A DNA stretch of 64,000 bases, from assembly GCA_946699065.1 (NCBI GenBank), contig CAMPDV010001234.1, positions 61,894 through 125,893 on the forward strand. Direction: 5' to 3'. This DNA is from Loxodes magnus. Taxonomy: Eukaryota > Ciliophora > Karyorelictea > Loxodida > Loxodidae. The first letter of the stretch is position 1, and each line of letters opens with the position of its first letter. The translations under genes and the position numbers were made by a program. Of the stretch, positions 1-64,000 are shown one piece after another. A model generated the notes under the pieces. That model was given only the letters and a program-made list of their open reading frames with translations. It did not search any database and was not told the origin of the DNA.

Positions 1-110
1 CAAGTACTCACTTAGACTTATCTTAAACCGTGATGATCCTATAAAAGGAGAAATCACGCTAATCTATTATTATTATCATATTATAAAAATCTTACATTCC
101 ATACACTTCT
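1..110 (+). pseudogene. 3' fragment of a D-family gene
   Basis: Read in frame from the left edge, this gives a tail containing Asp-Pro-Ile-Lys-Gly-Glu-Ile-Thr followed by Ile-Tyr-Tyr. It matches the C-terminal end of the D-family reading frame at 24029-24838 (Asp-Pro-Ile-Lys-Arg-Glu-Ile-Thr). The body of the gene lies outside the window, so intactness is unknown. The function of family D is not recognised. The following 700 bases (111-812) are AT-rich and hold nothing I can name. Confidence 0.4.
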
Positions 111-812
111 TAGATTCATTTTATTGCTATCTTAAGATTCTTCAATATTTCTTTTAAATAAAATTTTCCTTATTTTGCTTTTAGAAATGGCTTTTTGTGT
201 ATGATTTGTAATTTTAATAACTTTGATTAATTCACTTTTATAATTTTTTATATTGTTCTAGTATTTAATTTGGTTTAATCATTGAGCTGTAATATATCTT
301 TCATAGTTTGTTAGCGTTTCTTTGAAGTTTTAGAAGATTTCTTCTAGCTCTTAAATATATTTTTTAAATTAATAATTTCTATCTTTTATTTCACAAACAA
401 TAATGTTAATTTTCAATGATAAATTTTTCTACAATCTTTTAAAAGGCTAATTTGCTAGCAGGAAATTTTCTCTATATCTAAAGACTAGACAATTTTCTGT
501 TTTGTATTTAATTTTTAATTTTTCATCAATTTCTTCTTTATTAAATGAAAAGCTCTAATTGAATTAGTAAAATATCATAAAAGGATTAACATTTGTCAAT
601 TTTCATCTTAAAAAATAAACAAAAAATTAAAATCATAACATGAAAAAGCTTGGTTTTTTTTAATATAAGTTTAAAAAAATTCTCGGTAAAAAATTCTGAA
701 AATTAAATTTAAAAATGTAACAAAATATTTTTTGGTTTATTTTCTAAAATTAGCATTTATTTTATAGAATAAAAATTAAATATATTTTAAAATTATAAAA
801 ATTTATATAAAA

Positions 813-2735
813 ATGGGAAATTCTTGATCAGATTGTTGCGGAAAAAGAAATCATGAGAAAAATAAAGTTGGTGATTCTCAAGAAAGTGATGATAGAAATA
901 ATTAAAATACAAAAAATGATGATTAAAAGGAAAAAGAAATTGAAGTTAGTAATATTTAAAAAGCAAGAGATAAAAATTAAAAGGAAAAAGAAATTGAAGT
1001 TAGTAATATTTAAAAAGCAAGCGATAAAAATTAAAAGGAAAAAGAAATTGAAGTTAGTAATATTTAAAAAGCAAGCGATAAAAATTAAAAGGAAAAAGAA
1101 ATTGAAGTTAGTAATATTTAAAAAACAAGCGATAAAAATTAAAAGGAAAAAGAAATTGAAGTTAATAATATTTAAAAAACAAGCGATAAAAATTAAAAGG
1201 AAAAAGAAATTGAAGTTAGTAATATTTAAAAAACAAGCGATAAAAATTAAAAGGAAAAAGAAATTGAAGTTAGTAATATTTAAAAAGCAAGCGATAAAAA
1301 TTAAAAGGAAAAAGAAATTGAAGTTAGTAATATTTAAAAAGCAAGCGATAAAAATTAAAAGGAAAAAGAAATTGAAGTTAGTAATATTTAAAAAACAAGC
1401 GATAAAAATTAAAAGGAAAAAGAAATTGAAGTTAGTAATATTTAAAAAACAAGCGATAAAAATTAAAAGGAAAAAGAAATTGAAGTTAATAATATTTAAA
1501 AAACAAGCGATAAAAATTAAAAGGAAAAAGAAATTGAAGTTAATAATATTTAAAAAACAAGCGATAAAAATTAAAAGGAAAAAGAAATTGAAGTTAATAA
1601 TATTTAAAAAGCAAAAAATGATAATTAAAAGGAAAAAGAAATTGAAGTTAGTAATATTTAAAAAACAACTAATAGTATTTAAAACAACCAAGTAAGTTAG
1701 TTCATGCCAAGTCAAATTTAGAAAAATAAAGGATCTTAGTAAAAAATTGGATTTAATAACCTGGGAAATACCTGTTGGATGAATTCTGGATTGTAATGTC
1801 TATTACATACCTATCCTCTAGTCGAACACTTTCTTTCTGGTGAATGATAATAAAATCTTAATACAACCAATAAATTTGGAACTGGAGGTGTTATGACTAG
1901 AGAGTTCGCTAATATTGTTAACTAAACATCGAACAAAACTTAAGGAGCTTTTAGTCCTTCAACTTTTAGATCAAAGTTAATATAATTTGCTCCTTAGTTT
2001 ACTTTAGGAAATCAACATGATTCTCAATAGTTTATCAACTTCTTACTTGATGCTGTACACGAAGATTTGAATGAAATAATAGAAAAACCTTATATTAAAG
2101 GAATACCTAGTAATGATAGACCAGATAAAATAGTTTCGTAAGAATGTTGGGATAAACATTCAAGAAGAAATAAATCTTTCATAGTAGATTTAATGCATGG
2201 ATAATTAAAATAAACTTTAAAATGTGATTAATGTAAGTAAACATAAGTAACTTTCGATCCTTTTTAAATGTTCTGTGTAGAAATTCCTAAGTAGCAGCAA
2301 GTAAATTTATATGATTGTTTCAGACTTTTATAGAGAGAAGAACATTTAGAAGGAATGAACCAATTTTATTGTGAAAAATGCAAAAATCACGTAAATGGGA
2401 CGAAAAATATTAATTTATATAAGGCTCCTGAAATATTCATTGTTTATTTAAAGAGATTCATTCAAAATGGTTACGATATTTAAAAAAATGATACGAGTGT
2501 TAATTATCCATTAGAATTGAATTTGTAAGCATTTTTACCAGAATAGTACTAAGAATCAACAGTTTATGATTTATATGCAGTGGATATTCATTCTGGAACA
2601 GTAAGAGGAGGTCATTACTGAGCTTATGCGAAAGTAGACGGAGAATGGTATGAGTTTAATGATTCACGAGTAGGAAATTGCAGCAATCCTCAAACTTCAA
2701 AAGCTTATGTGCTTTTCTATCAAAAACGAAATTGA
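813..2735 (+). CDS. USP-1: ubiquitin-specific protease with lipidation-type N-terminus and repeat linker
   Basis: A cysteine protease of the USP/UBP family (C19), which removes ubiquitin from proteins. The frame is 640 codons, open from ATG 813 to TGA 2733. The start is Met-Gly-Asn-Ser, then Asp-Cys-Cys-Gly: Gly2 plus nearby cysteines is the pattern of N-myristoylation and palmitoylation, so membrane attachment is inferred. Residues about 38-290 are an 18-residue repeat array. The Cys box (Gly-Asn-Thr-Cys-Trp-Met-Asn-Ser-Gly-Leu-Gln) has its catalytic Cys at codon 321. Two Cys-x2-Cys pairs form the USP finger, and the His box reads Gly-Gly-His-Tyr near the C-terminus. There are three internal TGA codons: codon 5, one where paralogues have Trp (after Phe-Leu-Ser), and one after Gly-Gly-His-Tyr where paralogues have Tyr. 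The catalytic domain and 3' flank are close to those of USP-6. Confidence 0.88.
921..1676 (+). repeat. 54-bp in-frame minisatellite, 14 units (USP-1)
   Basis: The unit recurs every 54 bases (for example the same G at 936, 990, then to 1638, i.e. 13 intervals), so it adds exactly 18 codons per unit to USP-1. Each unit encodes a charged stretch with Lys-Glu-Lys-Glu-Ile-Glu-Val and Lys-Ala-Ser-Asp-Lys-Asn. Units differ only by a few G/A changes, which indicates recent expansion or gene conversion. The array is also open in other frames on both strands; those readings are by-products. Confidence 0.95.
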
Positions 2736-4541
2736 CTTTAGAATTAAACTTTTTAATTTCATAAAATATTAACTTAAATAATAAATTTAAGCAATTTAAT
2801 TTTTGCAATAAAAAATAGCTAATAACATAGATTATTAGAACGTAATTAAAGTTTTAGAATTATTAGAAACATAATTGCATAAATATAGTGAAATTTAATT
2901 TTCAATTAATGTTAAAAATAAAGTTTTTTATGTTCTTTTAATCATTTAAACATGTTTCTTTTCTTAAATTCTTTTTTGTGGTATTTGAGAAAATTTAACT
3001 TAAATTTTTTCTTTCCGATAAAGAAATTCATGATCTTTTTTTCAAATTTTGCATTTATAGTCTCCTTTCCAAAACTTTCTTATGCAAGATTTTAGTCAGT
3101 TTATCTATTTTAGATGGTTGTGTTATAGAAAAATTGTAATTAGTATAATTCTAATAATATATAATTAGTTTCTTCTAATACTTTTCTAAAAATAATTAAT
3201 ATCTAAAATAAAGATTTTTAAAGATGTGTTCAAGGTATGTAAAACCTTAGTCACATAAAAAATTGATTTCTATGATGAAAGTGGTTTTAATTGAATTTAT
3301 ATAATAAGTTATAGGATTAATTTCCCAGCTAAAAAATGGAAATAATTTCCTAAATAAGGTTATTACTCAATATAGTATAAGCTATTTAAGAAATCACATT
3401 TTAATTAGTTTATAATTGAACTATTATTCTTTTTGATGTAGACTTAACTGTGCTTCTTTGGAAACATTCTTATAAAATTTTATTTCTAATTTTAAAAGTG
3501 AAACGTTTGCTTTGCTCTTGGATAGTATAAAATTTATAAATATCGAGTTGGTTATAGCTAGAAAATTTATCTTGAAGACCTTTGATAATTTAAATCGTAT
3601 TAAGTACATTTAGCAATAAAAAAACAACTCCAGAGTTTGAATTTTCTTATCTTTATTAATCTAAATAAAATAGAAAGCGCATAAACTAGCAAATCATCAT
3701 AAAAAAGTAAATAGATTTGCTTATTTTATTTAATAAATTATCTTATCTATCTTGTTGAATTAGAATAGCATTATGAAATACTAAATAAAAATATAATGCT
3801 AAGTCATTTAATTCTTAAAATGATTTAGATGTCTTTAGTGATATAAACTAAAATTGACTTAAACGTTTGGAAAAATAAAAATTAACTAATAGAAAATGCT
3901 ATAATAATCTATATTTTATAAAGTAATTTTTCCAAAAAAATTATACAATAATATTTAAAGTGAATTTTATATTTAATTTACAAGAGAAAATAAATTTATG
4001 TTGGCAAATATAATTATTATACAGATCTTTTTTAACTTAAAGAATTCTTAAGAAAAATTAATAAAATGAATAGAAAAAGTAAAAATATAATTTTTTGATT
4101 TTTTAGCATGAGAACTAAAAATAATTAAGTAGAAAATCAAAATTATAAATAAGAAAAGTTTTAAAAATAAAAAAAATAAATTTATTTAATAAAATAAATT
4201 TATAAATTAAATATTAGCTTAATTTCCAACCTTAAAATATACGTTTCAATCTAAAATGTTTAAATATAATATTTTTAAGAAAAATACTTATCATTAAAAA
4301 ATGAAAGTAACTAGTTTTAATTTATAGTTTTTAAACTTAAATATTATTCATTAGTTTCAAAATTTCTAAGACTAAGATAATATTTATAATAAAAAAAACT
4401 AGTATTTTAATATTTTTATTCAAATATAAATAATTAAAGATTTATAAATTTTGCTATTTATTTATCTATTTTTATAATTTAAACTAGACGAAATTAATAA
4501 AATAATAAATCTTTTAAAATAAAATTATGGAATAAAATAAA
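2736..4541. other. AT-rich gap, no supported gene
   Basis: The first 150 bases are the USP-1 3' flank, which is also present behind USP-6 (52634 onward). The rest is very AT-rich with short readings in all frames and no motif I recognise. Confidence 0.5.
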
Positions 4542-5753
4542 ATGACTCCTAGGAAACAATTTATCTCTCTTAGCAAATATCTTAAAAAATAAAGAATGAA
4601 AATACATTCAGATCAAATAAAAATTTTAGCAATAAGAATATCATTAGTTTTAAGAGTAGTTTATCATAATCAGTGCCATTAAGAATATCAAATCTACAGT
4701 AACAACTAAAACAACAGAGAAAAAGATTAAAATAGGAAAGATACTAGAGAAATAGGCGAAGAACTAAAACTTTAATTTTCATCTACAGAAGTGACAATAA
4801 AAAGATACCGTTGTAAAAGAAATATAAAACGAATCAATTTTATAAGCAGTTTACTTAGGTCCTCAAATGCTTTAACTTTAGTTTTCTCAGTTCAGTACTA
4901 AATAATAGAACCTTTAGAAAAAAATCACTATAATAAGAAATTATTTAAAGAATTCGAGGATAACAAGGAAATATAACTATGGATATTGGGACAAAATATC
5001 ATTAATAAAGCATAAAAAGAAAAACGTTATTATATAGGTTAAAAGCAGCACCATTATAAAAGATACTGAGGAAAAAATTAAATTGAAGAAAATAATAAAA
5101 AAAACATTATTAAAAGACATTTTAAATTAACCTACTTAATCAGATTTAATATACTGAAATTTTTATAATAATAAACTATCAATTTTAAAAATAAATTTTA
5201 GATAAAATAAATCTTAGATATAAAGTCCAAAATATAAGTAAGTATGATTACAATGAAATACTAATCCGTATTTTATTTCAAGAGAAGAATCTTTCAGGAT
5301 TACTAGATTAGAAACCAATTTTTGAAGCCATTAACTCCTTTTAACTTTTTTTAATTTTAATGGTAAAAAGGATTAAAATCAATTCTACTAATTTTTATTA
5401 GACTCGTAAAAAGTAAAAAAAAGTTGGTCCTTTAATACGTTAATGTCGCAACTTTTTTATTCAATGATAAATTGCATTTTAAATATCTATTGAATTTTAA
5501 AAAATATTAGAAATTAATAGCAAAAAATAAAACATATTAACAATTTTAAAATTTAGAGTAAGAATAAGAAAAAAATGAGCAATATGTAAAACAGGACCGA
5601 TTAATAAGATGGAAATTAACTGTTTTATTAAATATAATAAAATGGATGTTGGCTGCAGCCAGGAGAGCTAGCAAGTATTCTGATGCAGTGTATACTGCAT
5701 TGCGAGCAATCTCGCACTAGAAGCCATCTTGGGGAAGGGTGGACAAACTATGA
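4542..5753 (+). CDS. E-family hypothetical protein
   Basis: The frame is 403 codons from ATG 4542 to TGA 5751 with a single internal TGA (5067). The family is not recognised; the protein is Lys/Asn/Gln-rich and probably partly helical. Two paralogues lie in the window (27190-27960, + strand, and 44820-45480, - strand). All three keep an in-frame TGA at the same place in a Lys/Arg-rich segment before an Asn-Gln-Ile-like stretch, which argues that this TGA is read as an amino acid. The last 35 codons run into a family A repeat (from 5641), so the true C-terminus may have been replaced by the insertion. The start codon is unproven. Confidence 0.45.
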
Positions 5754-6048
5754 AGAGACAAACCTAACTTGCCCGGGGGCCTCTCTATTAGTATGAACGT
5801 TTGACTGACGCAACTACTATTGATTTAATATTTCTTAATTGGATTTTATTCAAAAAGACTGAATCATTTGACTCAAAATTCGAGAATAATTTTTAATAAG
5901 TAGATTCTCCATTTTGGAGAAACCGACGTGACTCATTGAACTAATAGAATGGCAACAAGAAGTATGAGAGCACTTTTTTAATATTAATATTAATTCTGGA
6001 AGAGTTACACACCAACGAGATGCTAAGCACTATATAATAATATTTATT
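5641..6048 (+). mobile_element. Family A repeat, copy 1
   Basis: A dispersed element of about 400 bp, more GC-rich than its surroundings. It begins near Gly-Cys-rich text (ttggctgcagccaggagagc) and ends with the shared palindromic end motif (agagttacacaccaacgaga to the GC-poor tail at about 6045). Other copies: 25797-26205 (-), 37073-37455 (-), 38268-38660 (+), 45830-46145 (-, decayed), 48568-48960 (+), 57465-57800 (+, internally deleted). No protein of its own is convincing. Confidence 0.75.
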
Positions 6049-6249
6049 TATCTATATGAAATTATAAAAATATTAATTGATAATAATAATAGTTTAAAAA
6101 TTTTATAGAATAAAAGATGCTAGGTATTCTTACAGCTTATATTTATTTTTTAATTTATTTTATTCTTTACAAATTTAGATTAAAAACTTGAAATTGATCT
6201 TTAAATTATTTTATGTTTGTCAGCATTTTACTTCTTAATCAATTTAAAT

Positions 6250-6535
6250 GTTTCTTTATTTTTAATTAATTAGTTATTAAAATTGTTTTATGGGTACAGA
6301 TAAGCTTTCGCTGTATTGTATTGATATAACGACTTCTTTTCAGATATAATAGTGATTCTCTGCTGATTATTTTCTGTAAACGGAGATCATCGTGTGTTTT
6401 AAATGCAAATTCCATGGTCATAGGCTTCAATTCTCTATCAAAAACGGATATTTTCCAGTTGGTCCTTAAATATCTTAAATCCAACTAGGGACTTCTTTTA
6501 AGGGAGATATAATCAGATAAATAAAAGTCTTACTC
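6250..6535 (-). other. GC-richer patch with a possible - strand coding remnant
   Basis: On the - strand one frame is open through the whole patch and reads as a mixed, protein-like sequence (for example Arg-Thr-Asn-Trp-Lys-Ile-Ser-Val-Phe-Asp). Base composition differs from the surroundings, as in other small inserted elements here. No start codon in frame and no known family. Confidence 0.3.
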
Positions 6536-6620
6536 GTCATTTTTTAATAGTTAAACGTTAGTTTTATTTTTAATTAAAAAAATAATAAACTAGTTAATAG
6601 CTTCTGTTAAATAAAAAATA

Positions 6621-7343
6621 ATGCTTCTAATAGAAGGTAAGAAAAATTGTAACTATAGAAGAAGAAATTTCATAGATTTAAGAAATTATTTAAACAAAAA
6701 AAATCTTAATTAAGTTAAGTTTTACTATCCTATAATACTTGTATTTTTTATAAATCAGCTTTTGAACGAAGAATAGCTTGTTTAAATAATTGCTAAATTT
6801 TTAAGAAGAAATTAAAAGATTTAAAGAGGACTCTAAGAATTTTATGTAAAACTTCAAAAATAAAAGAAATTTACTCTAAATTTTTCTCATATAGGAGAAA
6901 TAAAAGTTTTCTGGAGTTAATATCCCAAAAGATAAGCTTATCCTAAAATCAGAAAATAATGGAATAAAATAAAAAATATAACAAGTGTAGTAAAAATAAT
7001 AAGGTTAATAATCTTAAGTTATATCTAAGACTTAAGAAATTTATGCAGAGAAAGACGAAGAAAATAAGTGAAAAATTATAAAAAAGAAATAGTTCTATTA
7101 ATCTGATCACAAAAGCTTCATCGTAGAAAACGTCAAAAAATTCTATAAATCAAAAGATAAAATAGCATAGCATAATTTATTAATGCGAAGTTGCCTTTGT
7201 TTGGCTTATCGCGTATTACTTTACAAAATTCTCAAGAATCATTTTTAAGCTCATTGAAATGTCATTTTATTCTCCAGGTTCATTTTATTTAATAGCATAT
7301 TTATGGATGTTAATCTGGCCTTTCTTTACTGTTGGCATCTTGA
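6621..7343 (+). CDS. Hypothetical reading frame, basic
   Basis: Open for 240 codons from ATG 6621 to TGA 7341 with one internal TGA (7104). The sequence is Lys/Arg/Asn-rich in its first 160 codons and then becomes low-complexity, where it overlaps a family C remnant on the other strand. No domain is recognised. Length alone is weak evidence in a genome with one partial stop codon, so this is tentative. Confidence 0.25.
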
Positions 7344-7960
7344 TCCAATCTCAGTCCTTTACAAACATTTGCTTATTTTTTTTGAATATCTACTATTTAT
7401 TAAACTAACTAGTCTCAACCTTTCATTTTTTTCTGAATAGGCTAACTTTAGATGTACAATTAATCTTTGATTAATTTTATAAGATATTTTTATTTCCACA
7501 ACTTAGAAATTTTTATATCTCTAAAGTTTTATTTTGTGTGTCTTAGCCTACTACAGAATCATCATATAATTGGTCTTCTTTTTATTTACTTAACTAAATA
7601 TTTAATTTTCTCATGTTTGAATAATATTTATATTTGATTACTCAATCTCAATTGAATCAAGCATTGCTTTACTCGTAACTTGTTCGTATTTTATTTATTG
7701 AAATTTAAAATATTTTTTCTTAAACTCTTTGAGCTTCTTAATTAAATAGAAATGTTGGAGCTTATAAGCTCAATTTTGTATTAAATATTTTATTATAATT
7801 TTAAACTAGTTAATTTTTAAATCTAGATCGTTTATTTGCAAAGTTAATTGTTGTATTGCATCCTTTAGTTTTTTGTTTTTTGATTATAGTGGATAAATCT
7901 CGATCATGTTATCTTTTTGTTAGTTAGAGGATTTATTTTAGGGAATTTGTTTTTTAGATG
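7230..7960 (-). mobile_element. Family C gag-like remnant
   Basis: Around 7555 the - strand repeats the family C zinc-knuckle region seen at 35300, 46760 and 55535: here Phe-Cys, a four-residue gap, His. The first Cys codon has become TGA and the last Cys is lost, so it is a decayed copy. Confidence 0.4.
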
Positions 7961-8775
7961 CCATTTATATAATTTAATATTAATACAAAAAGAATAAAAA
8001 GTAAAAAGATAAAGGGATAACTGAGAAAATGTAAGAAAGTACTGAAAAATTAATTTAAATGCTAAATATAAGTCTACAAAACAAAATGATTCTATTAAAG
8101 ATAAAAAGAAAAATAATAAAGATAGTTTAGTCAATGTTTTAAATCAAAAATTAAAATAGATAAGGCCTTTAATTTTTTAGTGCTTCCAGGAAAAGAAAGA
8201 TAGATGGTAAGGCTAAAAATTTTGTATTAAAAATGCTGCATTATTTTTATTTTTAATAAGGTATTTTTAAAAAAGCGAAATTCTTATATATAAAAAAACT
8301 AAGGCTTAATACATCTTAAATTTAACAGATTTATCTAAAAAAATTAAAATTTCTTTTTATGTCTGAAAATATAAGAAAAGTTTAAAAAAATTAGAATATA
8401 TGCAAAAATGGATTAAAAAAAAGAAAAATTTAAATAGTTTATTTTACTTATTTAAATTTGGTATGATGAAAGCATTTATAAAATAATAGGGATAAATTAA
8501 TTTAATGATTTGAGGTCCTTCAGCCTCTTTCTCATTTCAATCAGAAAATTTTCTGTGGCTAAAAATGTTTATAATGACTTCGTAAATCTGATTTCATGCT
8601 TCATCTTTGCCGACTCATTCTTTTTTATTCTTATATCTTTCTTGATAATTAAAATTATAGTAAATTTGCTAAATTCTATAAATATGCCTCGCTTATTGAA
8701 ATAAAGTTTTAAGATTAAGTTTAAAATTTAAAAAATAGCATGTTTTATCTTTATAATATTTTTAAAGGTTATATT
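7961..8775. other. No supported gene
   Basis: AT-rich sequence. Short readings exist on both strands but none shows a motif, a paralogue or a supported start. Confidence 0.4.
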
Positions 8776-9128
8776 ATTAATTATTATATTATTTCTTCTT
8801 AATAATTGAAAAAATGGTGGGAGCTGAGAATGACCTTCGTGACAACACTTTCTGGTTTTATGGCTAGGAACAAGTTCCTTTCCTGTTGCTGAGAAAGTCC
8901 CTGGTCAGAGACATTTTCTGAAGGGAACACTGTCTTTGAGATTATCCGCTCTTGGTAGGGGCTTGAAGCCTGGCTGCTCATAGCGATGGAGGTCCCTAGC
9001 AGCTGTGCCTATAGCACAACAGGATATCCCCGTTATTCCATAAAAAGAGAGTGTCGGGTCGTGCAATCGGAAAGGAGTTTCCGGTCCAAAAACTTTTTTA
9101 GTTGAAATTAATTATTATATTATTTCTT
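8776..9128 (+). mobile_element. SINE-like retroposon, copy 1, with 22-bp target-site duplication
   Basis: An insert of 309 bp (8798-9106) sits between two identical 22-base direct repeats (8776-8797 and 9107-9128), the mark of target-primed retroposition. The insert is far more GC-rich than its flanks and has no reading frame that matches the second copy (36694-36984). It forms several hairpins conserved by compensating changes (see findings): 8866-8879, 8906-8920, 9004-9018, 9066-9085. It ends in an A/T-rich tail. I could not find convincing RNA polymerase III A and B boxes, so the parent RNA is unknown. Confidence 0.85.
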
Positions 9129-9351
9129 ATCAATTTTTCGGAAAATCTTGCATTACGTGCAAATTATTTTTTCTACGATATTAGCATATATTTTCTTGAT
9201 TCAGCTTGTAATTTTAAAAGAAACTTTCTCTAATTTCATTTTAGCTACTATATTTTAAATTTGATTTTAAGAAGATAATTAAAATAAATATAGTATCTCA
9301 TCGAAAAACTTTGAGTCCTAATTCTAAGTTTAATTTATTTATAATATAAAA

Positions 9352-10195
9352 TGGTTTCCAAGAAATAACAGAACTTTGAACAAAACACTTAAACAGGAAA
9401 ATTCTAAAAAATAAAAAAGCGAAATAATTACAATAAGTGAAAGTGAGAAATATGATTGATATGACGAACATTAACCACTTGGAATTCCAGAATTATAAAA
9501 ACTTCCAACACAAACTAAAATAGAAATATTATCTATATCATTAAAAGAGTTATGTTCAAAAATAGATACCTCACTGATAAAGGAAAAAATTTAGAAAAAT
9601 TAATAACTTCTTTGCTTGAGAAAAATATTAATCATCACAAGAAATAGAAAAAAACGGAAACAAAGAATTCTTTAAATTTAACAATAAATTCAGGTAACGC
9701 CATTTTCGTTCTAACAGAATTAATCAGATCCTATGGAAATAGAAAACGAAGCTTCAAATTAAAATAAACAGTAAACATTTATTTAAAATAACTAGTAAAT
9801 TTAAATTAAATAAGTGTTACAGAAATAATAGCTTAAAAGAAGAATAAAATGTTACGTGTGCAATAAATAACAGTAATGAAAATACTGTTACTAACTTAAC
9901 GAAATTTAAAGAAAGAATAAATAAGATATTTTTAAAAAACTATTTAGGATATATCCAACATAAAGCGGAAAAATTTATAGAACAAATTCTTAAATTCAAA
10001 TCTTAATCCTTGGAGAAATAATTAGGAACGCTACATGCAAGATGAAAATTATTCAGAATATTAAAGGATGGTACACTAATGAAGTGCTACACCGCCTAAC
10101 GAATCTTAGTAGGAATTCATGACAAACTAATGGAGAAAAGTTGATAGAATAGGTCAAATGGATGACTGACTACTAAGGCTTTAATAAAGCTTTTT
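9352..10195 (+). mobile_element. Gag-like element G8, copy a
   Basis: Starts with Met-Val-Ser-Lys-Lys-Gln-Gln and contains a Pro/Met-Glu-Ile-Glu-type stretch, then Lys-Cys-Tyr-Val-Cys and a Lys-Tyr-Cys pair that form a degenerate CCHC zinc knuckle (about 9850-9890; His is Gln here). Other copies: 35880-37025 (-, with knuckle His) and 60976-61440 (-, 5'-truncated). Frame breaks exist near the N-terminus and before the C-terminal region, so this copy is probably dead. It supplies the empty site for SINE copy 2: at about 9384-9400 the target is uninterrupted. Confidence 0.65.
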
Positions 10196-10249
10196 AAATT
10201 TAAATTTAACTTTTACTATGATTCGAGCTAATTGATTTTTATATAATAT

Positions 10250-11950
10250 AGTATAAAAGGACTTGAAGATTTCTTTTTCTTGACTTGAAAGTTTTTAATA
10301 GTTTTTTTTTCTTGTCTCCCTAAAGATTTTTATCAATGCTTCTTGTTGGTATATTTCGATCTATCTTATTTAACTCAAACTAAAACTCTTCTTAATACAA
10401 AATAGGTCTCTTTTATTTTTTCTAGAAATTGAAATTTCGAATATTGAGTATTGATTCTAAAATAGCTATTAATTTAATTAGTTTAACTAATACGACTTGT
10501 CTTAATTATTAAATACAAAAATTATCTAACAAATCATAAGTAACAATATTTTATAAATCTAAAAATATGAAGGATAATCTATATAAGATATAATAGGAAA
10601 GCTTAGTTATAGGAAAGGCGATTTAAAATTTAAATTTTAGCGAAAATATAAATAAGTGCTTTTGGATTAGTATTTAAGAAATTATCTAGTAGATAACAGG
10701 GTAAATTTAGTTATTTTAAGTACTAAATTTTACGTATAAAAGGAAAATTGGCAGCAATAATTTTAATCTCGTTGCTTGGACGGTTTATTAAAGGTTTAAA
10801 AATGGGCTAAGATTATGAATTGTTTCTCTATAGCTTTTGAATGAACTTCAAACATTTGCAAGTTTATTTAATTTTACAAAATCTGAGTCCTTTGCAAAAT
10901 ACTTTTAATTTTAATTGGAAAACGCTTAATATCAATCTTGTTACCAAGTAATATCAAAAACGAATACATATATCATTTTAGTAGAAATATAGAAATAATA
11001 ATTTTAAAATAAATTGACGTCATCATTATTAGGTTTGGCACATTTTAGAATTTGATGAAGTCTTTATTTGTCAATAGGTTTAAATCGTATTTCTCTGCTT
11101 TTTATTGGTCATAAATTATTTACTTTTTTATCCTCTTGCCAACGATTATAAATTACCCTACTGTTATTTCTCAAACTTTCTATGTGCAACCTTAATTTTA
11201 AGCTTTTTGATATGGCTAAAAATTTTTTTTTTAACATCCTCCACTCAGCTAGGATTAAATCTTGCTCTTTATGCTTCTTAAGTTTATTTATGCTTAAATC
11301 TCAAGCACTAATTTACCTTATATCCATATTTTTTGCAATATCAACATCTATTTTTTCTTTTTACCAGGAGAATCTTAAGGAAAAATTCTATTCTTCTTTT
11401 GACTCTGAATCATTTCATTAGTTGAGATTGATACGAACTAGTTAACTTATTCTCTGCTCAAATTTCACATCTCTCAGAAAATAGCCTATAAGTTAAATTC
11501 TTGCTTAGGGTTATATTCTTTTATCAAGTTATTAATAGTTATCATAAGAAATTAAGTTATTTATTTGAGATCTTAACTTACTATGCTAACTTCTAATTAA
11601 TCCAGTTTTAGCAAATATAAATCGTTAGAAAATCTTCCTATTTGATAGATTTCTTAGTGAGAGATATTTATTTATTTAGAGCCATAATTTTTTTATATGA
11701 ATCAATTATTCCAAAATCTTTTAATAAAGAGATCAAACTTATTAACAGCTTCATATCCACTTTCTCTTTATTATTTATGAAAGTGAACTATAGCATTACT
11801 TTTTTATAAATCAGAAATAAAAATCTTCCAAAAATTTTCGTTTATGAATTTTCTACTGAGATTGAATAAACTATGATTCTAATCATGCTGATCATTAGTT
11901 TGGGAAAAAAATATCCATAATTTTATAAAATAGTTAGATCCACCAAGAAA
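10250..11950 (-). mobile_element. LINE (non-LTR retrotransposon) polymerase remnant, RT N-terminal part
   Basis: Long - strand readings with Trp-like TGA codons cover this region. One frame (about 11430 to 11000) is rich in Leu/Lys/Arg with Trp at plausible spacing. Further on, at about 10800, a second frame reads Pro-Ile-Phe-Lys-x5-Arg-Pro-Ser-Asn followed by Ile-Ala-Ala and Lys-Ile. This resembles the first RT block of LINE polymerases (Pro-x-Phe-Lys ... Pro-Ser-Asn-Tyr-Arg-Pro-Ile). The frame shift between the two parts shows decay. It complements the C-terminal LINE piece at 22118-23800. No catalytic YADD box was found. Confidence 0.45.
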
Positions 11951-12092
11951 GCTTAAATTAAATTAACTAACAGTCAAAAGTACAGAAAAAAATGAGATAT
12001 TTTATTTTTTTTATACTTGAAATGAAAACTAAAGAAAGCATTTAGTGAAAAATTTCCAGAAAATTAAAGTCCAAATCGGCAATAATAATAAA

Positions 12093-13141
12093 TTATTTAC
12101 TACTTTAAATCATTAAATCATTAAAATAACTGTTCGCCTTCTGGCTTAATTGAAGTTTTAAATGTATAAAATCTCCTTTCCTGGACTTCTCTCTTTTAAT
12201 AGTCTGAGCTAAGAATTTTTTTTTTCCGGATTTTCCCATTTCCCGATGGGAAGAATTCCGTCGCTCGCCATTTCAGTTGTTAATAGTTAATATTACTCCA
12301 AATATTCATTCTTATTCTTTTCTATTGGGGAAATTTTCGCCATAGATGTCAAGTGCTGTTGCAAATGTAACATCTTTTCCTTACTCTAGGAAATATCTTT
12401 TCTTGTTTCTCTGTTTCCATTGGAATTCCTTAAAAAGGCTTCTACAGGTTTTCTTCTATTAATTTACATTTGGAATCTAATTTTACTCAGTTTTTCTCGT
12501 CTTGCTCTTGCATTACTCAAATATCATTCTCTAAATTTTAAATTGACTCATAGATTCCGAGTTTAGCTCTTCGGTCTACCATATGGACTTCGTCATCATC
12601 TTCATGGTTTATAGAATCCTGACTTATTGTAAACATTTCTTCCTTCTGGGAGTTTAATTCCTCTTCAAGTTTTTTTATGTTTCTAATAAGTAGATGAATC
12701 AGCTGTTTCATCTATTCAGAGTTCATTTGTTCTATTTCAATGTTGTCTAAATCAAAGGTAATAGGATCTATATTAAATTATCGTACTTTACCTTCTTCGT
12801 TTATTTTTTATTTCTTCGTTATTATTTTTATCGATTCAGTTGAGTGGTCTCTTTTTTCAGTTTTCAATGGAGGCGTTGAGAGCTGTGTCAACTTTTCTGT
12901 TCTGAATTTTTGTCTCAGTACCTGCTTGTCCTTTGATGGAAGAAGTCCGCTTTATTTTAATTTAGCATTTTTTATTAGTTCTTCTAATTTATTTTGTTGT
13001 TCTGGTTATTTCTATTAAGAAGAGCGTTAAGTTGAAGAAGACGTGGTGAGAATATTTGCTTCTGGTTTTCTCTCCTGTTCTGAGGAGATGGTAAAAAAAT
13101 CCTTCTTGAAGCCAGCCATTTTATATTATTATTTACTACTT
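12093..13141 (-). mobile_element. Gag-only retroelement G1 with 13-bp target-site duplication
   Basis: A 1023-bp insert (12106-13128) between two 13-base direct repeats, 12093-12105 and 13129-13141. Its single frame (12118-13119) fills it almost completely: 9 bases lie before ATG and 12 after the stop. No polymerase is present, so it must be moved in trans. Confidence 0.75.
12118..13119 (-). CDS. Gag-like zinc-knuckle protein of element G1
   Basis: 333 codons in one frame, ATG at 13119 to TGA at 12120-12118. The start Met-Ala-Gly-Phe-Lys-Lys-Asp-Phe-Phe-Thr matches the starts of G2 (Met-Val-Glu-Gly-Phe-Lys-Lys) and G3 (Met-Leu-Glu-Gly). The middle is acidic and coiled-coil-like, followed by Pro-Met-Glu-Thr-Glu, which recurs in the other gags, then a zinc knuckle Cys-Tyr-Ile-Cys-x4-His-x4. 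The last ligand is Phe instead of Cys. Three internal TGA codons occur; the one just before the knuckle His aligns with a TGG in element G5. It probably binds element RNA, by analogy with Gag or LINE ORF1 proteins. Confidence 0.65.
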
Positions 13142-13215
13142 AAATAAAAAAATTAATTTATTTTATTGTAGAATATTTAAATATAGCTTTAAAAAGATTA
13201 AATATTTATATAAAA

Positions 13216-14376
13216 ATGGGTACAGATTGTTGTACATCAAGAGGTAAAGAAGGTGGAAAAGTAAGTAGTAATCAAGATAATTTAAAAGCAAGTGATGATG
13301 ATAAAAAAAGCAAAGAAAATAAGTCTCAGCAAAAAAAACCCTAATAATCTTTGTAAAAGATTAGATTTGCAAATTTATAAAACACCTGTTGGATGAATTC
13401 TGGGTTATAATGTCTTTTGCATACTGTTCCTCTAGTATAATATTATTTAAATGATTTTAAAGAAATTAATCTTAATATGTCCAATAAATTTGGAACTGGA
13501 GGAGAATTAACTAGAGAATTCGTTAATATTATAACAGAAACAGCAAAAAATAATCAAAAAGAATTTAAGCCATATACCTTTAGGTAAATATTAATAAAAT
13601 TTGCTCCTTAATTTAGAGAAGGAAAATAACATGACTCTTAATAATTTGTCAACTATTTTCTTGATGCTTTACATGAAGACTTAAATAAAATCACAGAAAA
13701 ACTTTATATAGAAGGAAAACCAAGCGATGGTAGATCAGATGAAGAAGTATCATTAGAATGTTGGAATAGATACTTAAAAAGAAACGATTCTAAGATAGTA
13801 GAATTAATGCATGGATAATTTAAATCTACTTTAAAGTGTGCTATATGTGGCTCCGAATAAATCATTTTTGATCCATTTTAATAATTTTGTGTTGAAATTC
13901 CTTAAAATGAAAAAAATCAGGCAGAAAAGAGTTAAATAACTTTAAATGATTGTTTTGAGCTCTATTAGAAAGAAGAAAAACTAGAAGGATAGAATTAGTT
14001 TAAATGCAAAAAATGTGATAAAAATGTAGATGGATCCAAGAAACTTAGTCTTTATAAGATACCGGAAATCTTTATAATATATTTAAAAAGATTTAAAGAA
14101 ATCGACCAAACTATATAAAAAAATGATTTGAATGTAGACTGTCCATTGATGTTAGATCTAACTTAGTTCTTACCAAATAATTATTAAGAATCAACAATAT
14201 ATGACTTGTATGCAGTGAATATTCATAAAGGAAGTGTAGAAGGAGGACATTACTTCGCACACGCAAAAGAAGGAGATTAGTGGTACGAATTTAACGACTC
14301 TTTTGTATGTTAATGCGATAATAAATAAGTTTAGAATGCATATGCAGTTTTTTATAGAAGAAGATAGAAGTAATGA
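13216..14376 (+). CDS. USP-2: short ubiquitin-specific protease with Met-Gly ... Cys-Cys start
   Basis: 386 codons from ATG 13216 to TGA 14374, with no internal TGA, which makes it the cleanest copy for checking the code. It begins Met-Gly-Thr-Asp-Cys-Cys, a strong candidate for myristoylation and palmitoylation. A short Lys/Gln-rich linker leads to the Cys box (catalytic Cys codon 58; the usual Gly before Asn-Thr-Cys is Gln). His-Asp-Ser-Gln-Gln-Phe follows, then the two Cys-x2-Cys pairs of the USP finger, Tyr-Leu-Lys-Arg-Phe, the His box (Gly-Gly-His-Tyr-Phe-Ala-His-Ala) and Trp-Tyr-Glu-Phe-Asn-Asp-Ser. All catalytic elements are present. It lies just downstream of element G1, which points away from it. 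Confidence 0.93.
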
Positions 14377-16430
14377 AACTTTTTATAAACACATCAATAA
14401 AATTTTAGAGTTTTATATATATTTTTGTTTATTTTTTATATTAAGAATAAAAATTATTATTTCTAAATTTAATAAAAATTTAAGCTTTTTCTTATTTTTT
14501 TCTTAAACTAAAACTAAATTTTAAGTTATAAATATTCTCTATATCCAAAATTGTATAATAAAAGATATAGCGTTAGAATTTCATGATCAATAAATCATAA
14601 CAAGAATTTATTTTATTAAAGATTGTAGAAATTAATCAAATGCATATATCATTAATTTGATTTGACTCTAAATTAAATAAAATTGAATTGTTTAATTTGT
14701 TTCAAAACATTCAAATTTTTATTTCTTTTTGATATTTTAGTCTACTAAAAATTCGTATTTTATTCTACTAAATAATCATAAAAAAATTTATTTAATATCT
14801 AATTTTTTTCTATTTTCCTCTTTCACAAGCAAGATAAAGAAATAACGTTTTTTATTTCATTTTTACTATAATTTTTAGTTATTTTACATAATTTATAAAC
14901 TTAAACACTTTTCATTTTAAATTAATAACTATGATTGTTTATCATAATGAAATTTAACCTAATTTTATTTAAAATTGAAAGTTGAAGCTTGCTTTATAAG
15001 AAAGTGAATTTAGGAGACTAAAAAGATATTAAAGAATTCTAATTTCATCATTTTTATTATTTTATAGTATTTTCATATATTTTGAGATCTATCTATAATA
15101 TAAGGTTATAATTTAAGAAGCCAATAATAGAAAAATATTAAAATAAATTACCAGCTTATAATCATTTTCTCGTTATAAGTTAGAAACAATTGCTTTAAAA
15201 AGCCCAAATTAATAGAAAGTAAAAGAAATTGCCTTGATAAAAGAAGCAAAAAAAAGGATTTTGGTAATTAACATTGTAGAAGTAGAATAAAATTTTTCCT
15301 AAAAGTTCTGACAATAACGCTGATATAAAGATGAAATCAACTTAAGTTTAATTAATTAAGTAAAATAAATACAAGCCAAATCATGAAGATTTGCAGTTTA
15401 GGAAAAATTTTAGAATCTAAAATGAGACCATTAGATTTAATTGATCAGAGTTGCTAAAAAATATTATTGCAAAAGAATTATGATCTATAAATATGTTTTT
15501 ATAAATTGAAGAAGAAATGATAAAATACACAAACAAAAGTTTGAATTCGAGTTGATTGAAATTTATTCACTTAGTTAATAAAAATATTCCACAGTTTTAA
15601 TTCGTTTTAATTCTCATAATTTTAATAGGTAACTTCCTAAACTTTCAATTTCGCTAAATAGGTAGGAAACGTATTTAGGTTAGGAATAAAAAAAAGATTG
15701 AATAGTGAATAAATTTTGAAACATCAGATAAAAGATGCTAAAAATTTGAAATAAATATAACTTTGATTTAAAAATTAAAGTTCAAAGAAAACTGTATATT
15801 AAGATAGAAAAACTTTACTATTTTCAGAGTCAAATGATTAAATCAAATTTATAAGTAATCACAAAAATAATTTCAAACAGGAATGGCAGTTCTGAAAAGA
15901 AGAATCAATATCCAACTGAAAGTATATTTGAAATTTAGGTTGACTTATAGCTTATGATTTAAACAAAGTTATTACTAAGATCTTAAAATAATTTAAATAA
16001 TTGATTCAAAAATTATTAATTAAATCTAAATCAAATTAGAAAAGCAACTATTTATTGTATTTCACTTTTTATTAAATAAGTTTAAAAAATAATTTTAACT
16101 AATAATCTTTCATTTATCATCCTTCTATTATTATTTAAATATTTTTAATTAAAAAAATGTTTAGCCTAGAGTTAAATAATTTTTAGGTTGTTATTTTGAA
16201 AATTTTTATAAGTATAATCTACAAATTAATAGCTTAAATTAGCTTAAAATTCATCTATGTGAATCTAGTTGATTTTTTATCATTATTCTCTACTTTTTTT
16301 ACTCGAAATACATTTTAAAACTATTTTTGATTATAATGAAATATTGGTGAAATATTATTGTTATAGTTTTCGAATTTAAAGATATTGTCTATAATTTTAT
16401 TTATTTAGCTTCACATTTCAAAATTAATCT
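14377..16430. other. Degenerate segment paralogous to about 25300-27100
   Basis: No intact gene. Stretches such as 15180-15420 and 15880-16250 can be aligned by eye with 25300-25600 and 26400-26780, including similar Lys/Gln-rich readings, so this is an old duplicated segment. Functions of these readings are not recognised. Confidence 0.4.
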
Positions 16431-16745
16431 TTTAATTTATGGTATCATTGGAAGAATTTAGCCTTTTATATGTTTTACTGAGAGTCTTTTTTCAATATTA
16501 CTCTGGTTTAGTCTTTTCCTTTTGTTGATTGAAAATATAATCTTATTAAAGCCAATAAATATGGAATTGGTAGTGCTTTTACAAGAGACCTCGCTAATAT
16601 CTCAAAATAAATGCAAAAAACATATCACAAGTCCCAGATTCAAGGAGATTTTGGTACTTAATTTACAAAATAGCAATAACATGATTGTCAAAAGTTTATC
16701 GTCTTTATGCTTGATAACTGCATAAAGATTTAAATAAAAGAATAT
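16430..16745 (+). pseudogene. USP relic, highly diverged
   Basis: One frame retains a shadow of the USP domain: Asn-Lys-Tyr-Gly-Ile-Gly, Thr-Arg-Asp-Leu-Ala-Asn-Ile, Phe-Thr, then Gln-His-Asp-Cys-Gln-Lys-Phe and Phe-Met-Leu-Asp. These align with the intact Asn-Lys-Phe-Gly-Thr-Gly, Thr-Arg-Glu-Phe-Ala-Asn-Ile and Gln-His-Asp-Ser-Gln-Gln-Phe. The Cys box upstream is scrambled and nothing of the finger or His box follows. It is the oldest-looking member of the cluster and has the same orientation as the others. Confidence 0.6.
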
Positions 16746-17199
16746 AAAAATATTGAAGAGAAGAGAGAAAAATTATGTTTTCGTAGACGAAGAAGTTTCT
16801 TAAGATGTTGAGAAAAAATAAGGATTAAATTTGAATTTTGAAGAAAATTAAACTTACACCATGCTTTTACTCTTAACGAATTCTTGTTATATATAATGGG
16901 TAGTTCTCTTATAGTTTCTGTTATCAGGAGCTGCCAGAAATACTTATACATTAATAAAAATTTTCTATTCTCTTCCTAGATTGGATAATGTCAAGATAAG
17001 CTCATAAGGTATTAATTTTTTCATAATGATTCTATTATTTAAATTTTTTTATATTTCTACAATTGAAAAAATTGATTTTAATATATAATATTTAAAAATA
17101 AATTATATTTGTGACTTTAAACCATATTATTCCTTTTTTATTCGATATATAAAAGGTATAAAATAAACAATTTGATAAATGTTTCGATCATAAATTTTA

Positions 17200-20100
17200 T
17201 TGTAATATAAAATTTTAATATTTTGGTAGAAATTAAAAAAAAATTGAAAAATATAGAAATTAAAATTATTTTTCTAATTTTTAAATTAAGTAAATTTAGA
17301 TGTTCAAGAATATAAAATTTCAATTATTTTCTTTATTTTTTTCATTAAGATTTCTTCCATAGAAAAATTAACAAAGAAAGGTTATGAAATCAGTAAAAAA
17401 ATTAATTGGAACTTTGCCATCAATCAGAAAAATTGCAAGGAACTTTTCTTTTTCTTCAATGATTGAAATGAAAAATATTCGCATGTGCTTTTTGATTAAA
17501 TGTAATAGTTATGAAAATATTTAATATAAAGATCTACGAACTTTAAGAAAGATTAATTTAACTTTTGATGCATGCAATTAATTAAATTTAGAAACGACAT
17601 ACTTACGTTAGTAATCCGATTAAAAATATAATCTTAAAAGAGAAAAATTTTAACTTTGATTATTATTGAGGAATTTCAATGATAACTGAAGTAAGTAATT
17701 AAAATATTGATACTGTACTATAATTAAAAGTCTAAATAAAAATTTAAAAATCCGAATTCACAAAAATCATGAAAAATTAAAAAAATATATTCTTTCATAG
17801 TGAAAAAGAGATAAAAACTAAAAATATTGAAATTAAAATTCTACTCATCATCTTATAAAAGGCTGTTTTAGTTTCAAAAGACTTATAAGGTAAAAATCAT
17901 ATAATTGAAAAGAGATAGCAAAATTATATATAAATAAAATGCAAACAAAAATAAAAAAAAGAGGAGAGAGATATTAATCATCCACATAAATATTTACAAT
18001 CCAAATAATAAGTAAAATGTTTATAAAATGATTTAAAATAAAGTAAATGAAATTAAGAGAGTCATCTAACGCATTTGTCATATTAAAAATATATATAACT
18101 AAATTAAAAAGTTTAAATTGGAGTTTAGTGAACTTGGAGGACTTTCAACCTCGTGTTCACAGGACCAGTTTGATAACCTGGCTGGAACCAGCTCCCTTCA
18201 GAACTCTTTCTTCAGTCGCCTTGGATTGTGTACCACTTCGGTTTGTAGATTTGACCTCCTGACGGATAAAATTAGTTAGAGAATTCTCGTCTAATCTTAT
18301 CCTAATATTAGTACTATTATTTTTCTTATTATTTTCTATTCCAGTACTATTATTTAATTAATTTCAATTTCTAACATTGTCTATATTTATGTCCAGTTTG
18401 TTTGCATACAAAACATCTTGGTTTATTCCTAATTCATTTCTTGTCTGGACTCTTCGGTAAATTAGTAATTCCTTCTATGTCCATTGGATCTTGAATTGTC
18501 CTAACTTTGAATTCCTACTACTGTTGCTACTTGCTGTTCTCTTCAAGCACAGTTGTTCTTTGCTGCAGCAATCCCATTTCCCTGAAGAAAGTGTTTTGCT
18601 CTCGATCGTAGACTTCCCAGAAGGTTTCTTTCCGTTCCTTGAGCTCAGTAACTTGATTTTTAGAGCTCTATTCTCTAATTGTAGCCTCTTTACTTCCTCC
18701 TTCAGGTCAGAGAATCGATTAAAATTTATGCCTGTTTTTCCTGGAACTATGGCATCGCAAACTCTCGTACGGCTGCTGCTTCTTGCGTCTCCAGCACCTT
18801 TCTAGGTCCTTCCTCTTCAATTAGTGTCATCGGGGTAGCCTTTTGGTGCTTTTGTCCCATCTTTTAGGTTGGTCTGGAAGTTCCTAGTTGAGTCTATTAT
18901 TCTTGAAGGTTTTGAGAAGAAGATTATTTCTAGGAAGAAGATGTGTGAGTTAAAGATGAGGGTTCTTACTTTCTCTCCCCTTTTTAGGAGGTGGTATAAA
19001 AGCCTTTCTTGAACCCTTCTACCATTTTATTATATTCATATTAAAAATATTTTTTTCTTTGCACTTAAAGATATTAAATTTTATTTTTTATTTAAATTTT
19101 AAACAAATTTAAAATATAAAAACTTTCTTTCTAACTTATAAAAAAATAAATTAGTAAGAATTTTTAAATTAAAAAAATATAAAAAATCTTAGATTAAAAA
19201 ATTATGAAATATATGTTTTGCAAACAGATACATGTAATAGAAAATTAATTTTTAATTATAATATAATTTTTAATTTGTTTTATTCTACTTTCAATTTAAT
19301 TAAATTTTTTTTAATTTTATAATAAAATTTAAAAAAATAAGCAGAAAGATAGATAATAAATATTGAAGCATAAAATAATTTATTTTAAGTTTTATTTACT
19401 AGTAATTTTTCTAAGAGCTATTAATTTAAATTATATTTATAAAGGTTTACTTTATTCAAATCTAAGTACTAATTTCTAAATCAATTTTAAAACATATCTA
19501 GCTATAGAAAATTATTCAAATATAATAATTTTATTCTTTTCATTTTTATCATTTTACTTTTCCTTTATTGCTTCAAATAAAAAATTAAAAGATGTTTTTG
19601 CTACAAAATAAATAATAACATTTCGAAATTTTTTTAAGATAAATAGCAATAAATGAATAAATATTTCCTTAAAGGTTAAAAGGATTAATGTTGACATTAC
19701 TAATAAAACTATTCTAGGCATCAAAATATATAATGTCTTTTATACTGATTAATCTACTTTAATTTTTATTTTAAAAGATGAAATAAATTAAGTTCATGTT
19801 TTTGGAAATGGATATAACAACTAAGTTAGATTAAAAAAATGTATATTAATATTATAAACTTTTACTTAATCTTATTTTAATAATTTTTAACAAAAATAAA
19901 ATTTTTTATTTATTTCTAAAAAAGATTAAAAATTAAAAAATTATAAAATAATAAAAGTTAAAAGAATGAAATGATTAAAAATGAAAGAGTATTGTAATAT
20001 TGGAGAAATTATAAAATAAATTTGGAAAGATTATTATAAACATTTTATGATTTAGAGGTTAAAAATAAATTAGGTTTTTAGTAATATGAAAATTTTATTT

Positions 20101-20560
20101 TAGGAGATAGTAGCTGCATGAAAACTCTGAATTTTAGATATAAAAAGGAAATATAATAAAAAATATTTTTACTTAATTTGGACAGCTTCTCTACATTTTT
20201 AAAAGTGAGATATAAAAGCCTTCATATTATAAAAATAATTTGGTTCTTATTAAGAAATTTACATACATAGCCATGTTCATATATGTTTAGTTAAAAGCTT
20301 AATTAATTTCAGATAATTTAATATAAAAATCTAAATCTAAAGGGTTTATTTAACTGTATCAAATGACTAAAAATAATCTCTTATTATTCTAACTTTATTT
20401 TTCCTTTACAAATATTAAGGTTTAAAAAATTAACTTTCAATAAAGAAATTAGTGAGTTTTCTGATTAATGAATTTCATCTTTTAATTTTACATCCAAAAC
20501 AGAAAACTTAAAGAGATTTTTCATAAAATCAGCTTTTTCACAGCTAGTATATTCATTCCA
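17200..20560. repeat. Segmental duplication, partner about 52900-55150
   Basis: The flanks of this segment align by eye, in the same orientation, with 52900-55150 (for example 17210-17660 with 52910-53350, and 19290-20110 with 54240-54990). The two copies differ by insertions: this copy carries gag element G2 (18093-19035), and the partner carries a 240-bp element (53345-53592). No gene other than G2 is supported here. Confidence 0.7.
18078..19050 (-). mobile_element. Gag-only retroelement G2 with 15-bp target-site duplication
   Basis: A 943-bp, GC-richer insert (18093-19035) between 15-base direct repeats (18078-18092 and 19036-19050). The duplicated partner at about 53992-54020 lacks it, giving an empty site. 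On the - strand it starts at ATG 19025 (Met-Val-Glu-Gly-Phe-Lys-Lys-Gly-Phe). It carries a coiled-coil-like middle, Asp-Pro-Met-Asp-Ile-Glu, and a perfect CCHC zinc knuckle at 18415-18374 (Cys-Phe-Val-Cys-x4-His-x4-Cys). The N-terminal half and the knuckle half are in different frames, so there is at least one frameshift. Confidence 0.8.
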
Positions 20561-20813
20561 CGTTAGAAAATATTAAAAGATACAAGCAGTTAGAATTATA
20601 ATAAAGAAACAGAAAAAGTTTCTGAAATTAATTAAATAATTAATTATAAAATAAAGTTTATAGAAGGTAAAAGAAAAGTTGAATTATTGTGATCATTATA
20701 TTGTAAATTATTTTCGTGAGCATAAAAGGAAAAATTATTATATATTTAAATTATTTTGTTTTAATTTATAAGCAAAATAGATTAAAATAATCTAGTAAGT
20801 TAAAAAAATAAAT

Positions 20814-22025
20814 ATGGGATTATGTTTGAAATAATAAAAAGATATTCGTGAAGATAAAACCAGTTAAAAAAAACCAAAAAGTAATAATTTTAAGACAAAA
20901 AACGATGCAAAAAGCATAAATTTAAAATAATCTGGACTAGTTAAAGTAAATAAGTAAAAAGAAATATCAAATAGAAATAAATCTCATTAGAATGATAAAA
21001 TTCGAGAGTACCCAATAAAATTAAAAAATCTAGGAAATACTTGCTGGATGAATGCTGGATTACAATGTATTTTAAATACAACTCCTCTCGTATAATATTT
21101 TAATTCTGACTATCAGGAAAGTAATCTTAATAAAACAAATAAATTTGGAACTGGAGGTGTTCTAACTAAAGAATTCGTAAACATTTTATAAAAAACATCA
21201 AATAAGACTCATGGAGTTTATAATCCTAAAAGATTTAGATAAAAATTAACACAGTTTGCGCCTTAATTTACAGAAGGAAACTAGCATGACTCTTAATAGT
21301 TTATAAACTTTTTCCTTGATGCTCTACACGAAGATTTGAATGAGATAAAAGAAAAATCTTATATTAAAGGAATTCCAAGTGCAGGTAGACCAGATGAAAT
21401 AGTTTCGTAAGAATGTTGGGATAAACATTTAAAAAGAAATAAATCTTTTATAGTAGATCTAATGCATGGACAATTAAAATAAACTTTAAAATGTGAGAAA
21501 TGCTAGTTGACTTAAGTAACTTTCGATCCTTTTCAAATGCTCTGTGTTGAAATTCCTAAAGAAAGTAAAAATTAAAAATAGAGACACCAAGTAAACTTAT
21601 ACGATTGTTTCAGATTTGTATAAAGAGAAGAATAATTATAAAGAATGAATCAGTTTTATTGCGAAGTATGCAAAAAACATGTAAATGGAACTAAAAATAT
21701 TAACTTATATAAGGTTCCATAAATATTCATTGTTTATATTAAGAGATTCATTTAAAATGGCTACAATATTGAAAAAAATGATATGAGTATTGAATATCCT
21801 TTAGAATTGAAATTATAAAAATTTTTGCCTTAAAATTACGATTAATCTACAGATTATGATTTATATGCTGTTAATATCCATACTGGAACTGTAAGAGGAG
21901 GCCATTATTACGCTTATGCAAAATTAGACGAAGAATGGTACAAATTCAATGATTCCCGCGTAGGAAAATGTAAAAATGTTCAAAGTTCAAATGCTTACGT
22001 GCTTTTCTATCAAAAACATAGTTGA
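20814..22025 (+). CDS. USP-3: ubiquitin-specific protease, intact
   Basis: 403 codons from ATG 20814 to TGA 22023, with no internal TGA. Starts Met-Gly-Leu-Cys, again a lipidation-type start, then a basic, Ser/Asn-rich linker of about 60 residues. The catalytic Cys is codon 77 (Gly-Asn-Thr-Cys-Trp-Met-Asn-Ala-Gly-Leu-Gln-Cys). Finger Cys-x2-Cys pairs, Tyr-Ile-Lys-Arg-Phe, the His box (Gly-Gly-His-Tyr-Tyr-Ala-Tyr-Ala) and Glu-Glu-Trp-Tyr are present. All catalytic elements look functional. It is convergent with the LINE remnant whose stop is at 22118. Confidence 0.93.
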
Positions 22026-22117
22026 CATTCAAATAAATTTATTTATTTCATAAAATTTTTAAATTAAATTAAATTAAAAAATAAATATTAGCTTAAAAGC
22101 TTTCAAGTCTATGGTTC

Positions 22118-23800
22118 TCATTCATTACTTCTCTTCAGTTTTCTAAGATTTTTTTCTACTTAAAAATATTTATCGAATAAATTTTCTATTTCTTTGTTAT
22201 CTTGATTCTTTAAATGTATATTTTCTGAATGTAGTTTTTCTTAAAATTTTATTATTGTCTTGTTTTTGAACTAAATTTAACTTCAACTTTATTTTACTAT
22301 TTTATCTATTTCTTCAATTTGATTTTTATTATTCTTTGTTATTTTGTTAATTTAAATTTGATTATATTCTAAATATTCTCTTATGTTAATATTGCTTATT
22401 TGATTTTGTTTTTTATTTTTTTTAATATAATTTTTAATGTTTTTTTCTATTTATAATATTTCTTCATAGTAGTATTTACAATCAAATATATGTTTATATA
22501 CCTCTTCCTTTTTGCAAATACATTAAATTTCTTATTATATAATATTTCTACTATTTAAATCTCCTCTGAATGATAATAATTAAGTTCTTAGTTTGAAAAT
22601 TATTTTTTTGTTGCTTAATTTTATGTTTGTTTTTAATCATGTAAGTCATTTTTGGAAAATATAATTCATTTTAAAATTACTTATACACTATTTATGCTGT
22701 TTTTAGTCCTTTTATATTGCTTTCCTCATCTATTTTTATCCTTTCTATGGTATTTTAAAAGAATTTCATTTTTACTTTTTTCATAATAAAATCATTATAC
22801 ATAGAAAAGTTTTTTTCTTTAATTTAATCAATTTCCAGCGTCGATATATCATAAAACTTTAACATTTTTTGAAGTTTTTTTTGTAAGAAGAATTTTTCTT
22901 TTAGCTAAGTTCGAATAATTGTATAAATTATGAATTTTATCTCATTCTAATTTGATTTATTTAGGTTCTATATTATTCATATAATTTTTTATAAAATTTA
23001 AAGTATCTTAACGCTGTCATTTATTCAAATTATAGTCAATTAAAATCTATATATTATAGTTCATTTCAGGAGGATTGTGTTATTTTCATAAATTTTCTTA
23101 TTACTTATCTTTAAGTTGTGTGAATTCTATTTTTAATTTATATTATTCCTGGCAATATGCTATAAGGTATTATTTCAGAGCAATATTCAAGTTTCGGTAA
23201 ACAGAAGAGTCTATACAAATTTTTAAAATTAATTGGGTAAGTTTTTTATAAAATTTTTAAATAGAAAATAAATTTAATTATTTTAGTATTAGTGTGACAT
23301 TATATAATACAAATTTTAGCTTTTCTCTATATAATAAAAAATAATGGTAAGTTTAATTTAATAATTGCATGTTAAAAAATATTTTAAAATTAAGATAAAA
23401 ATTTTGATTTGCTAAAGAGTTCAGAATTTTATACTTCTTGAAAGTCATTACTGATCCAAATGTATTGCAACCGAGCGAAGAGATATTCAAAATTAAAAAA
23501 AATGTGATTTAACGAATTTCTCTAAAATTGGTTAACCTAAAACATTTTTATTAAACGGCAGGGAGAATGAATTACTGTGTTCTTGAAGGAATTGAAGATC
23601 CTCATAATGGAAAATTTTAATTAAATAGTATAAAATATATATATACATTTCATTATCTTATCTTGGTAAATTATTAAGAAATCCCTTTTTAAACCAGCTT
23701 CAAATTAAGCATTTTTTTCTTTATAATTTAGTCTTTTTTCAAAGCATGCTAAGCTCTAATCTTGTCTTTTATCCTCAAAATTATTAAGGAAACATTATTT
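22118..23800 (-). mobile_element. LINE polymerase remnant: RT thumb to C-terminal zinc motif
   Basis: On the - strand one frame is open from about 23800 to a TGA at 22120-22118 if internal TGA is Trp. At 23200-23180 it reads Leu-Pro-Lys-Leu-Glu-Tyr-Cys-Ser-Glu-Ile, the conserved Pro-x-Leu-Glu-Tyr block that follows the RT domain in CR1/L2-like LINEs, then an Arg-rich Gln-Arg helix region. Near the end, Leu-Arg-Thr is followed by Cys-Ile-Cys-x7-His-x3-Cys (22522 to about 22478), the cysteine-histidine motif typical of LINE C-termini. The seven or so TGA codons all sit where Trp is plausible. The catalytic palm lies upstream and was not found. It could be the source, or a relative of the source, that mobilised the small elements. 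Confidence 0.6.
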
Positions 23801-24028
23801 AATTTCTATTGTTATCTTTTTAATTTTGTCTCACCTTAATCAAAATGAAAAAATGTCTGTTATTTCGTTTTTAATAAGGATTTTTAGTACAGATATTCAA
23901 TCAAAATCTAAGGAACTACTCGCTTTTATAAATAGTTTTTTTGTTTCTTGCAAGCATAATAAGAGCCTTATTATTATGAAAAAAATAGATAAAATACCTT
24001 CTAAAGGAAAAAACTAAATAATCTTAGC

Positions 24029-24838
24029 ATGAATTGAGAAAAAGAGATATTACAATATTTTTTGAAGAATCAAACCCAAAATCTTTATATTTGGATTAGA
24101 ACGAAAGAATTAGAACCTTGCTATAAACCACAGTGAAATTTAACAACAGAGCAACTAATTAAAAATGAAAATTAGCGAAAAATTGAAACGTTAGAGGAAA
24201 ACATGCAGCTAAAATAAATAGAAGAGAGGATCGACCAATTTCCTCCATATAATTAATCAATAATATAATAAAAACTAAACTAATGAAAAAGTTATGCTTG
24301 AGAAATAGTAGAAATCAATTTAAAAATAAAAGTAAAGTAATATATTAAAATGCTGATTTTTTAAGAGGAAATTCACCTGGTAAGAGTATGCTAAAAGCTA
24401 AAAATAAATATAGAATAGAGGAAAAAACTATTGATCAAGCTTATTTAATATATATTTATAAAGATAAGATTAGCCTTTTAAAGGAAAGCTGTATTAGAAA
24501 ATATAATTGCATATGTGAGTAATGGAAGCAAGTAATATAATAATGAGGGTATGTAATCTGAAAAGAGCAAGAAGAGTACTGAACTGAAGAGAAAGAATAA
24601 GAAGAAAGTTATTAACCTTTTCAGAAGCAGAAAGGAATATTTTATAAACAATAATATAGTAAGACTTAACTAATACTGTGAGGATCCTATTAAAAGAGAA
24701 ATCACACAAATCTATTAATATTTTTAATAATAGATTTATTTTAATGTAAGTACTTGGAAAAGGTAAGGGTAGAAGAAGACAATAGAACTAAAGAATCTGA
24801 ATCTAATTTTTTTAATTTTATAATATTTTTATATATGA
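24029..24838 (+). CDS. D-family hypothetical protein, longest copy
   Basis: 269 codons from ATG 24029 to TGA 24836 with four internal TGA codons, each in a context where Trp fits (for example Met-Asn-W-Glu-Lys-Glu-Ile-Leu). Not a family I recognise. It is Gln/Lys/Ile-rich with a long helical middle (Glu-Thr-Leu-Glu-Glu and Gln-Ile-Glu-Glu-Arg) and a basic C-terminal part. Copies at 49380-50090 and 58200-58690 share the segment Leu-Lys-Gln-Ile-Glu-Glu-Arg and keep one of the TGA codons at the homologous position. The frame is also open upstream, so the start is uncertain. Confidence 0.45.
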
Positions 24839-24884
24839 TTAGATATATCTATAAGATATGCTTTACTTTTGAAGAAATTAATAA

Positions 24885-25210
24885 ATAAGATTAGAGAGCG
24901 CTTAGCACCTTAATGGCTCATAGTTTTTTTATAAAGATTTTTAAAGTTAAAATCTTTTTTCTGAAGTCTTCCATAGTGCTAGCATTCCTTTGTAAGTCTT
25001 GACTTCTATAAGGCTGTTTTGGAACGCTCCCTAAGAGACCTTAGTATCTGATATCTTTCATCAATAACGTTTCTTGATGCCTCTTCAGTCTTTGTTTTCT
25101 CTCTTGGCTACTACTAAGATTCTTGTTAGGTTCTTCACACAAGGGTACTTTATGGTGCCAGATCTTAAGTCAATCTCAGTTGGAGCATTTTTCCTCCTTA
25201 TTTATATAAT
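24885..25210 (-). mobile_element. Family B repeat, copy 1
   Basis: An element of about 310 bp whose left side (24891-24925) is the shared palindromic end motif and whose right side ends in a cttccttatttat-type tail. Copies at 37835-38150 and 42945-43230. No reading frame is common to the copies. Orientation is given so that the shared motif is at the 3' end. Confidence 0.65.
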
Positions 25211-25796
25211 AATAAGCAGATAAAAATAAATTTCAGCTTATAAAACTTTGGTTGAATTGGTTTATCAATAACTTATTTAAAAAAAACTTAAAATTATAGA
25301 AAGAAAAAAGAAATATCTTGATAATTGAAGAAAGGACAGTATAAACTGATGGTTATTAGCAATCTAAAAATAGAACTAAATTTCTCTTAAAAGCTAAAAA
25401 AACGACGAGATAATATAAAAATAGCTTTTATTTCATTAAATAAAGTATAAGAAAAATAAATTTCAACAAATCTGAACTATCTCTTAATAACAAAATTTTA
25501 GCAATAAAAACTAGAATAATTAATTACTTGCAAAATACTCGGTTAAATTTTCTTATTTTTACAAATATAGAGATTATTATAATGAAGTTATAGATTTTAA
25601 ATGGTTTAGGAACATTTAGATAGAAGTTGTAATTTTTAGTATGTAGAAAGTTCTGAAGTTCGTGAAAAAAATTCCACTGGAAGAGTTCTTAGTTTTTAGT
25701 TTTTCAATCTCCATAAAATGAAAAAATAAACTAAATATGAATGAAGCATTGCTTACTAGAGAATTTTAAAATAATAAATAATAAATAAATATGATT
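25211..25796. other. Segment similar to about 15150-15420
   Basis: Lys-rich readings on the + strand resemble those near 15180-15400. No intact gene and no known motif. Confidence 0.3.
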
Positions 25797-26205
25797 ATAG
25801 AGAGTGTAGCACTTCATTGGCGATCAGCTCTTTCAGTATCAACATTTAATATAAAAAAAATGTTCTCAAAAGCTTGATTTCATTCTATTCGTCCAAAGAG
25901 TTACTTCATCTTCTCCAAATGGCGAAATAACTTATTAAAAATTATTCTTAAATCTTGAATCAAATGCTTCAGTCTTCTTGAATAAGGTTAATATAAGAAT
26001 TAGTTATTAAGTCGTTATCTAAAGGGCTCGTCAGTCAAATTTACATACTGCTAGAGAGAACCCTTTTGATAAGTTAGGCATGCCTCAACAGAGCTTATCC
26101 ACCCTTCCCCGTGGTGACATCTAGTGTGAAATTACTCACAATGCAGTATACACTACACCAGATTACCTACTAGTTTTTCTGACGCGGCCGACATTCATTT
26201 TATAT
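25797..26205 (-). mobile_element. Family A repeat, copy 2
   Basis: Reverse-oriented copy of the repeat at 5641-6048. It begins on this strand's right end near the acgcggccgacattc text and ends with the shared motif at 25798-25835. Confidence 0.7.
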
Positions 26206-27189
26206 TAATAATATAATGAATAAATAGATAAAAGTCAGACTGGAAAGACTACAAATTAAAAATTAGTAATAGACGATATAAAATATTGTAAACTCCAAAA
26301 GAAAGTCAAGATAGAAGCTAATTAGAAAATGCTCATTTATCTTTTAAATTTTTATATTTAGAAAAAGTAGAAATAATTATTTAACTAACTTCGAGTAACA
26401 AAGTTTGCTTTGAAAAGAGAATAATCTTATCAATAGTTTACAATCTCATGAAGTAAGGCTGACTAAAGGCTTGATTTAAATAAAGATATTTCTCAAATCT
26501 TAAAACAGTTTCTAAGCAATTTAATTTTAAAAATCAATCAAAATAAAAAATTACCAAAAAACTTATTACATTTAAGATTTTCTTTATAACTAAGTTTAAT
26601 TAAAAAATTTAACTTTTAATTATCTTATTTATCTTCCTTATATTTCAATTTCATTTTCTCATCCTGTTTAAAAAATGTTTACCTTTAAGGTAGTAATTTT
26701 GAGTTCGCTATAATTACATTTATTCTGAACTAGAAGTTTAATATTCCTTTCAAATTCCTCTAAGTTTTATATTCAATAATTTGAAAATTAAGTTCCCTGC
26801 TTTTACTATTCAAAACTTTTGACAACTTATTTCGATTTAAAATTGAAATATTGGAATTTTTTATCTTCATAAATTTACAAATCTAAAAGAAATTTCCTTA
26901 AATTGATTTCATCCAATTTATCTTATTATATTTAATTTCAGCATCTTAACTAAATTTAAATTTTAGAATTGTTGAAAGAAATTAAGTTCTTTATTTAAAC
27001 TTAGATTTAATAGAAAGTGTAATAGACTCATATTTTATTACTTCCTAGTTGCTTATTCTCATTTATTTCCTTCAATTTCTATAAGCTTAGCAAAATAAAA
27101 AATTTATAATAAGCAATGCTTATTTTATACTTTAAACAGCATACAAGCATACTCAGTTTGTACATACAATCTGTCTACTTTTATTCATT
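26206..27189. other. AT-rich gap
   Basis: Part of the old duplication with 15900-16500. Nothing else is recognised. Confidence 0.3.
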
Positions 27190-27960
27190 ATATACCTTAA
27201 TGAGATAAAAGACAATAATCTCAGGAATATTTTGCATGATAAATTCATTAAAGAATATCAAATCTGCCTTAAGAATTAAAGCAGCAAAGATCAAAAATGT
27301 GAATAGATACTAGAAAAAATAGGCGAAGAACTGAACCTTAAATTTTCATCTATAGAGAGACAAATTATAGTATAAAATCGTAAATTGGATATTAACTGGA
27401 CCAAAACTTAAAAAGTTTACTTGAATTCCTAAAATGCTTCATTTTATTTTTCTCAGTTCTAGTATAAAATAAAAGAACTTTAAGGAAAATAAGCACTAAA
27501 ATAAGAAATTACTTAAAAGATAAATGGAAAGCAAGAAGATATATCTATGGATATTGGGACAAGTTATTAATAAAATAACATATCCAAAAAATAGATTTTC
27601 ATATATCATTTTAAAAGATGCAGGTGAAGAAACTAAATTTATGAAAAAAACAATAGTCAAAGATCAATTTTAAATATGACCTAGTTAACAGGTTTAATAT
27701 ATAGAAAAAAATTGTAATAGTAAAATTAGCACTTTTAAAAATAGTTTTTAGATGAAAGGCTAAACTGTAAAATGCAGGTTATATACAACGTAATAATTAA
27801 GCTCTAAATCTCCTCCAGCTCAGGAGTAGACATTTCTATGACCACAGACGAAAATCCATCTTTTGAAAATATAAGCTCCTTTTAGTTTTTATATTTTTAG
27901 TAAATCCATCGATTTCTAGTTTTTGAATTAGCTTAGCTTTATTTTCCACTTTAAATTTAT
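27190..27960 (+). CDS. E-family hypothetical protein, copy 2
   Basis: An open frame that includes Ile-Gly-Glu-Glu-Leu-Asn-Leu, Leu-Asp-Ile-Asn-Trp, Phe-Gln-Tyr-Lys-Ile-Lys-Glu-Leu-Gln and Met-Asp-Ile-Gly. It aligns with the - strand frame at 44820-45480 (Phe-Gln-Tyr-Lys-Lys-Glu-Leu-Gln; Met-Asp-Ile-Lys) and less well with 4542-5640. The Trp in Asp-Ile-Asn-Trp is TGG here and TGA in the 45 kb copy. Exact ends are uncertain and no start codon is clearly in frame. Function unknown; helical, Gln-rich. Confidence 0.4.
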
Positions 27961-28195
27961 TCTTATATTCTTTGCTAGTCTATCTGTTGTAACTTAAATT
28001 TAAGAGTGAAAAGTAAATAGAAATTTTAAATGATTTATCTATTTTTTTCCTTGAAATTTTAAGAGATAAAATGCTTATTTTCCTAATATTCTTTCTAAGA
28101 TAAGTTATTTAGAAAAATGTCATCTTAAGTTATATTCTCTATTTTATCCTTATTTTAAATTTATTGTTTAAAATAGAAAATTGAACATTATAAAA

Positions 28196-30676
28196 ATGTA
28201 TTCAGGAAAAATTTATTAAGGATATAAAGCTAAAAGTATTTAGAATAAAAAATAGTAAAAGTTGCTCTCATAAAGGATAACAAGTACGTAACTATTACCA
28301 GAAATATTAGATATGAAGTGAAAAAAATTGCAAGGAATAAGAGATAAGTTATTACCACAATTACTTGAAATAAGAGATAAGTCGTTATAACAATTACCTG
28401 AAATAAGAGATAGGTCGTTACAACAATTACCTGAAATAAGACATTAGTCGTAATAACAAAAGAAAGCTAATTTTAAAAAGTAGGTTAACAAAAATATTTA
28501 AGAAGAGATAAAAGAAGAGATAAAAGAAGAGTAAATAGAACAATTTTGTGATGCAAAATAAAATATAGAGCAATTATATAAATGAAATTACAGTCTTCAT
28601 AGTAAGGAATATAGTAATGATACTTAGAATTTTATTTCACATTCTTTACCTCAAAGAAATTCAAATTAATTTTTAAATTTTTCTGATTAATATCTGAAAA
28701 ACTTAGATAATCAATTGATTAAATTTTAACAGACAATAGAAAAATAAGAATATAGTGAGAAAAGCTAAATCAATAAAAAACAAGCATAATTGTTAAAAAG
28801 CATATAAGATTTAAGCAATAATTAAAAAAGCTCAAGATCGGCATAATAAGAACTTTATAATATTTATATAAGCCAAGTTCCAGAAAAATCATAAAACAAG
28901 TTTACTTAGAAATTTTTAAACTCTTTATAAACTAATAGATAGCCTTAGCAACACTATTAATAAATAAATAACTTGAAATAAAAAAATAAAAAATAAGCAT
29001 AATTTTAGTCGATTCCAAAAAAATAAAAAGAAAATGATGCATAAATCGGAAAACAAAAAGAGATTGAATCAAATCCTAGTTTGACAAATAAATATTCTTA
29101 AAGTAAATAAGTATTAAAGGAATAATAAAAACTCTTAAGCCAATAAGAGTAAAAATAATAAAAAGCGACATAATCTTAATACAAGCCAAAAGGAAAGAAT
29201 GATAATTTACAAGTTAAGAAATAGAATGAATTTGATTTATAAGGAATAAATAATACTAAAAGCAAAGTTTAAAATAAAAAGGAATAAAGCTTATAAAATA
29301 AAAATGATAACATTAACATAGTAAAAAGTGAATAAGAAATTATTGATACTAATACAAATTTTATAGAATAAAAAGCATTACAGAGTTATAATTTAACAGA
29401 AGAAAATATTAAAGTCGATATAACATAACAGTAAAACACAAAAAATAGTTTAATAGAAAATTAATAAAATCATCAAGTAGAATAATAGTTCTGTTAAGTA
29501 AATAAAGAGAAAGAGGCAAATCACTTGAAATAAGAATTAACTGAAGATTAGGATAAACAAATAATTATTAAAGAAGAGATAGCAAACTAAAATGAATAGC
29601 AAAAGTAGTCTAGCCACATAAATAAAAAAATAAAATAAGATAATGAAAAAATTATTATAAACTTAAGTTTGAAAGGAATGGAAAATCTAGGAAATACTTG
29701 CTGAATGAACTCAGGATTGTAATGTCTTTTACATACTACTCCTCTCGTATAATATTTTCTTAATGACTTTCAAGAAAATAATATAAACCCAGATAATAAA
29801 TAAGGAACTGGAGGAGTAATAACTAGAGAATTTGCTAATATTGTTAGAGAAACATAAGAAAATGACCAAAAGCCTTTTAATCCTTCAACTTTTAGGTAAA
29901 AATTAGTATAATTTGCTCCTTAATTTACTTTATGAAATCAACATGACTCTTAATAGTTTATTAACTTTTTACTTGATGCTTTACATGAAGATTTAAATAA
30001 AATTACAACAAAACCTTATATAGAAGAAATATCAAGTAATGGTAGACCAGATGAAGAGATATCGCAAGAATGTTGGGAGAGATATTTAAAGAGAAACGAT
30101 TCTTTTATAGTTGAGCTAATGCATGGATAATTTAAGTCTAATTTAAAATGTATTAAATGTAGCTATGAGTCAGTTATTTTTGACCCGTTCTAATTATTCT
30201 GTATGGAAATTCCTAAAAGTGATTATTAATAAAGTAAAATTCAAACATCTCTCTATGATTGCTTTAAAAATTTATAATAAGAAGAATAATTGAATGGATA
30301 GAACTAATTTTACTGCAATAAGTGTAAAACTCATGTGGATGGAAGCAAAAAAGTGGATTTATATAAAGTACCTGAAATTTTTATTATTTATTTGAAAAGA
30401 TTCATTTGAAATGGAAACTAAATTTCAAAAAATGAAGTTAATGTTGATTATCCTGAAATCCTTAATTTGTCAGAGTTTTTGCCAGAAAACTACAAAGAGT
30501 CAACATCGTATAAATTATATGCAGTGAACATTCATTCAGGAAGTTCAAAAGGAGGACATTACTATGCATATGCAAAAGTGGGAGAAGAGTGGTACGAGTT
30601 CAACGACTCTTTCGTAAACAAAAATGCTAGCTTTCAAAGTTCGAATGCATATGCTCTATATTATCAAAGAGCTTGA
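28196..30676 (+). CDS. USP-4: ubiquitin-specific protease with long Gln/Lys-rich N-terminus
   Basis: 826 codons from ATG 28196 to TGA 30674. The start (Met-Tyr-Ser-Gly-Lys-Ile) resembles that of USP-5. Residues about 45-90 hold four copies of an 11-residue repeat; residues 90-490 are a Gln/Lys/Asn/Glu-rich low-complexity linker. The USP domain follows, with catalytic Cys at codon 502, the finger, and His box Gly-Gly-His-Tyr-Tyr-Ala-Tyr-Ala. There are five internal TGA codons (42, 130, 503, 580, 738). Codon 503 directly follows the catalytic Cys, where four paralogues have Trp; 580 falls at a Gly position and 738 at a Gln position. If TGA is not Trp, the protein would lack the whole catalytic domain. 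Confidence 0.82.
28332..28460 (+). repeat. 33-bp in-frame repeat, about four units (USP-4)
   Basis: Codes for Pro-Glu-Ile-Arg-Asp-Lys-Ser-Leu-Gln-Gln-Leu, repeated with small changes. It is a leucine-containing, probably helical tandem repeat near the N-terminus of USP-4 and unrelated to the arrays in USP-1 and USP-5. Confidence 0.8.
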
Positions 30677-31071
30677 AATAGAAAAGATATTCCAAATACT
30701 AAATTAAAAGAAAAAACTATATCTGCTATTTTAAATTATATTTCTATAATTTAATAATCTCAAATTAGTTTTAGGATTCATTCAAACTTATGATTCTAAA
30801 GAAGTATTTGTATATTTTTCTCTTACTGAAATTTTCATTTAGTTAATAAATTTTAAAATATATAAATAAGCTTAAGATAAATAATAGTTTTATCTCCTAA
30901 AAGATAATTAAAATATATAAGCTTTTAATTATTTAAAAAATATGAATTTTTTTGCATGCATTGATAAACTAAGAAATTTTCCTTTTCTTCTATTTATAAT
31001 TTTAAAAATCTTAAAGTCTAAAAGTCTGTTTTATCTACGTTATTATTTAATTATTTTCTCATTGTAGATTT
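30677..31071. other. AT-rich gap
   Basis: Nothing recognised between USP-4 and the - strand reading that follows. Confidence 0.3.
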
Positions 31072-31794
31072 TCATTTTTTTAGATACAAAATTTTAAATT
31101 AATTCTTACAAATGAGAAGCTAGCTTCTATTTTTACTTTTATTAAATTCCTTCTCTTAAATAAATAATTAATATAATAAGAGATTTATAACTCAGTTCAT
31201 ATCTAAATAAACTTTTTTTATTGATTGATTTTGTAAAACAAAATCGAGAAGTATTTTCCTCATTAATTATGAATTTTTCTTTTTTTCCTTTATTTAATTG
31301 TTATCACATCTATTGAGTGCCAGAAGCCTGATTTATTGAGCATTTAATATTTAAAAATAATCTCACTTATAATTTTTTTTGCTTTTACACATTTTCAACT
31401 TTTGAAATTTCTACCTTCATCTTTCATTTCTTAATCCTAATCTTGTTCTATCATCCTTAAACAATCTTAGAAATTTATTTTGTTAAATAGCTTTTATTTT
31501 CTCTATTTTGCTTCTACGAATACTTTTTAACACCTAATAGAGGAGTTGGAAATAACTATTTTACGCTATTTTTCCAATTTTACTCCGATAAATCATAGCG
31601 AAACTTTTTTCTCTTACTACTCTTGCTGAAAGAGTCTTAAAAAATCTCTAATCCTGAATATTACTTCTACTGCTATTTTTTTATTTTGTGTATGAAGGTA
31701 ACTGAGGAAACGATGTTACTCTAAATTATGCTATTTAAATTGTGCAGAAGCTGTCTTAATAGTCTTGTTAATTCTTTAATCTAGGTCTTGCGAG
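31072..31794 (-). CDS. Hypothetical - strand protein, 5' end undefined
   Basis: One frame stays open for about 240 codons to TGA at 31074-31072, with internal TGA codons (for example 31417-31419 and 31363-31365) in contexts where Trp is plausible (Glu-Arg-W-Arg-Gln; Tyr-Lys-W-Asp-Tyr). Composition is balanced and basic, more protein-like than the flanks. Segments such as Ser-Ile-Arg-Arg-Ser-Lys-Ile-Glu-Lys suggest helices. No family recognised; it may be another retroelement piece. Confidence 0.35.
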
Positions 31795-32142
31795 AAAAAT
31801 TTTGATAGAGCTAGATAAAAGATTAATAGTAGCGAATTTTTATAAGAGATCAAAAGATTAAAAAATGACCTCTTTGATAACTTCAACAAGCAGCAAGAAA
31901 GCCTTTAAGCAAAGGAGGCATCGAGTCTTTCTATATTCATTGAGGGGAGATAATAATTTAGCAAAACTAATAGACAGAAAAGAAAAATGTTAGGAATAAG
32001 AAGACTAGTTTTAAGTTAAAAAATAAATAGAGGCATCTCGTTGTAACCTAATCTAAAGTTGAAAGTTTTGATTATATAGATACATTAATAAAAAAAGCTT
32101 GAAATGAGTTAATTTAAATTTAAATATATCATTTAATTTTTG

Positions 32143-34250
32143 ATGGAAAATCCTTCAAATAAAAATAAGCTAAAATAAGTCAGCTAGATAGGAAATATAG
32201 TTACAAAGAAAAAAAGAGAAGAGATAAAAGAAAAAGCAGTTATTAATAAAGATATAATGAAGAAAATAAAATGCTATAGAGAATTGTAAATTAGTCAAAA
32301 ATAACACCAAATAAAAATACATTAAGATTGAATTGGATAATTATAAGAAAAATAGAAATTCATTTACGAAGTAATAGTAAAATAAGCAAAAAACATAATT
32401 GATTAAAAAATGAAAGATAAAATTAGTTAATAAAATAGTGATGACTTGTAAAATAAATTTTATAGTTGTAGAATAAAAGTGAGAGTTGGAATTTAAAGGA
32501 GAATTAAACATATTCTATATAGGAATAATTGAGTAAGATAAAGTTAAAAGAGAAATGACTAGAAATAGAAACAAGTTTTAAGCTTAATATTTCAGATTAA
32601 AGTAGTAACTGGAAAAAAAGAAAGTTAGTTGGGATGTAATTAGCATAATTGAACTAGATTAACATGCTAAATTTAATGGAAAATAGGGTTAAATCAATGA
32701 TGAAGATTAAAATGAAGAGAGATAATAAAATAGTTATTGAAATAATATAGATGAAAATGTTAAGTTAGAGATATAGACCCTCAATAATCAATGAGAAAAA
32801 ATAAGTATAAAAATTCTGAAATAAAAAGAGAAAAGAAGGGAAATAAAAAGTAGCTCAAGAAAATTCCCAATAAGTAAATTAAAAAAGGATACAAACCGCT
32901 AAAATTTTAATTAAAGAAAGGAGGATGAAAAAACTTAGATAGACTAGAAGAAATATTTTTTTCTAATAAAATGAATAAATCAAATCGAATGAAGAGAACA
33001 GCTAGGATAATAAGAAAATCTAAGTTAACTTGAAGGAAAAGATGCTTACATATAAGGGAAAAATCCTTTAAATTTATAGATTGAAACTTCAAAATATTAA
33101 AAATAAAATAAATATATTTAAAATGAAAACTGTAAATAGCCAGCTGAGATAGAATATAATAATAATGAAAATTATGAACCTAAAAATCAATCAAATAGTG
33201 AAATTGAGGATAAAATGGATAAAAACGGATCAATAATTCTAACTTATAGAAAGTAAAATAGGAATATTAAAATTTGGAAACACAAGCTGATGGAATCTGG
33301 GTTATAATGACTATTACATACAAAACCTACTATCAAGTATTTTATCTCTTGAGAATGGAAATAAAATCTTAATGTAATAATTAATTCAGAAACGGATGTT
33401 TCTAATTACTGAGTTTGCCAATATCGTTTGAGAAATTAATACTACAGAAGAAATCATTTCTCCAGATAAGTTTAGGGAAATTCTTTTACAATTTGCTTCC
33501 TAGTTACAAAATTTTCTACACGACTCTTAAAAATTAATCAATTTCTTTCTGGATGCTTTGCGTGAAGATTTAAATAAAATTAAAAAAAAATTAAAGAATG
33601 AAAGTAAAGTGATGGTAGACCAGATGAAGAGGTTACACAAGAATTTTGTTGTAGATATTTAAAGAGAAACGATTCTAAAATAGTAAAGCTAATGCATGGT
33701 AAGTTTAAGTCTATTTTAAGATGTGAAAAATGTAAATAAAAATCAGTAATTTTCGACCATTCTAACTAATTTGTGTTGAGATACCTAAAGTAAACACTAG
33801 TAATTTTTACCAAAATTAGAATGCTAAGATATAACTTTGAGAATATTCCAACTTTTTAGAAAAAAAAGAAATTTTATAGGGACAGAATTAATTTTACTGC
33901 AATAAGCATAAAACGAACGTGAATGAAACTAAAAAAATATAAATGTACAAAGAACCTGAAATTTTTATTGCTTATTTAAAAAATTCAATCATAATGGGTA
34001 TTCAATTGAAAAAAAACTATACCGATGCAGATCATCCTAAAGATCTCGAATTTCCGAAGTTTTTATCAAAAACTACAAGGAATCAACAACATATAGACTT
34101 GATCTGCTAACAATTATTCAGGAAGAGCAAGAGGTGGACATAACTATGCTTATGCAAAAATTTGAGAAGAATATGTCTCAGAAAAGAGCAAGAAAACAAA
34201 TTTTAAAAGTTCAAATGAATATCTCTAAATTATGAAAGAACTGGAACGAA
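32143..34250 (+). pseudogene. USP pseudogene with catalytic Cys to Ser change
   Basis: Starts with a Met-Glu-Asn-Pro-Ser reading and a long charged linker broken by TGA codons and frame changes. The Cys box at about 33272 reads Gly-Asn-Thr-Ser instead of Gly-Asn-Thr-Cys and is followed by a frameshift. Further on, Glu-Phe-Ala-Asn-Ile-Val, His-Asp-Ser, Phe-Leu-Asp-Ala-Leu-Arg-Glu-Asp, Lys-Arg-Asn-Asp-Ser and a garbled His-box region can still be aligned with USP-4, in more than one frame. Clearly inactive. Confidence 0.8.
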
Positions 34251-34255
34251 AATAT

Positions 34256-34914
34256 AATTAAAATTATAAATAATGTTTAAAATAACCTCCTAATAAATAA
34301 AGATAAAGTTAATTTTTTCTTTTATAATAAATTATCTTACTTATTATATTAAAATAAATAAAAAGTATCATAATAAAATTTAAAATAGCTTAGTTATCAT
34401 TTTATTATTTATTTTATTAATATAGTTTAGATATTGACTGTCTGGACTTTATTGATTAAGTAAGATAATTTATTTTATTTTAATTATAAAAAAGTTTAAA
34501 AGAAAATAGTTTAGGTATTAAATTAAATATATCTGAATCAAAATAAAACATATTTCATTATTAAGTTTATCCAATATCATTTAAGATTTTTAAGGTAATT
34601 AATAGTTAGAAGTTTTAGAAAACTTGTAGAAAGTAAAATATCTAGAAATATGGTCAAAAAAATAAATTTTAAATTTTTAAAAAATAATAGAAATATGAAA
34701 TAAAAGCATAAATATCTATCATTAATTAGAAAATTAAATTATCATAGTTAATGTATCAATTTTTTTGTATTTAAAAAAATAAATAGCTTTCAATCTTAAT
34801 TTATAATAGATTTACTAGCAATAATATTAAATTTATAAGTTAGATAAAATTTATTTTTATACTTTATTTTTTTATTCATTTTTACAGGTAATTTATAATT
34901 AAAAAAACTGAGAA
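34256..34914. repeat. Segmental duplication, partner about 45470-46660
   Basis: For example 34505-34640 aligns with 46290-46410 and 34310-34370 with 45500-45560. The partner is split by a decayed family A repeat (45830-46145). No gene. Confidence 0.55.
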
Positions 34915-35745
34915 TATAGAGTGGGTAACACCACAATGGCGCGTAGCTCTTTATAATGTAAATTGATGTAATGCCACCATTAATAGGATTATTTTGATTG
35001 AAGAAATCAATATTTTAAAAAATATGCACTTCGAGTCTGCTTGGATTTTCACTATCATAAGTCTTGATTATTTAAAGTTGTTTTTTTATTTATTCGTTAA
35101 GATTAAATTCCAATCATTCTATTGATCTTATTAATTTTTTATTAGATAAAAGGAATTTCTTTGTTAATTTGGAGTTTTTCCCCTCTATATTTTCTTCACA
35201 TGTGCAATAAATCTTTATTAGACATATTAAGAATTATATACTTTCACTTTTTCGCAATGATTTTACATCTCTAAAAAACATTTTTATGAGCCATAACCTT
35301 CTACAGAATCAGCACATAATTTCACTTCTTTTTATTTCTTGATTAGCTGTTAAGTTTTTCTTTGTTAAATAAATATTTAAATTTTATTCTTCAATCTCTA
35401 TTAGATCTTGCATGGTTTGATTTGTATATTACTAATGGTTTATTTAATTGAGATTTCAAATTTTTTATATTTTATCTTCTGTTCTTAAAATTTCTTTTTA
35501 AATAGATGTGTAGAAACTTTGAAGCTCATTTCTGTATTCAGAGTTTTATTATTAATTTAAAGTTAAATAATTTATATATAGGCTATTATTTGCTGTGTTA
35601 GTTGCAACACTGCGTCTTATAGTTTTTTGTTCTCAGCCTATAACGAGTAAATCTCAATCAAATTATCTTATAGTTAGTAAGTTAGCTAATTTAAGGTGAA
35701 TTGTATATTAGATACAATTTTATTTATATAAGCATAATATCTAAA
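34915..35745 (-). mobile_element. Family C gag-like element, copy 1
   Basis: The left edge (34917-34957) is the shared palindromic motif, which lies at the 3' end in the coding orientation. Around 35310-35290 the - strand reads Met-Cys-W-Phe-Cys, with W from TGA, as in the 55.5 kb copy; the rest of the knuckle is lost here. Copies: 46675-48005 (split), 55190-55745, and a remnant at 7230-7960. Confidence 0.55.
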
Positions 35746-35879
35746 TAATACCTATAATATAGATTTCATACAAACTACTTAGATTGAAACCTTAAACAAA
35801 AATTAATCAATTTTATTTACGAAAAATAAAAATTATAAAAAATATATTCTGATATAATATTTTGTAAAGTTAAAGCTAA

Positions 35880-37025
35880 AAAGCTTTATTAAAGCCTTTG
35901 TAGTCAGTCATCCATCTGACCTATTCTATCAACTTGTCTCCATTAGTTTGTCATGAAATTCCTATTAGGCTTAGTTAGGCTGTATAGCTCTTCATTAATT
36001 TACCATCCTTTAATATTCTGAATAGTTATAGTCTTGCATGTAACGTTCCTAATTATTTCTCCAAGGATTAAGATTTGAATTTAAGAATTTTTTTCTATAA
36101 ATTTTTCCGCTTTAAATTGGATATATCCTAAATAGTATTTTAAAAATATCTTGTTTATTCTTTCTTTAAATTTCGCTAAGTTAGTAGCAGTATTTTCATT
36201 GGTGTTATTTATTGCATATATAACATTTTATTCTTCTTTTAGACTATTATTCCTGTAACACTTATTTAATTTACTAGTTATTTTAAATTAATGTTTGCTG
36301 TTTATTTTAATTTGAGGCTTCGTTTTCTATTTCCATAGGATCTGATTAATTCTGTTGAAACGAAAATGGCGTTACTTGAATTTCTTATTAAATTTAAATA
36401 ATTCTTTGTTCCAGTTTTTACTATTTCTTATGATGATTAATATTGTTCTCAAGCAAAGAAGTTATTAATTTTTCTAATATTTTTAATTTATCAGTGAGGT
36501 ATCTATTTTTGAACATAAACTCTTTTAATGACTTAGATAATATTTCTATTTGAGTTTATGTCGGAAGTTTTTTTAATTCTGGATTTCCAAGTGGTTAATG
36601 TTCGTCATATTTATCATATTTCTCACTTTCACTTATTGTAATTATTTCGCTTTTTTATTTTTTAGAATTTTCCTGTTTAAGTGTTTTGTTCAATAATTAA
36701 AAAGATAGTGAGAGCTGAGATTGACCTTCTGAATCATACTTTCTGGTTTTATGGCTAGGAACAAGTTCCTTTCCTGTCGCTGAGAAAGTCCCTGGTCAAA
36801 GTCAACCTTTGCAAGGGAACGCCTTCCTCTTGATTATCCACTCCTGGTAGGGGCTTGAAGCCTGGCAGCTGCTTTTCGAAAGCAACAGGATATCCCCGTT
36901 ATCCCATGAAGGGAGTGTTGGGGTCGTTAAACTGCAAGAAGTTGCAGTCCAAAAACTCTTTTAGTTTAAAATTAAATTAAATTAAAGTGTTTTGTTCAAA
37001 GTTCTGTTATTTCTTAGAAGCCATT
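35880..37025 (-). mobile_element. Gag-like element G8, copy b, interrupted by a SINE
   Basis: On the - strand it starts Met-Ala-Ser-Lys-Lys-Gln-Gln at about 37022. After the SINE (36694-36984) the frame continues with Asp-Pro-Met-Glu-Ile-Glu and a knuckle Cys-Tyr-Ile-Cys-x3-His-Gln-W-Lys-Tyr-Cys. Here W is TGA, at the place where element G3 has TGG (His-Phe-Trp-Lys-Asn-Cys). The downstream frame stays open apart from Trp-like TGA codons. The match with G8 copy a includes its 3' tail. Confidence 0.65.
36679..36999 (+). mobile_element. SINE-like retroposon, copy 2, with 15-bp target-site duplication
   Basis: A 291-bp insert (36694-36984) between 15-base direct repeats (36679-36693 and 36985-36999). 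G8 copy a carries the uninterrupted target on the other strand (9384-9400). It ends in an ATTAA-repeat tail. It aligns along its whole length with 8798-9106; the hairpins lie at 36767-36780, 36797-36811, 36870-36884 and 36931-36948. Confidence 0.88.
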
Positions 37026-37039
37026 TTATATATTGTAAT

Positions 37040-38682
37040 AAATAAATATAGAAATAAATATTATTATTGAACTCGTAGCATCTCGTTGGTGTGCTACTCT
37101 TTCAATATTAATATTTAATATTAGGAAAAAATGTTCTCATACTTCTTGTTTTCATTCAGTTATTTTTTAAGTCACATCATCTTCTCCAAATGGGGAATCA
37201 ACTTTTTAAGATTATTCTTTAATTCTGAATCAAATGCTCAAATCTTCTTGAATAAGATCTAAATAAGAATTAGTTATTAAGTCGTTAGTAATCCGTTAGT
37301 CAAACTTTCATACTGATAGCGAGAACCCTCGTGTAAGTTAACTTGTTTCTTCCGTGTTTGTGTACCATTCCCCGTGGTTGCATTTAGTATGATATTACTC
37401 GCAATTTAGTACACACTGTAATAAATTACTTACTAGTTCTCCTGGCCTCAGTTTATATCAAATTTAATATTAATTTAATAAAATGTTCTCTTTCCGTTCT
37501 TTAGATAGTAATGTTAAAATTTCAGGTTTAATATTTTTAAATCTTCTCATGTCTTCTTTACTTTTTATATATAAACCTTTCTCCAATTTTAAAGAAACAG
37601 ATTCCTTTTTTGCTTAGTCTTTTTATATTTTCTCAACTTATTCTTTTTAAGTTAAAAGATGGATTTTTTATTCTAAAGTTAATAAAATAAAATTTTATAT
37701 TATTCAAACTAAAATTGAAATTAATAAGATAATCTTAAATAAACTTATTTAAACTAAATATACCTAAATCTTCCATTAAACATCTAATTATTAAATATTT
37801 CAAAATTGATAAATAATAAATAGAAAATAAATAAGATTAGAGAGCGCTTAACACCTCAATGAAGAGTATTTCTTAATAAAGGTAAAGTTAGAATTATTTT
37901 AAGTCTTCAACAGTGCTTGCATTCCTTTATATGTCTCATCTATGGCGTGATTTGAATGTTCTCTAAGAGACCTTAATATCTGGTATCTTTCATCAATAAC
38001 GTTACTTGAAATATCTTTAGTCTTTATCTTCTCATTGCTTCTATCAAGATTATTGTTCAACTCTACGCTTATAGGTATTTCCTGGTACCAGATCTTAAGT
38101 AAATGTCAGTTGGAAGAAAGCTTCTCTCTATTTATTTATATATATGATAATAGCATATAAATAAAAGTATACAAATGCTTATTTTATACCTTTAAAATCA
38201 TTTATGCAGATTTATTTTTTGTATTTTATCTTTATTTTATTAAATTAATATTAAATTTGATATAAACTGAGGCCAGGAGAACTAGTAAGTAATTTATTAC
38301 AGTGTGTACTAAATTGCGAGTAATATCATACTAAATGCAACCACGGGGAATGGTACACAAACACGGAAGAAACAAGTCTAACTTACACGAGGGTTCTCGC
38401 TATCAGTATGAAAGTTTGACTAACGGATCTACTAACGACTTAATAACTAATTCTTATTTAGATCTTATTCAAGAAGACTTGAGCATTTGATTCAAAATTA
38501 AAGTATAATCTTAAAAAGTTGATTCCCCATTTGGAGAAGAGGATGTGACTTATAAAATAACTGAATGAAAACAAGAAGTATGAGAACATTTTTTCTTAAT
38601 ATTAAATATTAATATTGAAAGAGTAGCACACCAACGAGATGCTACGAGTTCAATAATAATATTTATTTCTATATTTAAATAA
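37040..38682. repeat. Large inverted repeat of two family A copies
   Basis: The arms 37040-37490 and 38228-38682 are near-perfect reverse complements of about 450 bp, extending beyond the family A element into identical AT-rich flanks on both sides. About 740 bp lie between them, including family B copy 2. Such a palindrome would fold into a long hairpin. Confidence 0.8.
37835..38150 (-). mobile_element. Family B repeat, copy 2
   Basis: Begins with the shared motif (agagcgcttaacacctcaat) and ends with a tctctatttatttat tail, as in copies 24885-25210 and 42945-43230. It lies in the loop of the large inverted repeat. Confidence 0.65.
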
Positions 38683-38689
38683 AAAAAGA

Positions 38690-39010
38690 GAATTAAAGAA
38701 TATAAAAATCATTTAAAAATTAGAGGAAAAATTGATAACCTATGAAAGAATCTTCAGGCTTAAAAGAGAAATTAAATAGCAGACCAATACTGGAATTTGG
38801 TATAAGAAAAAATGTATCAAAATAAATAAAAAAAGCAATATAATTTTAAATTGAAATTTCATATTTAGTTAGCATGAAGTTATAAAATAAAAAATAATAG
38901 TGAAAAATTATAGAAGGAAAAAAATGAATAAAGAAAATGATGTAATCATTAGTAACTAGATTATTAACTTCTAAAAATTACTGTAGAGAAAGAAAGACTA
39001 GTCTTAAAAA
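38690..39010. repeat. Third copy of a duplicated segment (48970-49280, 57810-58110)
   Basis: The text following the family A copy at 38660 is almost the same as that following family A copies at 48960 and 57800. Family A and its right flank were therefore copied together. Confidence 0.65.
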
Positions 39011-39221
39011 AATAATTGCTTATTATTATTAGACTACAATCTGATAAATAAAAGTGAAGAATGACTAGAAATTTAAGAAATAAAATATCTATTTCTGAAT
39101 ATCCTTTTTAAGTTAAATTATTTAGATAATGTTAATGCTAATTAAATTTTCTTTTTTTAATTTATCATTAATTTAAATATTATTGTTTAAGTTAAAAATT
39201 ATAAAAATAAATTGATTAAAA

Positions 39222-42200
39222 ATGTAATCAGGATAAAAAATTCAAAGTGGAAAGAATAAAAAAAATTCTAGCTTTTTATCATAGAGTCAAACAAAAACAT
39301 CGAAATATAAAATACAACAAAACAACGATTAATTTAAAAAATAGCCGGAAGTTTATTAAAAATAGAGATTTCATTCAAAAGAATCAGAGAAAAAGAATGA
39401 AATGGAAATTAAAATGTAATCGTTTTCAAGAGGAGTAAAAATGCAGACTTGATAGTAATAATTTATTTAGGATGAAATCTAAGAGAGAAAGAAAATCTCT
39501 TCTTTTAATATTAGCTAATCTCCATAAATTAAAAATTCATAAAGTAATTAAGATTAAACCAAAGAAGATTAAGATAAATAATAGAAATTATTTTATAAAA
39601 AATAAAATAAAAGTGAATAACAGAAAAATCGAAGTTAAGAATAGAAATATCACAATAATAAGAAGTAAACTATTTTTTCAAAAGAAGAAAGACAATTGAA
39701 AGAGAGTTTAAAAAGACCATGATATAACATTCAACGAATTTAAAATTTCTATCAAAAAAAAGATATAGAAATAAGATAAAAAACATCCTCTTTAACAACA
39801 AATCAAAATAATTCAATTATAAATAAGAATACTTAAAATAATGAAGAAGTAAAATATTAGACTAAGTAAAAATATCAAAAAGAAATGCTGATTTAAGATA
39901 AATTTCAAGAAAAAAGAAAAAAAAATCCACATTCTTAATAATAAAAGGAAGTAGATCCGAAATAAAATCAAACGAGTAAAAATTCTTAGCATCATAAAGA
40001 AAGTGAGATAAGCTCTTAGGATAAAAAAATAACTATATAAAGATAATAAAAATAACCTTAATCTTTATAAAAGACAAATGGAAAAACTGAAACATAAACT
40101 TAATAATAAAAGGAAGTTGATCCGAAATAAAATCAAACGAGTAAAAATTCTTAGCATCATAAAGAAAGTGAGATAAGCTCATAGGATAAAAAAATAACTA
40201 TATAAAGATAATAAAAATAACCTTAATCTTTATAAAAGACAAATGGAAAAAATGAAACATAAACTTAATAATAAAAGGAAGTTGATCCGAAATAAAATCA
40301 AACGAGTAAAAATTCTTAGCATCATAAAGAAAGTGAGATAAGCTCTTAGGATAAAAAAATAACTATATAAAGATAATAAAAATAACCTTAATCTTTATAA
40401 AAGACAAATGGAAAAACTGAAACATAAACTTAATAATAAAAGGAAGTTGATCCGAAATAAAATTAAACGAGTAAAAATTCTTAGCATCATAAAGAAAGTG
40501 AGATAAGCTCTTAGGATAAAAAAATAACTATATAAAGATAATAAAAATAACCTTAATCTTTATAAAAGACAAATGGAAAAACTGAAACATAAACTTAATA
40601 ATAAAAGGAAGTTGATCCGAAATAAAATCAAACGAGTAAAAATTCTTAGCATCATAAAGAAAGTGAGATAAGCTCATAGGATAAAAAAATAACTATATAA
40701 AGATAATAAAAATAACCTTAATCTTTATAAAAGACAAATGGAAAAACTGAAACATAAACTTAATAATAAAAGGAAGTTGATCCGAAATAAAATCAAACGA
40801 GTAAAAATTCTTAGCATCATAAAGAAAGTGAGATAAGCTCTTAGGATAAAGACATAACTATATAAAGATAATAAAAATAACCTTAATCTTTATAAAAGAC
40901 AAATGGAAAAACTGAAACATAAACTTAATAATAAAAGGAAGTTGATCCGAAATAAAATCAAACGAGTAAAAATTCTTAGCATCATAAAGAAAGTGAGATA
41001 AGCTCATAGGATAAAAAAATAACTATATAAAGATAATAAAAATAACCTTAATCTTTATAAAAGACAAATGGAAAAACTGAAACATAAACTTAATAATAAA
41101 AGGAAGTTGATCCGAAATAAAATCAAACGAGTAAAAATTCTTAGCATCATAAAGAAAGTGAGATAAGCTCATAGGATAAAAAAATAACTATATAAAGATA
41201 ATAAAAATAACCTTAATCTTTATAAAAGACAAATGGAAAAACTGAAACATAAACTTAATAATAAAAGGAAGTTGATCCGAAATAAAATTAAACGAGTAAA
41301 AATTCTTAGCATCATAAAGAAAGTGAGATAAGCTCATAGGATAAAAAAATAACTATATAAAGATAATAAAAATAACCTTAATCTTTATAAAAGACAAATG
41401 GAAAAACTGAAACATAAACTTAATAATAAAAGGAAGTTGATCCGAAATAAAATCAAACGAGTAAAAATTCTTAGCATCATAAAGAAAGTGAGATAAGCTC
41501 TTAGGATAAAGACATAACTATATAAAGATAATAAAAATAACCTTAATCTTTATAAAAGACAAATGGAAAAACTGAAACATATAATCTATAGTTGACTTAG
41601 TAAGATAAATCTTTAAAAGATATAAATATTATAGTTGAAAATGAAAAAGAATAAAATTCTTTTATATATTTAATTAAAAAAGGGATGAAAAATCTAGGAA
41701 ATACTTGCTGAATGAACTCAGGATTGTAATGTCTTTTACACACTGCTCCTCTCGTATAATATTTTCTTTCTGAAAAATGGAATAATGAACTTAATACAAA
41801 CAATAAATTTGGAACTGGAGGAGTAATAACTAGAGAATTTGCAAATATTGCTAAAGAAACTTAAAAAGATTTTCAAATAGCTTTTAGTCCTTCAGCTTTT
41901 AGGTAAAAATTATTACTATTCGCTCCTTAATTTACTTTATGAAATCAACATGACTCTTAATAGTTTATTAACTTTTTACTTGATGCTTTACATGAAGATT
42001 TAAATAGAATCATCATAAAACCTTATATAGAAGGAATACCAAGTAATGGTAGACCAGATATAGAGGTATAGTAAGAATGTTGGGAACGATATTTAAAGAG
42101 AAACGATTCTTTTATAGTTGAGCTAATGCATGGATAATTTAAATCTACTTTAAAATGTTCTAAATGTAACTATAAATCAGTTATTTTTGACCCGTTCTAA

Positions 42201-42827
42201 TTATTCTGTGTTGAAATTCCTAAAGATAATTATTATAAAAGTAAAATTCAAACATCTCTCTATGATTGCTTTAAAAATTTATAATAAGAAGAATAATTGA
42301 ATGGATAAAATTAGTTTTTTTGCTCTAAATGTAAAACTCATGTGGATGGAAGCAAAAAAATAGATTTATATAAAGTACCTGAAATTTTTATTATTTATTT
42401 GAAAAGATTCATTTAAAATGGAAACGAAATTTCAAAAAATGAAGTTAATGTTGATTATCCTGAAATCCTTAATTTGTCAGAGTTTTTGCCAGAAAACTAC
42501 TAAGGATCAACATCGTATAAATTATATGCAGTGAACATTCATTCAGGAAGTTCAAGAGGAGGACATTACTATGCATATGCAAAAGTAGGAGAAGAGTGAT
42601 ACGAGTTCAACGACTCTTTCGTAAACAAAAATGCCAGATTTCATAGTCCGAATGCATATGCTCTATATTATCAAAGAACTTGCTAAATTTTATAAGGAGA
42701 AACTTAAATTAAATTAAAATAGTAACTTTAAAACGTGATTTTATTTCTTAGGAAGTATAGTCTTTATATTTTTTATAAAATTATTTTTTTGTATTAATAA
42801 ACAATAGTATTTTTATTTCCTTTCTGA
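39222..42827 (+). CDS. USP-5: giant ubiquitin-specific protease with 10 x 55-residue repeats
   Basis: One frame of 1201 codons from ATG 39222 (Met-Gln-Ser-Gly-Gln-Lys, like USP-4) through a Gln/Lys/Asn-rich N-terminus, ten 55-residue repeats (codons about 238-788) and a USP domain. Catalytic Cys is codon 829; finger and His box (Gly-Gly-His-Tyr-Tyr-Ala-Tyr-Ala) follow. Internal TGA codons are 77, 167, 830 (Trp after the catalytic Cys), 907 (a Gly position, shared with USP-4) and 1126 (Trp of Glu-Glu-Trp-Tyr-Glu-Phe). The stop used by USP-4 has changed from TGA to TGC (about 42682), so the frame runs about 47 codons further to TGA 42825. If TAA can also end translation here, the protein would stop at 42685. 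No frameshift disturbs the 3.6 kb frame. Confidence 0.82.
39934..41583 (+). repeat. 165-bp tandem array, 10 units (USP-5)
   Basis: Ten direct units of exactly 165 bases (for example the same base at 39934, 40099, 40264), each 55 codons, Gln/Lys/Ser-rich with Glu-Val-Asp-Pro-Lys. Units differ by few bases. Variants are shared between non-neighbouring units: aagacataac in units 6 and 10, and aaaattaaacga in units 4 and 9. This indicates unequal exchange or gene conversion within the array. Confidence 0.95.
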
Positions 42828-42944
42828 ATAAATTAGAAGAGAATCTTTAAAGGATTTAATATTTTAGATTGAAAATATTCATACTAATTAAAAAAAAACT
42901 AGTAATGGTTTTAATTCGATAGATTTTTCTATTAAATAAATAAG

Positions 42945-43230
42945 GAGATTTTAGAGTGAGTAACACCTCAATGGTGCGCAGCTCTTATCAAAGATTTTTT
43001 AAGTTAAAAGTTTCTTGATGAAGTTTCCACTGTGCTAACATTCCCTTGCGAGTTTTGTCTTCTATAAAGCCGCTATCGGAATGCTATCCTAAGAGACCTT
43101 AGTATCTGGCATTTTTCATCATTAATGATACTTCTCTTCTTTTGTCTGATTCTTCACCTATGGGGTACATTCTGATACCAGAGTTTAAGTCAGTTTCAGT
43201 TGGAAGATTGCTCCTCCCTATTTATTTATA
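42945..43230 (-). mobile_element. Family B repeat, copy 3
   Basis: Has the best-preserved shared motif (agtgagtaacacctcaatgg to agctctt, 42953-42992), with an outer AGAG/CTCT and an inner CACC/GGTG pairing. Ends at a ccctatttatttat tail. Directly abuts gag element G4. Confidence 0.7.
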
Positions 43231-43239
43231 TGTATTATT

Positions 43240-44160
43240 ATTATTAAAATTGTTTGTAGTGTCTTTTAGATCACCACTAATTAAATATTTTGAAGTTAGA
43301 ATTATTTAGGTTTTTACGAGCTCTAGTACTTGTGAATCTTGTCCTTCTAGCTTCTCTTCCGCCACCGTAACTTATTTCAGTTGTAATCCCAAATTCTTCT
43401 GTATTAAGGATAATTTTCAATCCGAAGACTTTTCCATTCTCCCTACACCAAATTTAGTTCTTTTTCTTTCTTTCTTAATTATTATTTTATTTTCCTCCTC
43501 CATTATTATTCTTTCACCTTTTTATATTCATCACAATTCTTCCACAGATATAGTTAACTCTTGCAATAGTAACACAATTTCCTTACTATAGTTCTTTTTT
43601 CTGTTGTCTTAATTACTAATATAATCTTTTCTATCTCCATCTTATCGGAGTTTGCGTTCTATTTTATTGGAATCTGCTGACTTTGGAGGTTTTTATAGCT
43701 TTGTAATAAGTTTTCAATCTACTAGCTGAAATCTCGAATCCTCTACACCTAAGAGTTCGTCTGGATGTACTTTTCTTGCTAATATTTCCATAGAATGTCC
43801 AATTCCTCTCTTGATTTGCTATCCTGAGGTCTAAAATATCTTGTAGTCAATGTTAGATCTGCTCAGCTAGCTTCGATCTCAACTTTTTGAGCTTCTTGAC
43901 CTCTTCCTATAAATTTAAAACTACCTTAACAAGCTATTCCATCTCATCTAACCTGAGGGATTAAATTCTGAAACCTCCTGATTTAAGGCGGACTTAATTT
44001 ATTTCCTCGATTTCTCATCCGATGTTGATGTTAGTGCATGAGTCACTTTCTTAAACTTCTTTTGTTTCCCTTAGTATTGTTAATTTCCTTGCTCCTGCTT
44101 CTTTGGAACAGAGAAGAGTCCTTTTCTTAAGTCCGAAATTTTTTTATTTTTAGATTTTTC
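43240..44160 (-). mobile_element. Gag-like element G4
   Basis: On the - strand the knuckle at 43574-43533 reads Cys-Tyr-Tyr-Cys-x4-Tyr-Leu-Trp-Lys-Asn-Cys: the His ligand has become Tyr. The region upstream is charged and coiled-coil-like. The 3' part is the same subfamily as G3 (47055-47835). No start codon is found and frame breaks are likely, so it is a decayed copy. Confidence 0.55.
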
Positions 44161-44819
44161 TCTTTTAATTAGTATTTAAAATATTATAAGATATGAAGCT
44201 TAATTTTTTATTTCTTAACAAAATTTTTTCATCTTTAAATTTTTTTTGCAGCATATTTATATGTAGATTGTTTTAGTTTAATAAAATTTGAATATTTTAT
44301 AAATTATTAAAATATTAAAATGTAGGTCCCCAAGATTTAGCGTGTAAAGTCTCCATAGAAATTTGGGTCATCAAATGAGGAGAAAAGGACAGGTTCATTA
44401 GAGGTTGTTAAATAAATATAATTGATTATTTTTTCCTTTGCTTTGGTTGATTATAGGGACCTGGAATGGAATGATTTTTGACTTTGGCGATTATTTGTTT
44501 TGGAAACTGACTTGGAGTGCATATTATGAGTACTATTTTGGTAGTCCTTAGAGATGCAATCTTACATGATTCCCTTTCTTTCAAGATGTATTCTAATTAC
44601 TTGTGGTTAGCCTAATAATGATGAAACCATGCTAATTTAATTTATTTATGTCTTTTTTCTTTATTTATCATTAATTTAATTAAAAGTAAATAATAGTTTC
44701 AAAAATTGGTCTTTACATTTCGTAATCATTAAATCATCTTCTCTTGGACTAAAGGAAAGCTTAGAACTTCATATGTTCTTTTCCTTGTTTGTAGTTTGAA
44801 CTTTTCAACTGAGTATAAT
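44161..44819. other. Gap with a GC-richer patch at about 44316-44640
   Basis: The patch has a + strand reading from ATG 44316 (Met-Gln-Val-Pro-Lys-Ile) with two Trp-like TGA codons. It looks like another small inserted element, but no second copy or motif was found. Confidence 0.25.
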
Positions 44820-45480
44820 TCATCTGAAAGTTATTTTTAAAAATAGCTAAATTTACTGTTATAAAATTTTTTCTATATATAAAATTTATTTAAGTAGATC
44901 ATATTAAAAATAGTCTTTTATTATGTTTCTCCTTTTTTTTTCCTAAATTAGGTTTATTCACATCTCTTCCTTATAATGATGCTACTTTTGACATTTATAA
45001 AGATATTTTTATTTTATGCTTTATTTCTATTAATTTATTTTTATATCCATAATTATATTTCCCTGTAATCCATTGATTCTTTAGCTAATTTCTTATTATT
45101 GTGCTTATTTTTCTTAAAGTTCTTTTTTATATTGGAACCAAACTAAAACTAATTCATTTAAGGGATTTATCTTATTTGTTAATATTATTCAGTTTATACC
45201 ATGTACAATTATATGCTGCTTTCTACATCCTCTATAGATGGAAATAAATTATTTAATCTTGGCTTATTTTTTCTGTATCGTTTTTAACTTTTCAATCTTT
45301 AATCTTTGTTGTTTAAATTCTTATTGTAGATTTGATATTTCTTAATTATTGATTATGTAGAATACTCCTAAGCTTTTATTCTTTATCTTACTAAGGTGAT
45401 TTCTAAATTAATCTAGATTATTATTATTTTTTAAGGTAGTAATTGAGAGAGGGTACTATTTCTTAGGTGTAATTTTATAC
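44820..45480 (-). CDS. E-family hypothetical protein, copy 3
   Basis: An open - strand frame ending at TGA 44822-44820, with internal TGA at 45189-45191 (the Trp position of copy 2) and 44958-44960 (conserved in all three copies). Contains Glu-Phe-Lys-Gln-Gln-Arg and Phe-Gln-Tyr-Lys-Lys-Glu-Leu-Gln, coiled-coil-like. The beginning is not defined by an ATG. Function unknown. Confidence 0.45.
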
Positions 45481-45829
45481 TAAATAAAGATAAAAGTAAT
45501 TATTTATTTTTATAATTATTTATCTTACTTATTATATTTAAATAAATAAACAGTATCATTAACAAATAATTACTATGCTACCATCTTTATTGGGATCATC
45601 ATTGTTAATCAAAATATTACAAATTTTAATCTTTACAATAATCTAGAATTATTCTATCTTCACCTGATCTCTTTTAATTACTTTTTCTTTATTTGCTTTT
45701 CCTTCGTTGGGTCATATTTTCTTCTTTTCTCCGTTTTTAGAATCAAAATTGATTACCTTTTTTTATAAATTCTTAAAGTTCTTAATGAAAGCTGGAGTTA
45801 GAAGGGATTAGAGGAGTATCAATTATTGT

Positions 45830-46145
45830 GCTAAATGACACAGTCAAATTAAATTATTCTAAATAAAAATTATATTTGGTCACAATCATGTCTTTAGTTG
45901 ATACCCACTACTTTTTTATTACCGACATGTTAAAACAGGATGAATTCGAGATCTGAACGGCAATACCCGATAGTCAGCTTCTCGTACCGCTAGAGAGAGC
46001 CCTCGAAAAAGTAAGGTTTATCACACAAAGGAAACGCACTTATTTATTCTTGGTGGCATCTTTTACGAGAGTACTCTCAATGAAGTTACATTGCATCAGA
46101 TTAGTACTGGGCTATCTTGAGCAAAAGTGAATTAAAAAATGTGTT
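45830..46145 (-). mobile_element. Family A repeat, decayed copy
   Basis: Scattered matches to other A copies remain (gctagagagagccctcg; the ggtggcatctttta block). It interrupts the duplication of 34256-34914. Confidence 0.5.
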
Positions 46146-46674
46146 GAATATAATAATAATAAATAGCTTAATAATAATGTATATGAATTAATTTTACTAA
46201 CTTAGTTTAGATATATTAGTACTTTTATAAATAAAGTAGATAATCTTAGTAATTAAAAATATATAAGCAAACAGTTTGGGTTCTAATTAAATATATCTGA
46301 ATCAAAATAAAAACGTATTTCTCTATTAAATTTATTTAATATCACTTAAAATTTTTAAGTTTAATTAATATTTAGAAGTTTTATAAAACTTTTAGAAAGC
46401 AAAATGACTCCTAAATATATGTTAAAAGCATAATGTTTTTCAATCTTTTTCAATCTTTTTTAATAAAAAAGATATTAAATAAAAGCATAAATATCTAATA
46501 TTGATTATATTATAAAATTAGCATAATTAAAGTATAAATTCTTCTTAATTGAAAATAAATAAATAGCTTTCAATTTAATTTATAATAGATTTACTAGCAA
46601 TAATTTTAAATGCATAAGATAGATAAAACTTATTTTTATACTTTATTTTTTAATTTTTTTAGCAGGCAATATAT

Positions 46675-48005
46675 AATAATAATAAATTAATGTAGTACCA
46701 CATTAAAAGGATTATTATGATTAAAGAGTATATTTTTTTATATATTTTTTATGTGCCTTAACCTTCTAAAGAATCAGAACATAATTGCACTTCTTTTTAT
46801 TTCTTGATTAGCTGTCAAGTTTTTCTGTGTTAAATAAATATTTTAATTTTATTCATCAATCTCTATTAGATCTTGCATGATTTTATTTTTATGTTGCTAA
46901 TGGTTTATTTAATTGAGATTTTGAATTTCTTATATTTTATCTTCTGTTCTTAAAATTTCTTGTTAATAGATGTGTAGAAACTTTCAAGCTACCTTTTGTA
47001 TTCAGGATTTTAATATTATTTTAGAGTTAATTAAGTTATATTTATTTATTTATTTAATTTTAAAAATATCTGTAGTGTCTAATAGATCACCACTTAATAA
47101 AAATTTTTGGAGTTAAATCTAGTTTTTTATGAGTCCTAGCACTCGTGAGTTTTGTGTTCCTAATTCTCTTTCTCCTTCCGTTATTAATTCAAATTAAATC
47201 TTCTGTTTCTACTTTTTCAGAGGTCTTCTTCGATCTGTAAACTAACCCTTTTCGTTGCACAAGATCTTTTTTCTTTTTTCTTATTATAATTATTTCTTCC
47301 AAGATTTTTCTTTAACTTTTTTTAAATTCGTTACAATTCTTCCAAAAGTGCTATTAACTTTTACAATAGTAGCATAATTTCTAAATTTTAAGTTTTGATT
47401 CAAATGATTTCGCTTGTTGAGGGCTCTTCTCAATCTCCATCTTATCGGAATTTACCTACTCTAATGGGATCACTAACTTCTCTGACTTTATAAGATATTT
47501 TCAATCTGGTGACTCTAATCTTGTATCCTTTTCATTTAGGAGTTAGTATGGTTAAACTAATTCTGCTGATACTTCCATAGCCAGAAGGATTGACATCAAA
47601 GACTTCCTGGTGAAGGACAGACTTCATCTGCTTCCTTGGTTACTCCTCCAACGTTAGTGCTTCAGTGTATGTTACCCTCTTAGGCTGTTTCCGTTCTTTT
47701 TCTTATATACCAGGTTATTAAGTAAAAAAGTCAGGGTTAGTTGTAAGAGAAAGGATGAGAAATGGTTTCTAGATTTCTCTCCTTCTTCGTGGAGGTATAA
47801 AATCCCTTTTATAAACCTTCAAGCATTTGATTTTTATTAGTATCTAGTCTGTTTTTTTGGTTTATTAGTTTGGTGTATTTTAGTTGTTTGTCTGAGTCTA
47901 AAGCGATAAAATCTGAATGCAATGATGTTATTTTAGTTATTTATCTAATTTAAGGTGAATTATTAGTTAGATAGCATTTGATTTATATAGGAAAAGATCT
48001 AAAAA
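46675..48005 (-). mobile_element. Family C element, copy 2, split by gag element G3
   Basis: 46675-47050 and 47840-48005 align with 34960-35560 and 35560-35745. The gap is filled by G3, so G3 inserted into a family C copy. The knuckle region (46760) has lost its cysteines. Confidence 0.55.
47055..47835 (-). mobile_element. Gag-only element G3
   Basis: The - strand starts Met-Leu-Glu-Gly at 47826 and contains Asp-Lys-Met-Glu-Ile-Glu-Lys-Ser and a perfect CCHC knuckle at 47374-47333 (Cys-Tyr-Tyr-Cys-x4-His-Phe-Trp-Lys-Asn-Cys). The N-terminal part has frame breaks. No clean target-site duplication was found because the flanks are ATTT repeats. Confidence 0.65.
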
Positions 48006-48559
48006 TAGTTATAAAATAGATTTCTTAGATTAAAAGTAATATTGGTTATTTTATATAGTAAAAAGTATAAAATAAGGATTTCTATATTTGTGTATAATAA
48101 TAAAATAATGATTATAGATAAATAACTATTATAATAAAATAAAGATAAAATACACAAAATATAATCTACATAATAAATTAAAGTATAAAGTAAACATTTC
48201 TATATCTTAGTTAGATATTATAATCACTTTTACAAATCTTTTATAATTAGATCCTTTATGGAAAGCTTAGGTAGATTTAGTTTAAAATAACCTAGCATTA
48301 TCTTATTAGTTTCTATTTTAGTTTAAATAAACCCAACATTTTATTAACTTTAGATTAAAAAAATCTAATTTACCTTTTAACTTTAAAAGAATAAGTTTAC
48401 CAATATTAAAAGGCTAAGCAAGAAAGGTATCTGATTCTTTAAAATTGGAGAAAGGTTTATATATAAAAAGGAAAGAAGATATGAGAAGATTTAAGATTAG
48501 ATTAAGCTTTAAATCTTAATTCTAATTTCTAAAATAAGGAAAGAGAGATCTTTATTAAC
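48006..48559. other. AT-rich gap
   Basis: No gene. Some text resembles the loop of the large inverted repeat (37500-37800). Confidence 0.3.
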
Positions 48560-49860
48560 TTCAAATATGGATGTCTGCTGTGGTCATAAAAATTACTAGG
48601 TAATCGATTTTTGTGCATACTACATTGCGAGTTATCTTGCACTAGATGCACCACTGGGAAGGTGCATAAGCACAGAAGAGACAAGACTAACTGAGGGTTC
48701 TCTCTAGCAGTATGAAAGTTTGACTGTGGGCTTACTGATTACTTAATTAATAACTCTTATTTGAATCCTATTCAAGAAGAATGGAACATTTGATTCAAAA
48801 TTAAAGAATAATCTTTAATAAGTTGATTTCCCATTTGGAGAAAATGACATGACTCATTAAACAGCTAGAATGAAAACAATAAGTATGAGAACATTTTTTC
48901 TTAATATTAATATTGAAAGAGTAGCGAACCAACGAGGTACTTGAGCTCTATAATAATATTCATTTATATATTTAAATAAAAAAATAGAATTAAAAAATAT
49001 AAAAATTACTTAAAATTAAGAGGAAATATTGATAACCTATAAAAGAGATTTCAGACTTAAAAAAATAAATAGCTAAAAATACTAGAATTAGTATAAGAAA
49101 AAATGTATCAAAATAAGTAAAATAACAATACAATTTTAAAATTAAATTTTATATTTAGTTGATATTTAGTTATAAAATAAAAAATAATAGCTAAAAAAAT
49201 ATAGAAGGAAAAAAGAATTTGAATAAAGAAAATGATGTAATAATTAATAACTAGATTATTAAATTCTAAAATATAATAGAAATAAATATTATATTAAAAT
49301 ATAAATTAAAATTCTTATAAAGGAATTAAATTAATTAAAATAAACAGATTTAAAAATTAATTATCAAAAGGAGATATAACAGCTGATATTGAAGAATCAC
49401 ACTAAAAGCTTATATCACAGATCTAAATTAAAAAAATAAGATAAAGCTATAAACTAAAGCGAAGATACGACATAGAAAACAACTAATCAAAAAAGGAAAT
49501 TAACAAAATTGGAAATGTGAGAATTAAATATACATCTTAAACAAATAGAAGAGAGACTAAACTAATTTACCTTATATATGCAATATTCTATTAAACTAAA
49601 ACAATGAAGACTATACGGATATTAAGAAGGTATAAATTAAGTTTACATAAATAAACAGAGAAATATTTTAAGATGTTGATATTGTAAGAGGAAACGAATC
49701 CTGATATAGAAATGTTAATATTTTAGTAAAATCAAAGAGTAGAGGTAAATAGACTTTGGAGTAAGATGAGTCAAATATATTGCATGCATAGAAGGTAAGG
49801 TTTATAGAAGAATATTATATCAAGAAATAGAATTACATGAATCAATAGTGGGTAAAAATA
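48560..49860. repeat. Segmental duplication, partner 57460-58690
   Basis: Nearly identical along 1.2 kb: a family A copy (48568-48960; partner deleted internally), its flank, and the first part of a D-family gene. The high identity makes it one of the youngest events in the window. Confidence 0.8.
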
Positions 49861-50125
49861 ATACACTAATGAGCAAAATGATAAAGGAGCTACACAACTC
49901 AAAACTCTAAAAGAGCTGAAAGATTACTGACTAAAGGGGAAAGAAGAAGAATAAGATGAAGAGTAAGAATAGAAAGAAAGGTATCAACAATTTGGTAGGA
50001 ACAAGTATTTTTGAATAATCTCTTCAGATAGACTTAAAATAATTATGATCTTATTAAAGTAGGAGAAATATTATCTATTATTATCATAAAAGAGTTGACA
50101 TTGAGGAACTATGTGCTCTATAATA
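49380..50125 (+). pseudogene. D-family copy 2
   Basis: Shares Leu-Lys-Gln-Ile-Glu-Glu-Arg and a following TGA with 24029-24838, then drifts through frame changes. The C-terminal region (about 50030-50090) is still alignable, and it ends at a shared palindromic motif (about 50098-50125). Probably inactive. Confidence 0.45.
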
Positions 50126-50521
50126 TAAATTATTTTAAAAAGTAAATTTGAATAAAATCTAGTTAAGAAATGGAAGTTGTTCTGGAGTTGGAAGGATTAA
50201 GAAATTGAAATGACTATAAAGATTGTATTTCAATAATATTTGATAGGAAATGTCTGCATTATAATTAATCATGCTACTGAATACTGGATTAAAAAAAGTA
50301 AAAACCTATCTAGGAGCAGTATAGATATTTAATCTGTAGAGATAATTTAAAATAAGCCTTAACTTTAGCATCTTACTAATAAACATCTTCACATTAAGTT
50401 TTATACTTCTTAGTAATTAAATTTTCATTTTATGCTTAGTTCTAAAAATTAATTAAACTAAAACTTAAATTTACCTAAGTTTAAGTGTTTAAGCTTTTAA
50501 AGGTTTATTTTATTAATAATA

Positions 50522-52633
50522 ATGGATTTAACTTGTCCTATTTGCTAAACCAAATACAGCTATAAGCGAATTCCTTTGCAACTATAGTGTAAACATTTAT
50601 CTTGCTATACTTGCTTAAAATCTCAGTAAAAGAATCTTCTTTGCAAAGTTTGTGGAAAGGAAGATCTAAGAGATGTAGAAGAACTAGAAGAGCGAATTGA
50701 TTTAATATAGATAGAATAATAGAAAATATGCTAAATTCATAAGAAAGAAATTTAAATGGCTTGTAGCATACATTAATAAAAGATATGCGCTAACTGTTGA
50801 TTCGAAACCCATAAATAATGTAAAGAAGTAATGTAATTGGAATAATTCGAAGAAATATAAAAGAAACTAAAACTATAAAAAATAGACTAGCTAACAGAAG
50901 ATAAAGCGATATTATTAAATAGCATCTAACATTTATAGAAAATGGAAGCATTAACTGAATAAATGCTAAGAGAACAATAATAGAAATATTCAAGCTTTTG
51001 TATTACTATAGTTAATAAATTAATAGAAGAAACGAAAAAATAATATAAATAATAAAAGCAAAAACAACAAGAAATTATAAAATAAATAGTTACTTAAAGA
51101 GAAACTTTACAAAAGATGATAGTTAAAATAAACTAAATTAACCAAATATAAAGCATCAACATCTAGGAACTAGATAACTAAATATAAAATATTAAAGCAT
51201 AAATTAAAAGCTGTTCTAACCTAAAATTAATAACTTAGAAATATATTCAAGAAACTTTGGAGTTTAAAAGTATTTAAACTGATGTAATTGTCAACTAACT
51301 ATAAGAGTATCAAAAATAGCAAAATCAGATTAAAAATTTAAAAGTTTTTAATTAGTTATAAAGTTATAAAGAAGAGAAGCATGAAGACGAAATAAACAAA
51401 AAAATTCAAAAGTATCAAGTTTAGTAAAAGCATTACATAGAGGAAGAACTCAAATAATAAGATTTAATAGACGAGGAAAATTTACAAATAGGTAGAAAAA
51501 ATGAGATAGATAAGTAAAATCTTTAGAAGTAAAATAGAAAGTAAAACTTAAACCAATTTATTAATTAAGAAGCGATTTAAGGATATGATAAATAATCAAT
51601 GAAAATAAGTTTGAAAGGATTAAGGGACCTAGGGAACACAGATTGGATGAATGCTGGATTGTAGTGTCTTTTACATACTACTCCTCTCGTATAATATTTT
51701 CTTTCTGATTAATGGTAAATGGAACTTAATAAAAACAATAAATTTGCAACTGGAGGTGTTATGACTAAAGAATTCGCTAATATTGTTTACTAAGCATCGA
51801 ACTAAACTTAAGGAGCTTTTAGTCCTTCTACTTTTAGATCAAAATTAATATAATTCGCTCCTTAATTTACTTTAGGAAATCAACATGACTCTTAATAATT
51901 TATTAACTTTTTACTTGATGCTTTACATGAAGATTTAAATAAAGTCACAACAAAACCTTATATAGAAGGAAAACCAAGTGATGGTAGACCAGATTTTATA
52001 GTTTCATAAGAATGTTGGGATAAACATTTAAGAAGAAATAAATCTTTTATAGTAGATTTAATGCATGGATAATTAAAATAAACTTTATAATGTATTTATT
52101 GCTGTTAAACGTAAGTAACTTTCGATCCTTTTTAAATGTTCTGTGTTGAAATTCCCAAGTAAGAAACAGGAAGAAAAAATTAGCAATAAAGATAGCAAAT
52201 AAACTTATATGATTGCTTCAGATTTTAATAGAGAGAAGAACATTTGGAAGGAATGAACCAGTTTTATTGTAAAAACTGCTAAAGGCATGCAAATGGAACG
52301 AAAATTATTAACTTATATAAGGCTCCTGAAATATTAATTGTTTATTTAAAGAGATTCATTTAAAATGGCTATAACTTCATAAAAAATGATATGAGTGTTA
52401 ATTATCCATTAGAATTGAATTTATAAGAATTTTTGCCAAAATATTACAATAATTCTACTTAATATGATCTATATGCAGTGAATATTCATTCTGGAACAGT
52501 AGAAGAAGGTCATTACTATGCTTATGCGAAAGTAGACGAAGAATGGTATGAGTTTGAAGATTCAAGTGTAAAAAGATGTAGCAATCCTCAAAGTTAAAAT
52601 GCTTATGTGCTTTTCTATAAAGAACGAAATTGA
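50522..52633 (+). CDS. USP-6: TRIM-type RING/B-box/coiled-coil fused to a catalytically dead USP
   Basis: 703 codons from ATG 50522 to TGA 52631. Residues 5-44 form a complete C3HC4 RING (Cys5, Cys8, Cys23, His25, Cys28, Cys31, Cys41, Cys44). Residues 70-100 form a B-box (Cys70, His73, Cys81, Cys89, Cys92, His97, Cys100), with one TGA at codon 93. Residues about 105-355 are Gln/Lys/Glu-rich and coiled-coil-like. The USP domain starts at about 362, but the catalytic Cys is Asp (codon 374, GAT: Gly-Asn-Thr-Asp-Trp-Met-Asn). The finger and His box (Glu-Gly-His-Tyr-Tyr-Ala-Tyr-Ala) remain. An E3 ligase with a ubiquitin-binding pseudo-protease tail is inferred. The catalytic half and 3' flank match USP-1, so a TRIM-like 5' end was probably joined to a USP-1-like 3' end. 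Confidence 0.9.
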
Positions 52634-55150
52634 GTTTAGAATTAAACTTTTAAAATTAATTAAATATTAACTTAAATAATAAATTTAAGCAATAAAAAAT
52701 AGAAAAATTACATAGAATATTATTTAAATTATCGTATCCTATTACACGGAAAGGTTTTTTCACTTGTTATCGCTTGGAAGTAATGAATTATATATAAGAT
52801 TTTATAGAATTAAGACTTTATGCCATATTATTTTATATACTTTAATTAACATTTTGATAATGAAAATTATGATAGTTTTAAATAAAATTTGAATGAAAAT
52901 TTGATTATAATATAAAAGATTTAATATTTTGGTAAGAAATTTAAAAATAGAAAAATATAGAGATTAAATTTATTTTTCTAAACTATAGATGAAATAATTT
53001 AGATGTAAGAGTATAAAATTTTAATTGCTTTTTATGTTTATAATTAAGATTTCTATCATTGGAAACTTAGTAAAGATATGTTAAGAAGTCAGTCTAAAAA
53101 TAATTCAGACTTTTTCGTCAAACCAGAACAGTTGCAAGTAACTTTTCTTTTACTTCAATGATAGAAATGAATCCGTATATGCTTTTTGATTAAATGTAAT
53201 AGTTATCAACAGAATTAATGTAAAGATCTGCAGTCTTTCAGAAAAACTAATTTTGCTTATGACGCATATAATTAACTTAGTTTAGAAGCGACGTACTTAT
53301 GTTAGTAATTCGATCAAAATATCATCTTAAAAGAGAAAAATTGTATATTTGATTATTAAGTTATTTGAAAGCCATACTTAATCCAAAGATGAAGAGGAAT
53401 ATCTTCATCAGAGTTTGGGGAAATAGAGTACCCATAACAGACTTTTGTCTTCCTCTGTTTTGGTTTTACTCCACAATGCAACCTGCAATTTACCTGAAGA
53501 TCTCAAGTAGTATTTATTTTTATCAGTATATAACATTTAAAGAGCTTGCGCGCTTTTATAGTGCTACGTGCTCTCTAATATAATATTGCTTCAATGATAA
53601 CTGAAGTAAATAATAAAATTCTAGCACTGAAATCTTATTAAAAGCCTAAATAGCAATAAAAAATGAAATAAGTAAAAATCTATAAAGGATTGAAAAATGC
53701 ATCCTTTCATAGTGAAAAAGAGATATAAAATGTAAAAATGTTGACATTACAATTCTATTCCTCATCTTATAAAACGTTGCTTCAGTTTCAAAGGACTTAA
53801 TCATATAATTGAAAAGGAAAGGCAAAATAATATATAAATAGCAAAAAAGACTAAAAAACATAAAATATCAGCAATCTAGAGAGAGATATTAACCATCTAC
53901 ATAAAATATGTGGAATCCAAATAATAAGTAAATGTTTATAAAATGATTTAAAATAAAGTAAATGAGATGAATAGAGAATTTTGATACATTTGTCATATTT
54001 AAAAATAAACATATTTTCATAGCACTTAAAGATATTAAGTTTTACGTTATATATAAAAGCCTAATAAATTTTCTTTCTAACTTACAAAAAGGTTAGGAAG
54101 AAATGTTTAAATTAAACTGATATAAAAAATAAGTAAAAAGTATTGAAATAATTATATTTCTTTGCAAAAGATAATGATATGAAATATTTTTTAGTTATAA
54201 TGTAATCTTTAATTAGTTTTAATTACAACTGACAATTTAATTAAAATTTATTTTTTAATTCTATAATAAAATTTTAAAAGTAAGCAGAAAATTAGATAAT
54301 AAATATCATTTAATAATTTATTTTAAGTTTTACTTAATAGCCATAAGGGCTGGTAATTTAAATTATATTTATCAAGGCTTACTTAATTCAAACTAAACAT
54401 TTAATTAAAAATAGATTTAACTATAAAATAATTGTTCACATATAATAATTTAATCATTTTACCTTCCTTTATTGCTCTAATAAAAAAGTACCTATAACAT
54501 TTTTGTTACAAATATAAAATTTTAGACATTTTTTAAAGATAAATATAATAAATATTTCCTTAAAGGTAAAAAGAATTAATTTGATATTATTAATAAATTC
54601 ATTATTGACTATAAAGTATTTAATATCTTTTATACTGATTAATTTACTTAAGTTTATCATTTTTATCTAAGAATTAAATAAATCAAGTTCATATTTTTGG
54701 AAATTTATATACAACTAAATTAGATTAAAAAAGTTGTCTATTCATATTACAAATTTTATTTAGTCTTGCTTTAATCATTTTTAACTAAATTAAAATTTTA
54801 GGTAATTTCTAAAAACAATCAAATTAGAAAATTAGTTAAGTTAAAAGAGTGAAATTGCTCAAAATTAGCAAGTCTTGTAATGTTGGAGAAATTATAATAT
54901 AAATCTGGAACTTTGCTATTCAAATTTCATTATTTGGAGCTTAAAAAATTTAGTTTTTAGTAGTTTGGAAATTAAAATTTAGGAGATAGTAAGATAAGAT
55001 TATTATCAAATTACTAAAAGTAATCTCTTGTATTCTTTCCTTTTCCTTTACGAACTTTTAGGTTAAAACACCATCCTTTAATGCACCAAAATATAGAACT
55101 TTGAGCATTAAGTAAAATGAGCTTTTTCAAAAAAGCATATTTGATCTATG
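52634..55150. repeat. USP-6 3' flank and segmental duplication (partner 17200-20560)
   Basis: The first 120 bases equal the USP-1 3' flank. From about 52900 the text matches 17200-20560 without gag element G2 (empty site 53992-54020) but with the small element at 53345-53592. No gene otherwise. Confidence 0.65.
53345..53592 (+). mobile_element. Small GC-richer insertion with shared end motif
   Basis: Absent from the duplicated partner (junction near 17668). It ends with the shared motif (53553-53585: agagcttgcgcgc, then gtgctacgtgctctct). One + strand reading of about 70 codons has mixed composition with Trp and Cys but no recognised domain. The target-site duplication is not clear. Confidence 0.6.
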
Positions 55151-55189
55151 TTAGAAAGTATTATAGAATAATAGCAGTAAGAAATATAA

Positions 55190-55745
55190 TAATACCAATT
55201 ATTAATTAATGTGGCACTACCGAAACACTACGATTAAAGAGTTCGATGCTTAAAAAAATATGTCATTCGAACTTGCTTGGAACTTCACTGTTATGACTCT
55301 TGATTATTTTAGATTACTTTTCTGAATTTATTCCTAAGAAGTCTCAAACATTTTCTATTGATCTCATTAATTGCTAGTTAGATATAGGAGTTTCTTTGTT
55401 GTTTTTTTGGTGCTTTTTCCTATATAATGAACCTTTAGGAGAACAATAAACATTGTTTAGTTATTTAAGTATTTTATACTTTCAATTTTTAGCAATATTG
55501 ATTATCTCCAACAAGATTTTTTTATGTGCTATAGACTTCTACATAATCAGCACATAATTTTCTTTTTATTTCTTATAAATAGTCAAGTTTGTTTTGACAA
55601 ATATTTCATATTATTTTTCAATCTCCATTGAATCATAAATGCCTTTATTCTTATGTTGTTAATGGTTTAGCTAATTGGAATTTAAAATTTCTTTCTTCTT
55701 TTCTTTAAATTTCTTAATTAAATAGAAGTGTAATAATATCTCAAA
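55190..55745 (-). mobile_element. Family C gag-like element, copy 3
   Basis: The - strand knuckle at about 55560-55515 reads Cys-W-Leu-Cys-x4-His-x4-Cys with W = TGA, a complete CCHC. Asp-Ser-Met-Glu-Ile-Glu-Lys lies upstream in another frame, so a frameshift is present. Confidence 0.55.
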
Positions 55746-55757
55746 TATAAAAAAAAG

Positions 55758-56716
55758 GAAGCCATTCACTAACTTGTCAAAGGTAGAGATCAAAATTGAA
55801 GGAGCTGAGCAAGCTACGACCTAACACTAGTAGTAAGCAAACCTTCAAACCTTCCTTTAAGCACCCTTAAACTTAAATAGATGCGACCGCTGAAAAACCT
55901 AAGAAAAAAATACCAGAGGTCAGGGAATTCTAAACGGCTAAATCGGAGTAACAAGAACAATCTGAAGTAGTAGCAATGATAATTACTGAACTTAACCAGG
56001 AGGTGGGAAGGCTCAAAGTTCAAACTGAATATAATATGAAACTATATAACAACGGGCTGGCTCTAAACTAGAAACTCCTGTCTGCTTTGAGAAGGAAGTC
56101 CAGGGACTTAGAGATGAAGTGAAAGACCTTAGATAACAGCTAACAGAGCATCTCAGACAAAGCCTATGAACAGCTATAACAGCGAATAATAGCTCTTGAA
56201 ATGATGGAACTAGAAGAGAATGGACATTCCTTACCTAACCCTCCTTCTCCCGAAAAACACCAGTAAGCCAAGTCTCAGAAATAATGCTACCTATGTGGCA
56301 GTGCTTGGCATCTCTATAGACAATGCAAAACTTTTGTTGAAAAATAGAGGAACTACTGGAGAATTTAAACCGATCAAGAGCAGTAAGCGATTAAGAAATA
56401 AAGACAAAAGATACAAAATTTAAGAAGAATGCAAAATCGCCTCTACTGTGATCTTAGCGGGAGAATGAACAAGAGGAGAATTTTACCCTTAGACAGATTT
56501 TACCTCATATCAGAAAACTATGTCTCCATGCGAAGCATACTGTTAGACGACCCAAGTCACTTTGATTATTATAACCGGAAGGAAAACCGATAACCCGCCT
56601 AAAAGCAGCAACTGGCATAAAAAGGTTTTTTAACAAACATTCCTTACTATTTAATTATTTAATTTAAATAGAAGTGTTTAGCTTTTGATCTCAATTCTAA
56701 TTTTATTATTATATGA
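55758..56716 (+). mobile_element. Gag-like element G5
   Basis: GC-richer than its surroundings. The N-terminal part is basic and Pro/Ser-rich, then coiled-coil-like (Val-Ala-Met-Ile-Ile-Thr-Glu-Leu). The knuckle at 56285-56326 is perfect (Cys-Tyr-Leu-Cys-x3-Trp-His-x4-Cys). The knuckle frame ends at TGA 56714. At least one frameshift lies near 56100. No ATG is seen at the left end, so it may be 5'-truncated. Confidence 0.65.
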
Positions 56717-56725
56717 TATAATAAA

Positions 56726-57265
56726 ATGGTACCCAATAAATTTTTTCAACAAGTCCTAATAATTAATCAGACCTTTCTATCGACAATTGGACAATTAGAA
56801 GCTAACAAAAGAAGTTTAAAACCTTAAATAAATAACCTAATCTCTAATGCTAACAACTAACATATTGTTAAATTAATAAAATCCTTGGAAACAATAAAAC
56901 TAGCAGACATCTTCTTAAGAGGTGGAAAATAAATTAATCAAATCGAATGGAATTTAAGAAAAAAGTTTGACCAAAGGATCAAATAACTTGAGCAAATTCA
57001 ACTTAACTATCGATCGGATCCAAAATCAAGAAAAGTACAGAATCCATTCTTCTCCCATTAGAAAATAGAAAAAAGATGTTGATACTATAAAAAATACGGA
57101 CATAAGTTAAGTCAATTCTATAGATTCAAGAGAAAATAATATTATGAAAAAAAAAATTAAAAAATCTATTTAAGATCTATTACCAAACGGAAGAATATAT
57201 TAAATAAAAAAATTGTATCTTTATGTAGAAACTCCAAAGATTATATATGCCCTGAGACATCTTGA
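56726..57265 (+). CDS. Gag-like protein G6, degenerate knuckle
   Basis: 179 codons from ATG 56726 to TGA 57263, with one internal TGA directly after the first knuckle Cys. The knuckle reads Cys-W-Tyr-Tyr-x4-His-x4-Phe: two Cys ligands are replaced by aromatic residues. The N-terminal part is helical and Gln/Asn-rich. It starts 10 bases after the stop of G5; whether the two form one element or two nested ones is open. Confidence 0.5.
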
Positions 57266-57464
57266 GAGATGATAAGTAAAATTTGATTTCCAAGCAGTAA
57301 CAAGAAGCAAAATAAGCAATTTATAAGAATTTACGATCCGGAAATTCAAAAGAATATGAAATGGAAAATTTCTGATAAGAAAAAGCTTTTACAAACTCTA
57401 ATTTTGCGATTAACCAAAAAAAGGTGAAGTCACTTTGATAAATTATATTTCGTTATATATAAAA

Positions 57465-57800
57465 GATGGATATCGGTTGCGGTCAGGAGAACCAATAGGT
57501 CATCTATTTTAGTGCATAATGCGTTGCGAGTAATCTTGCACTAGATACAACCACGAAAAAGAGTGCAGAAACTCTGACTTAATTACTAACTCTTATTTGA
57601 ATCCTATTCAAGAAGAATGGAACATTTTATTAAAAATTAAAGAATAATCTTTAATAAGTTGATTCCCCATTTGGAGAAAATAACATGACTCATTAAACAG
57701 CTAGAATGAAAACAATAAGTATGAGAACATTTTTTCTTAATATTAATATTGAAAGAGTAGCACACTAACCAGATGCTACGCATTCTTTATAATAATATTC
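57465..57800 (+). mobile_element. Family A repeat, internally deleted copy
   Basis: Same ends as 48568-48960 but lacks about 60 bases in the middle. Ends with the shared motif at 57755-57790. Confidence 0.7.
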
Positions 57801-58199
57801 ATTTATATATTTAAATAGAAAAAAGAATTAAAAAATATAAAAATTACTTAAAATTAAGAGGAAATACTGATAACCTATGAAAGAGATTTCAGACTTAAAA
57901 AAATAAATAGCTAAAAATACTAGAATTAGTATAAGAAAAAATGTATCAAAATAAGTAAAATAACAATACAATTTTAAAATTAAATTTTATATTTAGTTGA
58001 TATTTAGTTATAAAATAAAAAATAATAGCTAAAAAAATATAGAAGGAAAAAAGAATTTGAATAAAGAAAATGATGTAATAATTAATAACTAGATTATTAA
58101 ATTCTAAAATATAATAGAAATAAATATTATATTAAAATATAAATTAAAATTCTTATAAAGGAATTAAATTAATTAAAATAAACAGATTTAAAAATTAAT

Positions 58200-58690
58200 T
58201 ATCAAAAGGAGATATAACAGCTGATATTGAAGAATCACACTAAAAGCTTATATCACAGATCTAAATTAAAATAAGATAAAACTATAGACTAAAGCGAAGA
58301 TATGACATAGAAAACAACTAATTAAAAAAGGAAATTAACCACAAATCGGAAATGTGAGAAGTAAATATACATCTTAAACAAACAGAAGAGAGACTAATTT
58401 AACTTATATATGCAATATTCTATTAGACTAAAACAATGAAGACTATACGGATATTAAGAAGGTATAAATTAAGTTTACATAAATAAACAGAGAAATATTT
58501 TAAGATGTTGATATTGTAAGAGGAAACGAATCTTGATAAAAAAGTGTTAATATTTTAGTAAAATCAAAGAGTAGAGGTAAATAGACTTTGGAGTAAGATG
58601 AGTCGAATATATTATATGCATAGAAGAATATTGCATCAAGAAATAGAATTAAATGAATCAATAGCAGGTAAAAATAATATAAATAAATAA
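58200..58690 (+). pseudogene. D-family copy 3
   Basis: Nearly the same text as 49380-49860 with small deletions. It ends just before the shared motif at 58707. Confidence 0.45.
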
Positions 58691-58699
58691 TTAATAAAT

Positions 58700-59045
58700 T
58701 GGATTATAGAGCCTTTAGCACTCTCTTTGGTGCGTAGTTCTTTAAATTAATTTTATTTAATGTCGAAAAATAAAATTTTATGGGTCTCTATCCTTATTTT
58801 CTATTCCTGCAATACGTTCCTGTAATTTTTTCCTTCCAAAGCATAGGATGCAATATGCGATTTCGATACATCTTTCCCCGACCTATGATGAAGAAGGTTT
58901 TCTCCTGGTATTCAGAGTTCTCCAACTTGTCTAATCTTACTTCTCTTTTTATTGGTTTCTCTTTCTCAGATTTATCCTCCACGCTCATTTTTTAGTTGCC
59001 TTGCTGGGCCTCCAAGCATCATCCTAAGGAGAGAGCTTTCCACTA
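58700..59045 (-). mobile_element. Small element with a short - strand protein and shared end motif
   Basis: The motif at 58707-58743 lies at the 3' end in the coding orientation. An - strand frame starts at ATG 58988 (Met-Ser-Val-Glu-Asp-Lys-Ser-Glu) and runs through about 65 charged residues with Cys and Trp, then through Gln codons into the motif. No family recognised. Composition is unlike the flanks, as in 53345-53592. Confidence 0.5.
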
Positions 59046-59827
59046 AATTTTAAATATATATAATTTAATAAGATATTAATAGATATAATCAAATTGATTG
59101 TATTAAGCTTCAAGTATAACTTAATTTATAAAACTATCTTTTTGTTAGGAAAAAATCTTAAAATACTGTTTTTAATATAAAGCAAGAAACTTAAAATAGC
59201 AAAAATGAATGTTGTAAATACTTTTTAATGCAAAATTTTAATTTTTATCTGATTGAATATTTATATAGCAATCTATTTTTTATTTAGGTAAATAAATTTA
59301 GTTTACTGATAAATAATCAAGTACTTTTAAATGAGTATTAAGATATTTTATAGTTAATATCAGGATTAATTTATAAATGCTAAATATTAATTATTTATAG
59401 CACTGGAAAGAAGGTGCAAAATCATATTAATTTCGAGGTTTGGAAAGTATGCTAAAGCTTAAAGAATTTATTAAACTATTTCCCTATAACTTCTAGAATT
59501 AATTTAAAGGCATTTAACAATATCTAATAATAAAAGTTCTGAAACATTAGTAAAATAAATTTAGTATTTCTTTTAAAAATAACATATTTACTCTTATTGT
59601 CAAATACATGCAATTCAAAAAATTTATAATCTATTTGTAGAATTATAATAAAATAACATAAAAAAGTCTTATTATAGGGTTTAAACTATTAAAAATCTTC
59701 TCTTCTTTCTTTTTAACATTTTTAAAATAAAAACCTTAGTATACTATTTTATTTAAGTAAGCAGTAAAATATTGTTAAAATGATTATTAAGATAACAAAG
59801 TTAAATAATTTTTGATGCTCCTATTAC
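59046..59827. other. AT-rich gap, no supported gene
   Basis: No motif, paralogue or long supported frame seen. Confidence 0.4.
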
Positions 59828-60355
59828 TCATATCTTTTTTATATATAACCTGCTCCTAAATAGTTTTTATTGCTTTTCATTACAACAATTAATAGAATCT
59901 AGTGAGATACAAAAATCTTCTATATCATTATTCATTAAAGAATCTTGATACTGTTCTTCATAATTCTTGATTTTTCCTTCAATTTGAGATTATTTCATTT
60001 CTTGACTAAATACTTAGTCGAAACAGTAGTGACATTTCTTCCAATGAATCTATAATATTTAAAAACGCAATTTCTTTTCTTTTAATTTCATCCATTTCGT
60101 AGATTAATTTTTTACTATTTTTCAAATTCTTAAATGCCAAATTTTAATTTAAAATTTCCTTTTTTTTTGATTTTTTAGCCTAATTCTGCTATTTTAATTA
60201 CTGAGATTAAAACTTACCTTCTTTAATGGTTATAATTGTTTCTAAAATTCAGTCTGATATTATCTATAAGCTTGAAGATTTCTTTCGTAGCTCTTCAATC
60301 TTAATTTGAATTTTTTAAAAATCCCTTTTAAATCTCTCAGAAATATAATCTCCAT
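59828..60355 (-). CDS. Hypothetical - strand protein
   Basis: 175 codons from ATG 60355 to TGA 59830-59828 with one Trp-like TGA. The C-terminal half is convincing in composition (Ile-Lys-Asn-Tyr-Glu-Glu-Gln; Asp-Ile-Glu-Asp-Phe-Cys). In the middle an alternative frame looks more coiled-coil-like (Glu-Met-Asp-Glu-Ile-Lys-Arg-Lys-Glu), so a single-base error, frameshift or tiny intron near 60020 is possible. No family recognised. Confidence 0.35.
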
Positions 60356-60571
60356 AAAATAAACTAAGATAACCGATTTCAAAAATAAAGGGTAATAATA
60401 TAAATAAAAAGGCTGTTTGTAAATAAATTAAAGTAAAATTAAAATATTATTAGTAAGCAAAAATCCTAAAAGTAACAGTTAAAAAGATAATTATGCTTTA
60501 ATAAATAAAAAAATATTTAATTTATAATAATATTTTGGTATAATTTTCAAGGTTTTAATACTTTTATATTA

Positions 60572-60975
60572 ATAGGATAAATAATATCTAAATGCTGCGG
60601 ATGAATTTTTAATAAAAAGAAAAATGCTGATGAAGCTTAAGAAAGAAGCTAGAGTAATCTTTAAAGACAAGTAATATTTTTTAAAATACAAGAAAGCGAG
60701 CCTCTACTAAGAGAAAAAGCGAATGATAAGATATCAATGTGAAAAATTGGATTTAATAACCTAGGAAATACCTGTTGGAGGAATTCTGGATTGTAATGTC
60801 TTTTACACACATCTCCTTTATTTAAATATTTTCTTTCTGAGGATTGAAAATAAAATCTTAATGCAAACAATAAATTTGGAACTGAAGGTGCTATGACTAA
60901 AGAATTCGCTATATTGTAAACGAAATATCGAAAAATACACAAGGATTTTTTGATCCTTCAACTTTTAGATCAAAG
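60572..60975 (+). pseudogene. USP pseudogene, cut off by gag element G8
   Basis: The start codon has become ATA, but Gly and a downstream Cys-Cys-Gly are kept as in USP-1. The Cys box is Gly-Asn-Thr-Cys-Trp-Arg-Asn-Ser. A TGA sits at the same Trp position as in USP-1. A one-base deletion follows Lys-Glu-Phe-Ala. Homology stops abruptly at about 60975, where the 3' end of G8 copy c begins. Confidence 0.8.
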
Positions 60976-61440
60976 ATAAAAAAGTTAAAAGTTCAAAAGC
61001 TTTGTTAAAGCCTTAGTAGTCAGCCGTCTGACCTATTCTATCAGCTTGTCTCCTCTTGAATTTCTACTAGGCTTAGTTAGGCGATGTAGCACTTCATTAG
61101 TGCACCATCCTTTAATATTCTGAATAGTTTTCATCTTGCATGTAGTCCTAATTATTTCTCCAAGGATTAAGATTTGAATTAAAGAATTTTTTCTATAAAT
61201 GTTTCCGCTTTATGTTGGATATATCCTAAATAGTTTTCTAAAAATATATTATTTATTCTTTCTATAAATTTCGCTTAGTTAGTAGCAGTATTTTCATTGG
61301 TGTTATTGCACACGTAGCATTTTATTCTTCTTTAAAACTATTATTCCTGTAACACTTACTTAATTTAAATTTTCTAGTTATTTTAAAATAACGTTTACTG
61401 CTTATTTTAATTTGAGGCTTCATTTTCTATTTATTAGCTT
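60976..61440 (-). mobile_element. Gag-like element G8, copy c, 5'-truncated
   Basis: Matches the 3' half of G8 (through Glu-Asn-Glu-Ala-Ser, then Cys-Tyr-Val-Cys). It lacks four bases in the knuckle present in copies a and b, which changes the frame there. 5' truncation with an intact 3' end is usual for target-primed retroposition. The shared motif is at 61080-61112. Confidence 0.6.
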
Positions 61441-61880
61441 TGATTTATTTTTCTAATCCTTTTGAATATTATTCGGTTTGTTTGATATATTCTAATTCCC
61501 TTGAACAATGACATTTTATGATTTTTTGCTGTTTTATGCTGTTTATATTTTATCTTTAGATTAATTTTTTTTAATTTTTTATATTCTAAACAATATTTTA
61601 AGAGTTCTTGTAAACGTTTTTTTTTATTTTCTTTTTGATTATTCGTTATACCTTTTATATTATTTTCTATAGTTTTTAATTAGAATTTTAATATTATATC
61701 TCATTTTATTTATTTGCTTTATTTAATCTTTTAACTCCATTTTTTTTGTTCTTTTACTTAAACTTATATATCTTCTTTTTTCTAGTTCTGTGTCTAGGTT
61801 AGTAAATCAAGTTATTTTTTTTACTATTTTGATTCCAAGTTTTATTTTTATTGACTCTTTACTTGATTTTTTGGATTATC
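61419..61880 (-). CDS. Hypothetical Lys/Asn-rich - strand reading
   Basis: An open frame of about 150 codons with one or two Trp-like TGA codons. Includes Asp-Thr-Glu-Leu-Glu-Lys-Arg-Arg and a very basic middle. It merges at its end with the G8 copy. No family recognised; it could be a linker region of a lost gene. Confidence 0.25.
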
Positions 61881-63514
61881 AATCTATTATTAATTTTTTT
61901 TCCTAATTAACAATTTTTTGGTTCTTTTTAAAACTTTGCAATCCTTTTTTATTTAGCTATTACTAAATTTTCAGTTTTTTTCTACTTTTAAAATTATTAT
62001 TTTTACCTTCCTTATTATAAATTTACCGCCTAAGTAATTTCTTTAGTTTTTTTTTCGTTTAATTTTTTCCCCGAAATTTATTTGAAATTGAATTATAAAA
62101 TAATTAAAAAATAGTAATTTTGACAAGAAATATTGAAATAATTCTAAAATTTACTTTATGAAACTAAAGTTTACTACTTTTTAAATCAGTTAGAGTTAGG
62201 TACACTTTTTTCCCCTTTAGATTTAAATAAATGCTTGATCTTAAAACCTTTCTTGAATTTGAACTTTTTAAATCCTTTTTTCTTATTTTGATGCTAAAAA
62301 GATAGGGTTTTATTATTATTTGTATACTAGATGGAAAATACCTTTTCTTTTATGAATTTAAATTGAGTAAAAAGGAAAAAAATTACAAAATAAAAATTTT
62401 ATGTTAGACATTTTAAATAAATTAGTAGTAAATATTGACTTGAAATTGTAGAAATTATAATCAAGTTTATAAATAAAAAATAGACACTTATAATTTATTT
62501 TAGATTCCCATTTATAAAATAATTTTTACAAGATTCAAAATGAATTTTTAATTTTGAAGATTATTAGGCTAAAAAAGTTAAATTAGTTATATTAGCAAAA
62601 TTAAATTTTTTAATTAATTAAATATAGAAAACAATAAAATAAGCATAAATTAATAAAAAATAAAAAAATTTACCTTTCTATAAAAAGAATGAAATTAATA
62701 TTAAAAATAATAACTTTTAAGGATATAAAATATATTAATATCATTCAATTTTTTAATCATTTTTTAGATAATAAGATAAATTTATTTATTTTGATACTTT
62801 TTTATTTTTAGTGTAAGAAAATAAAATTACTTTTAATTATCTTATTTATGATGTATAGTTGTGTTTTAGGAAGTGAAAATTTTAACCTTATTTTCTTTTA
62901 TATGGATTTTCTTAAAAAATTTTAAATAAATAGTGACTATCAAAAGTCTAAATTACTTATAAATATATGAAAAGGATTTTTCTAAGTAAAGAAGAGAAAT
63001 GAATACATGGTATTTAATAGTCCTTGAAAATGGAAAAAATAAATAGTAGAAGTCACATACTAAATTACGACTACAATCTCTTTAGAAAGGTATGAAAAGT
63101 GGCCAAACCACTATAATATTAAGAGATCTCTAACTTTTCCTTAACTGAAAAAATAAATTTCGAATAAATAAACTATAGTAATATCAAAAAGAGGGTAAGA
63201 CTTAAAAAGCACAATGAAAGACTTATGTTAATCAAAATAAATTTGTAAGAGTTGAATAAAATTAATATCACTGGAATGAGTTCTAAAAGTATTTTAACTA
63301 TATTACTAAAGTTAATTATAAATAAATCATTTAATTAAAATAAGTTTTTATTTGTAATCTCCCAACCATTTTTTAATTTTTATATTTCGAAATTAACAAA
63401 GTTAATAAAAAGTTAAATATTTTAAAAGCTAAATAAATAATAATTTTGCTAAGAAATAGTTTAAAATAATTTTACTTTATTTTTATTTTTCAAAAATAAA
63501 ATGGAAAATTTTAA
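61881..63514. other. AT-rich gap, no supported gene
   Basis: Long A- and T-rich stretches; nothing recognised on either strand. Confidence 0.4.
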
Positions 63515-64000
63515 ATGGGGGATTTATCTAGGAAGAGAAATGCAAGAAATTTAAGGCCTAAAGCAAAGGGGTCTGAATATAAAAGCCTCCATAGGTGTGC
63601 CACTCTCATATCCCACCACCTGAAAAGAGAAAAGAAAAATAGGTCTGAATTAATGAAAGTCCGCCAAAGAAATTAAAAAGCCATTGATTTAGCTACCAGA
63701 AATAAGACATTTTAAAGATGAAATAGATCATACCAACTTTAACGAAAAAACTATAAAAAAATATGGATCCAATTTAGATACTGGAACAAATCTGAAATTA
63801 ATTTTAAGAGTCTGAACATTATAAGTAGATAAAATGAATTAAAAGTAGAATTTGAGAATCACATTGAAGATCAAGAACCTCACTTCAGCGAACAATATAA
63901 AAACATCACAGAGCAACAAATGGAAAGAGACAGAGTTCAGACAATGGAAAACAATATCTTAGTATTTCAAGAACAAGGTGGAAAAAACAGAGCGAGGCAA
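63515..64000 (+). CDS. Partial hypothetical protein running off the right edge
   Basis: 162 codons are open from ATG 63515 to the end of the window, with one internal TGA (Gln-Arg-W-Asn-Arg). GC content rises here as in the other inserted elements. Basic N-terminus (Met-Gly-Asp-Leu-Ser-Arg-Lys-Arg), Ser-His-His-Leu-Lys-Arg, then an acidic, helical part (Glu-Asp-Gln-Glu-Pro-His). It may be the N-terminal part of another gag-like protein; the knuckle would lie outside the window. Confidence 0.45.

Follow-up and report, generated by a model that had tools for sequence, protein, structure and literature searches.

The window analysed here is a stretch of 64,000 nucleotides of the Loxodes magnus genome (C1234:61894-125893), which comprises 705,730,643 bases in 7843 contigs. 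The macronuclear assembly of this karyorelict ciliate is described as 706 Mbp (PMC11441545). At positions 50522-52633 of the forward strand, the window holds a TRIM-like/pseudo-USP gene whose 703 codons (50522-52630) are followed by a TGA stop. The predicted protein consists of a RING, a B-box, long predicted helices and a USP domain, in this order, and the catalytic cysteine of the USP is replaced. Five USPs that keep the cysteine lie in the same window. The features are collected in Table 1.

Table 1. Positions in the window of the TRIM-like/pseudo-USP gene, its parts and the USPs with an intact cysteine.
Feature	Position	Strand	Remarks
USP with Cys, no RING/B-box	1749..2732	+	
USP with Cys, no RING/B-box	13372..14364	+	
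USP with Cys, no RING/B-box	21021..22016	+	
USP with Cys, no RING/B-box	29666..30670	+	
USP with Cys, no RING/B-box	41679..42674	+	
TRIM-like/pseudo-USP gene	50522..52633	+	703 codons + TGA stop
RING, residues 5-44, eight ligands	50534..50653	+	Ligands, Pfam, profile
B-box, residues 70-100, eight ligands	50729..50821	+	Ligands, Pfam, profile
In-frame TGA, codon 93, very probably read as Trp	50798..50800	+	TGA in 10/10 copies; Phe in four paralogues; TGA/Trp columns
Long predicted helices, residues 106-230 and 237-327 (coiled-coil position)	50837..51502	+	AlphaFold model, block pLDDT about 43-82
USP (UCH) domain, residues 366-699	51617..52618	+	
Nucleophile codon GAT (Asp374) replacing Cys	51641..51643	+	
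His664, catalytic His position, kept	52511..52513	+	
Asp680, third triad position, kept	52559..52561	+	
Terminal TGA, taken as stop	52631..52633	+	

Reading frame and genetic code

With TAA and TAG read as glutamine, the gene is open from its ATG to the terminal TGA, needs no intron and contains a single internal TGA, at codon 93. This reading confirmed the coordinates and the single frame with one TGA that had been given in the initial annotation. In this genome TAA and TAG encode glutamine and TGA behaves as tryptophan within genes. Karyorelicts, including L. magnus, use NCBI table 27, in which UGA is tryptophan when it is far enough from the poly-A tail (PMC11441545). The TGA is present at codon 93 in all ten copies of the fusion, and four diverged paralogues (L039, L049, L050 and L051) carry phenylalanine at this position. 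An aromatic residue suits the position, and a stop would split the B-box. Moreover, the aligned USPs (38 rows, the window fusion being entered twice and without a TGA in its USP) hold 53 TGA codons, and 33 of these fall into three columns where the other rows are tryptophan in 78 of 81 cells. The remaining 20 are spread over eleven columns and may be missense changes or damage. Since TGA usage fits table 27, the paralogues have phenylalanine and TGA aligns with tryptophan in sister USPs, codon 93 is very probably read as tryptophan. A plain stop at this codon was rejected because of its presence in every copy, the phenylalanine of the paralogues and the TGA/Trp columns.

The openness of the linker by itself is not significant (no TGA in 262 codons, 3.0 expected, P 0.053). 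The join of the N-terminal part to the USP is beyond chance, as ten copies each run in frame into a USP. An assembly join between the two parts, which the initial annotation had named as one way in which the fusion could prove false, is very unlikely: nine copies, spread over three contigs, share the identical junction, and the tenth copy has a shorter linker.

Elsewhere in the window, three open frames in higher-GC stretches of the minus strand (near 13119, 19000 and 47900) share a start like M-x-G-F-K-K-x-F, and a Pfam scan of two of them gave no match above cut-off. An open frame with a CCHC zinc-knuckle-like motif and no Pfam match lies at 56201-56716.

Zinc-binding domains, helices and USP domain

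The window protein has the two N-terminal features of TRIM/RBCC proteins, a RING with eight zinc ligands (C5, C8, C23, H25, C28, C31, C41, C44) and, after it, a B-box with a likewise complete set (C70, H73, C81, H84, C89, C92, H97, C100). The last B-box ligand, usually a histidine, is a cysteine here. All sixteen ligands are invariant across the window protein and L049, L050 and L051, three genes whose first 130 residues show 42-48% identity to it. The Pfam search that the initial annotation had proposed detected both domains in the window protein with scores short of the curated thresholds (zf-RING_5, 22.3 of 27.9 bits; zf-B_box, 17.1 of 24.1) and matched the USP at 1.1e-58 (UCH). The RING passes in L051 (27.4 of 27.3 bits) and is not detected in L050 at E 0.1; zf-RING_2 and zf-B_box match all four 130-residue N-terminal pieces at E 0.5 or better. 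Combined into a profile, these N-termini matched RNF4 (1.5e-7, RING only), TRIM21 (1.1e-5) and TRIM72 (2.7e-5), the two TRIM matches spanning RING plus B-box. In a single-chain AlphaFold model, helices are predicted at residues 106-327, where they occupy the position of the TRIM coiled coil. The RING/B-box fold is modelled without confidence (pLDDT below 50), and only the query row covers that part of the alignment.

The USP domain is nearest by sequence to USP15/USP4, and its model reaches a TM of 0.90 against USP15 by target length. The fold and the catalytic His and Asp are present, the latter two (H664, D680) at conserved columns, and the catalytic Cys is absent; the protein was not classed as an active USP. 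As the initial annotation had it, the nucleophile codon is GAT, and its central claim, a RING/B-box/helical part fused to a USP without nucleophile, is borne out by the ligands, the Pfam matches, this codon and the ten copies. Of the 648 cells that nine fusions have at 72 positions conserved in other USPs, 627 are kept, and the nucleophile accounts for nine of the 21 losses. Without this column the fusions keep 627 of 639 cells, compared with 2009 of 2031 in USPs that stand alone (solo USPs), each left out in turn. Apart from the nucleophile, the dead domain is, at the sequence level, almost as conserved as active USPs.

Copies, relatives and gene conversion

A genome search with the N-terminal part gave 85 matches. 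The best ten (E 5.9e-141 or better) hardly differ from the query, in the case of the tenth over residues 1-284 only, and all ten continue in frame into a USP; the USP frame of L035 later breaks. Seven copies lie on contig C606, two on C2533 and one in the window, and the start-to-start spacing on C606 and C2533 is 25-27 kb, save one gap of 46 kb. The catalytic Cys is absent from every copy: five have Asp (GAT; L029, L032, L033, L034, L036) and five Gly (GGC; L030, L031, L035, L037, L038). Zinc ligands are intact in nine copies. In L038 the B-box ligand His73 is replaced by Tyr and the USP is joined after a shorter linker, so that, together with the broken L035, two of the ten copies appear damaged or altered. 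Due to its broken USP frame, L035 was left out of dN/dS, trees and the conserved-cell count above. The chimera L038 was kept in the pooled dN/dS and left out of the divergence comparison (L029-L037). The window fusion gene is flanked by a duplication of 93.7% identity (48741-49863 and 57577-58679).

Near-complete USPs without a RING/B-box N-terminus, from the window and loci L009-L028, keep the Cys in 28 of 28 cases. To enter this set, a match had to span 300 or more query residues; smaller pieces, including the decayed window stretches and the L025 piece, were dropped, and the window fusion, which once entered as a row with Asp, was discounted. TRIM-like sequence was looked for in L009-L028 and none was found. 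Several of the solo USPs are near-duplicates of one another on different contigs, and the coding sequences of L031 and L037 are identical, so that neither the ten losses nor the 28 intact cases count independent events. L053, which adjoins the array, also keeps the Cys; L025 holds a USP fragment with Tyr at the nucleophile. The presence of Cys-bearing USPs in the same cluster, as stated by the initial annotation, is supported by the five USPs of the window. Two of these follow repeats in the same frame: 14.6 copies of a 54-bp tandem repeat (880-1668, within 880-2732) and ten 165-bp repeats of 55 residues (39934-41581, 98% alike, within 39885-42674). USP copies that are decayed or incomplete, interrupted by several in-frame TGA or by frame breaks, lie at 33287-34240, 16500-16718 and 60749-60916.

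Genome-wide, 228 exact DNA matches, not each checked as USP, were counted for the motif GNT-Cys-[Trp/Phe/Tyr or other TDN codon]-Met, and none for the control. Allowing Asp, Gly, Ser, Asn, Arg or His instead of Cys gave 23 matches against 20 for the control; among the 23, GNT[D/G]WM was read only in the ten fusion copies. The control count suggests that the other 13 are chance matches; two were examined as candidates for further dead USPs, and both looked VWA-type-like by eye. A low Cys-box similarity between fusion and solo USPs was dropped as an argument, the compared windows beginning before the solo sequences start.

Judged by coordinates, a USP follows on the same strand, no more than 6 kb downstream, for at least 20 of the 85 TRIM-like matches, counted from the USPs among the matches listed. 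Ten of these pairs are the dead branch, and seven of the other ten have the Cys: L049, L050 and, via the motif matches listed, C606:68420, C111:377650, C22:322780, C606:93988 and C606:17271. L049 encodes a RING, a B-box, a helical region, a MYND-like finger (by eye) and a USP with Cys, and L050 has a similar domain order, also with Cys. In L051, RING and B-box are followed by a long helical region and a USP with Cys, the gene end lying outside the sequence read. All three are continuous frames without a TGA at position 93. In L039 (C606:66456) the USP is out of frame with the TRIM part as read, which implies an intron or damage between them. Another locus, L052 (C188:270800-274000), has a RING/B-box/helical frame followed by ubiquitin-like repeats by eye, with no USP in the sequence read. 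Since L049, L050 and L051 are fusions with an intact Cys, the dead form is one branch of a family. As these more distant genes of the same genome keep the Cys, the fusion of ligase and protease probably came first, and one amplified branch then lost the protease.

The copies L029-L037 differ from one another by 0-0.7% over 50022-51421 and by 0-0.5% just downstream. Further upstream (49022-50021) the values are 0.1-4.4%, and the highest, 2.9-12.8%, belong to the USP (51422-52621, peak at 52022-52221). Locally, fusion USPs can be closer to solo than to fusion USPs (L038/L053, 96 versus 34; L033/window copy at 1752, 94 versus 91). We read this pattern, together with the local matches, as the footprint of gene conversion. 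Despite this footprint, none of the ten copies has the Cys. A tree of the full USP domain unites eight of the nine fusions in a single clade (support 1.0); the ninth, L038, clusters with USPs of the window. In a tree of the first half of the domain, the Asp copies group with solo USPs (0.989) and not with the Gly copies; given this grouping, Asp and Gly may represent separate losses of the Cys.

In comparison with L039, the nearest diverged paralogue, dN/dS is 0.31 in the RING/B-box, 0.66 in the helical part and 0.45 in both together. The RING/B-box is under constraint at this level, which may predate the array. Among the nine near-identical copies (without L035), pN/pS is 1.07 in the N-terminal half, on few changes, and 0.46 in the USP half. 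Between the USP halves, dS goes up to 0.24 (0.67 with L038), with nine of ten frames still open. Gene conversion from active donors may account for the constraint on the USP half, which therefore is not taken as proof of function.

Proposed function and known systems

The explanation that we favour, in our judgement an even call, is that the gene encodes one polypeptide, a putative TRIM-like ubiquitin ligase whose C-terminal recognition domain would be a pseudo-USP that holds ubiquitin uncut. The helices would dimerise the protein and the RING would recruit an E2. In place of the usual TRIM recognition domain, the pseudo-USP might hold ubiquitin or an already ubiquitinated protein without cleavage, and the RING would then build on the ubiquitin so held. 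Loss of the nucleophile would have turned an ancestral ligase/protease chain, of the kind still found in the paralogues, into a ligase unable to undo its own work, and gene conversion in the array would keep the ligase half uniform and vary the ubiquitin-binding half. Ubiquitin binding by a USP with Asp or Gly at the nucleophile is putative, and the favoured explanation assumes that it persists. According to a review, ubiquitin can be sequestered by DUBs that carry Ala instead of Cys, and Asp occupies the nucleophile position in USP39 (PMC10919355). Several observations argue against the ubiquitin-holding ligase: the N-terminal half shows no constraint among the near-identical copies (pN/pS 1.07, on few changes), L035 and L038 are damaged or altered, RING and B-box stay under the Pfam cut-offs with a fold modelled at pLDDT below 50, and the constraint on the USP half (0.46) may come from active donors. 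Tentatively, a wider scenario can be proposed, in which ligase and deubiquitinase on a single chain would make up a class of proteins in a karyorelict ciliate. The loss of one residue would have turned one branch of this class into a ubiquitin-reading ligase, which was then amplified in an array, where conversion would vary the ubiquitin-binding half and leave the ligase half constant; the diversification of recognition domains in vertebrate TRIM proteins would be comparable.

Potentially, but rather doubtfully, the pseudo-USP might instead be a decoy that competes for substrates or partners of active USPs or ties up ubiquitin, the RING being secondary or degrading decoy-bound targets. The many active relatives suggested by the 228 motif matches (not each checked), the strong similarity of the dead domain to active USPs and the dominant-negative effect that inactive DUBs can have via ubiquitin sequestration (PMC10919355) would fit such a role. 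However, a decoy leaves the constant RING/B-box fusion of the dead form unexplained, as no dead solo USP occurs among the 28 near-complete ones.

It is unlikely that the array amplified an already functionless gene, with conversion from active USPs keeping the dead copies tidy and no working protein being made. The nine frames that stay open despite a USP-half dS of up to 0.24 (0.67 with L038), the intact zinc ligands of nine copies and the RING/B-box dN/dS of 0.31 at the deeper, possibly pre-array level argue against decay. The pN/pS of 1.07 in the N-terminal half, the broken frame of L035, the missing B-box ligand of L038, the broken USP relatives in the window (33287-34240), the L025 fragment with Tyr and the repeat-rich assembly (PMC11441545) are what decay would produce.

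Two separate genes, which the initial annotation had also considered, are improbable on the basis of the genetic code and the paralogues. A short RING protein would end at codon 93 and be followed by a downstream USP, read through by chance; TGA is the sole stop codon of the code and could still end a protein there, and the openness of the linker is by itself weak (P 0.053). Against this stand the 33 of 53 TGA codons in aligned USPs that correspond to Trp, the use of table 27 in L. magnus (PMC11441545), the TGA at position 93 of all ten copies and the Phe of four paralogues, a B-box that would be cut, and the continuous L049, L050 and L051 without a TGA at 93. That the domain still cuts ubiquitin through Asp or another cysteine, as proposed for USP39 and shown for USP52, is hardly credible: His664 and Asp680 are kept, and activity was reported for USP39 with Asp there and for USP52 through non-conserved cysteines (PMC10919355), but Gly in half of the copies leaves no branch-wide chemistry at this position.

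The components are of known kinds. A profile of five fusions gave 912 USP matches, and no RING or B-box Pfam accession was recognised among the 120 listed. In a protein database search, which favours USP words, none of 11 USP matches had a RING or B-box accession, and residues 1-300 of L049 gave no match among 2666 candidates. Neither the RING/B-box/helices plus USP architecture nor ubiquitin work on Loxodes came up among the papers listed by searches of the open-access literature. Normally, the opposing actions of TRIM ligases and USP proteases reside in different proteins. One genome with TRIM-like/USP chains that keep the protease and a branch without nucleophile represents a natural experiment on the use of a deubiquitinase domain, able or unable to cut, to a ligase, and the two kinds of fusion provide matched sequences for testing pseudo-deubiquitinases as ubiquitin readers.

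TRIM/RBCC ligases such as TRIM21 and TRIM72 share with the fusion the RING, the B-box, the long helices and a following C-terminal domain. This domain is SPRY, NHL or the like in TRIM proteins and a USP in the fusion, which also differs in its last B-box ligand (Cys) and whose ligase activity is putative. USP15, USP4 and USP11 are the closest solved USP domains by sequence and fold; the front half of USP15 is DUSP-UBL, whereas the fusion has a RING/B-box there and has lost the nucleophile. CYLD also combines a B-box and a USP in one chain, but its B-box lies inside the USP, its Cys is intact and it has no RING, while in the fusion the B-box precedes the USP, together with a RING and without the Cys. 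A20 unites ligase and deubiquitinase activities in one chain, with an active OTU protease and A20-type zinc fingers instead of a USP without nucleophile. USP39/Sad1 has Asp at the catalytic Cys position (PMC10919355), like this copy and four others. However, USP39 lacks the catalytic His, its front half is a zinc finger and its role is in splicing; the fusion keeps His664 and therefore was not filed as USP39, its front half is RING/B-box and half of its copies have Gly. L049, L050 and L051 have the identical domain order and all sixteen zinc ligands, but their chains are longer, contain additional regions ahead of or within the USP, and retain the Cys.
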